DNA of 52,494 bases, taken from Pirellula sp. (lineage in GTDB: Bacteria; Planctomycetota; Planctomycetia; Pirellulales; Pirellulaceae). The notes beneath the pieces are model-generated. The model made no database searches. It worked only from the letters and a program-made list of their open reading frames with translations, and had not been told where the DNA came from. The position numbers and the translations under genes are program-made. Shown here piece by piece: positions 1 through 52,494 of this stretch (position 1 is the first letter of the stretch; each line of letters starts with the position of its first letter). Location of the stretch: assembly GCA_025459355.1 (NCBI GenBank), contig JALOQS010000010.1, forward strand, positions 1 through 52,494. Reading direction: 5' to 3'.

Positions 1-237
1 AATGACAATCTCGCCAAATTTGCCAACGGCAACGATTTTCTTATCGGCAACCAATATCACTCCGTCAATGATCGGATCACCAACACTGGTCAAGACTTTA
101 CCGGCACGAATGGCAACGCTAGGCTTAGGTGCAGCGGGTTGTTCCGCCGTCGGTTCTTGTCCGAACGCTACGTCACGACCACAGCTAAGGGCCAGTAGCA
201 ACGCACAGAGCTTCCACACATTTCTTCGATTCAACAT
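1..237 (-). CDS. Amidohydrolase-family protein, N-terminal fragment (continues left of window)
   Basis: Reverse-strand translation MLNRRNVWKLCALLLALSCGRDVAFGQEPTAEQPAAPKPSVAIRAGKVLTSVGDPIIDGVILVADKKIVAVGKFGEIVI: signal peptide plus the N-terminal beta-sandwich typical of amidohydrolases. ATG at 237-235 overlaps the upstream gene's TAA by 1 nt. Confidence 0.8.
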   Translation of the reverse strand, partial: MLNRRNVWKLCALLLALSCGRDVAFGQEPTAEQPAAPKPSVAIRAGKVLTSVGDPIIDGVILVADKKIVAVGKFGEIVI

Positions 238-2876
238 TATTGCGAATCCTTTTCGTAAACTATTTGCCCGTCGATGACAACGGCCAGTACCTCGGACGCT
301 AGATCAAGCGGCGAACCACTCAATACGACAAAGTCAGCATCTTTACCGACCTCTAGAGATCCAACTGAACCTAGCTGAAAAATTTGACTGGCTCGATCGG
401 TCAATCCACTCAAAGCAACTTGTCGACCAAGTCCCTTGTAAACGGAATAAGAAACCGCATCCGCCAATCCAGCCGCTCGCGCCGCAGCATTGGATTGAAA
501 CAAAAATGGAACGGAGTGAAGTGATAACTCGATCGGTATATTGACCGTTTTATCGCGAACCGTTTTCGTTAACGATGGCCCGACAACAATCGGTATCGAA
601 TGCTTGTGCGCGGTCTCGACCATTTTTGATGCCACATCGCCACCGACAATAACCAAAGCTAACCCATACTCTTCTTTGAACACGCGAATCGCAACATCGA
701 ACAGTGCATCCTCCTTGACCTCCACCATTGCCACAATCTTCTTGGCAAACAAATCACGGAATGGTTCCAAGTTCGCAAGCACGCGTGGCTTCTGAGGCTC
801 TTTAGGCATTTCAGGAGCTTTGAGCTCGGCCACTTCGCTAGGCTTTTCTTGGCTGGGCTTTTCTTGTTTGCTCGAACCAACATCTTCAGGCTTTGTCACA
901 CCGTTCGGTTTGCTGTCTGAAGCGGGCAGCTGTGTAACCGGTGCCGGTGCCTCTTTCTTTTCCGTCGGCTGCGTTGCTCCCCCGTCGGTCTTCTTGGCTT
1001 CTTCTAACTTCTTAGCTTCCTCAGCCTTCTTAGCTTCAGCAGCCTTTAGTGCCTCGTCATACTTTTTCTTGGCATCGTCGTACTCTTTCTTCTTACGCTC
1101 GTAGTCGGCGTACTCGCTCTCATACTTGGTCCAACTGTCGGTATATTGCTTGGCCGTTGCGAGCGTTCTCTTAATCGAGGATTCCGCCGCGCTTACCGTC
1201 CCGGAAAGTGCAAATCGAAGCGCTACCGGATCTTTCAAAACTCGCGGCTTATCTCCCAGCTTGAACGCAACGACAGGGCTCGGCAGTTGCGTGGAACTTA
1301 AAAAGGCCGTGGTCAACCCACCTTTTCTAGCCGCTTGAATCGATTCATCATCCATCGCCAATAGATCCCCCAGCTTGGTTTCTAACCCAACCTGAGCTGT
1401 CAACGGCGATCCCAGTCCAAGCTGCGACCCAACATCGATAAAGCCTGGAACGATGACTCCATTGGGAAAATGTTTGCGATCAGCGTTGGTCGGAATCGAA
1501 ACCTCTTTCCCAACTCCAATCAGCTTGCCGTTAGCCACAGCAATCATTCCGTTAGACACAACTCCGGTCGGCGTATAGATGGCCGATGCACTATACAACG
1601 AACCGGATGACTCGCCGACAGATTGATACTCTTTCTTGCCATTGACATAGGTTTCTAAAATCTCGGTGCCGTCTCGGAGCGGCTCGCCGGTCAATACGAG
1701 GAAATCGGCATCCGCCCCAGCTCTAAGCACTCCGATCTTTCCTTCTAGCCCCGACATCTTGGCAGGGTTCGCCGTCATCATCCTGATTACTTGCTCAATC
1801 TTGATGCCGCTTCTCAAGAACGATTTGGCCAAGAACATGACATCTTTCAAGTCATCGTCCGAACCCGGTTGAATAGCCACTTTCGAATCAAGCCCCATGG
1901 CAATCAGTTTGGCGGCGTTCTTCCAACTCGGCGAGAAGGCTTCATTTTCATCGGTCGGTATCGCGGGATTAGCAACCGCACCAGGGCTCGCATCAGGTCT
2001 CAAAACGACTCCCACGAAATCGGTTTCTTTCCACATCGATTCGTCTTCGAAGGGAACAACCGACGTCGGGAAAACCAACATCCAATTCAATTCGAACCGT
2101 TTCGCCAACTTGATGGCCGCTTCCACTTCGGACTGAGTCTCGGCGACAATGCGAAACGGCGATTTATTGGCAATTGCGAAAGCCAAAGCCTCAAGCCGAG
2201 CATCGTTTACGGCATCCGCCTCACGACTCGATTCTAACAGCGCTGCCAATCCGGACACTTGCTCCAGATAACTCGCACCAATCTGGGGGCGCGTTGGTTC
2301 CAATGGCCGATCGACGGAGACCGCGCCGACAGGTGGCTCATACACGGTGGGTGGGTTTAGAGCGGACCTGGAAAGAACCACTTTGATCCCGCTAGTATCT
2401 TTTAGTCTCTTTGTGTCCGGTAGTCCTTTGCCCAATTTGACCATTCCAGACTGACCGGGCAATAGACGTCGATTGGCAGGGGCAATATGGACGCTCGTTA
2501 CTCCGGACGACAGATACTGATCATATTCGCCGTAAAAATCAAAGGCATCGATGGCGCGATACTCCGGTGTAACGTTTCGTTCGTCGTCGGTGCTACCAAT
2601 GCCAATCGACGTTTCCATCGCAACAATACCAGGCATCACGGTCCGCCCGTTGAGGTTGTGCCGTTTCGCTTGAGGAGGAATGGTAACGTCGGTCGCCGAT
2701 CCAACGCTCTGAATCTTGCCCCCCTCGACGATGATCACCGCGTTTTTGATCGGCTCTCCATCACCCGGCCAAAGAGTATCGACAAAGTATGCATCGATAT
2801 CTCCCGCTCTCGCAGTTGATGCGATCAGCAACAGCGCGAGACTGCAAAGATGTTTCATGTTCATAGTGAATCGCAT
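237..2876 (-). CDS. Tandem (two-domain) amidohydrolase-like secreted protein
   Basis: ORF 237..2996; likely start at MRFTMNMKHLCSLALLLIASTARA (ATG 2876). Two copies of the C-terminal signature (GKIGVLRAGADADFLVLTGEPL; GSVGSLEVGKDADFVVLSGSPL), separated by a second N-terminal sandwich (YTPTGVVSNGMIAVANGKLIGVG). Confidence 0.85.
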   Translation of the reverse strand: MRFTMNMKHLCSLALLLIASTARAGDIDAYFVDTLWPGDGEPIKNAVIIVEGGKIQSVGSATDVTIPPQAKRHNLNGRTVMPGIVAMETSIGIGSTDDERNVTPEYRAIDAFDFYGEYDQYLSSGVTSVHIAPANRRLLPGQSGMVKLGKGLPDTKRLKDTSGIKVVLSRSALNPPTVYEPPVGAVSVDRPLEPTRPQIGASYLEQVSGLAALLESSREADAVNDARLEALAFAIANKSPFRIVAETQSEVEAAIKLAKRFELNWMLVFPTSVVPFEDESMWKETDFVGVVLRPDASPGAVANPAIPTDENEAFSPSWKNAAKLIAMGLDSKVAIQPGSDDDLKDVMFLAKSFLRSGIKIEQVIRMMTANPAKMSGLEGKIGVLRAGADADFLVLTGEPLRDGTEILETYVNGKKEYQSVGESSGSLYSASAIYTPTGVVSNGMIAVANGKLIGVGKEVSIPTNADRKHFPNGVIVPGFIDVGSQLGLGSPLTAQVGLETKLGDLLAMDDESIQAARKGGLTTAFLSSTQLPSPVVAFKLGDKPRVLKDPVALRFALSGTVSAAESSIKRTLATAKQYTDSWTKYESEYADYERKKKEYDDAKKKYDEALKAAEAKKAEEAKKLEEAKKTDGGATQPTEKKEAPAPVTQLPASDSKPNGVTKPEDVGSSKQEKPSQEKPSEVAELKAPEMPKEPQKPRVLANLEPFRDLFAKKIVAMVEVKEDALFDVAIRVFKEEYGLALVIVGGDVASKMVETAHKHSIPIVVGPSLTKTVRDKTVNIPIELSLHSVPFLFQSNAAARAAGLADAVSYSVYKGLGRQVALSGLTDRASQIFQLGSVGSLEVGKDADFVVLSGSPLDLASEVLAVVIDGQIVYEKDSQ

Positions 2877-2880
2877 GTCC

Positions 2881-4218
2881 TTAATCCGCTGACGGGGCAA
2901 GTAGACGAGCGAGTTTCTCATCTTGGGAGCGATCATAAACCACTTCTCCACGAACGATGGTCTTCTCGACCCACGTTTCAAGCTTGAGTGGTTCACCGGT
3001 CAAAATCACAAGATCCGCGTCCTTGCCCGCTTCGATGGATCCGACAAATTCATCGATCCCCAACATCTTGGCTGGAACGATCGATAGCGTCTTGAGAGCT
3101 TCTCCCTCAGACATTCCATTTTTCACCGCTACCGCTGCTTGATACCAGAAGTAACTGCTCGCTGAAGTCGTACGGGCCGAACTTTCCGAGGTCTGAAAAA
3201 CAAAGGGTACGCCGGCGTCTTGGAAAACCTTGGTCAGTATAACCTTGCTATCTTTCTTGGTTCGCGGATCGGTCTCCCAGAAGATAAGTGTCGGATCTAA
3301 GACGACTGGTTGCTTGGTGCCCTTTAGCAATTCCGCAGCCTTGTAGGTGTTTCGACCTAACACAAATGTTGCGTTGAGCGAGTAATCTTTAACCAGTGAC
3401 TGCGCCGTGGTAACATCCATCGCGGTATCGCAGTAAAGGAAAACAGGCAGTTTGCCTTGCACGACCGCCATCATCGCATCTTGCCCTCGGCTAAGTTCGG
3501 CGGCTGAAGGAGGAGGTGCTCCATCGGCCGGTGCTTCAGCATTGGTTTCACCAGGCTGTTCGGTTGGTTTCTGTTCGTTGTTAGCTTCGCCGGTTGCTTC
3601 GGCGGGCTTATCCCCTTTTTCTGCTTCAGGTTGATTTTTCTTTTCAACCGCAATCTTGGCCTTCTCTAGTTCTCTTCTAAGTTTGGAGATATGGGCCATT
3701 CGACTTCCTGAAGTGGGTCGAAGAGAAATCTTCATCCCAACGTCCCGTTTCACAATCATGTCATTTACGTATTGACCCGATGTTTTCAACACGACGCCGT
3801 GACCACCGATGAGCGTGCTATTTCCGGGAACAATCGCAGCGGTCGTCACTCCGCTTCGTCGACACTCTTCAAAGAACTCCATGACTGGATCGATACCATC
3901 CACCACGGATAGAAACGGCACATTTTCATTTCGTTCATTCGCTTGCCCCATCCCCTCGGAGGTATGTGGATCGATGAAGCCAGGCATTACCACTTGTCCG
4001 GTTATATCTAAAACCTTGGCTTCGAGCGGGACCTTGATGTCTGCGCCGACGGCTTCGATTTTGCCATCGCGAACAATGATGGTCCCTTTCTCGATCGGTT
4101 CGCCTGCCAAGGTGATGATCTTGCCGCCGACGATGGCGAGCGTATCGTTACCCATTCCGGTATTGCAAGCACCCCAAAAGGACACCAAAGAACAAACGGC
4201 AATCTTAATCGTTTTCAT
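2881..4218 (-). CDS. Amidohydrolase-like secreted protein
   Basis: ORF 2881..4365; likely start MKTIKIAVCSLVSFWGACNTG (ATG 4218) preceded by GGGGAG. C-terminal signature GSIEAGKDADLVILTGEPL. Confidence 0.85.
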   Translation of the reverse strand: MKTIKIAVCSLVSFWGACNTGMGNDTLAIVGGKIITLAGEPIEKGTIIVRDGKIEAVGADIKVPLEAKVLDITGQVVMPGFIDPHTSEGMGQANERNENVPFLSVVDGIDPVMEFFEECRRSGVTTAAIVPGNSTLIGGHGVVLKTSGQYVNDMIVKRDVGMKISLRPTSGSRMAHISKLRRELEKAKIAVEKKNQPEAEKGDKPAEATGEANNEQKPTEQPGETNAEAPADGAPPPSAAELSRGQDAMMAVVQGKLPVFLYCDTAMDVTTAQSLVKDYSLNATFVLGRNTYKAAELLKGTKQPVVLDPTLIFWETDPRTKKDSKVILTKVFQDAGVPFVFQTSESSARTTSASSYFWYQAAVAVKNGMSEGEALKTLSIVPAKMLGIDEFVGSIEAGKDADLVILTGEPLKLETWVEKTIVRGEVVYDRSQDEKLARLLAPSAD

Positions 4219-4313
4219 TTTTACTCCCCTGAAACTTAGGTTGGAGTTGATGGATCTAGTGCGTAAACTCAAAGTCAATACTCCTAACCTATGAACCACA
4301 GTTTGAATCGAAA

Positions 4314-5588
4314 TCATTTCTTGTCCGATCCAGCTGAATGAATTTTTCCGTTGACCATGACCCACTGAATTGATGATGTGAACTCCAGTGGATCACCGTT
4401 AAAAGCAATCAAGTCGGCATCTTTATTGGTCTCGATGGAGCCAACCTGCTGGTCTATTTTCAAGATCTTAGCGGGACTCAACGTAATGCTCTTCATGGCC
4501 TGATTACGATCGAGTCCAAAGCGAGTCGCGAACCTCGCTTGATCAAGTAACTCGCTGCCGGCTAAACAAAAATCAATGCCCGCAGCCGCAAACTGACTCG
4601 CAACATTCCATCGACGCTCTGTCCCTTCAGGACCACGCAATCCTGCCGAGCTCGATCTCGATGTCAGGTCTGTGTATATGATCGATGGCTTGCGTTCGAT
4701 AATGTCAGCCATAATTCGATAAGCTTCATCACCACCGATTATGATGGGACGAACGCCAAACTCGTCTTGCAAAACGAACGTGCTACGAATGTCGACATCC
4801 TTGCGACTCACAGAGTAAATCGGCAACTCACCTTTCATGGCAGAGGCGATGATCGAACGGCTTTCCGGCGTAAGAAACGAAGCTGGTTGGTCGTTCTGTG
4901 TTTTGTGCATGGCGCTTCGCAAGATCCATACGACACCCATACGATTGGTTGGTTGACGCATAAAAATCGTATCAGGACGACCTCGTGCTTGGTTTCTTGA
5001 TGTGGGGTCGCTACTAAGCGCGATCGTCAAGCCATGCTTTTCGGTAAGGACCGTGGGCTTATCTTGGGAATGCCCTCCTCCACTGATTTTTATAATCGAG
5101 GAACAACCCGCGATGACACTTTGTGTTCCTGGTAACAAGTGAGCCGTCGTGATCCCTTCGTCAATCGCCTCTTTGAAATCCCTGGAATTGGGGTTGAGGG
5201 AAAATGACGTATAAAAGTCGGGTGCTACCTCTGTGGAAATCTCCGATGTTCCCCCAGCGATACCGTACGATGCGGCTGCATTCACCAAACCAGGCATGAC
5301 CCAATCGACCTCAACGGTTTCAATATCCGGAGCGTCGATCTGTCCTGCTACGATTTTGATCTTACCACTCTCTACTAAAACAGCGCCGGGAGAAATCGTC
5401 TCGCCCGTCCCAAGCACAACATGCTTGGCTCTAACGAGAATGACGTTGCTGTTTTCCGAATGGGCTGTATCGCGCTCGTTGCTGCGCGGTTCGCTGCTGC
5501 GTGGTTCGTTGCCGATTGATGTAAGAGTCGAGATCGATCCCAAAGTTAGGCTGCAAATCAGCAGCCCGAAAAACTTACGTCTTTGCAT
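4314..5588 (-). CDS. Amidohydrolase-like secreted protein
   Basis: 424 aa, MQRRKFFGLLICSLTLGS signal; C-terminal QVGSIETNKDADLIAFNGDPLEF. ATG overlaps the upstream TAA (TAATG). Confidence 0.82.
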   Translation of the reverse strand: MQRRKFFGLLICSLTLGSISTLTSIGNEPRSSEPRSNERDTAHSENSNVILVRAKHVVLGTGETISPGAVLVESGKIKIVAGQIDAPDIETVEVDWVMPGLVNAAASYGIAGGTSEISTEVAPDFYTSFSLNPNSRDFKEAIDEGITTAHLLPGTQSVIAGCSSIIKISGGGHSQDKPTVLTEKHGLTIALSSDPTSRNQARGRPDTIFMRQPTNRMGVVWILRSAMHKTQNDQPASFLTPESRSIIASAMKGELPIYSVSRKDVDIRSTFVLQDEFGVRPIIIGGDEAYRIMADIIERKPSIIYTDLTSRSSSAGLRGPEGTERRWNVASQFAAAGIDFCLAGSELLDQARFATRFGLDRNQAMKSITLSPAKILKIDQQVGSIETNKDADLIAFNGDPLEFTSSIQWVMVNGKIHSAGSDKK

Positions 5589-8383
5589 TATTGATTCTCC
5601 TCACTGACGATTATCTTGCCGTTTCGAACTCTCGCCAGGATCGTGCTCGAGAGATTGAGTGGGTCATCTGACCAAACCAAGAAATCCGCAGACTCGCCCT
5701 CCTTGAAGCCTACTTTTCCTTCGCATTCAGGAAAGAGTTTTGTATGACCACTCGAAATCGCAAAGCGTGCCCAATTCGGGTCCATCCCGTGCCTCACGGC
5801 CAAGCTCGCGGTGGCTCGAATTTGTGTTCCCGTTTCTCCCGCAAAGTAAACGTCAATTCCGCCCTTGTGGCAAGCGACGAGTTCATCCATGTAGACGGGA
5901 AAGTCACCTTCTTTTGTAGGCATTGCAATGATCGAGATTGCCAACTCTTTAAGCTCTGCTGCATACACTGACCAAAACGATGAGCCAATCAATGCAGCAC
6001 GCAATTTGTGATCACGAATAATTCGAATCGCGGCTTCTATCTCCGCTTCGTCGCTTACCTGGAATATGGCGAGTTGTTTACGATCTCGCAATTTTGCAAT
6101 GGCTTCGCTCCTCGACTTTTCGATGCTGGATAAAGTCGCGTCAGGAACAAACAATCTGGAGGGGGCTCGCTTTCCATCCAACGCATCACGAACAAACTTA
6201 ACCTGTCCTGCCAGACTCGATGGAAACCGATCGACATTGCGTGCCTCGGAGGACAAAACGATCTTGGCTCCGATTCGGTCAACTAATTTCGTTGGTGCCA
6301 GATCAGTGGAAACGAGCGACAACTGTCCTGCCAACGTGTTTGCTGAGGACGTGGTTAATCCCACCTTGAAAAGCCCGGTGCGTTCCATTCGTTGGCTGTT
6401 ACGCTGATCGGAGAGGGATAGGTCACTTGCACTTAGATGCGATGAATCGGAATCGGTGCCTCGTGCGTTCGCATCAATGCCGTAAGTCGAATAAACCGAC
6501 ACCAGTCCAGGCGTTATAAAAGCGTCCCCTAAATCGATTAACGATTCGTTCGTTGTTTGCGATTCCTCGGTCGTGGTTCCGACCTTTGTTATCTTTCCTG
6601 ATTCGAGGGCCAACTCTCCCGCCGACAGTCCTTGTGGAAGAAGTACTCGGGATGACTTCAACACAGTTCGATCCGCGAGTTGCGGTATGACTCGACGCGA
6701 TTCACCAACTTTCGAGACGCCGGATTGCGAATGGCTCGCAACCGCATCAGGCTTAGGCTCTTTGTATAGCTTTCCGTTGGCCATAATGAGGCCAATCGAC
6801 GAAGCGGTATCAAGCGGGTTTCCGATAAAGCCAACCAAATCGGCTTTGTAGCCAGGGGCAATCACGCCAATCTGTTTCTCACAGCCGATCAATCGAGCGG
6901 CATCCACGGTTACCGATCGGAGCAGCGACTCATGACTGAACCCGGCAGTTGCCGACACGGCGAGGTGCTCTCGCAACATACGCGATCCATTTCGGATATT
7001 GGATTTCGTTTGAACAACCACGACTCCTTGATAGCCATTGAGTAGCAGAGAAAGTTGCTCGATGCGATCCGCTGACGCTTTTGAAGGAATCCCCAGATTG
7101 GCGAAAGGACCCACCACAATTGGTGCTCTCGATTTCTTAACCTCGGCCAGAGATGAGCCTAGTTGATCAAGTCCCTCCCATACCCACTGCACCTCGGCAA
7201 AAGCTTTCTTAAGCTCCATCGCGTACCGAACATCGTTAGCATTTCGGACTTCAAATCGAACAGGTATCTGGCCAGTAATGACCCCTACTAACCGTTCCTT
7301 TACCAAATCTTTTTCTGGCTTAACGGGCTTCTTCGGAGTCTCTTTAGGTGGTGTCGCGGGGGCCGCTGCAGCGCCGTCTTTCGGTGCTGTCGGTTTATCT
7401 GTTGCTTCTGGTGGCATTGGTGTTCCGCCCGGATTAGGCGTACCAGATCCCGGCGTGCCAGATCCAGGCACTCCAGTACCCGGCGCAGGAGCAGGACCGG
7501 GACGTCGTTCTTCACCAGAATTCTCTCTGGACCGACGGGGGCGACCAGAACCTTCACCTGGTGAACGCTGGCTAGCATCAGCTGCCGTCGGTGCAACGTC
7601 TTGTTTAGGAGGTTCTGGTGTTTTGGCGGCATCCTCTTTGATTGCCTTCTCGTAGTCGTCCCACTTCTTTCTGTAGTCAGCGACACTCTGCAATGATTTC
7701 TTGATCGACTCAAAGCGAGCCGCTCGATCGCGATTCGATGGCGAATTGCCGAGCGACATCTGCAGACCAGCCGTTGGATTGAGGATATGCAATGAGCCTG
7801 GTGCACGAGGGGCAACCGAAACCGCAGCTCCGAGACCACTCATTGCACCTGCGGATGAAGGTTGCACGTAAACAGTCGTCACCCCGGCGTTTAAGACATC
7901 GGCCCAATCTTCAGCGAATGGATCCAGCGAATCGGTCGCGAGCAAACTGCCGTCGCTCGAGCCTGCATCTCCCGGCGCATCTGACATCCAAAGCTGACTA
8001 TTAACATCAATCCATCCCGGAGTGATCGATAAGCCCTTTGCATCGATGACTTGAGCGTTTTCTGGAAGCTTTAAATTGCCGTCACCAACAGCTTCGATAA
8101 GCTCCCCTCGAATCACAATGCGACCATTTTCGATGACAGGGCCGGTCATTGTATGCACGGTTGCGTTAACAATCGCAACCGCTGGGTCCTGCCGAGCATA
8201 CGTGACTCTCGATTGAGACGAAAACGGAATGGCGAAAGCAATCACGACAAGCAGTCTTGCGGCCACCAACAACGATCTCGAAAAACAAGCCTGCGGGGAA
8301 GGGAAGGCATGGCAAGAAAATCTGCCGATTCGAGGCCCCATATCGAGGCGTTGAGTATGCCGTTTTTGCTTGTTATCGATCAT
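5588..8383 (-). CDS. Tandem (two-domain) amidohydrolase-like secreted protein
   Basis: ORF 5588..8446; likely ATG at 8383 (MIDNKQKRH...). Two C-terminal signatures (QIGVIAPGYKADLVGFIGNPL; KVGFKEGESADFLVWSDDPL). Pro/Gly/Arg-rich internal linker. Start uncertain. Confidence 0.82.
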   Translation of the reverse strand: MIDNKQKRHTQRLDMGPRIGRFSCHAFPSPQACFSRSLLVAARLLVVIAFAIPFSSQSRVTYARQDPAVAIVNATVHTMTGPVIENGRIVIRGELIEAVGDGNLKLPENAQVIDAKGLSITPGWIDVNSQLWMSDAPGDAGSSDGSLLATDSLDPFAEDWADVLNAGVTTVYVQPSSAGAMSGLGAAVSVAPRAPGSLHILNPTAGLQMSLGNSPSNRDRAARFESIKKSLQSVADYRKKWDDYEKAIKEDAAKTPEPPKQDVAPTAADASQRSPGEGSGRPRRSRENSGEERRPGPAPAPGTGVPGSGTPGSGTPNPGGTPMPPEATDKPTAPKDGAAAAPATPPKETPKKPVKPEKDLVKERLVGVITGQIPVRFEVRNANDVRYAMELKKAFAEVQWVWEGLDQLGSSLAEVKKSRAPIVVGPFANLGIPSKASADRIEQLSLLLNGYQGVVVVQTKSNIRNGSRMLREHLAVSATAGFSHESLLRSVTVDAARLIGCEKQIGVIAPGYKADLVGFIGNPLDTASSIGLIMANGKLYKEPKPDAVASHSQSGVSKVGESRRVIPQLADRTVLKSSRVLLPQGLSAGELALESGKITKVGTTTEESQTTNESLIDLGDAFITPGLVSVYSTYGIDANARGTDSDSSHLSASDLSLSDQRNSQRMERTGLFKVGLTTSSANTLAGQLSLVSTDLAPTKLVDRIGAKIVLSSEARNVDRFPSSLAGQVKFVRDALDGKRAPSRLFVPDATLSSIEKSRSEAIAKLRDRKQLAIFQVSDEAEIEAAIRIIRDHKLRAALIGSSFWSVYAAELKELAISIIAMPTKEGDFPVYMDELVACHKGGIDVYFAGETGTQIRATASLAVRHGMDPNWARFAISSGHTKLFPECEGKVGFKEGESADFLVWSDDPLNLSSTILARVRNGKIIVSEENQ

Positions 8384-8727
8384 GGTCACCGGTGCTTGCA
8401 CAAAGTAAGACGAACATGGTTTACGACACTGAGTCCAAGATGACAAATTGCGATGCGACGCGGTGTCCGCGGCGTTGCGACAAGTCTAGGAACAGGATGA
8501 GGAGAGGTGTGTCACCCGAGCCGTACGCACAGTTTAGTCCGAACATCTTAACGTGCGGGCGAATAATTGCATCTCTTTAATTTCTAACCGTCGCAATTTC
8601 CGGATTTGTCACCATTCCGAGTTGTACAACAGGCTCGTTTGAATGCCTTTTTCCAACAATCCGGGGCCGCTCAAGGCCGGAAACGCAAGGTTTTCTGGAA
8701 TGCAGCCCATGACAAGGCTTCACGCGG

Positions 8728-10509
8728 CTATTTCGCCGCCGATGCTGGAACCTCGCGACGCCGTAACGCTACCACCCCCTCAACGAGCATCAGTCCCGCC
8801 AGAACCAATAACACGACGGCAATCCATGCCACGGGATCTCCGTTTATCCCTTTCGCGAATTTGCTGCGAACAATCGTCGTTAATGCCCACGAACTCATAA
8901 TGTACATCAATACAGCCGGGATCCCGGCCACAAACCAGACCCATGCCTTTCTACGCGTGCGCCACAGCCATACCGTGATCCCCAACAAAGTGAGCGCTGC
9001 CAACAATTGATTACTCGCCCCAAACAAATCCCAGAATGTTCTCCACACCGGAATCGGGTTCCCCTTAGCATCCAAGGTCTTTTGCATCACGAAAAAGATA
9101 GGGACTCCGGCGGTTAACAATGTCCCAAACCAACGTCCCGCTACACTTCGCCAACCGGTCAACTCCTGAATAATGAATCGCCCCAATCGCGTGCAGACAT
9201 CTAACGTGTCGTAAACAAACGTGTTGAACGCCATCAAAGCAAAGATGACGCCCCAAACTCTTGGTACACCAATCGACTCAACAAACGAACCAATCCCATT
9301 GGCGTAAATGAAATTGGGACTCGCACTAGCCAGACTCGAATTGACAGGTAGCAACATAACGCAACATAACGAAACGATTGCAACCATGGCTTCCAACAGC
9401 ATTGCGCCGTAACCAATTGGCTTTGCAGCTTTTTCACTCTTTAATTGCTTGGAGGTTGTCCCTGAACAAATCAAAGAGTGAAAACCAGAACAAGCGCCAC
9501 ATGCAATCGTGATGAACAAAAAGGGCATGATTGGTTTGTCTGAAGAAAACAACGATCCCTTGAACGCTGGCTGCTCGATCGTTTGCCCACCCAGCATGAT
9601 TCCGACCGCGCCTGCACCGAGCGCTGCATAAAGAAAGTATCCACCTAACTGACCGCGTGGTTGCAACATTAGCCACATCGGAGTCATAGACGCGATGGCA
9701 CAATAAAGCAACAGAAAAACATCCCAAATGCGAATCGCGTAATCGGCCGCTTGAGCTGGTGTTAAGTCGCTGTTGATTGACATCAGTATCGCATCGACAT
9801 TTAAGGGTATCAGCGGACCAACCCAAATCGCGACGACGACCAACGGCAGAAACAACCATGTTGCAGTTTGCATCGATATCTTGCCGCTACGTACCACGAG
9901 CCCCATGATGACGGGTAGCGTTAGATACAACAATGACGATGTTGCGACTCCGCCAGATTGAACCAGCAGCGTTGCATTGGGATCTGCCTTGGCTTCGGCA
10001 ATCGATTTGTAAGTTTTTTCCGTTGATAAATCGAGAGCTCCTACAAACATCGTTGCCGTAATGTCCGTGAACGCAACGACGATATAGACCAATGCCAACC
10101 AAACAAATGTGAGAAACAACAGATACGCTCGACGACTGATGTGAATGCGAACGACTTCGAGAATCGATGCCGCTTTGTGCCTGATCGATGCAACCAGAGT
10201 CGCAAAGTCATGCACACCACCAACGAATATCGCGCCCATCAATATCCAAAGTAACGCGGGTACCCAACCAAAAGCCACCCCTGCCAAGATAGGACCGACA
10301 ATAGGCCCCGCTGCCGCAATGGCTGAAAAATGCTGACTCAGTAACGGTGCCGTGTCGCATGGCGCGTAGTCGATGTCGTCTCTCATTGAGATTGCAGGTG
10401 TCGGGCTGCTGTCATCCAGCTTGAACAACCTCGCCAACAATCGACCGTACGTAAAATAGGCAATACTAAGCAACAGGGCCGAGCCAACTACGATCGCCAA
10501 CAATCCCAT
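8728..10509 (-). CDS. cstA: Carbon starvation protein CstA family transporter
   Basis: 593 aa polytopic protein; YTYGRLLARLF, QHFSAIAAAGPIVGPILAG, GGVHDFATLVASIRHKAASI are CstA hallmarks. Confidence 0.93.
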   Translation of the reverse strand: MGLLAIVVGSALLLSIAYFTYGRLLARLFKLDDSSPTPAISMRDDIDYAPCDTAPLLSQHFSAIAAAGPIVGPILAGVAFGWVPALLWILMGAIFVGGVHDFATLVASIRHKAASILEVVRIHISRRAYLLFLTFVWLALVYIVVAFTDITATMFVGALDLSTEKTYKSIAEAKADPNATLLVQSGGVATSSLLYLTLPVIMGLVVRSGKISMQTATWLFLPLVVVAIWVGPLIPLNVDAILMSINSDLTPAQAADYAIRIWDVFLLLYCAIASMTPMWLMLQPRGQLGGYFLYAALGAGAVGIMLGGQTIEQPAFKGSLFSSDKPIMPFLFITIACGACSGFHSLICSGTTSKQLKSEKAAKPIGYGAMLLEAMVAIVSLCCVMLLPVNSSLASASPNFIYANGIGSFVESIGVPRVWGVIFALMAFNTFVYDTLDVCTRLGRFIIQELTGWRSVAGRWFGTLLTAGVPIFFVMQKTLDAKGNPIPVWRTFWDLFGASNQLLAALTLLGITVWLWRTRRKAWVWFVAGIPAVLMYIMSSWALTTIVRSKFAKGINGDPVAWIAVVLLVLAGLMLVEGVVALRRREVPASAAK

Positions 10510-10733
10510 GGATGCGTTCTCAATTCCATTCCAAAAAACGATGTGATGCCCGCCGCGTGGACCGGGTATCTATAGAGACTAAGTTTACCACATCGCGAGA
10601 AACCAACCAATGTCGGCTTGAGGAGAAAGCAGCTTTCGGTCGCATTCGGTATCTCGGAACAATTCCCGAACGACACACGCTATAATCGCCTACATGATCG
10701 CGCAACTTTCCCTTGAATAATGGAACCTCTCCC

Positions 10734-12035
10734 GTGAAAAACGCATCGAATCGACGTCGGTTCTTGTCCCAAACAATAGCCGCTTCTGCTGCTGCTCCCG
10801 TTCTTAATTCTCTCATTTCAACCTCGCAAGGATCGTCGCCGATTCGCTCAGCCAACGAACAAATTCAACTTGGCATTATCGGGATTGGACCTCGGTGCAT
10901 TTACGATCTCAAAGCAATCTTACCCTTTGACGATGTTCGCTGCGTTGCGATCGCTGATGTGCAAGCAAGCCGCAGGGATGCTGGCAAAAAATTGGTCGAC
11001 GACCACTATGGCAACACCCAATGCGCACTCTATCGCGATTTTCGGCAGCTATTGGATCGCAAAGATATCGATGCGGTGTTGGTAGCGACCGGCGACCGCT
11101 GGCACGCGGCGGCTTCCATGCTGGCTGCGAAGGCTGGCAAAGATGTATACAGCGAGAAGCCGTGTGGGATCACCATTAACGCCTGCCAAGAATTGGCCGA
11201 CACAATCCAAGCAGAAAAACGTATATTCCAAGCTGGCACACAGAGGCGAAGCGTTCCTAACTTTCAAAAAGCGGTCGAACTGGTCCACGCAGGCAAACTT
11301 GGAAAGCTACAAACCATGTACGCTTCGGTCTATGTGCCCGTGCTCGACAATTCTTGGCTACCCGCTCAGCCTCTACCCAATCGAGATATCGTCGATTGGA
11401 ATCTTTGGTTGGGACCCGCTCCCTGGCGGCCCTTTAACCAAGCGTATTGTGATGGCCAATGGCGAGGCCAATGGGATTTTGACTCGGGCGCGAGACTACT
11501 GGATTGGGGCGCGCACACTGTTGACCTTTGTCAGTGGGCTAATCAATCGGACCATGAAATGCCGATCGAGTATGAGCCCAGCGACGATAAGATTGTTTGC
11601 ACCTATGCCAATGGGGTAAAACTAATCATCGATTTTCTGAAGGATCCTTTTGGGAACCGAGCCCCTAACTATGAAACGCGACTGGGAACATGTCCCGTCC
11701 GCTTCGTCGGCGATCAAGGGTCTGTCGAAACGGGCGATTCGGGCGAGATGCTAGTCACTCCGGACTCGTTGCAAAAAGAGATCACCGAAGACACGAAACG
11801 AGTCAAGGGTTTAGATGTGTCGGCTCATGCGAGAAACTTTTTCGATTGTATGAGAAGCCGAAAACTAACCGTCGCAAATCATGAGGTCATGAGAAAATCC
11901 CACATCGCATGTCACGTGGCAGCTATTGCGTGGATACTAAAGCGAAAGCTAAAGTTCGATCCCGTCAAAGAAGAATTCGTCGACGATGCCGAAGCCAACC
12001 TCTTGCGGAACCGCCCCGAACGACGATGGGCTTAG
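10734..12035 (+). CDS. Gfo/Idh/MocA family oxidoreductase, Tat-type signal
   Basis: ORF 10713..12035; probable GTG start at 10734 gives MKNASNRRRFLSQTIAAS (twin-Arg). Rossmann GIIGIGPR, EKP motif (DVYSEKPCGIT). Confidence 0.88.
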   Translation: MKNASNRRRFLSQTIAASAAAPVLNSLISTSQGSSPIRSANEQIQLGIIGIGPRCIYDLKAILPFDDVRCVAIADVQASRRDAGKKLVDDHYGNTQCALYRDFRQLLDRKDIDAVLVATGDRWHAAASMLAAKAGKDVYSEKPCGITINACQELADTIQAEKRIFQAGTQRRSVPNFQKAVELVHAGKLGKLQTMYASVYVPVLDNSWLPAQPLPNRDIVDWNLWLGPAPWRPFNQAYCDGQWRGQWDFDSGARLLDWGAHTVDLCQWANQSDHEMPIEYEPSDDKIVCTYANGVKLIIDFLKDPFGNRAPNYETRLGTCPVRFVGDQGSVETGDSGEMLVTPDSLQKEITEDTKRVKGLDVSAHARNFFDCMRSRKLTVANHEVMRKSHIACHVAAIAWILKRKLKFDPVKEEFVDDAEANLLRNRPERRWA

Positions 12036-12187
12036 ACATAACCCCAGCCGATTTGATCGGGCCAAGCCAAACGCTTAATGGCTCCATCGGTTAAACGCCT
12101 AAACGATAACAGTAGTAAACAGAAGCAGAATGCAGAGCAAAGTCTGGAACGGCGAAACGTACCGCGATGAATTCGGGATGTTCGATT

Positions 12188-13615
12188 CTAAGCTACAATT
12201 TCGTTTATGACTTTGCCGTGAACATCTGTGAGACGGAAATCTCGGCCGGCATAACGATAAGTCAATCTTTCGTGATCAATCCCCAACAAATGAAGCATCG
12301 TGGCATGCAAATCATGGACACTGGTTGGCTTATCGACAGCTCGGAAGCCGAATTCGTCGGTCGCACCATAAACAGTCCCTCCTTTGATCCCTCCCCCAGC
12401 TAACCAAACACTGAACCCATAATGGTTGTGGTCACGACCCAACGTCGATTGACCATCGCCGGACAATTCCACGGTCGGTGTTCTTCCGAATTCACCACCC
12501 CACACAATAAGGGTATCTTCGAACATGCCTCGCTGCTTAAGATCACTCATCAGTGCCGCGATGGGCTGATCTATTTCTGCCGATAGCTTTCGGTGACTCG
12601 CTTCGATCGCGTTATGATTATCCCATGGCTGACCAGCCCCGTGCCACAACTGTACGTAACGAACACCTCGTTCTAATAACCTGCGGGCAATTAAAGTTTG
12701 CCGACCATGCACACCATCGCCATACGAATCCAATGTCGATTTGCTCTCTCCACTGAGATCAAACGCCTCGGATGCATCCTTTTGCATACGGAACGCTAAC
12801 TCAAAGCTCTGGATTCTGGCATCCAGTCGCTCATCAAACCGCTGGCTTCGATGCAGCTCGTTGAACTGGCGAAGCAAATCCAACTGACGTTTCTGGTCAG
12901 CGTATTTGATCCGCGGATTGGTTATGTTCTCAATCAATCGCTCCACCTCGCGATGTTGAGGATCTACAAAGGTCCCTTGAAACGCGCCTGGCAAAAAGCC
13001 TGACTGCCAATTCTCCGCGTCCTTGATCGGATAACCGAACGGGCACATGGCGATAAAACCTGGCAGATTTTGATTCTCCGAACCTAATCCGTATAGCACC
13101 CACGACCCCACACTCGGTCGTGGCTGAACGGAATCGCCACAGTTCATGAGCATCAGCGACGGTTCATGATTGGGCACTTGCGCATACATGGATCTAATCA
13201 CCGCAATATCATCGATATGGGCTGCCGTTTTTTCGAATAACTCACTGACCTCGATCCCGCTCTGACCATATTTCTTAAAGGCGAAAGGGGAGGGAAACGC
13301 GGCACCGGTCTTTCGCTCCGTGGTCAACGTGTCACTCAACGGCTTGCCAGCATGAGTCACTAACGCGGGCTTGGGATCGAACGTATCAACGTGCGAAGGA
13401 CCACCGTTGAGAAAAAAATGGATCACCCTCTTCGCCTTAGGAGGATGATGAGGCAACGACAACGATCCCTGGGGCTTGGACAACGGTGTCTCCGCTCGTA
13501 ACGCTGACTCCAACATCGTGGTTAAAGCGACACCCCCGAGACCCAACGATGACTGAAACAGCATCGATCGACGATCTAGGTTCTGTTGGAACATTTGGCC
13601 ACGAATTGGTTTCAT
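12188..13615 (-). CDS. DUF1501 domain-containing protein
   Basis: 475 aa; DRRSMLFQSSLGLGGVAL leader, VIHFFLNGGPSHVDTFDPKP, WGGEFGRTPTVE, RDHNHYGFSVWLAGGGIKGG typical of planctomycete DUF1501. Confidence 0.92.
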   Translation of the reverse strand: MKPIRGQMFQQNLDRRSMLFQSSLGLGGVALTTMLESALRAETPLSKPQGSLSLPHHPPKAKRVIHFFLNGGPSHVDTFDPKPALVTHAGKPLSDTLTTERKTGAAFPSPFAFKKYGQSGIEVSELFEKTAAHIDDIAVIRSMYAQVPNHEPSLMLMNCGDSVQPRPSVGSWVLYGLGSENQNLPGFIAMCPFGYPIKDAENWQSGFLPGAFQGTFVDPQHREVERLIENITNPRIKYADQKRQLDLLRQFNELHRSQRFDERLDARIQSFELAFRMQKDASEAFDLSGESKSTLDSYGDGVHGRQTLIARRLLERGVRYVQLWHGAGQPWDNHNAIEASHRKLSAEIDQPIAALMSDLKQRGMFEDTLIVWGGEFGRTPTVELSGDGQSTLGRDHNHYGFSVWLAGGGIKGGTVYGATDEFGFRAVDKPTSVHDLHATMLHLLGIDHERLTYRYAGRDFRLTDVHGKVINEIVA

Positions 13616-13655
13616 ATTGCTTCGAACTCGGAAGGAAATTTCAAAATCATAATCG

Positions 13656-16600
13656 TCAGTCTACGAACAGGAATTCGTTTGAGCACATGAGTACATGGAC
13701 GAATTGCTCCCACGGGCTGAGTTTGTACTCCTCTGGTCCTCTAAAATCAGACTGAGAATTCCAAACTGGCTTCTCATCGGTTGCCGTACCCGAGGACGTA
13801 GCGGATTCGGCAGTCGCTACTTTGGTAATGACAGGAGCCCACAAAAACTGATCCGTGTTTAACTCGGAGACGATATCGACCACAAAATTGAGGCGATCAC
13901 CTTGTTCGAGGTGAATGTCCGTGAGATCAAGTCGACTTTCTGAAGCCTTTAGCTGCACCGATGTCAAAAGTTTGTCTTCGTTGTGAAAGATATGGAACCG
14001 AACACCGTCCGCAATGTCGGGTTGATGTTTAGCCAGCGATGCAATGGACACGGTCATTTTTTCGGGAGCGGTCCAACGGCGCACTACCGCATGTGACAAA
14101 TCATTGCCAGGATGACCTCCCTCGGCCGTTAACTGAGCCCAACCAAATTGGGAGTCTGGCCAGCTGGAGCCTCCTTGCCAAGCCGTTCCATTAAAGTGCG
14201 GAAGCGGTTTGAACTCGGCCATGGATTTGGCGTTAACGTCCAGCTTACAAACACCGTAAGTCCAAGGGTCGATCTCCCTGGATTCGATCGCTCCAGTTTG
14301 CTCGGCCGATTTCAGAAATTGCAATCCGATTTGCGTTTCCTGCTCCGTGGGCTGTCTTTGGAAAAGAATTGGAAAGAGTTGCGTTATCGCTGTCTCGTAA
14401 TCTAGCGGCGATTCCTTGCCCAGCGAGTCCCCGCTCAAAGACTTCCCGCCTAAAGACTTCTTGGCGACGGCTCTAACGTTATTGGCAACAAAGGAATTAT
14501 TGAGAAAGTAGAGGGACTGCTGCGGAATTGTTGTTTCACTCCGCCGACCGATCGAAAGATCTGGGTTCGCAAAATCGAAAACCCGTAGTGCATTGGGCAA
14601 GAATTGACGATCGACAAATCCATACAATGCGCGACGCGTGCTCCCCTCGGACCCCGCCACACGTCTCTCTTGTTCGAAGCGGGGTGTTATCTCTAGCCGT
14701 CCGCTAACGCTCAAGATCGTGTCGCATTGTTCCTCCCATCTCAATCGACGCGGCGAGTGCCTCCAAACAAGTCGATTTTCTGGGTCTGCATCAAGAAGCT
14801 TTGTGATGGTCTCTCGATCCGTGACGTCAACACCGCTTGATAATTGATACGCCCTCGAAAGAACAATTTTCCGAATAATCGACTTCGTACTCCAGCCGTT
14901 TTGCACGAGATCATTTGCAAGCCAATCAAGCAATTCGGGATGGCTCGGAGCATCAGATCGCAATCCGAAGTCGCTCGTTGATTTAACGATACCTTGACCG
15001 AAGAAATGTTGCCAAAGTCGGTTCACCCAAACTCGTGATGTGAGCGGGTTATCGGAACGTGTAATTTGGTCCGCTAGCTCCCATCGACCACTACCAATGC
15101 GAAACGGGGTTGGCGTGCCGTGTTGATCTTGTGGAAACATGGTCAAGTAATGCAGATCCACCACTTTTCCTTTGTTGGCTGGCACACCACGTTTAAAGAT
15201 TCTTGGCAACACAATTGCCTGCCGATCAAACAATCCGACAGCCACGCGTTGATTGGGATTGCTGTTAATCCGCCATCGATCAACCTCCCCCTGAAGACGC
15301 CACATTTCGGTACATGTCGCCGAATCAAAAAACCCTTCGATCGATACGATCCCTTCGTCAGGGACTTCGCACGGAGACGAGGCGCTGTACAACAACCTGA
15401 CAAACGGTTCAGATTGCAGCGATCGCGAGCTAGCCATCTTGGCATTGAGTTCATTAGCCCCCACGGACTCTCGCTCTTCTCGAACTTTGGCTAACACGAG
15501 ACCGTAACGATCCGCTACCTCTCGCAAACTTTGGGGTGGATTACCAAACTCGCGTGCTATCCAAGGATGGATCGACGGATCCGACTGGATAGATTTCACG
15601 ATCTCCATCGCACGCGCTTCGAATTCCTCGGCAGGCAATGCAGAAAACAAAAACCATGGCTTGAAGATCGCTTGGTCGGAGTGATTTTCAGAAGAACGCA
15701 CCGAGGCCAAGTAACGTTCCCAACGCCTTACAAAGGCAGGTATCAGATCGTTCACCGCGAACACTTGATCGAACCCCTCTTCGGGGAACTTGTGAAGCTC
15801 ACTTTGCGAGTAAAGATAATCGGCCAATCTCGTTCTCACACGATTCGATGCTTCTTGCCGACTCTTGAGCAACTGTTCGTTTAACGTTGCCTGTCTCTTA
15901 ATAAGTTCAGCCCTCCACTCAGCATTTGATGCGGGGGGAGATACGACATCGTCAACGAGTTCGATCTGTCGTTCTGTGCTGTTATGGAACACACCATAAA
16001 ACGAATAATAATCCTCGGTCGGAATCGGATCGTATTTGTGGTCGTGACATCGAGCACAGGAAACCGTCAATCCTAAAGTCGAACGTGTTACGACATCGAT
16101 TCGATCATCAATGATGTCGTGCGTGACACCCAGAAATCTTCGGCCTAATGTCAAGAACCCCATGGCAGCTAAGTGCGACGGATCGTGCGAGGCATAGCGA
16201 TCCGCTGCTATCTGGTATTGCAGGAATCGATCGTAAGGCAGATCGGAATGAAATGCGCGAATGACCCAGTCGCGGTACGTGTTGGCGTGCACTTGGAATC
16301 GCTCCTCGCGAGCATAGACGTACCCTTTGGTGTCGGAATATCGCGCGATATCTAACCACATTCGCGCCATTTGCTCACCGAATTGAGGCGAGTTTAAAAG
16401 CTCGTCAACAATCGAGGCATACTGCTCAGGTGCAGGATTCTGTTCAAACTGGAGAACCTTTGAATAATCTGGGGGCAATCCCGTCAAATCGAATGAGAGT
16501 CTTCGGATCAATGTCTTCGGATCTGCCGGCTTCAGTGGGCCAATACCCGCTTCACGTCGCTTGAGATCAAGAAAGTCGTCGATGGTTAGATTCGAAGAAA

Positions 16601-17078
16601 CCTGGGATCCGAACAGTGATGAAAAATCTTGTGCAATGGGTTGAAACGCCCAATGCTTTCGGCTGCTCCCCTGGTCCTCATCCGAATTCGATCCATTCGC
16701 ATCGATGGTCGGCCATTTTGCGCCAGCCTGGATCCAAATTTTCAAATCAGCAATTTGACCGTCTGTTAATTTGTAGTCAGGTGGCATCTCCAGCCCGTCT
16801 CTTCGCTCAACCGCTTTCATCAACAAACTGGCAGAGGGGTCACCCGGCACAATGGCGGGACCGTTGTCGCCACCTTTGAGAATCGCAGAGAGCGAATCCA
16901 ATCGCAATCCGCTCCATTGCTTTTTGTCACTGTGGCAAGAATAGCAGTGCTCGTGAAGGATTGGACGAATCTTGGTTTCGAAAAAGTCGAGATCGTTCTG
17001 ATCAGCTCCTGCGGAACGAATCAGCACTACACTGCAAACGACAATCAGAACAAGGGAGAGGGAGGGTCGTATCATCAT
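13656..17078 (-). CDS. PSCyt1/DUF1549/DUF1553 (PSD1) planctomycete cytochrome c-type protein
   Basis: 1140 aa; signal peptide, HEHCYSCHSDKKQWSGLRLDS haem site, CARCHDHKYDPIPTEDYYSFYGVF, NRLWQHFFGQGIVKSTSDFG. Confidence 0.92.
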   Translation of the reverse strand: MMIRPSLSLVLIVVCSVVLIRSAGADQNDLDFFETKIRPILHEHCYSCHSDKKQWSGLRLDSLSAILKGGDNGPAIVPGDPSASLLMKAVERRDGLEMPPDYKLTDGQIADLKIWIQAGAKWPTIDANGSNSDEDQGSSRKHWAFQPIAQDFSSLFGSQVSSNLTIDDFLDLKRREAGIGPLKPADPKTLIRRLSFDLTGLPPDYSKVLQFEQNPAPEQYASIVDELLNSPQFGEQMARMWLDIARYSDTKGYVYAREERFQVHANTYRDWVIRAFHSDLPYDRFLQYQIAADRYASHDPSHLAAMGFLTLGRRFLGVTHDIIDDRIDVVTRSTLGLTVSCARCHDHKYDPIPTEDYYSFYGVFHNSTERQIELVDDVVSPPASNAEWRAELIKRQATLNEQLLKSRQEASNRVRTRLADYLYSQSELHKFPEEGFDQVFAVNDLIPAFVRRWERYLASVRSSENHSDQAIFKPWFLFSALPAEEFEARAMEIVKSIQSDPSIHPWIAREFGNPPQSLREVADRYGLVLAKVREERESVGANELNAKMASSRSLQSEPFVRLLYSASSPCEVPDEGIVSIEGFFDSATCTEMWRLQGEVDRWRINSNPNQRVAVGLFDRQAIVLPRIFKRGVPANKGKVVDLHYLTMFPQDQHGTPTPFRIGSGRWELADQITRSDNPLTSRVWVNRLWQHFFGQGIVKSTSDFGLRSDAPSHPELLDWLANDLVQNGWSTKSIIRKIVLSRAYQLSSGVDVTDRETITKLLDADPENRLVWRHSPRRLRWEEQCDTILSVSGRLEITPRFEQERRVAGSEGSTRRALYGFVDRQFLPNALRVFDFANPDLSIGRRSETTIPQQSLYFLNNSFVANNVRAVAKKSLGGKSLSGDSLGKESPLDYETAITQLFPILFQRQPTEQETQIGLQFLKSAEQTGAIESREIDPWTYGVCKLDVNAKSMAEFKPLPHFNGTAWQGGSSWPDSQFGWAQLTAEGGHPGNDLSHAVVRRWTAPEKMTVSIASLAKHQPDIADGVRFHIFHNEDKLLTSVQLKASESRLDLTDIHLEQGDRLNFVVDIVSELNTDQFLWAPVITKVATAESATSSGTATDEKPVWNSQSDFRGPEEYKLSPWEQFVHVLMCSNEFLFVD

Positions 17079-17173
17079 GGCGGGTGGGTTTGGTAGGGAG
17101 GGATGCCTAGCATTATAGCCGAGATTGATGCTCTGATGTTATCCGCCCGCGATAACTAAAGCAACAATTCGTC

Positions 17174-18061
17174 TCAGAGGGATTCGACTTCGTAAGTCCA
17201 GACTCGAAAGGCAGTTAAACGATTCTCGCCGAAAATGGTTGTGAGCGCGACATCCGCCGCATCACGACCTCGTGCAACCAGAACTCGACCTATCCTGGGG
17301 GTATTGTTTCGTGCATCAAAAGTGTACCACCGATCATTGAGAAACACCTCGAACCAAGCACTGAAATCCATCGGCGCATCGCTTAGAGGGACACCTATAT
17401 CTCCGAGATAGCCAGTACAGTATCGGGCTGGAATGTTACAGTTTCTGCAAAATGTGATTGCTAAATGGGTGTAGTCGCGACAAACTCCCACGCGCTCGCG
17501 AAAAACGTCAAGTGCCGTTCTTGTTGCTCTCGCTCGGGTGTAGTCAAAGCGAATCGCTTGGTGAACATAATCACAGATTGCTTGGACTCGCTGCCAGCCA
17601 GGAATCGTGCTACCGAAAAGTGACCAAGCAATGTCTTTTAGTTCGCTATCCACCTCGCAGTATCGACTCGACAACAAGTAGACGAGCACCTCGTCAGGTA
17701 GATCTTGAACAGGATGCTGCACCGCAAATGGATCATGATGGTCAGGCAAACCGTCATCTTCGACGGTTGCATTGCTCGATATTTTGAGGGTCCCCGAGTT
17801 TGCGAAAAGACGTCCACAGCGGTTGCCATACATGTCTCGATATTCGCGTACACCTAGACTATTGCTCGCCGGCCATTGCTCGGCAGACCACTGTTCGGCA
17901 GAACGAAGGGTGCTCAGTCGCGTCGGATGAAGAAAAAGCATCGTCATTAATGGAGATGCTTGCGGTAATTCGAAAACTATTTCAAAACCGACCGTTATCA
18001 GCACTGTTATAAATCCTTCAGGAACACTGGTTCCAAAAATGACAAGCACTGTTTTGGGCAA
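17174..18061 (-). CDS. Transglutaminase-like protein (possibly inactive)
   Basis: 295 aa; RERVGVCRDYTHLAITFCRNCNIPARYCTGYLGDIG and MDFSAWFEVFLNDRWYTFDARNNTPRIGRVLVARGRDAADVALTT. Exact start uncertain. Confidence 0.85.
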   Translation of the reverse strand: MPKTVLVIFGTSVPEGFITVLITVGFEIVFELPQASPLMTMLFLHPTRLSTLRSAEQWSAEQWPASNSLGVREYRDMYGNRCGRLFANSGTLKISSNATVEDDGLPDHHDPFAVQHPVQDLPDEVLVYLLSSRYCEVDSELKDIAWSLFGSTIPGWQRVQAICDYVHQAIRFDYTRARATRTALDVFRERVGVCRDYTHLAITFCRNCNIPARYCTGYLGDIGVPLSDAPMDFSAWFEVFLNDRWYTFDARNNTPRIGRVLVARGRDAADVALTTIFGENRLTAFRVWTYEVESL

Positions 18062-18407
18062 TGTCAGAAACAGGGCCTGAATGGGGCAAACCAGGCGAAT
18101 GAGTCAATCAAGATTTTGCATGCCCATCACCGAAGGACGGCATTCCCAAGATTAACGAGCCATCCCAACTCGTTCGTTCTACACCCATTACGTTCGCGAT
18201 CATGGAAAAATATTCGAAAAATGTTCCAAGTCCTTCAGATTGTTTCTACAGCAATCGGGGTCGAAAGCGGCCGAACAAGGAGTTGTCCCTTGCTTTCAAA
18301 CGCTGTCGTGGTACGTTCAGGTAGATCAGCGGCGGACTGGTTGCCCCTTCTTTTGGAGATCTGCGATTTTCTGCCAGATGATCACCTTACTCACCCAGGA
18401 GGTGAAA

Positions 18408-18830
18408 ATGACCGCTTTAATGAAATTGCCCCGCTACGTGTTGAGGCATGATCTCGCTGCAATAGGCCCAGCGAATCAAGATCCCGATAACAGCCAACCA
18501 GCTTGCGTAATTTACGGATTCTCGGACAAACCCGATTATGATCTTTTCCGTAGCCAGGATACGCGTCTTTTAAAACCCTATCCATTGGTGGCTCGCTTTC
18601 TGATCGATGAGCTGCGAAATGGTTCGACTGCCAAACAGCTAATTGTGCTGAATGCATCGAGCCCCAGCCAAGAGTCCGTCTATGCAGTGGGTATGAAAGA
18701 AGTGCTCGATGCGTTCAACGATAAGCTAGACCATGTCGAAGCGTCCCATGAATTGAAGATCAATCAATCGAATCAAATGTACCAACTGAAACGCATTGAG
18801 AACAACCAACCAGCGTCGGCGTTGTACTAG
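18408..18830 (+). CDS. Hypothetical protein (140 aa)
   Basis: ATG at 18408 preceded by a strong SD (CAGGAGGTGAAA), inside ORF 18240..18830. Confidence 0.6.
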   Translation: MTALMKLPRYVLRHDLAAIGPANQDPDNSQPACVIYGFSDKPDYDLFRSQDTRLLKPYPLVARFLIDELRNGSTAKQLIVLNASSPSQESVYAVGMKEVLDAFNDKLDHVEASHELKINQSNQMYQLKRIENNQPASALY

Positions 18831-18837
18831 GTGACCT

Positions 18838-19164
18838 ATGAAAGACGACCAAGACAAATCGATCCGATTGATTGAAATGATCGGCGGACCATTCGATGGA
18901 CGATGGCAAAAACACAAGTTGCCCGTTCAAAGTCTGCCACGAGAAAGCGTCTGGCTTGTCTGCGACGAAGCCTTTCGACTTATGGACTCCGAGACTTTAC
19001 CGCGCGAACCGCATGAATCTCATGGCCAGCTAACGAGCGTCGCACTCTACCGACTCGTCCACACAGACGGCAAATCGAATTACACGTACTCCGGTGCTAT
19101 CTCACCACGGATGTTTTGCAGTTTGCTTCAGAAAGTGGACCACGATTCGAGACGAAAAGAGTAG
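18838..19164 (+). CDS. Hypothetical protein with GGPFDG motif (108 aa)
   Basis: SD-like AGGTGA 6 nt before the ATG; begins 8 nt after the previous stop. MKDDQDKSIRLIEMIGGPFDGRW... Confidence 0.6.
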   Translation: MKDDQDKSIRLIEMIGGPFDGRWQKHKLPVQSLPRESVWLVCDEAFRLMDSETLPREPHESHGQLTSVALYRLVHTDGKSNYTYSGAISPRMFCSLLQKVDHDSRRKE

Positions 19165-19563
19165 CGAGTCACTCGAAACAGCCATAGAAGAAAGCATCTT
19201 CTAGGGCGATGACTTGGTTTCGTTCCACCTATCATGCAGGCCGTTCAAGCGAAACATGCAGCCCGGCCAAGCGAAAAAAGTGGCAAAGGCGTAAACAAAC
19301 CAGAATTTATTTGTCCGCAGTTGAAACGTCTTGGTTGATCGCTGGTGACCTAGTTTTCTTACAACTTGTCGCAATAACACTTCGTTTTTCGTGTTTCTCA
19401 TTGGATTCCGCCGTCAGATGCCGTTGATTTCGAGCTCTAGCCAGAGACTCCGGGCAAAAATATTGAGCTTGCTTTTTTTGAGCAAAAACGACACAGTTTC
19501 GCAAAACCATGATTGCTGAATTTTTGTATCGAGTGATATCGTCCTCGGGGATTCTGCGAATCG

Positions 19564-20568
19564 ATGCGAAACCCCGGAGCACTTAGTGTGAGGACGGAAA
19601 AGGAATTATTGATCGCGACCAAACAGTTTGCGGCAGAGAATAAACTACGAAGCTGGTTGGAGCTTTTCGTAACCATCGGACTTTTAGCTGTCACATTGTT
19701 TCTTGCAGTTTCCGAGCATTACTGGTTTGTGCGACTGGGGTCCAGCTTGGTGGCCGGGTTGCTTATCGTGCGATTGTTTATCTTCTACCATGACTTTCAG
19801 CATGGTGCGATCCTCGCGGGCTCTCGCTTTGCGAGACTCTTGATGGACACCTACGGGCTGCTAGTTCTTAGTCCACCGAGCGTTTGGAATCGATCTCACG
19901 ATCACCATCACAAACATAACTCAAAGGATCTGCTGAGTAGCATGGGCTCGTTCCCAACCATGAATACGATTCAGTACCGTAGCGCGAATGCGATGGACAG
20001 AACAGCTTACTACTGGTCACGTCACCCGCTAACAATTGCGTTTGGTTACTTGACGATTTTCATGGGTGGCATGTGCATCCGAGCGATTCACCAAAACTTT
20101 CGATTGCACAAAGACGCCATTCTTGCGCTAGTCATTCACATCGCGATCGCCGTTACCTTGGGATACTGGGGATTCGACAAGTTGCTTTTCGGCATGACTC
20201 TTCCCTTAGTTGTGGCATGCGGCGTGGGCTCCTATTTGTTCTACGCCCAGCACAATTTTCCAGGTTGCCACCTGGAGGCCCGCGAGGACTGGACGCACGC
20301 CGGTGCAGCCCTCAAGTCATCGAGCTACTTGAAAATGTCTAGCTTGATGAACTGGTTCACCGGTAACATTGGATACCACCACATTCACCATCTCAATGCA
20401 AAGATTCCGTTCTATCGTCTACCGGAAGCGATGGCGGCTCTACCTGAGCTTCAAAAGCCCGCATCAATCACTCTGGGAGTGAAAGACATTGTCGCTTGCT
20501 TCCGATCGAACGTTTGGGATGTTGATGCCAAGAAGCTAATCAGTTTCCGCCAAGCTAAACCGTGCTAG
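19564..20568 (+). CDS. Fatty acid desaturase
   Basis: His boxes HDFQH, HDHHHKHN and HHIHH with hydrophobic segments. Confidence 0.88.
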   Translation: MRNPGALSVRTEKELLIATKQFAAENKLRSWLELFVTIGLLAVTLFLAVSEHYWFVRLGSSLVAGLLIVRLFIFYHDFQHGAILAGSRFARLLMDTYGLLVLSPPSVWNRSHDHHHKHNSKDLLSSMGSFPTMNTIQYRSANAMDRTAYYWSRHPLTIAFGYLTIFMGGMCIRAIHQNFRLHKDAILALVIHIAIAVTLGYWGFDKLLFGMTLPLVVACGVGSYLFYAQHNFPGCHLEAREDWTHAGAALKSSSYLKMSSLMNWFTGNIGYHHIHHLNAKIPFYRLPEAMAALPELQKPASITLGVKDIVACFRSNVWDVDAKKLISFRQAKPC

Positions 20569-20621
20569 TTTAGAAAACCGAACGCGGGGTTCCACTCGGA
20601 CGTTTTACAAAGAACCCCAGC

Positions 20622-21425
20622 TCATTGGCAGTTCGACACCGACGACGACTGCCATTGTTTCGTTAGATCTCTGAGCGTTTTGAGGACGCAATCAAAACCT
20701 GAACCTCGCCCTGCCGTGATGGTCACCATTTCTTGGGTGTAGGGGTGCCTGAAATCAACCCTCACCGCGCTCAAAAGCATGCGATAGACGCCCGTCTTTT
20801 CGTACATAAGCTGGTTATGCCTATGGTCTCCGTGTCTGTGGTCGCCTATGACTGGTTTGGCAATGTGGTTCAAGTGCCTACGGATTTGATGCCAACGACC
20901 CGTTACAGGCTTGATTTCTAGCAACGAGTAGCGGCTGGTCTCGAAGTCACCGAGGGGCCATGGCACGTCGTACTGCTCGATGCGTGTAAAGTGAGTGAGC
21001 GCAGCCTGCTCCGGATTATCAGCCGTGCTACCTTTTTCCCAATCTTCGCCAAACTTTTCCCTTAGCGGCCTATCGATTGTGAATTGCTCATCAACGTGCC
21101 CTCGTACCAACGCTTGGTAGTATTTGTCGATCTTTCGATCGATAAAGAGCTGGCCTAACTTTCCAGCCGATTCGCTATTCAAGCCAAATAGCACGATCCC
21201 AGCCGTTGGCCGATCCAGCCTGTGCATGGGATAAACGAATTGGCCGATTTGGTCCCGCACCGCTTGCATCAACACTGGTTCATGCGGGAGCGTTAACTTG
21301 CTGCGATGGATGATGAGTCCCGCAGGCTTGAAGACGGCAATGTAATGCTCGTCCCGGTATACAACCGCTACAGGACGAGTCAATTCCTCATTGATAAAGT
21401 CGTCGGTCTCATCCATCCAAGACAA
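20622..21425 (-). CDS. truC: RluA-family pseudouridine synthase, TruC-like
   Basis: 267 aa; VVYRDEHYIAVFKPAGLIIHRS and YPMHRLDRPTAGIVLFGLNSESAGKL (catalytic Asp in HRLD). TTG start at 21425 or ATG at 21416. Confidence 0.82.
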   Translation of the reverse strand: MSWMDETDDFINEELTRPVAVVYRDEHYIAVFKPAGLIIHRSKLTLPHEPVLMQAVRDQIGQFVYPMHRLDRPTAGIVLFGLNSESAGKLGQLFIDRKIDKYYQALVRGHVDEQFTIDRPLREKFGEDWEKGSTADNPEQAALTHFTRIEQYDVPWPLGDFETSRYSLLEIKPVTGRWHQIRRHLNHIAKPVIGDHRHGDHRHNQLMYEKTGVYRMLLSAVRVDFRHPYTQEMVTITAGRGSGFDCVLKTLRDLTKQWQSSSVSNCQ

Positions 21426-21428
21426 CTA

Positions 21429-21902
21429 CTACTTTTTCTTCTTGGAGGCTTTGTCAACCTTGTCTAGCAAAGCTTCGCGATCGGTTGATTCAAGCTCTCT
21501 GGCTAAACAAGCGAGCTGCCATGCTTTACGCTTGCCATAACTGTTCCACGCAAAGCTGACTTTCTTGCGGCTACCGTTTTCATCGGTCCACATCGCACAG
21601 TAGGCAAACGATTCGGCATTCTTCCATCGAGGATCAACATTGCGAACCGTATGCACCCCAACCTTACCGCTTGTGTTCCTGGCCGATTTAAGATTCTTGG
21701 TGGTCTGGACTGGCGGGGCGCTAGTCAGCCATTCTGCGTACTTTGCTTTAGCCGCCGCAAGCGACTTGGTCTTTCCACCGTAGGTTTTGTCATTAAAAAA
21801 CTCTTGCTGACGCTTGCCACCGCGAGTTAAACGGACCATCCAGCCCTTTGTTGCGACTCCTTCGTAATCTATCCTGGTGATACCCTTAATCGACTTAGCC
21901 AT
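21429..21902 (-). CDS. Small protein with two AP2/ERF-like segments
   Basis: 157 aa; GITRIDYEGVATKGWMVRLTRGGKRQQEFFNDKTYGGKTKSLAAAKAKYAEWL, and SGKVGVHTVRNVDPRWKNAESFAYCAMWTDENGSRKKVSFAWNSYGKRKAWQLACLAR resembles bacterial AP2 units. Lys-rich tail. Confidence 0.55.
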   Translation of the reverse strand: MAKSIKGITRIDYEGVATKGWMVRLTRGGKRQQEFFNDKTYGGKTKSLAAAKAKYAEWLTSAPPVQTTKNLKSARNTSGKVGVHTVRNVDPRWKNAESFAYCAMWTDENGSRKKVSFAWNSYGKRKAWQLACLARELESTDREALLDKVDKASKKKK

Positions 21903-21996
21903 GAATGAAAACTAGCCCTGGAAAAAACAGAGGAAACACAATAATGCGCCCAAGATAACTGATAAATCCCTCCCTGACTACTACCGTAATCAGAAT

Positions 21997-24900
21997 CTAA
22001 GGCAGGAACTCTTTGGGCAGTTGCACTCCATTGGATTCCACCCACGTTCTGGTGGTTAATTCAATCTTTTTCCCACTCGGCGAATCAGAATTCTCGAGTA
22101 CAATCCAGACAACCTTTTGGTCTTTTTCGGTCGGTGATTGGACCGTTGTTACCGGATTGGCCCGCCTGACCAAGGCGGTTAGCAAGTCCCTCAAAGGTTT
22201 CTTTTCAAACGCGAAATCTCGAATTTGCTGATTCTGCGTTATCCCCTCCTTTTGAAATGCCGCTCCGTTTATCGTCATTTCGATTCGGGTTTCGCCTGCT
22301 GGAAGTGAGTCGTTGAACTCCGTTGCAATAGCAGCCAACGACATCTCCAGTGACTCCTGCGCAAATGCCAAGCTCATCGGCCGATTGAGAATGTCCTCCA
22401 CTGATAACTTGGGTGCGTCCGATTTGGTCGGTGGCATTACAGCAGATTGACTCGAATCTGATCCGATGTTTTGCAACACCATCCAAGCTCCAATCGCCAA
22501 GTTATCAACTGACTCGCGAGGTTGATAGAAATTGAAAACAAGCTGCCCTTCCTCGATACCCATTCGCGTGTTCTTGGCTACGCTACGTATCATCTGCGGA
22601 AAACGAGAAGCTATCAATCGCCAATAAGGCAGAGCGGGATTGGCGGCAAATTGGTTTTCTAAATTGTTCGCGAGTCCATCTAACGTGTCTCGCATTCTCG
22701 ACATGATCGCACCTGACTTGGCGATGTCGCCGGCGACCATTCGGCCTTCGGCATAGAGGCTGTCCTTTAAGGAAATAGAGACGCTGAGCCCCTGAATCGT
22801 ATCGTCGACCGTCGTTCGAAATACATCTTTGAAACGAGGAAAGGAGGAGTAGATTTCACGGCCATTGCCGTTGAGGAAACTCGGGGTTGTTAAGACAAAC
22901 AGATCCATCTCGCTGTTGCTTACGTTGAGCAAGCTTTCGAGCTGCCGACTCAAAGGAGCAACGCCACCCGACGTTTCTGCAAATGAGTTGATGATCCGAA
23001 TCGGTCCAACAGAAAACGCAGAGATCTTGCGCTCGGGGTCTTTAGAAAACCCATCGAACACAACAGCCAGAGTCCCATTACTCCAACAGTAGAGTTCCGA
23101 GTCACCGCCAGGTATTCGTTGTTCGCGAAATGCTGCATTGCGACTAGTGAAGTCTTTGATTGCTATCGGGGCATTGAGATCAACCTTGAGTATCATCTCC
23201 GATGCAGTCGATGCAGCAGCAGGATAAGCTGCGATCGTGACTCGCTTAATCTGTTCGTCGTCCACCTTTGGGTAACTTGACACCAAAGACTTCCACGTTG
23301 GCAAGCTCTCTATCAACCAAGCTTGTACAGGACCGGTCGATTGTCCCGTCCAAGCTCCCTGAGAAAACACGGCCATCAACCCCAGCCCGGGTGGCAATAA
23401 CTCGACAGAGTAAGAGAGCCCAACACTGGGTGGAGCCCACAATGCTTTTCCATCATCCGGCTGAACAGAATAAAACTCGTCGATGGGGTCAATTGCCGGT
23501 TGTTTTTCTTCAGTCGGTTTTTTGGTAACAGGGGCTTTGTTGGAGGAATTCTCGCCGCTTGGGATATTGGTAACTTTCGTGATTGCCTCAGGCTTGCCGC
23601 CTCCTCCCCCGAGACTGGATAACACGGCGACCAGTATTCCCATAAAGCCCATGGAGCCCAATGCGAGAACGGGAAGAAACCAAGCTGGCTTTTTCTTTTT
23701 CTTTTTACCAGGCAAACCCTCTGCTTTCTTAGCTGGCTTGGCCTTAGCAGTCTGTGCGGCCTTAGCTGGTTTCTGTGCGGCCTTAGCTGGTTTCTGTGCG
23801 GCCTTAGCTGGTTTCTGTGCGACCACCTGGGCATTAACAGTTGACTGCGCCGGTGTCACAGGAGCCGGTGTCACAGGAGCCGGAGTTGCAGGAGCCGGAG
23901 TTGCAGGAGCCGGTGTTACAGGAGCCGGAGTTGCAGGAGCCGGTGTTGCAGGAGCTGGTGTTGCAGGAGCTGGTGTTGCAGGAGCCGGAGTTGCAGGAGC
24001 CGGAGTTGCAGGAGCCGGAGTTGCAGGAGCCGGTGTTGCAGGAGCCGGAGTTGCAGGAGCCGGAGTTGCAGGAGCCGGTGTTGCAGTAGCCGGAGTTGCA
24101 GTAGCCGGAGTTGCAGTAGCCGGAGTTGCAGTAGCCGGAGTTGCAGGAGCCGGAGTTGCAGGAGCCGGTGTTGCAGTAGCCGGTGTTGCAGGAGCCGGAG
24201 TTACGGGAGCCGGTGTTGCAGGAGCCGGTGTTGCAGGCGTTGGCTTTATTGGCGTTGGCTTTGACGAGCTTTGAGGAGTAGTTACGGGGGTCGGCTTTAT
24301 CGCCGCTTTAGGTTCGGTGCTTTGATTGGAAGCCTCTTTGGCAACTGACGCTTGAGAGGAGCCAACTTGTTGCGTCACCGATTTCGATGCAGCTGGCTTC
24401 GAAGCCTGATCGATCACCGCAGGCGTTTTTTGCGAGACTAGATTCGAACCTTGTGGTACATCTTTTTTTCTCGCAACTTGTTCCGCTTGGCCAGCCAACT
24501 TTCGCAGCACTGTTTCGGCCTTCTTGCAACGCGCTGACGGATTCTTAGCCAAAAGACTTTTCAATAGCGATTGATGATGCGACGGTAATGCAGCAGGAAT
24601 TTCGGGAACTTGCTGTGCATGAACCTTTTTCCAGCCCAAGGCCTCGAGCGAACCGCTACGCTTCCAAGCCGAATCTCCGCTTAACAACTGCAGCCATAAA
24701 ACACCGAGCCCGTATAAATCGGTTTGCGGGCTGGGCTTTGCTTCGGGTAGCACAAACTCAGGTGCCGCGCCCATCCAGCGATTTTGATCATCTATTCCAA
24801 AGAACAAATCACCCTGTTCGGAATAAGGCGATCTCGGAACGAACAATATGTTGCGCCGAAGTGTGCAGGTTTCGCCATTATCCCAGCATAAGTTTGTGCT

Positions 24901-25503
24901 CACATTTCCATGTACTAATTTCGCGGCGTGCAATACTTGCAGCGCCTCGGCTATTTGGGACACGATCCGAGCGGATTCATCAACGGACAGGGGGCCGTCC
25001 TTCAGGCGTTCGCTTAAGGGCGATCCAGAAACGGGATCACAAAAACAGCTCAAGGTCCCTTGGCCTGCGATAACCGACTCCCATTTATCGAGAAACGGGT
25101 TGTCCAGTTCCCTGTGTGCCTTGGCAAGTTCGATCGATGGGGGCCAGCTCTTAGCTTCTGGTGCACAAAGCTGATTGGGACGTAACTGAAAACACCACTT
25201 CTTTGCGTTTTTAGTAACGTTAACGGCCTCAAACCAACTCGGTCCGAGCCGATCCGACAATGTCTCGATCAATCGGTAAGGGCCGACAATTAGCGAGGGG
25301 GGGTGCGTCTCGGAGATGCAGTTGAGTTGAAACGGTGTTAGCTTGCCCGACCGGAGTAACGCCGAAGCAATCCTTAGCGGATCTCCCGAACTTTCTTTGC
25401 CTAACGCGACTTCAACCTCTTTGGACCATTGCCGACAAACCTCGGGGGACGCGAGACCCGTCGCTTGCAAGCGTTCCCAAAACACAGCCGAAGTCATTTC
25501 CAC
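21997..25503 (-). CDS. Protein kinase-like (predicted pseudokinase) membrane protein with APATP repeat region
   Basis: 1168 aa; C-lobe-like APEFVLPEAKPSPQTDLYGLGVLWLQLLSG and LLKSLLAKNPSARCKKAETVLRKL; HGN in place of HRD and no DFG; low-complexity TPAPA repeat; KKKKKPAWFLPVLALGSMGFMGILVAVLSSLGGG transmembrane segment; large C-terminal domain. Confidence 0.75.
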   Translation of the reverse strand: MEMTSAVFWERLQATGLASPEVCRQWSKEVEVALGKESSGDPLRIASALLRSGKLTPFQLNCISETHPPSLIVGPYRLIETLSDRLGPSWFEAVNVTKNAKKWCFQLRPNQLCAPEAKSWPPSIELAKAHRELDNPFLDKWESVIAGQGTLSCFCDPVSGSPLSERLKDGPLSVDESARIVSQIAEALQVLHAAKLVHGNVSTNLCWDNGETCTLRRNILFVPRSPYSEQGDLFFGIDDQNRWMGAAPEFVLPEAKPSPQTDLYGLGVLWLQLLSGDSAWKRSGSLEALGWKKVHAQQVPEIPAALPSHHQSLLKSLLAKNPSARCKKAETVLRKLAGQAEQVARKKDVPQGSNLVSQKTPAVIDQASKPAASKSVTQQVGSSQASVAKEASNQSTEPKAAIKPTPVTTPQSSSKPTPIKPTPATPAPATPAPVTPAPATPATATPAPATPAPATPATATPATATPATATPATATPAPATPAPATPAPATPAPATPAPATPAPATPAPATPAPATPAPATPAPATPAPVTPAPATPAPATPAPVTPAPVTPAQSTVNAQVVAQKPAKAAQKPAKAAQKPAKAAQTAKAKPAKKAEGLPGKKKKKKPAWFLPVLALGSMGFMGILVAVLSSLGGGGGKPEAITKVTNIPSGENSSNKAPVTKKPTEEKQPAIDPIDEFYSVQPDDGKALWAPPSVGLSYSVELLPPGLGLMAVFSQGAWTGQSTGPVQAWLIESLPTWKSLVSSYPKVDDEQIKRVTIAAYPAAASTASEMILKVDLNAPIAIKDFTSRNAAFREQRIPGGDSELYCWSNGTLAVVFDGFSKDPERKISAFSVGPIRIINSFAETSGGVAPLSRQLESLLNVSNSEMDLFVLTTPSFLNGNGREIYSSFPRFKDVFRTTVDDTIQGLSVSISLKDSLYAEGRMVAGDIAKSGAIMSRMRDTLDGLANNLENQFAANPALPYWRLIASRFPQMIRSVAKNTRMGIEEGQLVFNFYQPRESVDNLAIGAWMVLQNIGSDSSQSAVMPPTKSDAPKLSVEDILNRPMSLAFAQESLEMSLAAIATEFNDSLPAGETRIEMTINGAAFQKEGITQNQQIRDFAFEKKPLRDLLTALVRRANPVTTVQSPTEKDQKVVWIVLENSDSPSGKKIELTTRTWVESNGVQLPKEFLP
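23751..23825. repeat. Tandem 21-bp repeat (about 3.5 copies), encodes QKPAKAA
   Basis: tctgtgcggccttagctggtt repeated at 23751, 23772 and 23793, then partial. Confidence 0.9.
23849..24238. repeat. Tandem 15-bp repeat (about 26 copies), encodes T/A-P-A-T/V-P units
   Basis: Repeated gttgcaggagccgga-type units with point variants; in frame with the minus-strand CDS. Confidence 0.95.
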
Positions 25504-25507
25504 GAAA

Positions 25508-26470
25508 CTACTGACCCATTACGTAGGCAAAAATAAGTGGAGCTACAATGCTCGCATCACTATGGATCATGTACTTGGGAGTGGTTGCGGTCAACTTTTT
25601 CCAAGTAATTTTCTCATTGGGGACGGCACCCGAGTAGCCGCCGTAGCTGGTTTCTGCGTCGCTGATTTGGCAGAAATATCCCCATCGAGGCACCTCTTCC
25701 TCGAGATCCTGGATGAGCAAAGGGACCGCACAGATCGCAAAGTCTCCCGCAATCCCGCCTCCAATTTGGAAAAACCCAATATTTTTCCCTTTGGACGTTT
25801 CGCGATACCAATTCACGAGGTGCTCCATTTGGGCGGTACCACTTTTCAGGGCGTTATGAGATTTGACGGTTCCATCGATGACGCGGGCTGCAAACATGTT
25901 TCCCAGGGTGCTGTCCTCAATGCCGGGCGAAAAGACCGGGATGCCGGCTTCTTTGGCAGCGATCATCCAGGAATGCTCGACCGGAATCTGATAGTGCTGT
26001 TTAAGTTCCGGTTCGTCGAGAATCCGAAACATATACTCGTAGGGAAAGTAGCTTTTGCCGTTGTCCGCAGCATCGGTCCAGTACTTGAGGAGCCGGCTTT
26101 CCATGTGCTTCATTACCGTCTCTGGAATACAAGTATCCGTGACTCGATTGAAGCCATCCTCTAGCAGCGCGACTTCGTCCCCGGCACTTAATGCTCGCCA
26201 GTTTTCGATCACCTTGTACTCGTTGTGGGCGAAGAGATTGAACAAATCCTCTTCAAGATTTGCACCTGTGCAGGAAATGGCATGCACTTTTCCAGCCCGA
26301 ATCATTTCGGCCAACGAAACTCCAATCTCCGCAGTACTCATAGCACCAGCTAAGCTGACGAGCATCGCGCCACCATCATCGATATGCTTTCGATAACCAC
26401 GCGCCGCATTTAGCGTTTCTCTCGCATTGAAATGACGATAGTGCAATTCCATAAACGCTGATATGCTCAT
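25508..26470 (-). CDS. Deoxyhypusine synthase family protein (bacterial type)
   Basis: 320 aa; GAMLVSLAGAMSTAEIGVSLAEMIRAGKVHAISCTGANLEEDLFNL, GIPVFSPGIEDSTLGNM and GGGIAGDFAICAVPLLIQDL. Confidence 0.87.
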   Translation of the reverse strand: MSISAFMELHYRHFNARETLNAARGYRKHIDDGGAMLVSLAGAMSTAEIGVSLAEMIRAGKVHAISCTGANLEEDLFNLFAHNEYKVIENWRALSAGDEVALLEDGFNRVTDTCIPETVMKHMESRLLKYWTDAADNGKSYFPYEYMFRILDEPELKQHYQIPVEHSWMIAAKEAGIPVFSPGIEDSTLGNMFAARVIDGTVKSHNALKSGTAQMEHLVNWYRETSKGKNIGFFQIGGGIAGDFAICAVPLLIQDLEEEVPRWGYFCQISDAETSYGGYSGAVPNEKITWKKLTATTPKYMIHSDASIVAPLIFAYVMGQ

Positions 26471-26557
26471 CGCATTGCCTCACAAGTCTCAATGGGAACG
26501 AAGTGGTTTGTCTTTTTACAAAATCAAAACGCTTCGATAGTGGATCAGAACGGTAGT

Positions 26558-27670
26558 CTACTGACGCGCCATCGGCATAACGACGTATTGGTAGCCATCA
26601 TCGGTGGTGAACAACGCAGGTTCCGCATTGCTTCGCACTTCCAGCGAAAAGGGTTTTTCAAGTTCAAGAACTTTGAAGAAATCCAGAACAAAGCGGTAGT
26701 CCATGGTGATCTTGATCGTTTCGTCTACGTAAGAAATAGGAATCTCAATTCTAGATTGACCGACGTCGGCAGCACTCGCTGCTACGACGAGCGTTCCGTT
26801 TCCGAAAGCAAACTCAACTCCTCGCGTTTCCGTGTCGGCTAAAATCGAAGCTTGCCTAACAGCGGTCAAAAACGGCCCGACCAACCCTTCGATCTTGGTC
26901 CGCCCTTCTCGACTAGGCATGACCTGTCGCCAATTCGGGTATCGGCCTTCGACCAAGTGCGAGTAGATGGTGCAGCGATCTGTTCTAATTAGGATGTCGT
27001 TGCTCCTAGCCGCAATTCGAACAACTTCGTCACTCTCTACAATCGATCGCTCCATCAATTGCAGCGTCTTGGTCGGAACAATGGTGGACATGCCGGTGTT
27101 AGTAAACCCGCCGACCGACACTCCCTTGGCCTGCATACATGCGAGCCGGCGACCATCCGTTGCCACGGTTGCAATGTCCTCTCCATTCATTTCGAATAGC
27201 ACGCCACCCAATTGATATCGCGTGCTTTCCACATCCGTTGCGAAGACGGTTCGACGAACGAGCTCTTTGAATAACTTGGCCCCTACCTCGAAGTACGCGG
27301 TTTCTTGGAACGAGGCGACGCTAGGAAACTCATCGGGATTTGCTTTGGGGAGATGAAACTCGGAATGCTCCCCTTTGATATCGATCTCGTTTTCTTTGGC
27401 TTCGATGATTAAGGTCTCATCGCTCGACTCTCTCAAAATGTTGCCGACCCGAGATACGTGCAGCAACACAACCCCCGGAACTTGAATGTCGACATCATCC
27501 AATTCGAGCCGAATTCCGGCGTCCTGGTCTGTGGCCATCATGACCGCCTTGCCATCGCGTGTGTCCAATTTGACGTAGGTTAACACCGCCTTGGGGCTTC
27601 GGGATGGTGCCACGGCTGCGGCAATTTGGAACGCATTTTGAAATGTGTCTCGTTTGCAAACAAGTTTCAT
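26558..27670 (-). CDS. dnaN: DNA polymerase III subunit beta (sliding clamp)
   Basis: 370 aa; MKLVCKRDTFQNAFQIAAAVAPSRSPKAVLTYVKL..., RYQLGGVLFEMNGEDIATVATDGRRLA, C-terminal YQYVVMPMA. Confidence 0.95.
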   Translation of the reverse strand: MKLVCKRDTFQNAFQIAAAVAPSRSPKAVLTYVKLDTRDGKAVMMATDQDAGIRLELDDVDIQVPGVVLLHVSRVGNILRESSDETLIIEAKENEIDIKGEHSEFHLPKANPDEFPSVASFQETAYFEVGAKLFKELVRRTVFATDVESTRYQLGGVLFEMNGEDIATVATDGRRLACMQAKGVSVGGFTNTGMSTIVPTKTLQLMERSIVESDEVVRIAARSNDILIRTDRCTIYSHLVEGRYPNWRQVMPSREGRTKIEGLVGPFLTAVRQASILADTETRGVEFAFGNGTLVVAASAADVGQSRIEIPISYVDETIKITMDYRFVLDFFKVLELEKPFSLEVRSNAEPALFTTDDGYQYVVMPMARQ

Positions 27671-27872
27671 GATCTAGCTTGGACTTGAGGGGAATGCGAT
27701 CTAAACGGACTCGCTGAGCGTGCCATGTTTTACCAAGAAGTTTCGGGTTTTGCGAGTCTGCTTACCCTCGATCAAGTTTGATTCCGAGAGCAATTCCTTC
27801 CTAAAATTTGCCTTGCTGCAACATCCGATGTTCTAGCTGCCGAAATCCGGTAAATCCCCCAACATTCGCGAT

Positions 27873-28400
27873 CTACAGCCCCAGGCTCCCAACCTTAAAG
27901 ACGATTTCGGATTTCTGAAAGCCGATGGACTCGTAAAGTCTTATGGCTCCCAAGTTGTGTACCGTTACCTCTAACGTGATGTACCGGCAACCTTGCGAAT
28001 GAAATCCAATCAGCGAGCGGCGTATCAACTCTCTGCCGATGCCTTTGCCACGAAAACTCGGGATGACCCCGATGTTCTGTATGGCTCCGTGAGTTGCATT
28101 GGTCCTGAGACCTTGTATGGTTCCCACTGCGAGCAAATTCTTTGGATTGGTGTCTCGGCCGACGGCCAACCAAGTTGCTTCGGGGACAAAGGCGTCTTTC
28201 TTGGAAATGTCACGCATGAGTTTCCGACACCCTTCCCGCTCGCCGAGACACGGAAACACATTGACGTCCATCTCTCGTCGAAAACTCTCCCATTTGCACA
28301 TGCCATGCAACGTGAGCAGCTTCTCATCCCACTCTGCAAACGTGACATCCATCGAGCGCTGAGGCTCGGGTATGCCCTGAGAATGCACGTCGAATTGCAT
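27873..28400 (-). CDS. GNAT family N-acetyltransferase
   Basis: ORF 27873..28514; likely start MQFDVHSQ (28400), just after the ggt stop. IQNIGVIPSFRGKGIGRELIRRSLIGF (acetyl-CoA motif) and LEVTVHNLGAIRLYESIGF. Confidence 0.85.
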   Translation of the reverse strand: MQFDVHSQGIPEPQRSMDVTFAEWDEKLLTLHGMCKWESFRREMDVNVFPCLGEREGCRKLMRDISKKDAFVPEATWLAVGRDTNPKNLLAVGTIQGLRTNATHGAIQNIGVIPSFRGKGIGRELIRRSLIGFHSQGCRYITLEVTVHNLGAIRLYESIGFQKSEIVFKVGSLGL

Positions 28401-28431
28401 TCGGTATCGCTTAAAGTAAATGGACGACAAC

Positions 28432-30210
28432 TTAGTTCTCCAACATTGCGGCACGACCACCCGCTCGTGGATCACAAGCGGCTTCCAATGTACCACCATC
28501 ATCTGCCTTGGCATCTTTGACTCGTTGGATACCTTGAGCCACCGCCAATGGACCGGAGACCTTTACGTTATGTCCGAGACTCTTAAGCCCCGAAATTAAG
28601 TCGTCGTTGATCGCTTGGGTTTGATAAGGGCCTCCCAAGCTACCTTCACAAAACAATGTATCGGGCTGCCATTGATGATGGATGCGAGATTCTCCTATGG
28701 CATCTCCGATGTTCATTCCATAATCGATGCACCGAACGATGGTCTGTAATGTTGCATTGATAATCCGCGGTCCACCAGCCGCTCCACACGCCAAGATGGG
28801 TTTGCCTCCCGAGTCGAGCACGATACTGGGACTCATACTGGATAAAGGTCGCTTGCCTGGCTCGACCGAATTCGCTTCGGAACCAATCAATCCAAAAGCG
28901 TTAGGAACCCCAGGAGAAACGCTAAAGTCATCCATTTCATTGTTTAACATAACACCCGTCCCTGGAACAACCATCTTATTCCCCCAGCTGGTGTTTACCG
29001 TGGCCGTTAATGCAACCCAATTTCCTTGATCGTCCGCCGTGGACAAGTGGGTCGTATGCTTCTTTTCGTCATCCAATGACTTGCCCTGCGATGAGAGATG
29101 GCCTGGAACCCGGGTAGATCGGCTTAGATCAATTTTGCTGGCCAGCTCGTTGGTATACTCCGGGGAACTCAAGAAACTTGGTACATCAACAAAATCCGAG
29201 TCGCCCAAGTAAAAAGCTCGATCCGCAAAAGCTAACTTCATTGCCTCCGCTAGTAGATGATAAAAACCAGCCGTTCGTCCAGACTCTGAGACTTGCTTCA
29301 TCTCAAATCGACCAAGCATCTGCAACATCTGCAAAATGTGTAGCCCTCCCGAACTCGGAGTCGGAAACCCCAATACCTGATGTCCGCGATACGCTGATTT
29401 GAGTACAGGGCGATCTTTGGCACGATAACTTCTAAAGTCAACTGCCGAAAGCACGCCGCCGCGTTCCTTGATGAATTCCTCGCAACGGTCCGCAAACTCT
29501 CCTTCGTAAAACCAGCCCTCTCCCTTTGTCGCTATATTCTCAAGCGTCCCTGCCAAGTCTCTCTGCACCCAATGGTCACCAGCTGCGTACGGATCTCCAC
29601 TATCCTTAAACAATACGGCATAAGATGACGGAAAACCTCTTAGCACTTGTTCTTCGTTCTTGATGCTGGCCGCGACCGCCGACGACATGGCGACTCCATC
29701 CTGCGCGGCTCGAATTGCCGGTTCAAAAAGATCTTGCCAGGGAAGCTTTCCGAACCGCGAGTGTGCCGATTTCAGAGCGGCAATTTGACCTGGAACACCA
29801 CACGCCAACGGTCCATCCTGACTTAACTTGACATCACCCACCCCATTTCTGAGGTACATGTTTTTGTGTGCAAGCCTCGGGGCGGTCTCACGACCATCGA
29901 TCGCGTATGATGATCCATCTGCCAAGCGAATCAAAATCAAACAACCGCCACCAATCCCTGAGTTGTGACCATCTACAACCCCCAGGCACAACGATGCGGC
30001 AACGGCGGCATCAATCGCGTTCCCACCCTGCCGAAACATGCTTACAGCGGCCAGCGAAGCTAGCGGATGGACCGTAGCCGCCACACTCCGCCCTCTAACA
30101 ATCGGCTTGGTCATGCTATTGATGTCTTGCGCATGAGATCGATTCCACAATGATGTACCACATGCGGCAGCAGCAGCTAGACCGCCTAAAAACAATCGAC
30201 GCTTTGCCAT
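28432..30210 (-). CDS. ggt: Gamma-glutamyltransferase
   Basis: 592 aa; Tat-like KRRLFLGG leader; TTHLSTADDQGNWVALTATVNTSWGNKMVVPGTGVMLNNEMDDFS includes the conserved nucleophile Thr region. Confidence 0.92.
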   Translation of the reverse strand: MAKRRLFLGGLAAAAACGTSLWNRSHAQDINSMTKPIVRGRSVAATVHPLASLAAVSMFRQGGNAIDAAVAASLCLGVVDGHNSGIGGGCLILIRLADGSSYAIDGRETAPRLAHKNMYLRNGVGDVKLSQDGPLACGVPGQIAALKSAHSRFGKLPWQDLFEPAIRAAQDGVAMSSAVAASIKNEEQVLRGFPSSYAVLFKDSGDPYAAGDHWVQRDLAGTLENIATKGEGWFYEGEFADRCEEFIKERGGVLSAVDFRSYRAKDRPVLKSAYRGHQVLGFPTPSSGGLHILQMLQMLGRFEMKQVSESGRTAGFYHLLAEAMKLAFADRAFYLGDSDFVDVPSFLSSPEYTNELASKIDLSRSTRVPGHLSSQGKSLDDEKKHTTHLSTADDQGNWVALTATVNTSWGNKMVVPGTGVMLNNEMDDFSVSPGVPNAFGLIGSEANSVEPGKRPLSSMSPSIVLDSGGKPILACGAAGGPRIINATLQTIVRCIDYGMNIGDAIGESRIHHQWQPDTLFCEGSLGGPYQTQAINDDLISGLKSLGHNVKVSGPLAVAQGIQRVKDAKADDGGTLEAACDPRAGGRAAMLEN

Positions 30211-30225
30211 TTCTCGTTTGGTCTT

Positions 30226-32166
30226 TCACTTTTTTCTGAGCACAATCTTTCGAATGTCCATCACTGCGATATTCGATTTGGTCTTTGGGCGAACTTGCAA
30301 TACGGTTTCACCCTGCTTCAAAGTCCAGGTTCCTATCGACTCATAAATCATGTTTTGGAAATGACCTGTGTCCTTTACCGTGAATTCGATCGAGTGACCT
30401 CCGCAGATCGTCGCAACCCGCGAACCGCCATTGCCTCCGCCACAACCGTATTGAAGCTCTATCTCATAGTTACCATCTTCGGGTATCTCCAGTTTCCATT
30501 CAGCCCAATCGTCAACCTCAGTCCAGTAGCCTACAACATTTTTGTGTGGCTCGGGCTCGTATCGAATGTTCTTTCCGTGCACTTGAACATCGGCTGCGGC
30601 CAAGGTCAATGTTCCTTCGGGGGTTTTCAAAACTGGTTTTCGGCCCTCAACCACTTTATCCATCAAGGCTCTCCATTCCTTCCATTTCTTGCCAATAACC
30701 TGCGCAGATTCACCCTGAGCCAGCTTCGACGGATCTTGGTCGACGTAGATTTTTTTGTGAAGCACTGGATCGAATTCAGGGTTCGGCTCTGCTGGTCTCA
30801 CTCCTACAGACTCTCTCCAACGCATGAGCGACGACCTTAAAGAAGAGGCCATTTCGGGATTTTTCTCGGCGAGATTAACTCGCTCCCCTGGATCGGTTGC
30901 CAAATCAAACAATTCCATCGACTCGTCTTCGTGTTGAAAGACTAGCTTCCAACTGCCCTTGCGAATCGCCGATGCAGGCCGACTCCCTTGATTGGTGTAA
31001 TGCGGAAAATCCCAATACAAAGTCCTGTCAGATGAAAGCTCTTTCGCTTGATACCAATGATCCTTAAGGCTGACTCCATCCACAGGGCCTACACTGGTTG
31101 CAACTTTACCTCCTGCACACTCGATCAATGTGGGCATTAAATCCAGATGACTAACTGGCTGATCGACGGTCCGCCCCCCCTGGATTCGCCCTTTGGTGGA
31201 GTAAACCAATAACGGGATTCTTATCCCACCTTCGAAAAGGAAACCCTTCCCCGCCCGAAACGGTGCATTGTGGGTGACTGGTTCCGCGTGCAATTCCGGT
31301 ACATGCAAACCGCCATTGTCACTGGTAAATATGATCAATGTATCGCGATCCGTATTCAGCCTTTCAACGGTTTCGATCATCATCTCCATCGCCTCATCCA
31401 TGGACCTAAGGTTAGCCGCGTACAGTGGACTAAACGCTTCCTTATGGCGATTTTTTGCTTCATCGGTTGCGTCGAGCATGACGTGGGGAATGTGATGAGG
31501 TACGTAACAGAAAAATGGTGATTGCGATTTCTCCGCCATGAACGTGACTGCTTTTCTTGTAATCAAGAACTCGTTTTTTCCACCGTCTGCCGTAGAGACT
31601 TGCACCGATTCTTCCGCGAGCGTCCCTTTCGCAGAGACTTCATCGACAACATCGAACCCTTGATGAGTCGGGCCATGATGCCCTCCACCAAGATGCCATT
31701 TGCCAAAGAGCCCCGTTCGATAACCGAGTCGTTTGAGCTCTTCCGCAATCGTCTTTTCTTCCAAAGGTAACGCCGAGTGCATTCGAGCGTTGAGCAATTT
31801 CTGAGATGGGGCGTCGGCTCGCCCAGGCAAAAAGCTGGTTAAGTGAAGTCGCGAGGGAGATTTACCTGTTAACAATGCTGCCCTGGCGGCTGAACAAATA
31901 GGCAATCCACAATAAGCGTTCGTGTAACGCACCCCCTTTGATGCCATCGCATCCAACACGGGTGTCTTATGATCAGAACGTCCATAACAACCCAAGTCGG
32001 ATACGCCCAAATCATCAACCACGACCAAAACAATATTAGGCTGATTTTCCTCTGCGACTTGAGGAGCCTCTCCCCGTAACAATGCGCTCCAGGCAATGGA
32101 CGTGAACCAAATCGTTACAGCGCATGCTGCAATCGGACAACCATTTCTTAGGAAAAACACTATCAC
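30226..32166 (-). CDS. Sulfatase with C-terminal carbohydrate-binding-like domain
   Basis: 646 aa; PNIVLVVVDDLGVSDLGCYG, CSAARAALLTGKSPSRLHL, GLFGKWHLGG; C-terminal beta-rich region DWAEWKLEIPEDGNYEIELQYGCGGGNGGS. Confidence 0.92.
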   Translation of the reverse strand: MIVFFLRNGCPIAACAVTIWFTSIAWSALLRGEAPQVAEENQPNIVLVVVDDLGVSDLGCYGRSDHKTPVLDAMASKGVRYTNAYCGLPICSAARAALLTGKSPSRLHLTSFLPGRADAPSQKLLNARMHSALPLEEKTIAEELKRLGYRTGLFGKWHLGGGHHGPTHQGFDVVDEVSAKGTLAEESVQVSTADGGKNEFLITRKAVTFMAEKSQSPFFCYVPHHIPHVMLDATDEAKNRHKEAFSPLYAANLRSMDEAMEMMIETVERLNTDRDTLIIFTSDNGGLHVPELHAEPVTHNAPFRAGKGFLFEGGIRIPLLVYSTKGRIQGGRTVDQPVSHLDLMPTLIECAGGKVATSVGPVDGVSLKDHWYQAKELSSDRTLYWDFPHYTNQGSRPASAIRKGSWKLVFQHEDESMELFDLATDPGERVNLAEKNPEMASSLRSSLMRWRESVGVRPAEPNPEFDPVLHKKIYVDQDPSKLAQGESAQVIGKKWKEWRALMDKVVEGRKPVLKTPEGTLTLAAADVQVHGKNIRYEPEPHKNVVGYWTEVDDWAEWKLEIPEDGNYEIELQYGCGGGNGGSRVATICGGHSIEFTVKDTGHFQNMIYESIGTWTLKQGETVLQVRPKTKSNIAVMDIRKIVLRKK

Positions 32167-32300
32167 CTCCAGAGAAGAACCATTTCTCGACCCCGCCCAT
32201 TCTAGCAGACAAAATGAGATCCAAGTCGCTTTGGTTTCGATTTGCTAAAGTGGCCTTCGCACGCGGAGAAGACGAACGATAGCCGCAACCGCAATACGTT

Positions 32301-32332
32301 ACTTCGGACGATCAACACTTCGGACGATCAAC
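32301..32332. repeat. Exact 16-bp tandem duplication spanning the stop codon of the ATP-grasp gene
   Basis: acttcggacgatcaac at 32301-32316 and 32317-32332. Confidence 0.95.
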
Positions 32333-33466
32333 GAGGTACTCTAGCGTCGCACCCGGATTCGTTTCGCGTAAGGCGTGCAAGTCGGTTTCGAGGCCTACTA
32401 ATCCTTGGCTCAATCCCGGACCGTAAACTTGACGATAAAGCAGATAGCTGGTGGTCAAACGCGGATTGATCTCGATCAACATTCGATTAGAACAATACAA
32501 CTCGGACCGGCCCTCATCAACACGCTCCCGCCGGCTGCTTTCTGTGGGCCGGCTGTCTTGTGTGGGCTCATGCTCCAGCGCGAGGTAATCGATACCTATC
32601 CAGCCAAACGCGCCGGGAATCAACGCCAAAACCTGCTGACACCAATTCTCGATGCCCTGCGTCTCCTGATGTGTTAACGGCCCTCGCGCGCCCAAGTAAT
32701 GAAAGCCGTTCTCGTCGAACTTGAGCAATTGTTCGGTCGCTCCCAATACCCGCAGTGCTCCGCTGTCTTCGACCAACATCGCTACGCTACAGTGCCGGCC
32801 TACGTTCCACTCTTGAACAATCCATCGATCCGGGGATGCTAACCCGAGCACCGCTTCTAGTGTTTGTTCCCATGTTTCATACCGCGAACAACCGCCGCCG
32901 CCCGCACCGTCGCGAGGCTTTAGCACAAATCCTAAACCTGATGAACGTGGGAATTCCTGTACCTGACTAATGTCACTCGCTAACCATGTGGTGGGTTGCT
33001 CAACGTGGGCTCCTAACGATTGAAATGTTTGCCATTTGTCACTCGCAATCCGCAAGAAGTGAAGCGATGGAGCAATAACGACAAACCGCTGGCCTCGCAA
33101 ATGCGCTATGAGACTTTCCAAAATATTGTCGATCTCCGGTGCAATAACCAGCACGCGATCCGCCCCCAACGCTGCACTCGACCAGTTCTCCTCTAAGCGC
33201 CGAGCGGAATCGAATTCGACTAAACAAAGACCGTGATCTTTGAGTACCTGGATATCCTCGCCATTGAGCTCCCGCAATTGAGGATCGACAACCGATGTTA
33301 CCTCATGCCCACATGAGATAAGGTCAAACACGACCGCTCGCCACATTTCGAGTCCTTCGTGAAGCAAGGCTTGCATTTGCGGATCGGGCAAACGTTCCGT
33401 CTCATTGGATCCAGGCAAGCCAACGAGCCCGCCGCAGCAAAGATACTCAAGTACGGTGATTTTCAT
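32312..33466 (-). CDS. ATP-grasp protein, MfnD-like (tyramine-glutamate ligase family)
   Basis: 384 aa; MKITVLEYLCCGGLVG, LLHEGLEMWRAVVFDLISCGHEVTSVVDPQL, FVLKPRDGAGGGGC, LIEINPRLTTSYLLYRQ. Confidence 0.65.
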   Translation of the reverse strand: MKITVLEYLCCGGLVGLPGSNETERLPDPQMQALLHEGLEMWRAVVFDLISCGHEVTSVVDPQLRELNGEDIQVLKDHGLCLVEFDSARRLEENWSSAALGADRVLVIAPEIDNILESLIAHLRGQRFVVIAPSLHFLRIASDKWQTFQSLGAHVEQPTTWLASDISQVQEFPRSSGLGFVLKPRDGAGGGGCSRYETWEQTLEAVLGLASPDRWIVQEWNVGRHCSVAMLVEDSGALRVLGATEQLLKFDENGFHYLGARGPLTHQETQGIENWCQQVLALIPGAFGWIGIDYLALEHEPTQDSRPTESSRRERVDEGRSELYCSNRMLIEINPRLTTSYLLYRQVYGPGLSQGLVGLETDLHALRETNPGATLEYLVDRPKC

Positions 33467-33510
33467 CCGTGAGAGAAACCGTTTAATGGATTGATAACAG
33501 ATTGACTCAA

Positions 33511-34779
33511 TTATTCGATTCTACGTAGATCAAGATTGGTCTTGGCGTACGTTTGAGCAAACCAAATTCTCCACGCATCTTTGTTGTAAGAATGGTTTAC
33601 CTTGGTGATCTCTTGCAGCGCAAATAGCACGCTCTCTTGATTATAGGCAACCGGAATGGCGACACTGCCCGGCGTGGTTAGTCCTGATCCACCCGTTGAA
33701 TCAATCCCCGCGCCTTGTTGCCTTTGTTGAATTACGTTGCCTGTGGTGACCAGGGCATTGATCAATGCAACGATTGCAACTTCGCTCGGAAGCGCTTGTA
33801 GATTTTGTGCCGCGCGATCAATGCGTGCGACAACGGACTGAAACGCTGCTTGGGACTTATAAGCTGCTTTTGGATCGGACCTAAGGGCTGCGATAAAATC
33901 ACTCGCAGCAATATCACGACTGAGATCGTAACGATTTAATGCTTCAAGACTTTGGTCGACGATGAAGTTAGGCACATTCGTGTTCATCGCCAGTCTAATA
34001 AACACCTTTGTCGCGGAAACACCAGGCATCTGAAGAAGCATTTGCATGTAGATCTCCCCTGTGCCTCCACCCTGTAATTCTTTCATGAGCTCCTCCTCGA
34101 GAAACTCAATGGCGAGCGGGTTCCTGACCCCTTGTAAAAATTCTGCAGCGGAAACGGAGTCTTTATCGCGTTTCTTGAGCTTGGCAAGCTCGGTGCGGAT
34201 GTTCTTTGTGCGGATGTTCTTTGTCAGATCCGCCTTCTCCTTTTCAGCCTCCTCCTTTTTCGTCATGATCACTTTGGAGTGCAAAGTCATTACTTTGTTG
34301 TCGTAAACTCCTTTCTCTTCGCGAAATAGTTGTTCCGATTTTCGGATCCAACCACCGATTCGCTCGTCGGGAACGTGATTAATGGCCGACCAAGATGTTT
34401 TGTCCTCAGGATCTAATTCAACGACACGCTCGTAGTGTGCTTTTCCGAGTTCGCTCATTCCGCCCATACGACACTTCAAAGCAAGTTCTTTATTGCCTGC
34501 TGCTGTATCCGGCGTCTGTTTCAGCAACGCCCCGTAATCTATACTCACCACCGTTGATTTCGTTTCTTTGACGATATCATCCTTGGCTATTTGGATGGCG
34601 ATCCCATCATCGGTGCGAATGACCAGCATCCCATCCTTATTGGCGGGAAACAATTTGCCGGTAAGCACGCCCCCGGTTTTGAGAAAGATCTGATCCGCAA
34701 AACAACACCCCGAAACAGCAAGCCAAAGCACGGAGACTGCTGACGTGTGCAAACCCAATTTAGAAGAGCGGATAATCAT
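33511..34779 (-). CDS. Secreted hypothetical protein
   Basis: 422 aa; signal peptide SAVSVLWLAVSGCCFA then DQIFLKTGGVLTGKLFPANKDGMLVIRTDDGIAIQIAKDDI (common planctomycete secreted N-terminal module). Confidence 0.75.
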   Translation of the reverse strand: MIIRSSKLGLHTSAVSVLWLAVSGCCFADQIFLKTGGVLTGKLFPANKDGMLVIRTDDGIAIQIAKDDIVKETKSTVVSIDYGALLKQTPDTAAGNKELALKCRMGGMSELGKAHYERVVELDPEDKTSWSAINHVPDERIGGWIRKSEQLFREEKGVYDNKVMTLHSKVIMTKKEEAEKEKADLTKNIRTKNIRTELAKLKKRDKDSVSAAEFLQGVRNPLAIEFLEEELMKELQGGGTGEIYMQMLLQMPGVSATKVFIRLAMNTNVPNFIVDQSLEALNRYDLSRDIAASDFIAALRSDPKAAYKSQAAFQSVVARIDRAAQNLQALPSEVAIVALINALVTTGNVIQQRQQGAGIDSTGGSGLTTPGSVAIPVAYNQESVLFALQEITKVNHSYNKDAWRIWFAQTYAKTNLDLRRIE

Positions 34780-34872
34780 TTTCGACTCACTACTGATCGC
34801 CTGGAAACCATTGCCAACCCGTATTCTATCTTACACGTTATTGGACCAAAAATCCAAATCGGAGTCCGTAAT

Positions 34873-36177
34873 CTAAGCTGCTGTCTTTGAGGATTGCAAC
34901 AATTCTAAGGCCTTTTTTAACTGCGGATCGGCGGAAAGTGTCGGATCACGAACGTCCGGAGACGATTCTAAATTTTCAGGAACGACGTAGTTGGTTGGGT
35001 CGGACCTCTTTCTAAGTCGATCAATCAGAGCCTCCAGGCCACTCGCATCGATGTCGATTTCACATCCTGGATCTGGCATGACGCCCCAGCTGTCCTCATC
35101 CTTTGCGTCTTTCCTGCGGTGAATCATTTTTCCAGAGGGAGGAAAATAATAGGCGGTCGTGAGCCTTAACGCGGCTCGCCCTCCATCGAGCGGTATCACG
35201 TTCTGCACACTCCCTTTGCCAAACGTTCGCATGCCAACAACTTTGGCTCGGCAATTATCCTGCAAACAAGCTGCCATGATCTCGCTGGCACTCGCCGAAT
35301 TCTGATTCACAAGAACAGCCACAGGAACATCCTTTGGCACGAGCACCCCAGGCTTGGCGAAAAAGGTCTCGCGATCCGCCTTCTGCCGCCCCTTGGTTTC
35401 AACCACAACTCCCTCATCCAAGAAGTAATCGCAAATGGTTATCGCTGATTCCAACAATCCTCCCGAGTTGTCTCTCAAGTCGATGATCAAGCCACTGATG
35501 TTGCCGAGCCCCTCGATGGCTTTCTTGAGCTCTTCGTGAGTCTTCTCGCCAAACAATTCGATCCGAAGATAAGCGATCGATGGATCTACCGCCAAACGAT
35601 AGTCCCAACTGCCATCTTCTTTGCGTTGATCGCCAAGAACCGATTCTACTTCAATGATGTCTCTCGTGACGTCGACCGTAAACGGTTCTGAATCGTTAGC
35701 TCGCTGCAATAGCAGTTGTACCTTGGTTCCTTCCTTGCCTCTTAACTTCGATGTCAGCTGCTCAAACTGAAGACCGTTAACTTTCTGTCCGTCAACCTCT
35801 AGAATCACGTCCCCCGGCTTGATGCCTGCACGATAAGCGGGAGAATCAAAAAGCGCGCTGACTACGGTGAATCGATCTCGACGCGGCGGTCCATCTAGAC
35901 TCACTCCCAAACCACCAAACTCTTGCTCCAAAACCGACCGAAAGGAGACGATAGAACTGGGGGGCACGAAGCCAGAGTACGGATCGAGAGAATCCACCAT
36001 GCCCTTCATGGCTGCATTGTAGAGGTCCTCCGATTTGGATTCGTCGACGTATTGATGTTCGATCAAATCCATTACCAACGCGAGATCACCGACCTTCCGA
36101 TAACGGGCCGCATTCCCATAACAAAATGCGCAGATCACGATGACGATCCCAAGAATTTTTAGATTGGCTGTTAGCAT
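34873..36177 (-). CDS. S41 family C-terminal processing peptidase (PDZ domain)
   Basis: 434 aa; PDZ region GLGVSLDGPP...AGIKPGDVILEVDGQKV; catalytic NQNSASASEIMAACLQD and RTFGKGSVQNVIPL. Confidence 0.92.
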   Translation of the reverse strand: MLTANLKILGIVIVICAFCYGNAARYRKVGDLALVMDLIEHQYVDESKSEDLYNAAMKGMVDSLDPYSGFVPPSSIVSFRSVLEQEFGGLGVSLDGPPRRDRFTVVSALFDSPAYRAGIKPGDVILEVDGQKVNGLQFEQLTSKLRGKEGTKVQLLLQRANDSEPFTVDVTRDIIEVESVLGDQRKEDGSWDYRLAVDPSIAYLRIELFGEKTHEELKKAIEGLGNISGLIIDLRDNSGGLLESAITICDYFLDEGVVVETKGRQKADRETFFAKPGVLVPKDVPVAVLVNQNSASASEIMAACLQDNCRAKVVGMRTFGKGSVQNVIPLDGGRAALRLTTAYYFPPSGKMIHRRKDAKDEDSWGVMPDPGCEIDIDASGLEALIDRLRKRSDPTNYVVPENLESSPDVRDPTLSADPQLKKALELLQSSKTAA

Positions 36178-36319
36178 GGGTTAATCTGATTCGATCCATG
36201 GCGTAGCGAAAAGGTTTTATTGGTGCGGACCCACGCCGTCAATCGAGCGGCCCGCGTCCTAAAAATTGTAACCGATCGGCTTCCTAGTGAGTTGCACCTA
36301 GCCAAGATCAATCTAACGC

Positions 36320-37984
36320 TTATCTCGTCGTATTTTGCGGAATGGATTCGCGCCGCAACGAGAGATGCTTTTGCCACTCGGAGGACTGCGCGGGGAAGTC
36401 TGTTCGGAAATGTACTCCACGCGATTCGTTTCGCTTTAAAGCTGACGTGGCCATCTGCAAACTCACCGTCAACATGTTCTGCAATTCCCAGCCATCGACC
36501 GAATCCAATTGGAGCGACAACACATAGGTGCAATAGTGCTGAATTGTTTGAATCGTTTCATCCAATCGATCAGCTTGCCGTCGCACTCCGACGTTGCGCC
36601 ACATGAGTGACCGAATGCTGTTGCGAATATCCGCAAAATCAATCGGTTCTTTCAACATGATTTGCGTCGCCGAGGATATCGGCAACACGCGCAACTCCTC
36701 GGAACGATTCTCCAAGGCCGATTGAGCTGCGTTTCTTCCCGCAATGGAGCCATAAACCAAGCCCTCTAAAAGACTGTTCGAGGCGAGTCGATTGGCGCCA
36801 TGCAATCCAGTGCTCGTGACCTCCCCTGCCGCCCATAACCCTGGCAATGATGTCCGCGCTTCGGTGTCCACCGTGCACCCGCCAATCATGTAATGAGCCC
36901 CTGGTCTTACAGGGATTGCATCCACCGCGATATCCAGCCCAAAACCCGCACAAACCTTGGCAATCCCTGGAAATCGATTACGTATATGTGTTGGATTCAA
37001 ATGCTTCATCGACAAATACACACACGGACTCTGCGTTTTCTCCATTTGACTGACAATCGATTGACTGACTACGTCGCGCGGCGCTAACTCCAATCTCGCA
37101 TCGTAGTCTCCCATAAATCGATAACCGCGAGAATCTAACAGGTATGCTCCGTCCCCGCGCACTGCCTCGGTTATCAAGGTCCGTGAGCTGCCTGCGATGT
37201 ACAAAACCGTCGGATGAAATTGCATGAACTCCATGTCTCGCATGATTGCTCCCGCGCGGAACGCGATGGCATGACCATCCCCCGTTGCCACTCTCGGATT
37301 CGTGGACTCTCGAAAAACCTGCCCACATCCTCCGGTGCAAAGGATTGTTTCTTTGGCCCAGATGAAATAGGGTTTGCCTCCGCGTGTTGAAGCGATTACG
37401 CCATGACAACGTCCCTCAAAAGTGATCAAATCGAGCGTGAACGTTTCTTCAACTATCTCTACATTGGGCCGAGACTTGACGTGCTCGATCATGGCTCGGA
37501 TGATCTCTTTGCCTGTCGCGTCTCCCAACGCATGGAGAATGCGTTGATGGGAATGCCCCCCTTCACGGCCTAAAATGATCTGTCCGTCCTGCGTGTCGAA
37601 TCGAGTCCCCCACGCAATGAGTTCATTGACCCGCTCTGGAGCTTCCTTGACGACTTGAGCCACCACGTCGGAATCGCAGAGCCCAGCCCCCGCCACCAAC
37701 GTATCTTGTACGTGATTGTCGAATCGGTCCTCGGGATCCCAGACGCTCGCTATGCCCCCCTGAGCGTAACTGCTATTGGACTCCTCTAGCTTATCTTTGG
37801 TCAGAATCAGTGCACGCAACGAGGGATCTACCTCGTGGGCGGCTCGCAACCCAGAAAGCCCACCGCCAACGATCAAGACGTCGACAAAAAAATGCCCCAT
37901 CTGCTTGGGAGACAGATTGGTCAAATATCTCGATGTCCACGTTGACCACGGGTAATCGAGCAGTTCGCTGGGAAAAGATGGCAT
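36320..37984 (-). CDS. nadB: L-aspartate oxidase
   Basis: 554 aa; DVLIVGGGLSGLRAAHEV, SNSSYAQGGIASVW, FHPTVLY, HYMIGGCTVDTEARTSLPGLWAAGEVTSTGLHGANRLASNSLLEGLVYG. Confidence 0.95.
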   Translation of the reverse strand: MPSFPSELLDYPWSTWTSRYLTNLSPKQMGHFFVDVLIVGGGLSGLRAAHEVDPSLRALILTKDKLEESNSSYAQGGIASVWDPEDRFDNHVQDTLVAGAGLCDSDVVAQVVKEAPERVNELIAWGTRFDTQDGQIILGREGGHSHQRILHALGDATGKEIIRAMIEHVKSRPNVEIVEETFTLDLITFEGRCHGVIASTRGGKPYFIWAKETILCTGGCGQVFRESTNPRVATGDGHAIAFRAGAIMRDMEFMQFHPTVLYIAGSSRTLITEAVRGDGAYLLDSRGYRFMGDYDARLELAPRDVVSQSIVSQMEKTQSPCVYLSMKHLNPTHIRNRFPGIAKVCAGFGLDIAVDAIPVRPGAHYMIGGCTVDTEARTSLPGLWAAGEVTSTGLHGANRLASNSLLEGLVYGSIAGRNAAQSALENRSEELRVLPISSATQIMLKEPIDFADIRNSIRSLMWRNVGVRRQADRLDETIQTIQHYCTYVLSLQLDSVDGWELQNMLTVSLQMATSALKRNESRGVHFRTDFPAQSSEWQKHLSLRRESIPQNTTR

Positions 37985-38219
37985 ATTTGGTTAGTTCGTT
38001 TTGCGTTTCCTTCGTTCCTCTATCATATCTTAGCTTACAAGCAATGGTTTGAGCCCGTGAGGACATACGCTAAGCCAATTAGGAGCCCGAACTACCCAGC
38101 ACACATTTGTAGATTGCATGCTACGCGGCAACGGAGTGATGATCCCGCCCTAGACAGATTGGGCGAAAAAGAAGTCTTAATCGTCTCACGCGAGCGACGA
38201 ATAAAGGCCAACCAGAGGA

Positions 38220-39629
38220 CTACTTGGCGGTGCGAACAATCAAGATGACGTAGGAAACCGGATTCAAGTCCCGGCCGGGCTCTCGCCGTTTCTCTAGACG
38301 CCGCTGCTCCATCGGTACCTCAAAGAATTTTGACGAGCCGGTCGCGAACGATGAAACTAATCCACTCGGGCCAGACGAACCCAACCGCCCAACAGCACCC
38401 CTCTCGTCGGAGACTTGCATGGTGGTCATTTGCTTCTCAAGCATGCCGACCGAATCGTCCATGACCGCGTTCATTCTCAACGCCGGAAAGTCTTCGTAGC
38501 TACTGACCAAGTCGTCATAAAACTCGGACAGCATCCTGGCCGTGCCCTTCAATACCAGCACTTGCGACTCTCCTTGCGAGTCCGCAGGCCCAACAATCCC
38601 AGATTTCAAAACGCTGGAGAGTTTATCTTGATCGAGCACCAAATCTTCAACAGCCCCGAGACCATGCTTTTGCAAATACAATCCGAGAACGTCGTCATTA
38701 AGTGCAACCTGATCCACCGTCACCTCGTACACCGCCATCATTTTGCCAGTTGCTCTCAAGAGCGGATTCTGTGCCGTTACATCCTTTGCCGCTACATCCT
38801 TTGCATTGCTCGCAACGACCGAACTTTCTGCCGCCATGTCGGCGCCAGATGCCCCCCGATTTTCCGTTGGCTGGGCTAAATCTACGAGAGAATTAGTACC
38901 GCTGGTGACGTTCTCGGTAGGCGAGGCCGCCAGCGCATTTCCCGCCGACATCTCTCTCGCTGGCGATTCAGTACGAGTTTCCCCGAGCAATGAGCTAGCC
39001 TGAGCATCTGCAACCAGGCTTGGTTCGCTCGCATTCTCAGAAGAATCCGTTCGCTTCTTCGATTCCGCCAGCATCGTATCGACGATCGATGATGTAGGAG
39101 CTTCGCCCGGAGCCGCAACTGTTGGCTCTTTGTCAGTGGGCTTCTCAAACACCGAAAGCAAATCTTGCTCGATCTGCTTTTTCTGGAAGTCCGCAATCTG
39201 ATTCTGCTGCTCGCGATCGAGCGACTGGTTGTACAGCAACGAGAGCTGCGTGAATAAAAACGCCAACACGCAAGTTGCCACGACGGACAATGCAGGAACC
39301 CACCACCTAGTCTTTAACTCCGATGGATCAAACGGCTTGGGAACAATCCGGGCATTCGAAGTTTCGATCCATTCCGGTGCATCTTCGCCAAGCAATGCGG
39401 CTCTCGTTCGAGCCGCCTCCATCACTCGCACTGCAAAATGGTCTCCCAACTTACCGGTCGGACGGCCTCGCAAGAGCGAGCTTCTCAAGCTGCCCAGCGT
39501 CTCGGTATCCCGCTCAATCTGAGGGTTTTTCGACGATTCCTCGGCGAGCTTTTTCGACTCTTCAATAGACAAATGACCATCCAGCAATCCGCTGATTAGC
39601 TCATTAATCTCTGGTTTTTGTGAGTCCAT
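38220..39629 (-). CDS. Anti-sigma-factor-like single-pass membrane protein
   Basis: 469 aa; N-terminus INELISGLLDGHLSIEESKKLAEESSKNPQIERD, transmembrane WWVPALSVVATCVLAFLFTQLSLLY, long disordered periplasmic region. Confidence 0.6.
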   Translation of the reverse strand: MDSQKPEINELISGLLDGHLSIEESKKLAEESSKNPQIERDTETLGSLRSSLLRGRPTGKLGDHFAVRVMEAARTRAALLGEDAPEWIETSNARIVPKPFDPSELKTRWWVPALSVVATCVLAFLFTQLSLLYNQSLDREQQNQIADFQKKQIEQDLLSVFEKPTDKEPTVAAPGEAPTSSIVDTMLAESKKRTDSSENASEPSLVADAQASSLLGETRTESPAREMSAGNALAASPTENVTSGTNSLVDLAQPTENRGASGADMAAESSVVASNAKDVAAKDVTAQNPLLRATGKMMAVYEVTVDQVALNDDVLGLYLQKHGLGAVEDLVLDQDKLSSVLKSGIVGPADSQGESQVLVLKGTARMLSEFYDDLVSSYEDFPALRMNAVMDDSVGMLEKQMTTMQVSDERGAVGRLGSSGPSGLVSSFATGSSKFFEVPMEQRRLEKRREPGRDLNPVSYVILIVRTAK

Positions 39630-39826
39630 AGTTCCACCGAAGCAAGGTATTTAGCTGACCTTCGGAGTCGTTCCGCATCAGAAAAGTTCCCGACCGAGAG
39701 AATAGAATAGTGACTTTCGTAACAAAATGTTAATTTCCACCGAAACTACTACTTTTTACGGATACAAAATCAGCATTAGCTAAACAAATCCCATTCGACA
39801 GCGAGTAACATTTTTACTTTTGGCGA

Positions 39827-39855
39827 TTGACCCCACCCGAGCCCTAGGCTAGACT
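39827..39855 (+). promoter_or_regulatory. Candidate sigma70-type promoter upstream of the LysR gene
   Basis: TTGACC (39827-39832), 17-nt spacer, TAGACT (39850-39855). Confidence 0.4.
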
Positions 39856-39930
39856 CTCCATTCTTACGCTTAATGGAGGACCTGCAAAATTAATAAGAGC
39901 AATAAAAGAGCTGCCAGCACGCAGGGAGCG

Positions 39931-40905
39931 GTGCACATCCGTTCGCTCAAAGTGTTTTACGATGTCGTGCGAAAACGAAGCTTTTCGCAGGCAGCCGAGG
40001 AACACGGCATGACGCAAAGCGCAGCCAGCCAAAGTGTTCAGCATCTTGAAGAGTTTCTATCAGTCCGGCTAATCGACCGTTCTAAGCGTCCTTTTGTCTT
40101 AACCGCAGAAGGCCAAAAGTTCTACGATGGTCTGGGAGGGATTCTTCGTCAGTTTGATACGCTGGTGGATGATGTGCGGCTCGGCGGTCGCGATGGAACC
40201 GAAGTCACCGGTCATGTGGTTGTGGCGTCGATCTATTCGATGGGATTGAGCTACATCCCGGTCTTGGCTGAAAAATTCGAAAAGGCTTTTCCGGGCGCGA
40301 CGTTCTCCTATCAACTGGCCCATCCCCACGAAGTTTACCGAATGGTGGAACAGGGTACGGTTGACTTTGGAATGGTGAGCTACCCTGACCCAACGCGAAC
40401 GTCGCTACAAACAACGATGTGGCGGCACGAGCCTATGATCCTGGTTGCTTCGCCAAGACATCGCTTGGCATCCATGGGGCGAATTTCTCCCCAGGCCCTG
40501 TCTCAAGTTGGTTTGGTGGCTTTCGCATCCAATTTGCGGATTCGTCAAGAAATCGACAAAGAGCTAAAGGCACTGGATGTTACGATGCGAGTTGTGGTTG
40601 AACTGGACAATATTGATTCGGTTAAACATGCAGCGATCGTCAATAGCGGTGTTGCTTTCTTGCCAAAATTGACGGTTCAAAACGAGCTCGCGTCTGGATC
40701 GTTGACCGAGATTCAATGCGATGGGCTCGAATTGACTCGCCCCCTCGGAATCATTCAGCGACGGGACGTACCGCTCAGTCGCGCAGCCAGAAACTTTATG
40801 GATCTTGTTCTGAAAAACAGGGTCTGGAACGACGAGGCTGTCCAGCAGGAGTCTATGGGCCAAGAGGGCGATTCTTCGGCAGCTCCAGATTTCGCAAACG
40901 CCTAA
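39931..40905 (+). CDS. LysR family transcriptional regulator
   Basis: GTG start with GGGAG upstream; MHIRSLKVFYDVVRKRSFSQAAEEHGMTQSAASQSVQHLEEFLSVRLIDRSKRPFVLTAEG is a classic LTTR HTH. Confidence 0.93.
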   Translation: MHIRSLKVFYDVVRKRSFSQAAEEHGMTQSAASQSVQHLEEFLSVRLIDRSKRPFVLTAEGQKFYDGLGGILRQFDTLVDDVRLGGRDGTEVTGHVVVASIYSMGLSYIPVLAEKFEKAFPGATFSYQLAHPHEVYRMVEQGTVDFGMVSYPDPTRTSLQTTMWRHEPMILVASPRHRLASMGRISPQALSQVGLVAFASNLRIRQEIDKELKALDVTMRVVVELDNIDSVKHAAIVNSGVAFLPKLTVQNELASGSLTEIQCDGLELTRPLGIIQRRDVPLSRAARNFMDLVLKNRVWNDEAVQQESMGQEGDSSAAPDFANA

Positions 40906-40962
40906 ATCCATTTGTTGCGTCCGAATCTTCTTCATTCCTCACACGATTATATAGGCGAATCC

Positions 40963-43900
40963 ATGAACGCACCCATCGGCTTTCCCGAGAAGCATGGTCT
41001 CTACGATCCAGATCTAGAGAAGGACTCTTGCGGCGTTGGCTTTGTTGCCCACATCAAGGGTAAACCAAGTCACGCAATCGTCTCGGATGCCCTTACGATC
41101 CTCATCAATATGGATCACCGAGGAGCGTGCGGTTGCGAAGCGAACACGGGGGACGGAGCCGGGATTCTAGTTGGAATGCCGGATAAATTTGTCCGCAGGA
41201 TCGCCTTGGCCGAGTTCGGATTGGATCTGCCCAAAATCGGTCATTACTCGATCGGTAATGTCTTTTTGCCGCGCGACCCAGCCGAACGAGAACATTGCAA
41301 AGCGTACCTCAATCGACTCATCGCCGCCGAAGGACAGAAGTTAGTTGGCTGGAGGGGAGTCCCGCAACTTGCCGATGCGGCTGATATCGGTCCTACTGCG
41401 CGCGATGGTGAGCCTCGAATCGAGCAAGTCTTCATTACTGCTGCTCCAGGTATAACGCCTGACGAGTTCGAACGTAAACTGTACCTGATCCGAAAACAAG
41501 CTAGCCACGCTCTGCGAGGTGATGAGAAACTCAAGCAGCGGAAACTGTTCTATATCTGCTCTTTGTCGACCAAGACGTTGATCTACAAGGGAATGTTGAC
41601 TCCGGCGCAAGTAGGTGTTTATTACTCCGATCTTACCGATCCCGATTTCGAGACCCATTTGGCTATGGTTCACTCGAGATTCTCAACCAACACCTTCCCA
41701 AGCTGGGACCGCGCTCAACCTTTGCGATTCATGAGTCACAATGGTGAAATCAACACGCTCCGGGGTAACGTGAACTGGATGCGAGCCCGTCAAGGGAACG
41801 CAGCCAGCGCTCTTTACGGCGAAGAACTTAAGAAACTTTTCCCCGTCATCGAACCACATTGCAGCGACTCCGGAAACTTTGACAATGTTCTTGAGTTTCT
41901 GCTGCTTAACGGTCGCACTCTTCAAGAAGCTATCATGATGATGGTTCCTGAAGCGTGGCAAAAACATGAAACGATGTCGCAGGAGAAAAGGGCGTTCTAT
42001 GAGTACTTTAGTTGCTTGATGGAACCGTGGGATGGTCCTGCTTCGATCGTGTTCACCGACGGGCATTATATCGGTGCAACACTTGATCGAAACGGCCTAC
42101 GACCCAGCCGATACTATCTGACTACCGATGATCGAGTCATCATGGCATCCGAAGTAGGCGTGCTGCCCGTCGACCCTGCTATCGTCCGAGAGAAAGGTCG
42201 ATTGCAACCCGGGCGAATGTTTCTTATCGATTTCGAAGAGGGACGACTCATCCCTGACGAAGAACTCAAGGAGAAATTCGCAAAGAGTAAACCTTACGGC
42301 GAATGGCTAAAGAACCAACGAATCACCTTGTCCGATCTTTCGGTGGACAAAGAACCTCACGGATTTTATCCGGAAACCCTTTTGTCCCGCATGCAAGCGT
42401 TCGGTTACACAATCGAGACATTGCACTTTATGTTGATTCCACTCATCCAGACCCAAGCGGATCCGCTCGGCTCCATGGGCAATGACTCCGCATTGGCATG
42501 TTTGAGCGATAAGCCACGCCTGGTCTACGATTACTTTAAACAGCTGTTCGCGCAAGTCACCAATCCCGCAATCGATTCGATTCGCGAGGAGGTGATTATG
42601 TCTTTGGAATGTTACATCGGTCCAGAACAAAACCTTTTGGACGCGACTCCTGCACACTGCCATCGGTTACTGATCCCCCATCCAATTCTTACTAACGAAG
42701 AACTGTCGGCGATCCGGCATATGGATAACAAGGGATGGAAGACGAAAACGATCGACATTACGTTTGATCGTAAGCGAGGAAAGCCCGGTCTCGTCGAAAC
42801 ACTGGATCGGATTTGCCAAGAAGCGGAACAAGCGATTGATAACAAATATACGATCGTCGTGCTCAGCGACCGAGCGGTTTGCCATGATCGCGTTGCGGTC
42901 AGTTCGCTTCTGGCTTGCGGTGCGGTTCACCATCATTTGGTCAAGGCCGCAAAGCGAACGCAAATCGGCATCGTCTTGGAAACCGGCGAAGCGAGAGAGG
43001 TGCACCATCATTGCCTACTGGTCGGTTACGGGGCTGACGCGATCAATCCGTACTTGGCGTTCGAAGCATTATGGCAAGCCAGCCGTGATCAATTGGCCGC
43101 GATGGATGACGAAAAGATTGTGGCTGCTTACCGCAAAGGTGTCGCCAAAGGCATGCTAAAGGTCATGGCTAAAATGGGCATCAGCACCCTAGCCAGCTAC
43201 AAGGGGGCACAAATCTTTGAAGCTTTAGGTCTCAAAGATGAAGTCATCGAGCGCTGTTTTGTCGGCACCAATAGCCGCATTCAAGGCTGCTCGTTCGATA
43301 TCCTTGCTGAAGAAACCTTTCGACGACATGCACTTGGTTATCCGCTGCAAGTCTCGGATGCCTCTCCCATGCTGCCCAATGTCGGTGAGTTCCACTGGCG
43401 TGCTGAAGGAGAACGTCACGGCTGGGACCCTGCTGCCATTGCTGATATTCAAGTTGCAGCTAGGGCTGGCGACAAAAACGCCTACAAACGATTTGCGGAT
43501 CACATCAACAACGATGCCAAAGTTCGTTGTGCCTTGAGAGGCTTGCTGGAGTTTAACTTCGGTGCATCATCTGGTGCGATCCCTATTGAGGAAGTCGAAC
43601 CGGCAAAGGATATTGTGAAACGATTCTGCACCGGTGCCATGAGTCTGGGCTCCATCAGTGCTGAGGCCCACGAAACTCTGGCCATTGCAATGAATCGACT
43701 CGGTGGCAAGAGCAACACTGGCGAAGGTGGCGAGGACCCGGCCCGCTTCACACCATTGCCAAGCGGCGACAGCAAACGATCGGCGATCAAACAAGTTGCA
43801 TCGGGACGGTTTGGTGTCACGATTGACTATCTTACCAATGCCGATGAATTGCAGATCAAAATATCGCAAGGGGCAAAGCCTGGCGAGGGTGGCGAGTTAC

Positions 43901-45519
43901 CTGGTAAAAAGGTGGACAACTACATCGCGAGAATACGTCACAGTACGCCCGGCGTGGGACTCATCAGCCCTCCACCTCACCATGACATTTATTCGATCGA
44001 AGATTTAGCTCAGTTGATTCACGATTTGAAGAACGCAAACCGAGCCGCTCGCGTGAGTGTTAAATTGGTCAGCGAAGTTGGGGTTGGCGTGGTCGCTTCT
44101 GGCGTTGCAAAAGCTCACGCAGATCACATTCTCATCTCCGGTGACACGGGGGGAACGGGTGCTTCACCTTTAACGAGTATCAAACATGCCGGGCTGCCAT
44201 GGGAATTGGGGATTGCAGAAACACACCAAACATTGGTGCTTAACAACCTGCGTAGCCGAGTCCGATTGCAAACCGACGGTGGATTGAAAACGGGCAAAGA
44301 TGTTGTCATCGCCGCGTTACTCGGTGCGGAAGAGTTTGGTTTTGCAACCGCTCCTCTGATCACGCTCGGGTGCATCATGATGCGAAAATGCCATTTGAAT
44401 ACCTGCCCAGTCGGCATCGCAACACAAGATCCCGAGCTGCGGGCGAAATTTGCAGGCAAGCCGGAACACGTCGTGAACTATCTGTTCATGGTGGCCGAAG
44501 ACGCTCGCGAGATCATGGCAAAGCTTGGTTTTAGATCGATCGACGAAATGGTTGGACGAACCGATTGTCTCAAAGTGGATGCGGCGATCAAACACTGGAA
44601 AGCTGATGGACTGGACCTAACCCCCATTTTGGCACCAGCTAAAAAGCCAAATCCAGATGTTCAAGTTCGATGCGTTGATGTCCAAGACCACGGCTTGGAT
44701 AAGTCGCTCGACATTACGGTGCTTTTGCCCAAGTGTATGGATTCGGTAGAAACCAAAAAGCCGATCAAGCTTGAGCTACCCATTATCAATATCAATCGGA
44801 CCGTCGGCACGATTCTCAGCAATGAGATTTCGAAACGCCATGGACACGAGGGATTGCCCACCGACACGATCCATATCAAGTTTACAGGATCAGCCGGACA
44901 AAGTTTTGGTGCATTCCTCGCACATGGCGTGACGCTGGAACTCGAGGGTGATGCAAATGATTATGTCGGTAAAGGTTTGTCGGGTGGTCGGATCATCGTT
45001 TATCCATCCCCGAAAGCTACTTTCCCGGCAGAAGACAACATCATCGTCGGCAACGTGTGCTTGTACGGCGCGACGAGCGGAGAGATCTATCTTCGAGGCC
45101 GTGCTGCGGAGCGGTTCGCCGTTCGAAACTCCGGTTGCTCGGCTGTTATCGAAGGGGTTGGCGACCATGGCTGTGAATATATGACCGGCGGTCGCGTAGT
45201 GATTCTTGGTGAGACGGGACGTAATTTTGCTGCGGGCATGAGCGGTGGCGTTGCCTATGTGATGATGGACATGGAGAGCTTCCGAATTCAATGCAACCTT
45301 GGCACAGTCGAATTGGAACCCGTTGTGGACCAATCGGATATTGATGAGTTGCACTCGTTGATTTCGAACCACTCTGGGTTTACCGGTTCGACCGTTGCAA
45401 GCGAATTGCTAAGTGACTGGACGAAGAGCGTTACAAAGTTTGTTAAAGTTATGCCGACTGATTACAAACGGGTTCTTCTTGAAATGAAGAAAGCGAAGTC
45501 GGAAATGGCGAATGTTTAG
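40963..45519 (+). CDS. gltB: Glutamate synthase large subunit
   Basis: ORF 40912..45519; start MNAPIGFPEKHGLYDPDLEKDSCGVGFVAHIKG (Ntn Cys), full amidotransferase, FMN and GXGXG regions. Confidence 0.95.
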   Translation: MNAPIGFPEKHGLYDPDLEKDSCGVGFVAHIKGKPSHAIVSDALTILINMDHRGACGCEANTGDGAGILVGMPDKFVRRIALAEFGLDLPKIGHYSIGNVFLPRDPAEREHCKAYLNRLIAAEGQKLVGWRGVPQLADAADIGPTARDGEPRIEQVFITAAPGITPDEFERKLYLIRKQASHALRGDEKLKQRKLFYICSLSTKTLIYKGMLTPAQVGVYYSDLTDPDFETHLAMVHSRFSTNTFPSWDRAQPLRFMSHNGEINTLRGNVNWMRARQGNAASALYGEELKKLFPVIEPHCSDSGNFDNVLEFLLLNGRTLQEAIMMMVPEAWQKHETMSQEKRAFYEYFSCLMEPWDGPASIVFTDGHYIGATLDRNGLRPSRYYLTTDDRVIMASEVGVLPVDPAIVREKGRLQPGRMFLIDFEEGRLIPDEELKEKFAKSKPYGEWLKNQRITLSDLSVDKEPHGFYPETLLSRMQAFGYTIETLHFMLIPLIQTQADPLGSMGNDSALACLSDKPRLVYDYFKQLFAQVTNPAIDSIREEVIMSLECYIGPEQNLLDATPAHCHRLLIPHPILTNEELSAIRHMDNKGWKTKTIDITFDRKRGKPGLVETLDRICQEAEQAIDNKYTIVVLSDRAVCHDRVAVSSLLACGAVHHHLVKAAKRTQIGIVLETGEAREVHHHCLLVGYGADAINPYLAFEALWQASRDQLAAMDDEKIVAAYRKGVAKGMLKVMAKMGISTLASYKGAQIFEALGLKDEVIERCFVGTNSRIQGCSFDILAEETFRRHALGYPLQVSDASPMLPNVGEFHWRAEGERHGWDPAAIADIQVAARAGDKNAYKRFADHINNDAKVRCALRGLLEFNFGASSGAIPIEEVEPAKDIVKRFCTGAMSLGSISAEAHETLAIAMNRLGGKSNTGEGGEDPARFTPLPSGDSKRSAIKQVASGRFGVTIDYLTNADELQIKISQGAKPGEGGELPGKKVDNYIARIRHSTPGVGLISPPPHHDIYSIEDLAQLIHDLKNANRAARVSVKLVSEVGVGVVASGVAKAHADHILISGDTGGTGASPLTSIKHAGLPWELGIAETHQTLVLNNLRSRVRLQTDGGLKTGKDVVIAALLGAEEFGFATAPLITLGCIMMRKCHLNTCPVGIATQDPELRAKFAGKPEHVVNYLFMVAEDAREIMAKLGFRSIDEMVGRTDCLKVDAAIKHWKADGLDLTPILAPAKKPNPDVQVRCVDVQDHGLDKSLDITVLLPKCMDSVETKKPIKLELPIININRTVGTILSNEISKRHGHEGLPTDTIHIKFTGSAGQSFGAFLAHGVTLELEGDANDYVGKGLSGGRIIVYPSPKATFPAEDNIIVGNVCLYGATSGEIYLRGRAAERFAVRNSGCSAVIEGVGDHGCEYMTGGRVVILGETGRNFAAGMSGGVAYVMMDMESFRIQCNLGTVELEPVVDQSDIDELHSLISNHSGFTGSTVASELLSDWTKSVTKFVKVMPTDYKRVLLEMKKAKSEMANV

Positions 45520-45698
45520 AGCCTGTCTAACCATGAACTTTACAACGTACGAGAGAACGATTTGTGGCTCCTTTTGAGAGCCGATTTCTTGCCAAAGTCT
45601 CCGCCGGAGCTATGGCAAAACATTGCACCTAAGATCGCCATCGTTACCGAGCGGCGAGCAAACCTAAACCATAACTCAAATCCAACACTACAAGCATT

Positions 45699-47207
45699 AT
45701 GGGAAAGCCAACCGGATTCAAAGAGTTTGAACGCAAGAAGGTAGAGTGGAGATTGCCAATTGTTCGGCTTGAGGACTTTGGCGAAATCTATACCGAACCG
45801 ACAGAAGAACATCTTAGAACGCAAGGTGCACGCTGCATGGATTGCGGAGTCCCGTTCTGTCAGTCAACAACCGGCTGCCCGATCGACAATTTGATTCCGG
45901 AATGGAACGATTTGGTGTATCAAGGCCGGTGGCAAGATGCGTTGGATCGACTTCACAAAACAAACAACTTTCCAGAGTTCACGGGGAGAGTCTGCCCCGC
46001 TCCCTGCGAAGGTGCGTGTGTGCTGGGGATCACGAATCCGCCGGTCACGATCAAGAATATCGAAAACGCCATCATCGATAATGGGTTCAAAAAAGGATGG
46101 GTTAAAGCCAATCCGCCTAGCGTTCGAAGCGGCAAAACCGTGGCTATCATCGGCAGCGGTCCCGCAGGTTTGGCCGCCGCGGACCAATTAAACAAAGTGG
46201 GCCACCATGTTACGGTATACGAGCGATCGGATCGGATCGGCGGTCTGCTCATGTACGGTATTCCTAACATGAAACTGGAAAAAGATGTTGTAAAACGCCG
46301 CTTGGAACTCATGGAAGCCGAAGGGGTCAAGTTTGTTACCAACGCCGATGTCGGACGGACGGTGGATCCCAAGCAGCTCATGGCGGAAAATCATGCTGTG
46401 CTTCTTGCAACTGGCGCAACGAAACCGAGAGACTTGCCAATTCCCGGACGTCAGCTCAAGGGAGTTCATTTTGCGATGGAGTTCTTGTCGGCCAACACAA
46501 AGAGCTTGCTCGACACACAACATGGAGATGGCAACTATATTTCCGCAAAAGGAAAACGTGTTGTTGTGATTGGTGGTGGTGATACCGGTTGCGACTGCAT
46601 AGGAACGAGCCTGAGACACGGATGCAGCGAGCTAGTCAATTTTGAATTGCTCGACAAGCCACCCGAATCGCGAGCCGCGGACAACCCATGGCCCCAATGG
46701 CCGCGTGTCTTCCGAAGTGACTATGGACACGAAGAAGCCATTTTCAAGTTTGGTAATGACCCTCGCGAGTATTGCATTCTCAGCAAAGAATTCGTCGACG
46801 ATGGAAACGGGAACGTGACGGGAATCAAAACGGTTCGCGTCAAGTGGGTTAAACAAGACGGCAGGATGACCATGGAAGAGGTTGCCGGGAGCGAAGAAAT
46901 CATCGGCGCAGACTTAGTTCTGCTGGCCATGGGATTCTTAGGCCCCGAGAACTACGTGTCGGAGATTCTGGGGCTGGAATATGATCCACGAAGCAACTAC
47001 AAAGCTGAACATGGGAAATTCGCCACCAACTTGCCGGGAGTCTTTGCGGCAGGCGATTGTCGACGAGGCCAATCGCTAGTCGTTTGGGCTATCAACGAAG
47101 GTCGCGGAGCGGCCCGAGCGATCGATATCTACCTGCGAGGTTCAAGCACTCTACCGGCTCCAGGATTAACCATGGGCTCAGCTTTGATGACGGCAACCAA
47201 TAGCTAG
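45699..47207 (+). CDS. gltD: Glutamate synthase small subunit
   Basis: 502 aa; [83 protein letters not shown]. Confidence 0.95.
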
Positions 47208-47231
47208 TCGCAATATGGTCACTAAATCAAC

Positions 47232-47259
47232 CCAGTAAGATTCACGAGAATCTTACTGG
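47232..47259. terminator. Perfect 12-bp stem / 4-nt loop hairpin between convergent gltD and ilvE
   Basis: ccagtaagattc-acga-gaatcttactgg; no adjacent U-tract. Confidence 0.6.
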
Positions 47260-47336
47260 CGTCACGGAGCGATATAGCTTTGATTCGAGGTGTTCGATCG
47301 CGGTTTTTGAACTACGTCTGGGAATTCAAACGAAGT

Positions 47337-48194
47337 CTACTTCCTCACCAGTTCCTTGAACGCCGCAATAAGCTTCTCGGTGATTGGTCCAACTTTCCCA
47401 CCGCTAATTGTTCGGCCATCAATATCCACAACTGGTATCACTTCCGCTGCACTGCCTGTCAAAAAGCACTCGTCTGCAACGTAAAGATCATGGCGAGTCA
47501 TCGTTTGCTCAAACGCTGTGATGCCATGACTCTTGGCGAGGTCCAAGATCGCGTTACGGGTTATCCCCTCCAGGATGCCCGCGTCCTTTGGTGGGGTCAT
47601 TAACACCCCGTGCTTGACGATAAAGATGTTGTCGCCGGTGCACTCCGCGACCTCGCCTTTGTGATTGAGCATCACGGCTTCGATGCAGCCTGCACGAAGC
47701 CCTTCGATTTTTGCCATGATGTTGTTGAGATAGTTCAGCGACTTGACGCGAGGGCTAAACGCAGCCGGGTGATTACGAATCGTCGAGGCAGTCACGATCT
47801 TTAGCCCCTTGTCATAAAACTCGGCAGGGTACAACTTGATGGAATCCGCAATGATGATGATTTGCGGATCGCTCGTTTGATTGGGGTCCAGTCCCAAAGA
47901 ACCTGCCCCACGGGTGACCACCAAACGAATGTAAGCATCGATTAAACCGTTCTTGGTCAACGTCTCGTATACAGCCGCCTCCATGTCCGCCTTGGACATC
48001 GGGATGCTCAAACAAATGGCATTAGCAGATTCATACAAGCGATCAATGTGCTCCTTCATGCGAAACACTTTGCCGGAGTAACTCCGCATGCCTTCGAACA
48101 CGCCATCGCCATACAACAACCCGTGATCGTAGACACTGATCTTCGCGTTTTCTTTGTCGTAGAACTTTCCGGATATGTAAATCTGCAGTGCCAT
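47337..48194 (-). CDS. ilvE: Branched-chain amino acid aminotransferase
   Basis: ORF 47337..48212; MALQIYISGKFYDKENAKISVYDHGLLYGDGVFEGMRSYSGKVFRMKEHIDRL, SLNYLNNIMAKIEG, EGITRNAILDLA. Confidence 0.93.
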   Translation of the reverse strand: MALQIYISGKFYDKENAKISVYDHGLLYGDGVFEGMRSYSGKVFRMKEHIDRLYESANAICLSIPMSKADMEAAVYETLTKNGLIDAYIRLVVTRGAGSLGLDPNQTSDPQIIIIADSIKLYPAEFYDKGLKIVTASTIRNHPAAFSPRVKSLNYLNNIMAKIEGLRAGCIEAVMLNHKGEVAECTGDNIFIVKHGVLMTPPKDAGILEGITRNAILDLAKSHGITAFEQTMTRHDLYVADECFLTGSAAEVIPVVDIDGRTISGGKVGPITEKLIAAFKELVRK

Positions 48195-48286
48195 AATTCC
48201 CTGTATCTTCAACGTTTAAGGACCAAAACGAAACCAACCAGTGCCAACACCGAATGTATCACACTGCCCAGATTTTGCCAGGACTC

Positions 48287-49510
48287 TCACTTATCGAGCT
48301 TGTGTACGATGCGACCGGATAAGTAGACATGCTCCACTTCCAGTTGGTTCGATAAAGTTACGAAATCCGCTTTCTTGCCAACAGAAATACTACCTACTTG
48401 AGTGGCTATGCCTGTTCTTTCGGCCGGTGTCAATGACGCCATGCGAATGATTTCATGCAGTGGAATGTCAGTTGATGTCGCCACGTTTCTTACCATCGAA
48501 TCGAGTGCCATGACCGAACTGGCGAGACCGCCCTCTTGGGTGCGCCCCACTGTTCCATCGCTATAGATCCAATTCTCGTCCTTTTGATCACCAAAAGCAT
48601 ATCGGCCCGAAGGCATATCCAACGCTCGATTGCAATCACTCACTAGGCAAAGCCGATGGCATCCCTTCATCTGCCAAGCGAATCGAATTAATTCGGGGCT
48701 AAGATGACAGCCATCAGCAATAACCTCAGTGCTCATCTCGGGATTGCTCAGCACGTACTCTGCCATGCTAGCCTGCATGGGGAATCCAAACCTTGGGCGT
48801 AACGATACGACCGAGCTCATCGCGCACCAAAAATGATCAACATGCCGCATCCCTAACTGAAACGCAGCATCCATCTCTCCCCAACTGGAATTGGAGTGCC
48901 CGCATGTAATCAGACATCCGTTACGTGATGCCATGCGATAGAAGTCAGCCGCTCCCTCCAATTCGGCAGCACAAGTGGCAATCTTTATAATGCCTGTTGC
49001 AAAATACTCGACCGCTTCTTCGACCGTTGGTATTCGACAGCCTGACTTGGTATGGCAGCCTACCTTATCTTCTGCAAAATAGGGACCGTAAAGATGGACT
49101 CCGTGAATTCTCGGCAAATCGGAATGCGATTTAGAATTCGAGTCCGGTGCATCGCGTTGTTCTATGACTCTCTTTGTCGCTCGGAGCATCTGCATAATCT
49201 GCAGATGAGTGGCGGTGGTGCAAGTTGGAAAGAGGGATGTAACGCCGTGTTGCAAATGCGCACGAGAAGCCTCTCGTATAGCCAGCTCAGTCCCATCCAT
49301 AAAGTCGTGGCCTCGTCCGCCGTGGACGTGAATATCAACAAATCCAGGAGCGAGATAGCCGCCTTGAAGAGATATCAGCTCCGTTTGGGGCGGCAACTCC
49401 GATGGCATCGGCCCGATGTAGTCGATATGCCCTTCCCGGCAAATCACGCACACATTCGACGCAACGCCAGACTCTAGAATAATCTGTCCATTATGAAACA
49501 GGCTTATCAT
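48287..49510 (-). CDS. nagA: N-acetylglucosamine-6-phosphate deacetylase
   Basis: ORF 48287..49537; GGYLAPGFVDIHVHGGRGHDFMDGT retains the HxH metal motif; GHSNSSWGEMDAAFQLGMRHVDHFWCAMS; LVSDCNRALDMPSG. Confidence 0.88.
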   Translation of the reverse strand: MISLFHNGQIILESGVASNVCVICREGHIDYIGPMPSELPPQTELISLQGGYLAPGFVDIHVHGGRGHDFMDGTELAIREASRAHLQHGVTSLFPTCTTATHLQIMQMLRATKRVIEQRDAPDSNSKSHSDLPRIHGVHLYGPYFAEDKVGCHTKSGCRIPTVEEAVEYFATGIIKIATCAAELEGAADFYRMASRNGCLITCGHSNSSWGEMDAAFQLGMRHVDHFWCAMSSVVSLRPRFGFPMQASMAEYVLSNPEMSTEVIADGCHLSPELIRFAWQMKGCHRLCLVSDCNRALDMPSGRYAFGDQKDENWIYSDGTVGRTQEGGLASSVMALDSMVRNVATSTDIPLHEIIRMASLTPAERTGIATQVGSISVGKKADFVTLSNQLEVEHVYLSGRIVHKLDK

Positions 49511-50111
49511 GTTGTGACCACCAATCGTACATGTCAAAGAGGGATTCTCTCAAGTTCTGCTTATGCTTCTCGCGCGACGCTCGCCAATGCTCCGAATCGA
49601 TCGCGCGGTTTAACAAATCAGGAGACTGCTTTTCCAGTAGCTTAGATAAAATCCATCGCTCAGTCGTTTCATCGACTGACGTCTTCCACAAAACCGAGCA
49701 ACCGAAGAATGGGCTGTGCGATGTTGCAATGACTGGCAACCGGCGCCGCCTGGCAGAAAAACAGACCTGCAGCCTTCGCAGGATCGACAATTGCTCAAAT
49801 CCATCGAGCAAAACTAAGTCAAAGAATCGCCATCTTGAGAATGATTGAACGAAATGTTGCGCCGATCTATGGTCGCGATTCAAAAACAAAGACTCAATTC
49901 GAATCTCAGGCTCAAGCCGAATAAGCTCCTTGGCCAATGTTCTTAAGAGCGTTGACTTGCCCGTTCCGTGTGGCCCGACGATAAGCGAACAGCCTCTTTG
50001 ATTGCGGCAATGCTTGGCGAACACCTCCCACTGTTGTCTGCCAAAAAACTCATAATCGATGGCTCCTGGCTGAAAACACTTGGTGGAGAAGGGATTGGAG
50101 GAGTCTCGCAC
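49491..50111 (-). CDS. P-loop ATPase (AAA-like), 206 aa
   Basis: Walker A GPHGTGKST, Walker B-like DLVLLDGFEQL. End overlaps the nagA start by about 20 nt. Confidence 0.7.
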   Translation of the reverse strand: MRDSSNPFSTKCFQPGAIDYEFFGRQQWEVFAKHCRNQRGCSLIVGPHGTGKSTLLRTLAKELIRLEPEIRIESLFLNRDHRSAQHFVQSFSRWRFFDLVLLDGFEQLSILRRLQVCFSARRRRLPVIATSHSPFFGCSVLWKTSVDETTERWILSKLLEKQSPDLLNRAIDSEHWRASREKHKQNLRESLFDMYDWWSQHDKPVS

Positions 50112-50223
50112 CGAATGATACCTAGCATTTTTACGTTGTGATTGAGTCCTAGCTATTCAGGATCGATCGGAGGGATTGCAACGGGGGATGAAAACGAGCC
50201 TCGAATGAAACAATTCGCTGCAC

Positions 50224-50643
50224 CTATTTGGACCGATTTGTGGAAGTCGGCGTAACGCTCCATACAACCAATGACAACAGCCATATCGGGACCAGAAGAA
50301 GCCAAATACCAAAGCCTAACGTATCGTACTTCGATATACCATTAATGCCAGCAGACTGCGTTGTGGTCGCATCGGGCCCCTGGGGCAATTCCACCCCGGC
50401 CAAGGTTGGGGAACTCGGAAAGCCGGGCACACCGGACGTTGAAATCGGGAGTCCAGGCATGGAAGCTCCTCCGAAGTTTTGAGTTCCGGTCATTTCCCCG
50501 GCGTTTGGCAAGGCGTTTACACCTGGCGTGTTAATCCCCGATAGCTGCTTGGGAAAAGGTACGACCCCTATCGCAGGCAATAGCAAAGCCAAACAGCTTG
50601 TCGCACACATAGCGATAAGGCTCATGAATTTGATTGAGTGCAT
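50224..50643 (-). CDS. Small secreted or membrane hypothetical protein
   Basis: ORF 50224..50787; likely start MHSIKFMSLIAMCATSCLALLLPAIG; C-terminal hydrophobic TLGFGIWLLLVPIWLLSLVVWSV. Confidence 0.6.
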   Translation of the reverse strand: MHSIKFMSLIAMCATSCLALLLPAIGVVPFPKQLSGINTPGVNALPNAGEMTGTQNFGGASMPGLPISTSGVPGFPSSPTLAGVELPQGPDATTTQSAGINGISKYDTLGFGIWLLLVPIWLLSLVVWSVTPTSTNRSK

Positions 50644-50850
50644 TCCAGCTCCAAGAAAATCAACGTTATAGGTTCGAAATTTCGACGCCAGCCGCGTGGG
50701 GACCTTACCACATAAGGTCACATAAAATCGATCCGAAACAGCCGTTCCTTCCCAAAAACAGGTCAATTTTCTCAGAAACCGTGGCATTGGAAACTATAAT
50801 CATGGTCCCTGTAACGAGATCCAATTCTGGTGGTCACAAAGGCTAGGTCA

Positions 50851-52140
50851 ATGAGAAAGCTATCAAATCAATCCCTTTTATACGTTCTGCCTTGTTGCGT
50901 TCGGGTAACACCAATAGCCCTATCGTTGCTAGCGGCTTCGTATGCATGTGGGCAAACCGTTCAGAACCGATACACAGCCCCTAATCCGTACTCCGTTCCG
51001 AGCACGCCAGTTTACACTTATCAAGGCCAGGCACCTTCTGTTCAAAGTGCCCCCCCGGTCGTCCAATACCATCAATTGCAGCCGAGCTACCAATTGCAAC
51101 CGAGCTACCATCAAGTGCAACCGAGCTATAACCAACCGCTGCCAGCCCCAGCTTTGCGTTATGCACCTCGGTCGGACGCCTCAGCAACAATCTACGAGAC
51201 GATTCCACCTCGACGCCCAGCGACGGTCGAACAAGGGGCGAATATCGGACAAGGGGCCAGCAATCCATCAAATCCAGTTTTGCCAGATGCGAGGGCATCA
51301 GGTACAGCATCTGGTCAAGCTGCTGGTTGGAATCTGGTGAAACCGAATGATGCGCCCAAGCCAGTCGCGCCCTTGACTCCTAATTTTGCGGACGTTCAAG
51401 AGATCGGTAGAGGGTTGGGAACACCGGGCTTGATTACTCCGGGATCGGTACAGCGTATGGAGCAGTCGGGGCTGGTTATTGAGGATTTCCGTCCTCCGCA
51501 GCCACGACAAGAAGACATTTCACTAGAAGGTCTCCCTCCCGAGGCCAGGCGAGCCTTTTACGATCAATTGCAGCTTCCCGACGGTGGGCGAGTGATGTCA
51601 GCGCGGGTACTGTCCTCTGACTCTGCAGCTCCAGCGACGGAGGCGCAAACCGCTCCTAGTAAACAAGTTCCCGAGACAGAAGAATCTTCGAATCCGGTAC
51701 AACCAACGGGAGAGCCAATCAGCAACGCGAGCGAGACAGAGCAAGAGACACAGCAAAACTTAAAGCCAGTACCATCAGAGCCAAGTCCATCGGTTGTATC
51801 CGAGAAGCGAGCGAACTCGAGCGAATTAGAAGATCGAAACGTGGAGCAGCGTGCGGAGTTGCAAGTCATGCTAGAGAAGCTCACGGAGCAAAACATTTCG
51901 ATCTCGACACAATTGAGATTGCTCAATGAGCGAGTAGCAAAGCTTGAGCAAGCCAACCAAGAGTTAGAGAAAAAGTTGCGAGAGTCCACGCAAGCGGAAG
52001 AAAAAGTTCCTGGCGAAGAAAAATCGAAGGGTGATAAAGGTGACATAGAGGGGGCGTCGAGTAGCGACAGCGGCAAGGACAAAGAAAAGGCTCCTGAAAA
52101 GAAGAGCAAAAGAAAGCCCAAAGACCGCATCGAAGTTTAA
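50851..52140 (+). CDS. Secreted hypothetical protein with Gln-rich repeat and C-terminal coiled coil
   Basis: ORF 50830..52140; signal-like MRKLSNQSLLYVLPCCVRVTPIALSLLAASYACGQ; QLQPSY repeats; ELQVMLEKLTEQNISISTQLRLLNERVAKLEQANQELEKKLRE. Confidence 0.72.
   Translation: MRKLSNQSLLYVLPCCVRVTPIALSLLAASYACGQTVQNRYTAPNPYSVPSTPVYTYQGQAPSVQSAPPVVQYHQLQPSYQLQPSYHQVQPSYNQPLPAPALRYAPRSDASATIYETIPPRRPATVEQGANIGQGASNPSNPVLPDARASGTASGQAAGWNLVKPNDAPKPVAPLTPNFADVQEIGRGLGTPGLITPGSVQRMEQSGLVIEDFRPPQPRQEDISLEGLPPEARRAFYDQLQLPDGGRVMSARVLSSDSAAPATEAQTAPSKQVPETEESSNPVQPTGEPISNASETEQETQQNLKPVPSEPSPSVVSEKRANSSELEDRNVEQRAELQVMLEKLTEQNISISTQLRLLNERVAKLEQANQELEKKLRESTQAEEKVPGEEKSKGDKGDIEGASSSDSGKDKEKAPEKKSKRKPKDRIEV
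51073..51128. repeat. Short tandem ~18-bp repeat encoding QLQPSY-like units
   Basis: caattgcagccgagctac / caattgcaaccgagctac / catcaagtgcaaccgagctat. Confidence 0.8.
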
Positions 52141-52185
52141 CCCCACCACCCACGCCCCCCAGCATATAGTGCCATCCACTGTTTG

Positions 52186-52214
52186 TTGACATTCCTTTTT
52201 TTGTTCGGTATCAT
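52186..52214 (+). promoter_or_regulatory. Candidate sigma70 promoter for the transposase-like gene
   Basis: TTGACA (52186-52191), 17-nt spacer, TATCAT (52209-52214); SD-like GGAG at 52238 before ATG 52249. Confidence 0.5.
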
Positions 52215-52248
52215 GTTCCCAAATCCCTATTTCTAATGGAGAAAAATC

Positions 52249-52494
52249 ATGGTGCGACCCAAACGCTCCGAACAGTTTAGGTACGACGAGATCGCTATAG
52301 TACACTGTGTGCAGCGATGCGTCCGGAGAGCGTTCCTTGCCGGAGACGACGATGTCTCGGGCATTGATTACTCCTATCGTCGTGAATGGATCCGGCGACG
52401 ATTCGAAGCGCTCGCCTCTGTCTTCTCTATCGATGTTCTTAACTACGCGATTCTTTCCAATCACGTACACGTCATCCTTAGAAGTCGTCCCGAT
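52249..52494 (+). mobile_element. IS200-like / RAYT-type (Y1_Tnp) transposase, N-terminal fragment running off the window
   Basis: Open frame MVRPKRSEQFRYDEIAIVHCVQRCVRRAFLAGDDDVSGIDYSYRREWIRRRFEALASVFSIDVLNYAILSNHVHVILRSRPD; SNHVHVILR is the HUH motif context of this family. Absent from the ORF track because it has no stop in the window. Confidence 0.75.

Follow-up and report, generated by a model that had tools for sequence, protein, structure and literature searches.

A conserved planctomycetal gene array joins eight amidohydrolase-fold domains lacking the metal ligands to one ligand-intact paralogue

The stretch of DNA considered here (the window, 52,494 nucleotides from Pirellula sp., assembly GCA_025459355.1) constitutes an entire contig, G000:C54, of a draft genome in 459 contigs. 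According to the open reading frame listing, its minus strand encodes, between positions 237 and 8446, four complete proteins with six amidohydrolase-fold domains, and a fifth gene, which starts at position 237 and opens with a stretch resembling a signal peptide, is truncated at base 1. Since the window is the whole contig, the array is cut by the assembly and the seventh domain is unreadable there. A family search in the same genome found three further domains at the start of another contig, C268, which begins inside the fifth gene. The genes, labelled as slots A to G, are as follows:

5588..8341, minus strand: slot A, pseudoenzyme domains PGWIDVNSQLWMS and PGLVSVYSTYGID fused in one protein; signal-peptide-like N-terminus
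4314..5588, minus strand: slot B, one pseudoenzyme domain, PGLVNAAASYGIA; signal-peptide-like N-terminus
2881..4218, minus strand: slot C, one pseudoenzyme domain, PGFIDPHTSEGMG; start assigned from a GGGGAG ribosome-binding-like site
237..2876, minus strand: slot D, pseudoenzyme domains PGIVAMETSIGIG and PGFIDVGSQLGLG fused in one protein; signal-peptide-like N-terminus
1..237, minus strand: slot E, 5' part only, MLNRRNVWKLCALLLALSCGRDVAFGQ...; catalytic subunit by its ligand set, cut at the contig end
C268, about 1085-2467, beyond the window, after E: slot F, reading PGMVGLFYPVATG, without HxH
C268, about 2496-4112, beyond the window, after F: slot G, reading PGFVAISMTGVG, without HxH

The open reading frames of slots A, C and D reach to 8446, 4365 and 2996, respectively. 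Pfam PF01979/PF07969, which the earlier note had named as a check, match all four complete window proteins, chiefly in their C-terminal parts.

The remainder of slot E occupies G000:C268:1-1083 (L014). Read on the minus strand, the window ends in exactly the 45 bases with which C268 begins, and when the flanks are joined across this 45-nt overlap, an uninterrupted slot E protein of 424 amino acids results. In other genomes, one contig carries the order A to G without a break, as in G006 (L047), itself a one-contig genome; the proposed C54-C268 join is based on the overlap together with this shared order. The full predicted unit is A (two domains)-B-C-D (two domains)-E-F-G, that is, seven proteins and nine domains, eight of them dead and one live.

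The joined slot E protein reads PGLIDAHSHVGG, followed by VVVHTQ, IDHG and NTDAP, and so displays all five ligands of the metal centre, namely, the HxH of strand 1, the histidines of strands 5 and 6, and the aspartate of strand 8. The earlier note had described an array lacking HxH and, hence, metal catalysis. The first part holds for the six visible domains, which carry exactly the strand-1 motifs quoted there and none of which keeps the ligand set, but fails for the truncated fifth gene; likewise, the ligand set is missing from eight of the nine domains, whereas that of E, past the contig end, is invariably intact. The nagA gene of the window, offered as an internal contrast, indeed reads VDIHVHGG (48287-49537). 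The nearest solved relative of E by sequence is 3ooq, the amidohydrolase of Thermotoga maritima MSB8 (phmmer, 5e-51), in which the five ligand positions are identical. Compared with the NCBIfam equivalogs, slot E yielded no match above cut-off, the best being Xaa-Pro dipeptidase with 68.8 bits against a cut-off of 500. More generally, assignment of the window proteins to named families (imidazolonepropionase, Xaa-Pro dipeptidase, NagA, dihydroorotase and others) was rejected, as all fall far below the NCBIfam cut-offs, and so was a role in anti-phage defence, since E and A-D match no PADLOC model.

When considering the other eight domains, a basic question is whether they belong to the same fold at all. 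Each dead slot aligns with intact E with an hhalign probability of 99.4-100% over 343-377 columns, so that the likeness is not due to chance. Slots A-D, F and G accordingly belong, over their full length, to the amidohydrolase fold of composite beta sandwich and distorted barrel, as judged from hhalign and, for A and C, also from AlphaFold models searched with Foldseek. The slot C model (pLDDT 82.4, pTM 0.79) and the model of the 917-residue slot A protein (pLDDT 79.5, pTM 0.78) both have 3ooq as their best PDB match, with target-normalised TM scores of 0.81 and 0.82, respectively, which bears out the earlier claim that the fold has been kept.

The metal-ligand set, by contrast with the fold, is gone from these domains. 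All five ligands are intact in 139 out of 139 E domains, 53 of which belong to arrays where E is present as 2-5 tandem genes, whereas the complete set occurs in none of 641 non-E domains and the HxH pair in only nine of these (seven A2 and two D2); a few domains in both counts stem from contigs that were retrieved twice with separate handles. The 641 domains, each longer than 250 residues, were screened for the HxH motif and then by the context of their histidines, a motif-based procedure that would overlook a metal site with major rearrangements. The residual HxH was not accepted as evidence of activity: the A2 domains of L083, L084, L098 and L100, which were read fully, are without the ligands of strands 5, 6 and 8, the remaining cases being assessed from their His contexts, and the HxH matches in one B and one C domain (L091, L144) turned out to be artefacts of the regular expression. 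When the five ligand positions were mapped, column counts showed the first His to be retained in slot C (23 out of 23, the second His being gone) and often in A2 (15 of 20 relatives), while none of the other ligand positions in the dead slots is regularly retained. For the most divergent slots, the columns of strands 5, 6 and 8 may be placed a few residues off, and the His set is absent from these strands under either placement of the columns. Near the old pocket, slot C has invariant residues of its own (His85, Tyr262, Cys263 and Asp268).

How widespread is this arrangement? Among 294 genomes sampled from the phylum, an E-like match is present in 74 and G in 73; the two occur together in 71 genomes, E alone in three and G alone in two (Fisher p about 1e-61, uncorrected for relatedness). 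Both G-only genomes and two of the E-only ones are contig-end cases, and the third E-only genome carries a solo homologue. When 84,980 species genomes were scanned for E with two narrow peptide patterns, a weak test of occurrence outside Planctomycetota, 29 loci were retrieved, including one from Gemmatales (L089) and one from the cultured Tautonia sociabilis (L091); all belong to Planctomycetota or to metagenome-assembled genomes labelled 'bacterium', and the long loci among them contain complete arrays in a single order. With domains labelled by slot profiles, 100 non-duplicate loci with E show not a single violation of the slot order, the labels of A and B being less certain far from the lineage of the window, and the succession C-D1-D2-E(n)-F-G is uninterrupted in 75 of these loci, most of the others being cut by contig ends. 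In genus g150, the unit is split into an A-D locus and an E-G locus, and both halves are retained; L147, an apparent exception with E-F-G only, ceased to be one when its A-D half was located at another locus. The putative seven-gene A-G operon is, as far as this sampling goes, characteristic of Planctomycetota. Within the genus of the window, clear slot A orthologues are found in four of 24 genomes (G006, G009, G016 and G024, among G001-G024); given the old age of the array, this patchiness would be the product of repeated loss or of transfer as a unit.

The slots appear to be ancient. An LG+G4 tree of 164 domains resolves each of B, C, D1, D2, E, F and G as a single clade (support 96-100), and two changes are required for A1 and likewise for A2; hence, the slots were distinct before the sampled lineages parted, or the unit travelled whole. 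Members of slot E share a mean pairwise identity of 0.69, as against 0.34-0.51 within the remaining slots. Between L083 and L084, E has a dN/dS of 0.03 and the dead genes have values of 0.05-0.09; other usable comparisons give 0.07-0.20 (the L089/L090 value for slot C, inflated by an out-of-gene extension, was left out). Since these values are well below 1, the dead genes are maintained under a looser constraint than E, in line with the purifying selection that the earlier note had surmised.

Outside the array, nothing comparable is conserved: no flanking gene family is common to more than two array loci. The order is therefore kept inside the unit, not around it, and the neighbours give no clue to the substrate. 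In the window, a gene for a carbon starvation CstA-family transporter lies directly upstream of the array (8728-10509); it was rejected as a hint at function because it is not conserved next to other arrays. Within the unit, TAATG stop/start overlaps link A to B and D to E, and these two overlaps, together with the short gaps elsewhere, suggest translational coupling. All seven proteins begin with a basic stretch followed by a hydrophobic one, so that, judging from the N-termini and not from a dedicated predictor, the A-G proteins are probably exported, as had been suggested before.

The array is not the only place where dead and live amidohydrolases meet. In the same genome, the gene after pyrB (G000:C126; L013:6028-7335) is dihydroorotase-like but reads PGLVDLGTEFGEPG, without DxHxH, and is likely a pseudo-dihydroorotase, which would make it a second kind of dead amidohydrolase-fold protein there. 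Other Pirellulales harbour sets of two genes in which one amidohydrolase is live (THSHVGG) and the other dead (L053, L054, L058 and L062), and the members of these sets form clades apart from the array slots; in L063 (4300-6960), live and dead barrels are fused in a single protein of 887 amino acids. What is, by its domain make-up, a putative third dead/live architecture is seen in L059, L060, L061 and L065, where proteins of about 1100-1370 amino acids have a dead first domain and a live second one (CHSHIATDGG-like) and are followed by a dead partner gene. These Pirellulales sets (L053-L066) resemble the array in that live domains (THSHVGG or CHSHIATDGG) have dead neighbours, in some cases within one chain, but involve only one or two dead domains.

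Some better known systems offer partial parallels. The collapsin response mediator (dihydropyrimidinase-related) proteins are non-catalytic oligomers of the amidohydrolase superfamily, to which slot C has weak profile matches; unlike the array proteins, they are eukaryotic and cytosolic and are not arrayed around an intact paralogue. The 3ooq protein resembles E in sequence and ligands, and the models of C and A in fold, but is a single protein with intact ligands; to our knowledge, it has no dead partner array, and the open-access literature yielded no papers on 3ooq or TM0814. In the heterohexameric metformin hydrolase MetCaCb, the metal cluster is present only in MetCa, and each subunit alone is inactive (PMC11271267). 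As in the array, adjacent paralogues comprise one protein with a metal centre and one metal-free pseudoenzyme, both of which are required (PMC11271267), but the enzyme belongs to the ureohydrolase superfamily, with another fold, and has one dead partner as against eight dead domains. The aspartate transcarbamoylase (ATCase) of P. aeruginosa needs an inactive dihydroorotase, pDHO, for its activity (PMC7053772), so that here, too, a dead barrel of the amidohydrolase superfamily is required for the activity of its complex (PMC7053772); the active partner, however, is an unrelated transcarbamoylase, and the complex is cytosolic and has one dead paralogue.

How, then, might the array function? We argue that, on balance, it probably encodes an exported hetero-oligomeric metallohydrolase in which pseudoenzyme subunits hold, regulate or feed a single type of catalytic subunit, E. 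The multi-protein assembly that had been suggested earlier is now the best reading of the locus; the physical complex, its export, the activity of E and the roles of the partners are what we infer from the sequences. In the most likely scenario, the ancestor would have been a homo-oligomeric hydrolase of the 3ooq type, and its duplication would have given a hetero-oligomer, in which E would act as a metal-dependent hydrolase and A1, A2, B, C, D1, D2, F and G as its obligate pseudoenzyme partners. The dead barrels could stabilise E, could complete its pocket or control access to it, or could bind and present a substrate whose size or variety exceeds what one barrel can handle. The strict order, the all-or-none inheritance, the two-barrel make-up of the A and D proteins and the dead-live fusion in L063 are pointers to physical association, though not proof of it; as in enzyme-pseudoenzyme hetero-oligomers, the dead paralogues are encoded beside the live one and inherited with it. 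The slower evolution of E is compatible with E being a hub, and also with loosely coupled partners.

E occurs in 2-5 tandem copies at 18 loci, every copy being ligand-intact, and four or five copies stand beside single dead slots in L096, L097, L140, L148, L151, L164 and L166. Accordingly, a fixed particle with one of each subunit is not general, unless the E copies are alternatives. The tandem E genes next to single dead slots suggest just such alternative catalytic subunits on one chassis, and lineages might alter specificity by duplicating E alone. Whether the unit is, in its strict form, an exported nine-barrel holoenzyme with one metal centre, where a fixed chassis of eight domains receives E as an exchangeable cartridge diversified by lineage, is a more tentative matter, and we put it forward as a conjecture somewhat short of even odds.

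Several considerations weigh against a complex. A plain operon of separately acting proteins would likewise hold the genes together, and the solo E-like proteins (3ooq; L110) show that the fold needs no partners in general. The dead barrels could, for instance, be periplasmic substrate-binding or carrier proteins that act apart from E, capturing, storing or relaying a small molecule or peptide, in which case co-expression with E would reflect a shared pathway rather than a single complex. Such a division of labour would fit the slot-specific conserved residues around the old pocket, like those of slot C, and the persistence of the array where it is split over two loci. It is, nevertheless, rather unlikely: the strict order in 100 loci, the fused A and D and the L063 fusion favour physical association, and eight separate binding domains per enzyme would be unusual. 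It is less plausible still that the dead slots are enzymes of a different chemistry, metal-free or differently ligated, a possibility that the earlier note had raised and that has gained no positive support. One might cite the slot-specific conserved His, Tyr, Cys and Arg residues and the nine A2 or D2 domains of other lineages with HxH, but a replacement ligand set is found in no slot, the HxH-bearing A2 and D2 domains lack the matching His pair of strands 5 and 6, and the ligand positions vary widely inside most slots.

An assembly that is mainly structural, be it part of the wall, an S-layer-like lattice or a matrix, with catalysis secondary, would account for the signal-peptide-like N-termini of all seven proteins and for so many related barrels being encoded together. 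We regard it as quite improbable, inasmuch as E, the most conserved slot, always keeps its catalytic ligands and is the one that is amplified, and the presence of the array across the phylum is patchy. Finally, the loss of metal ligands from eight domains might recall functionless, decaying duplicates; this notion is refuted by the dN/dS values, the phylum-wide orthology of the slots, the intact frames and the conserved order, and we give it practically no credence. The hetero-oligomeric hydrolase built around E is the reading that we retain.

We found no description of the array in the open-access literature. Partnerships of enzymes with pseudoenzymes are already known; what is new is the scale, with eight dead domains for a single live one, together with the constancy of the order and the spread through a phylum. 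The known pairs have come one at a time, and here eight dead domains are kept together with one live paralogue. The array also accounts for genes that are likely annotated as 'amidohydrolase' and that, for the most part, cannot be hydrolases. Taken together, it represents a natural experiment on the transition from homo-oligomer to hetero-oligomer and on the purpose of pseudoenzyme subunits, one that, with Tautonia sociabilis as a cultured carrier, is amenable to testing.
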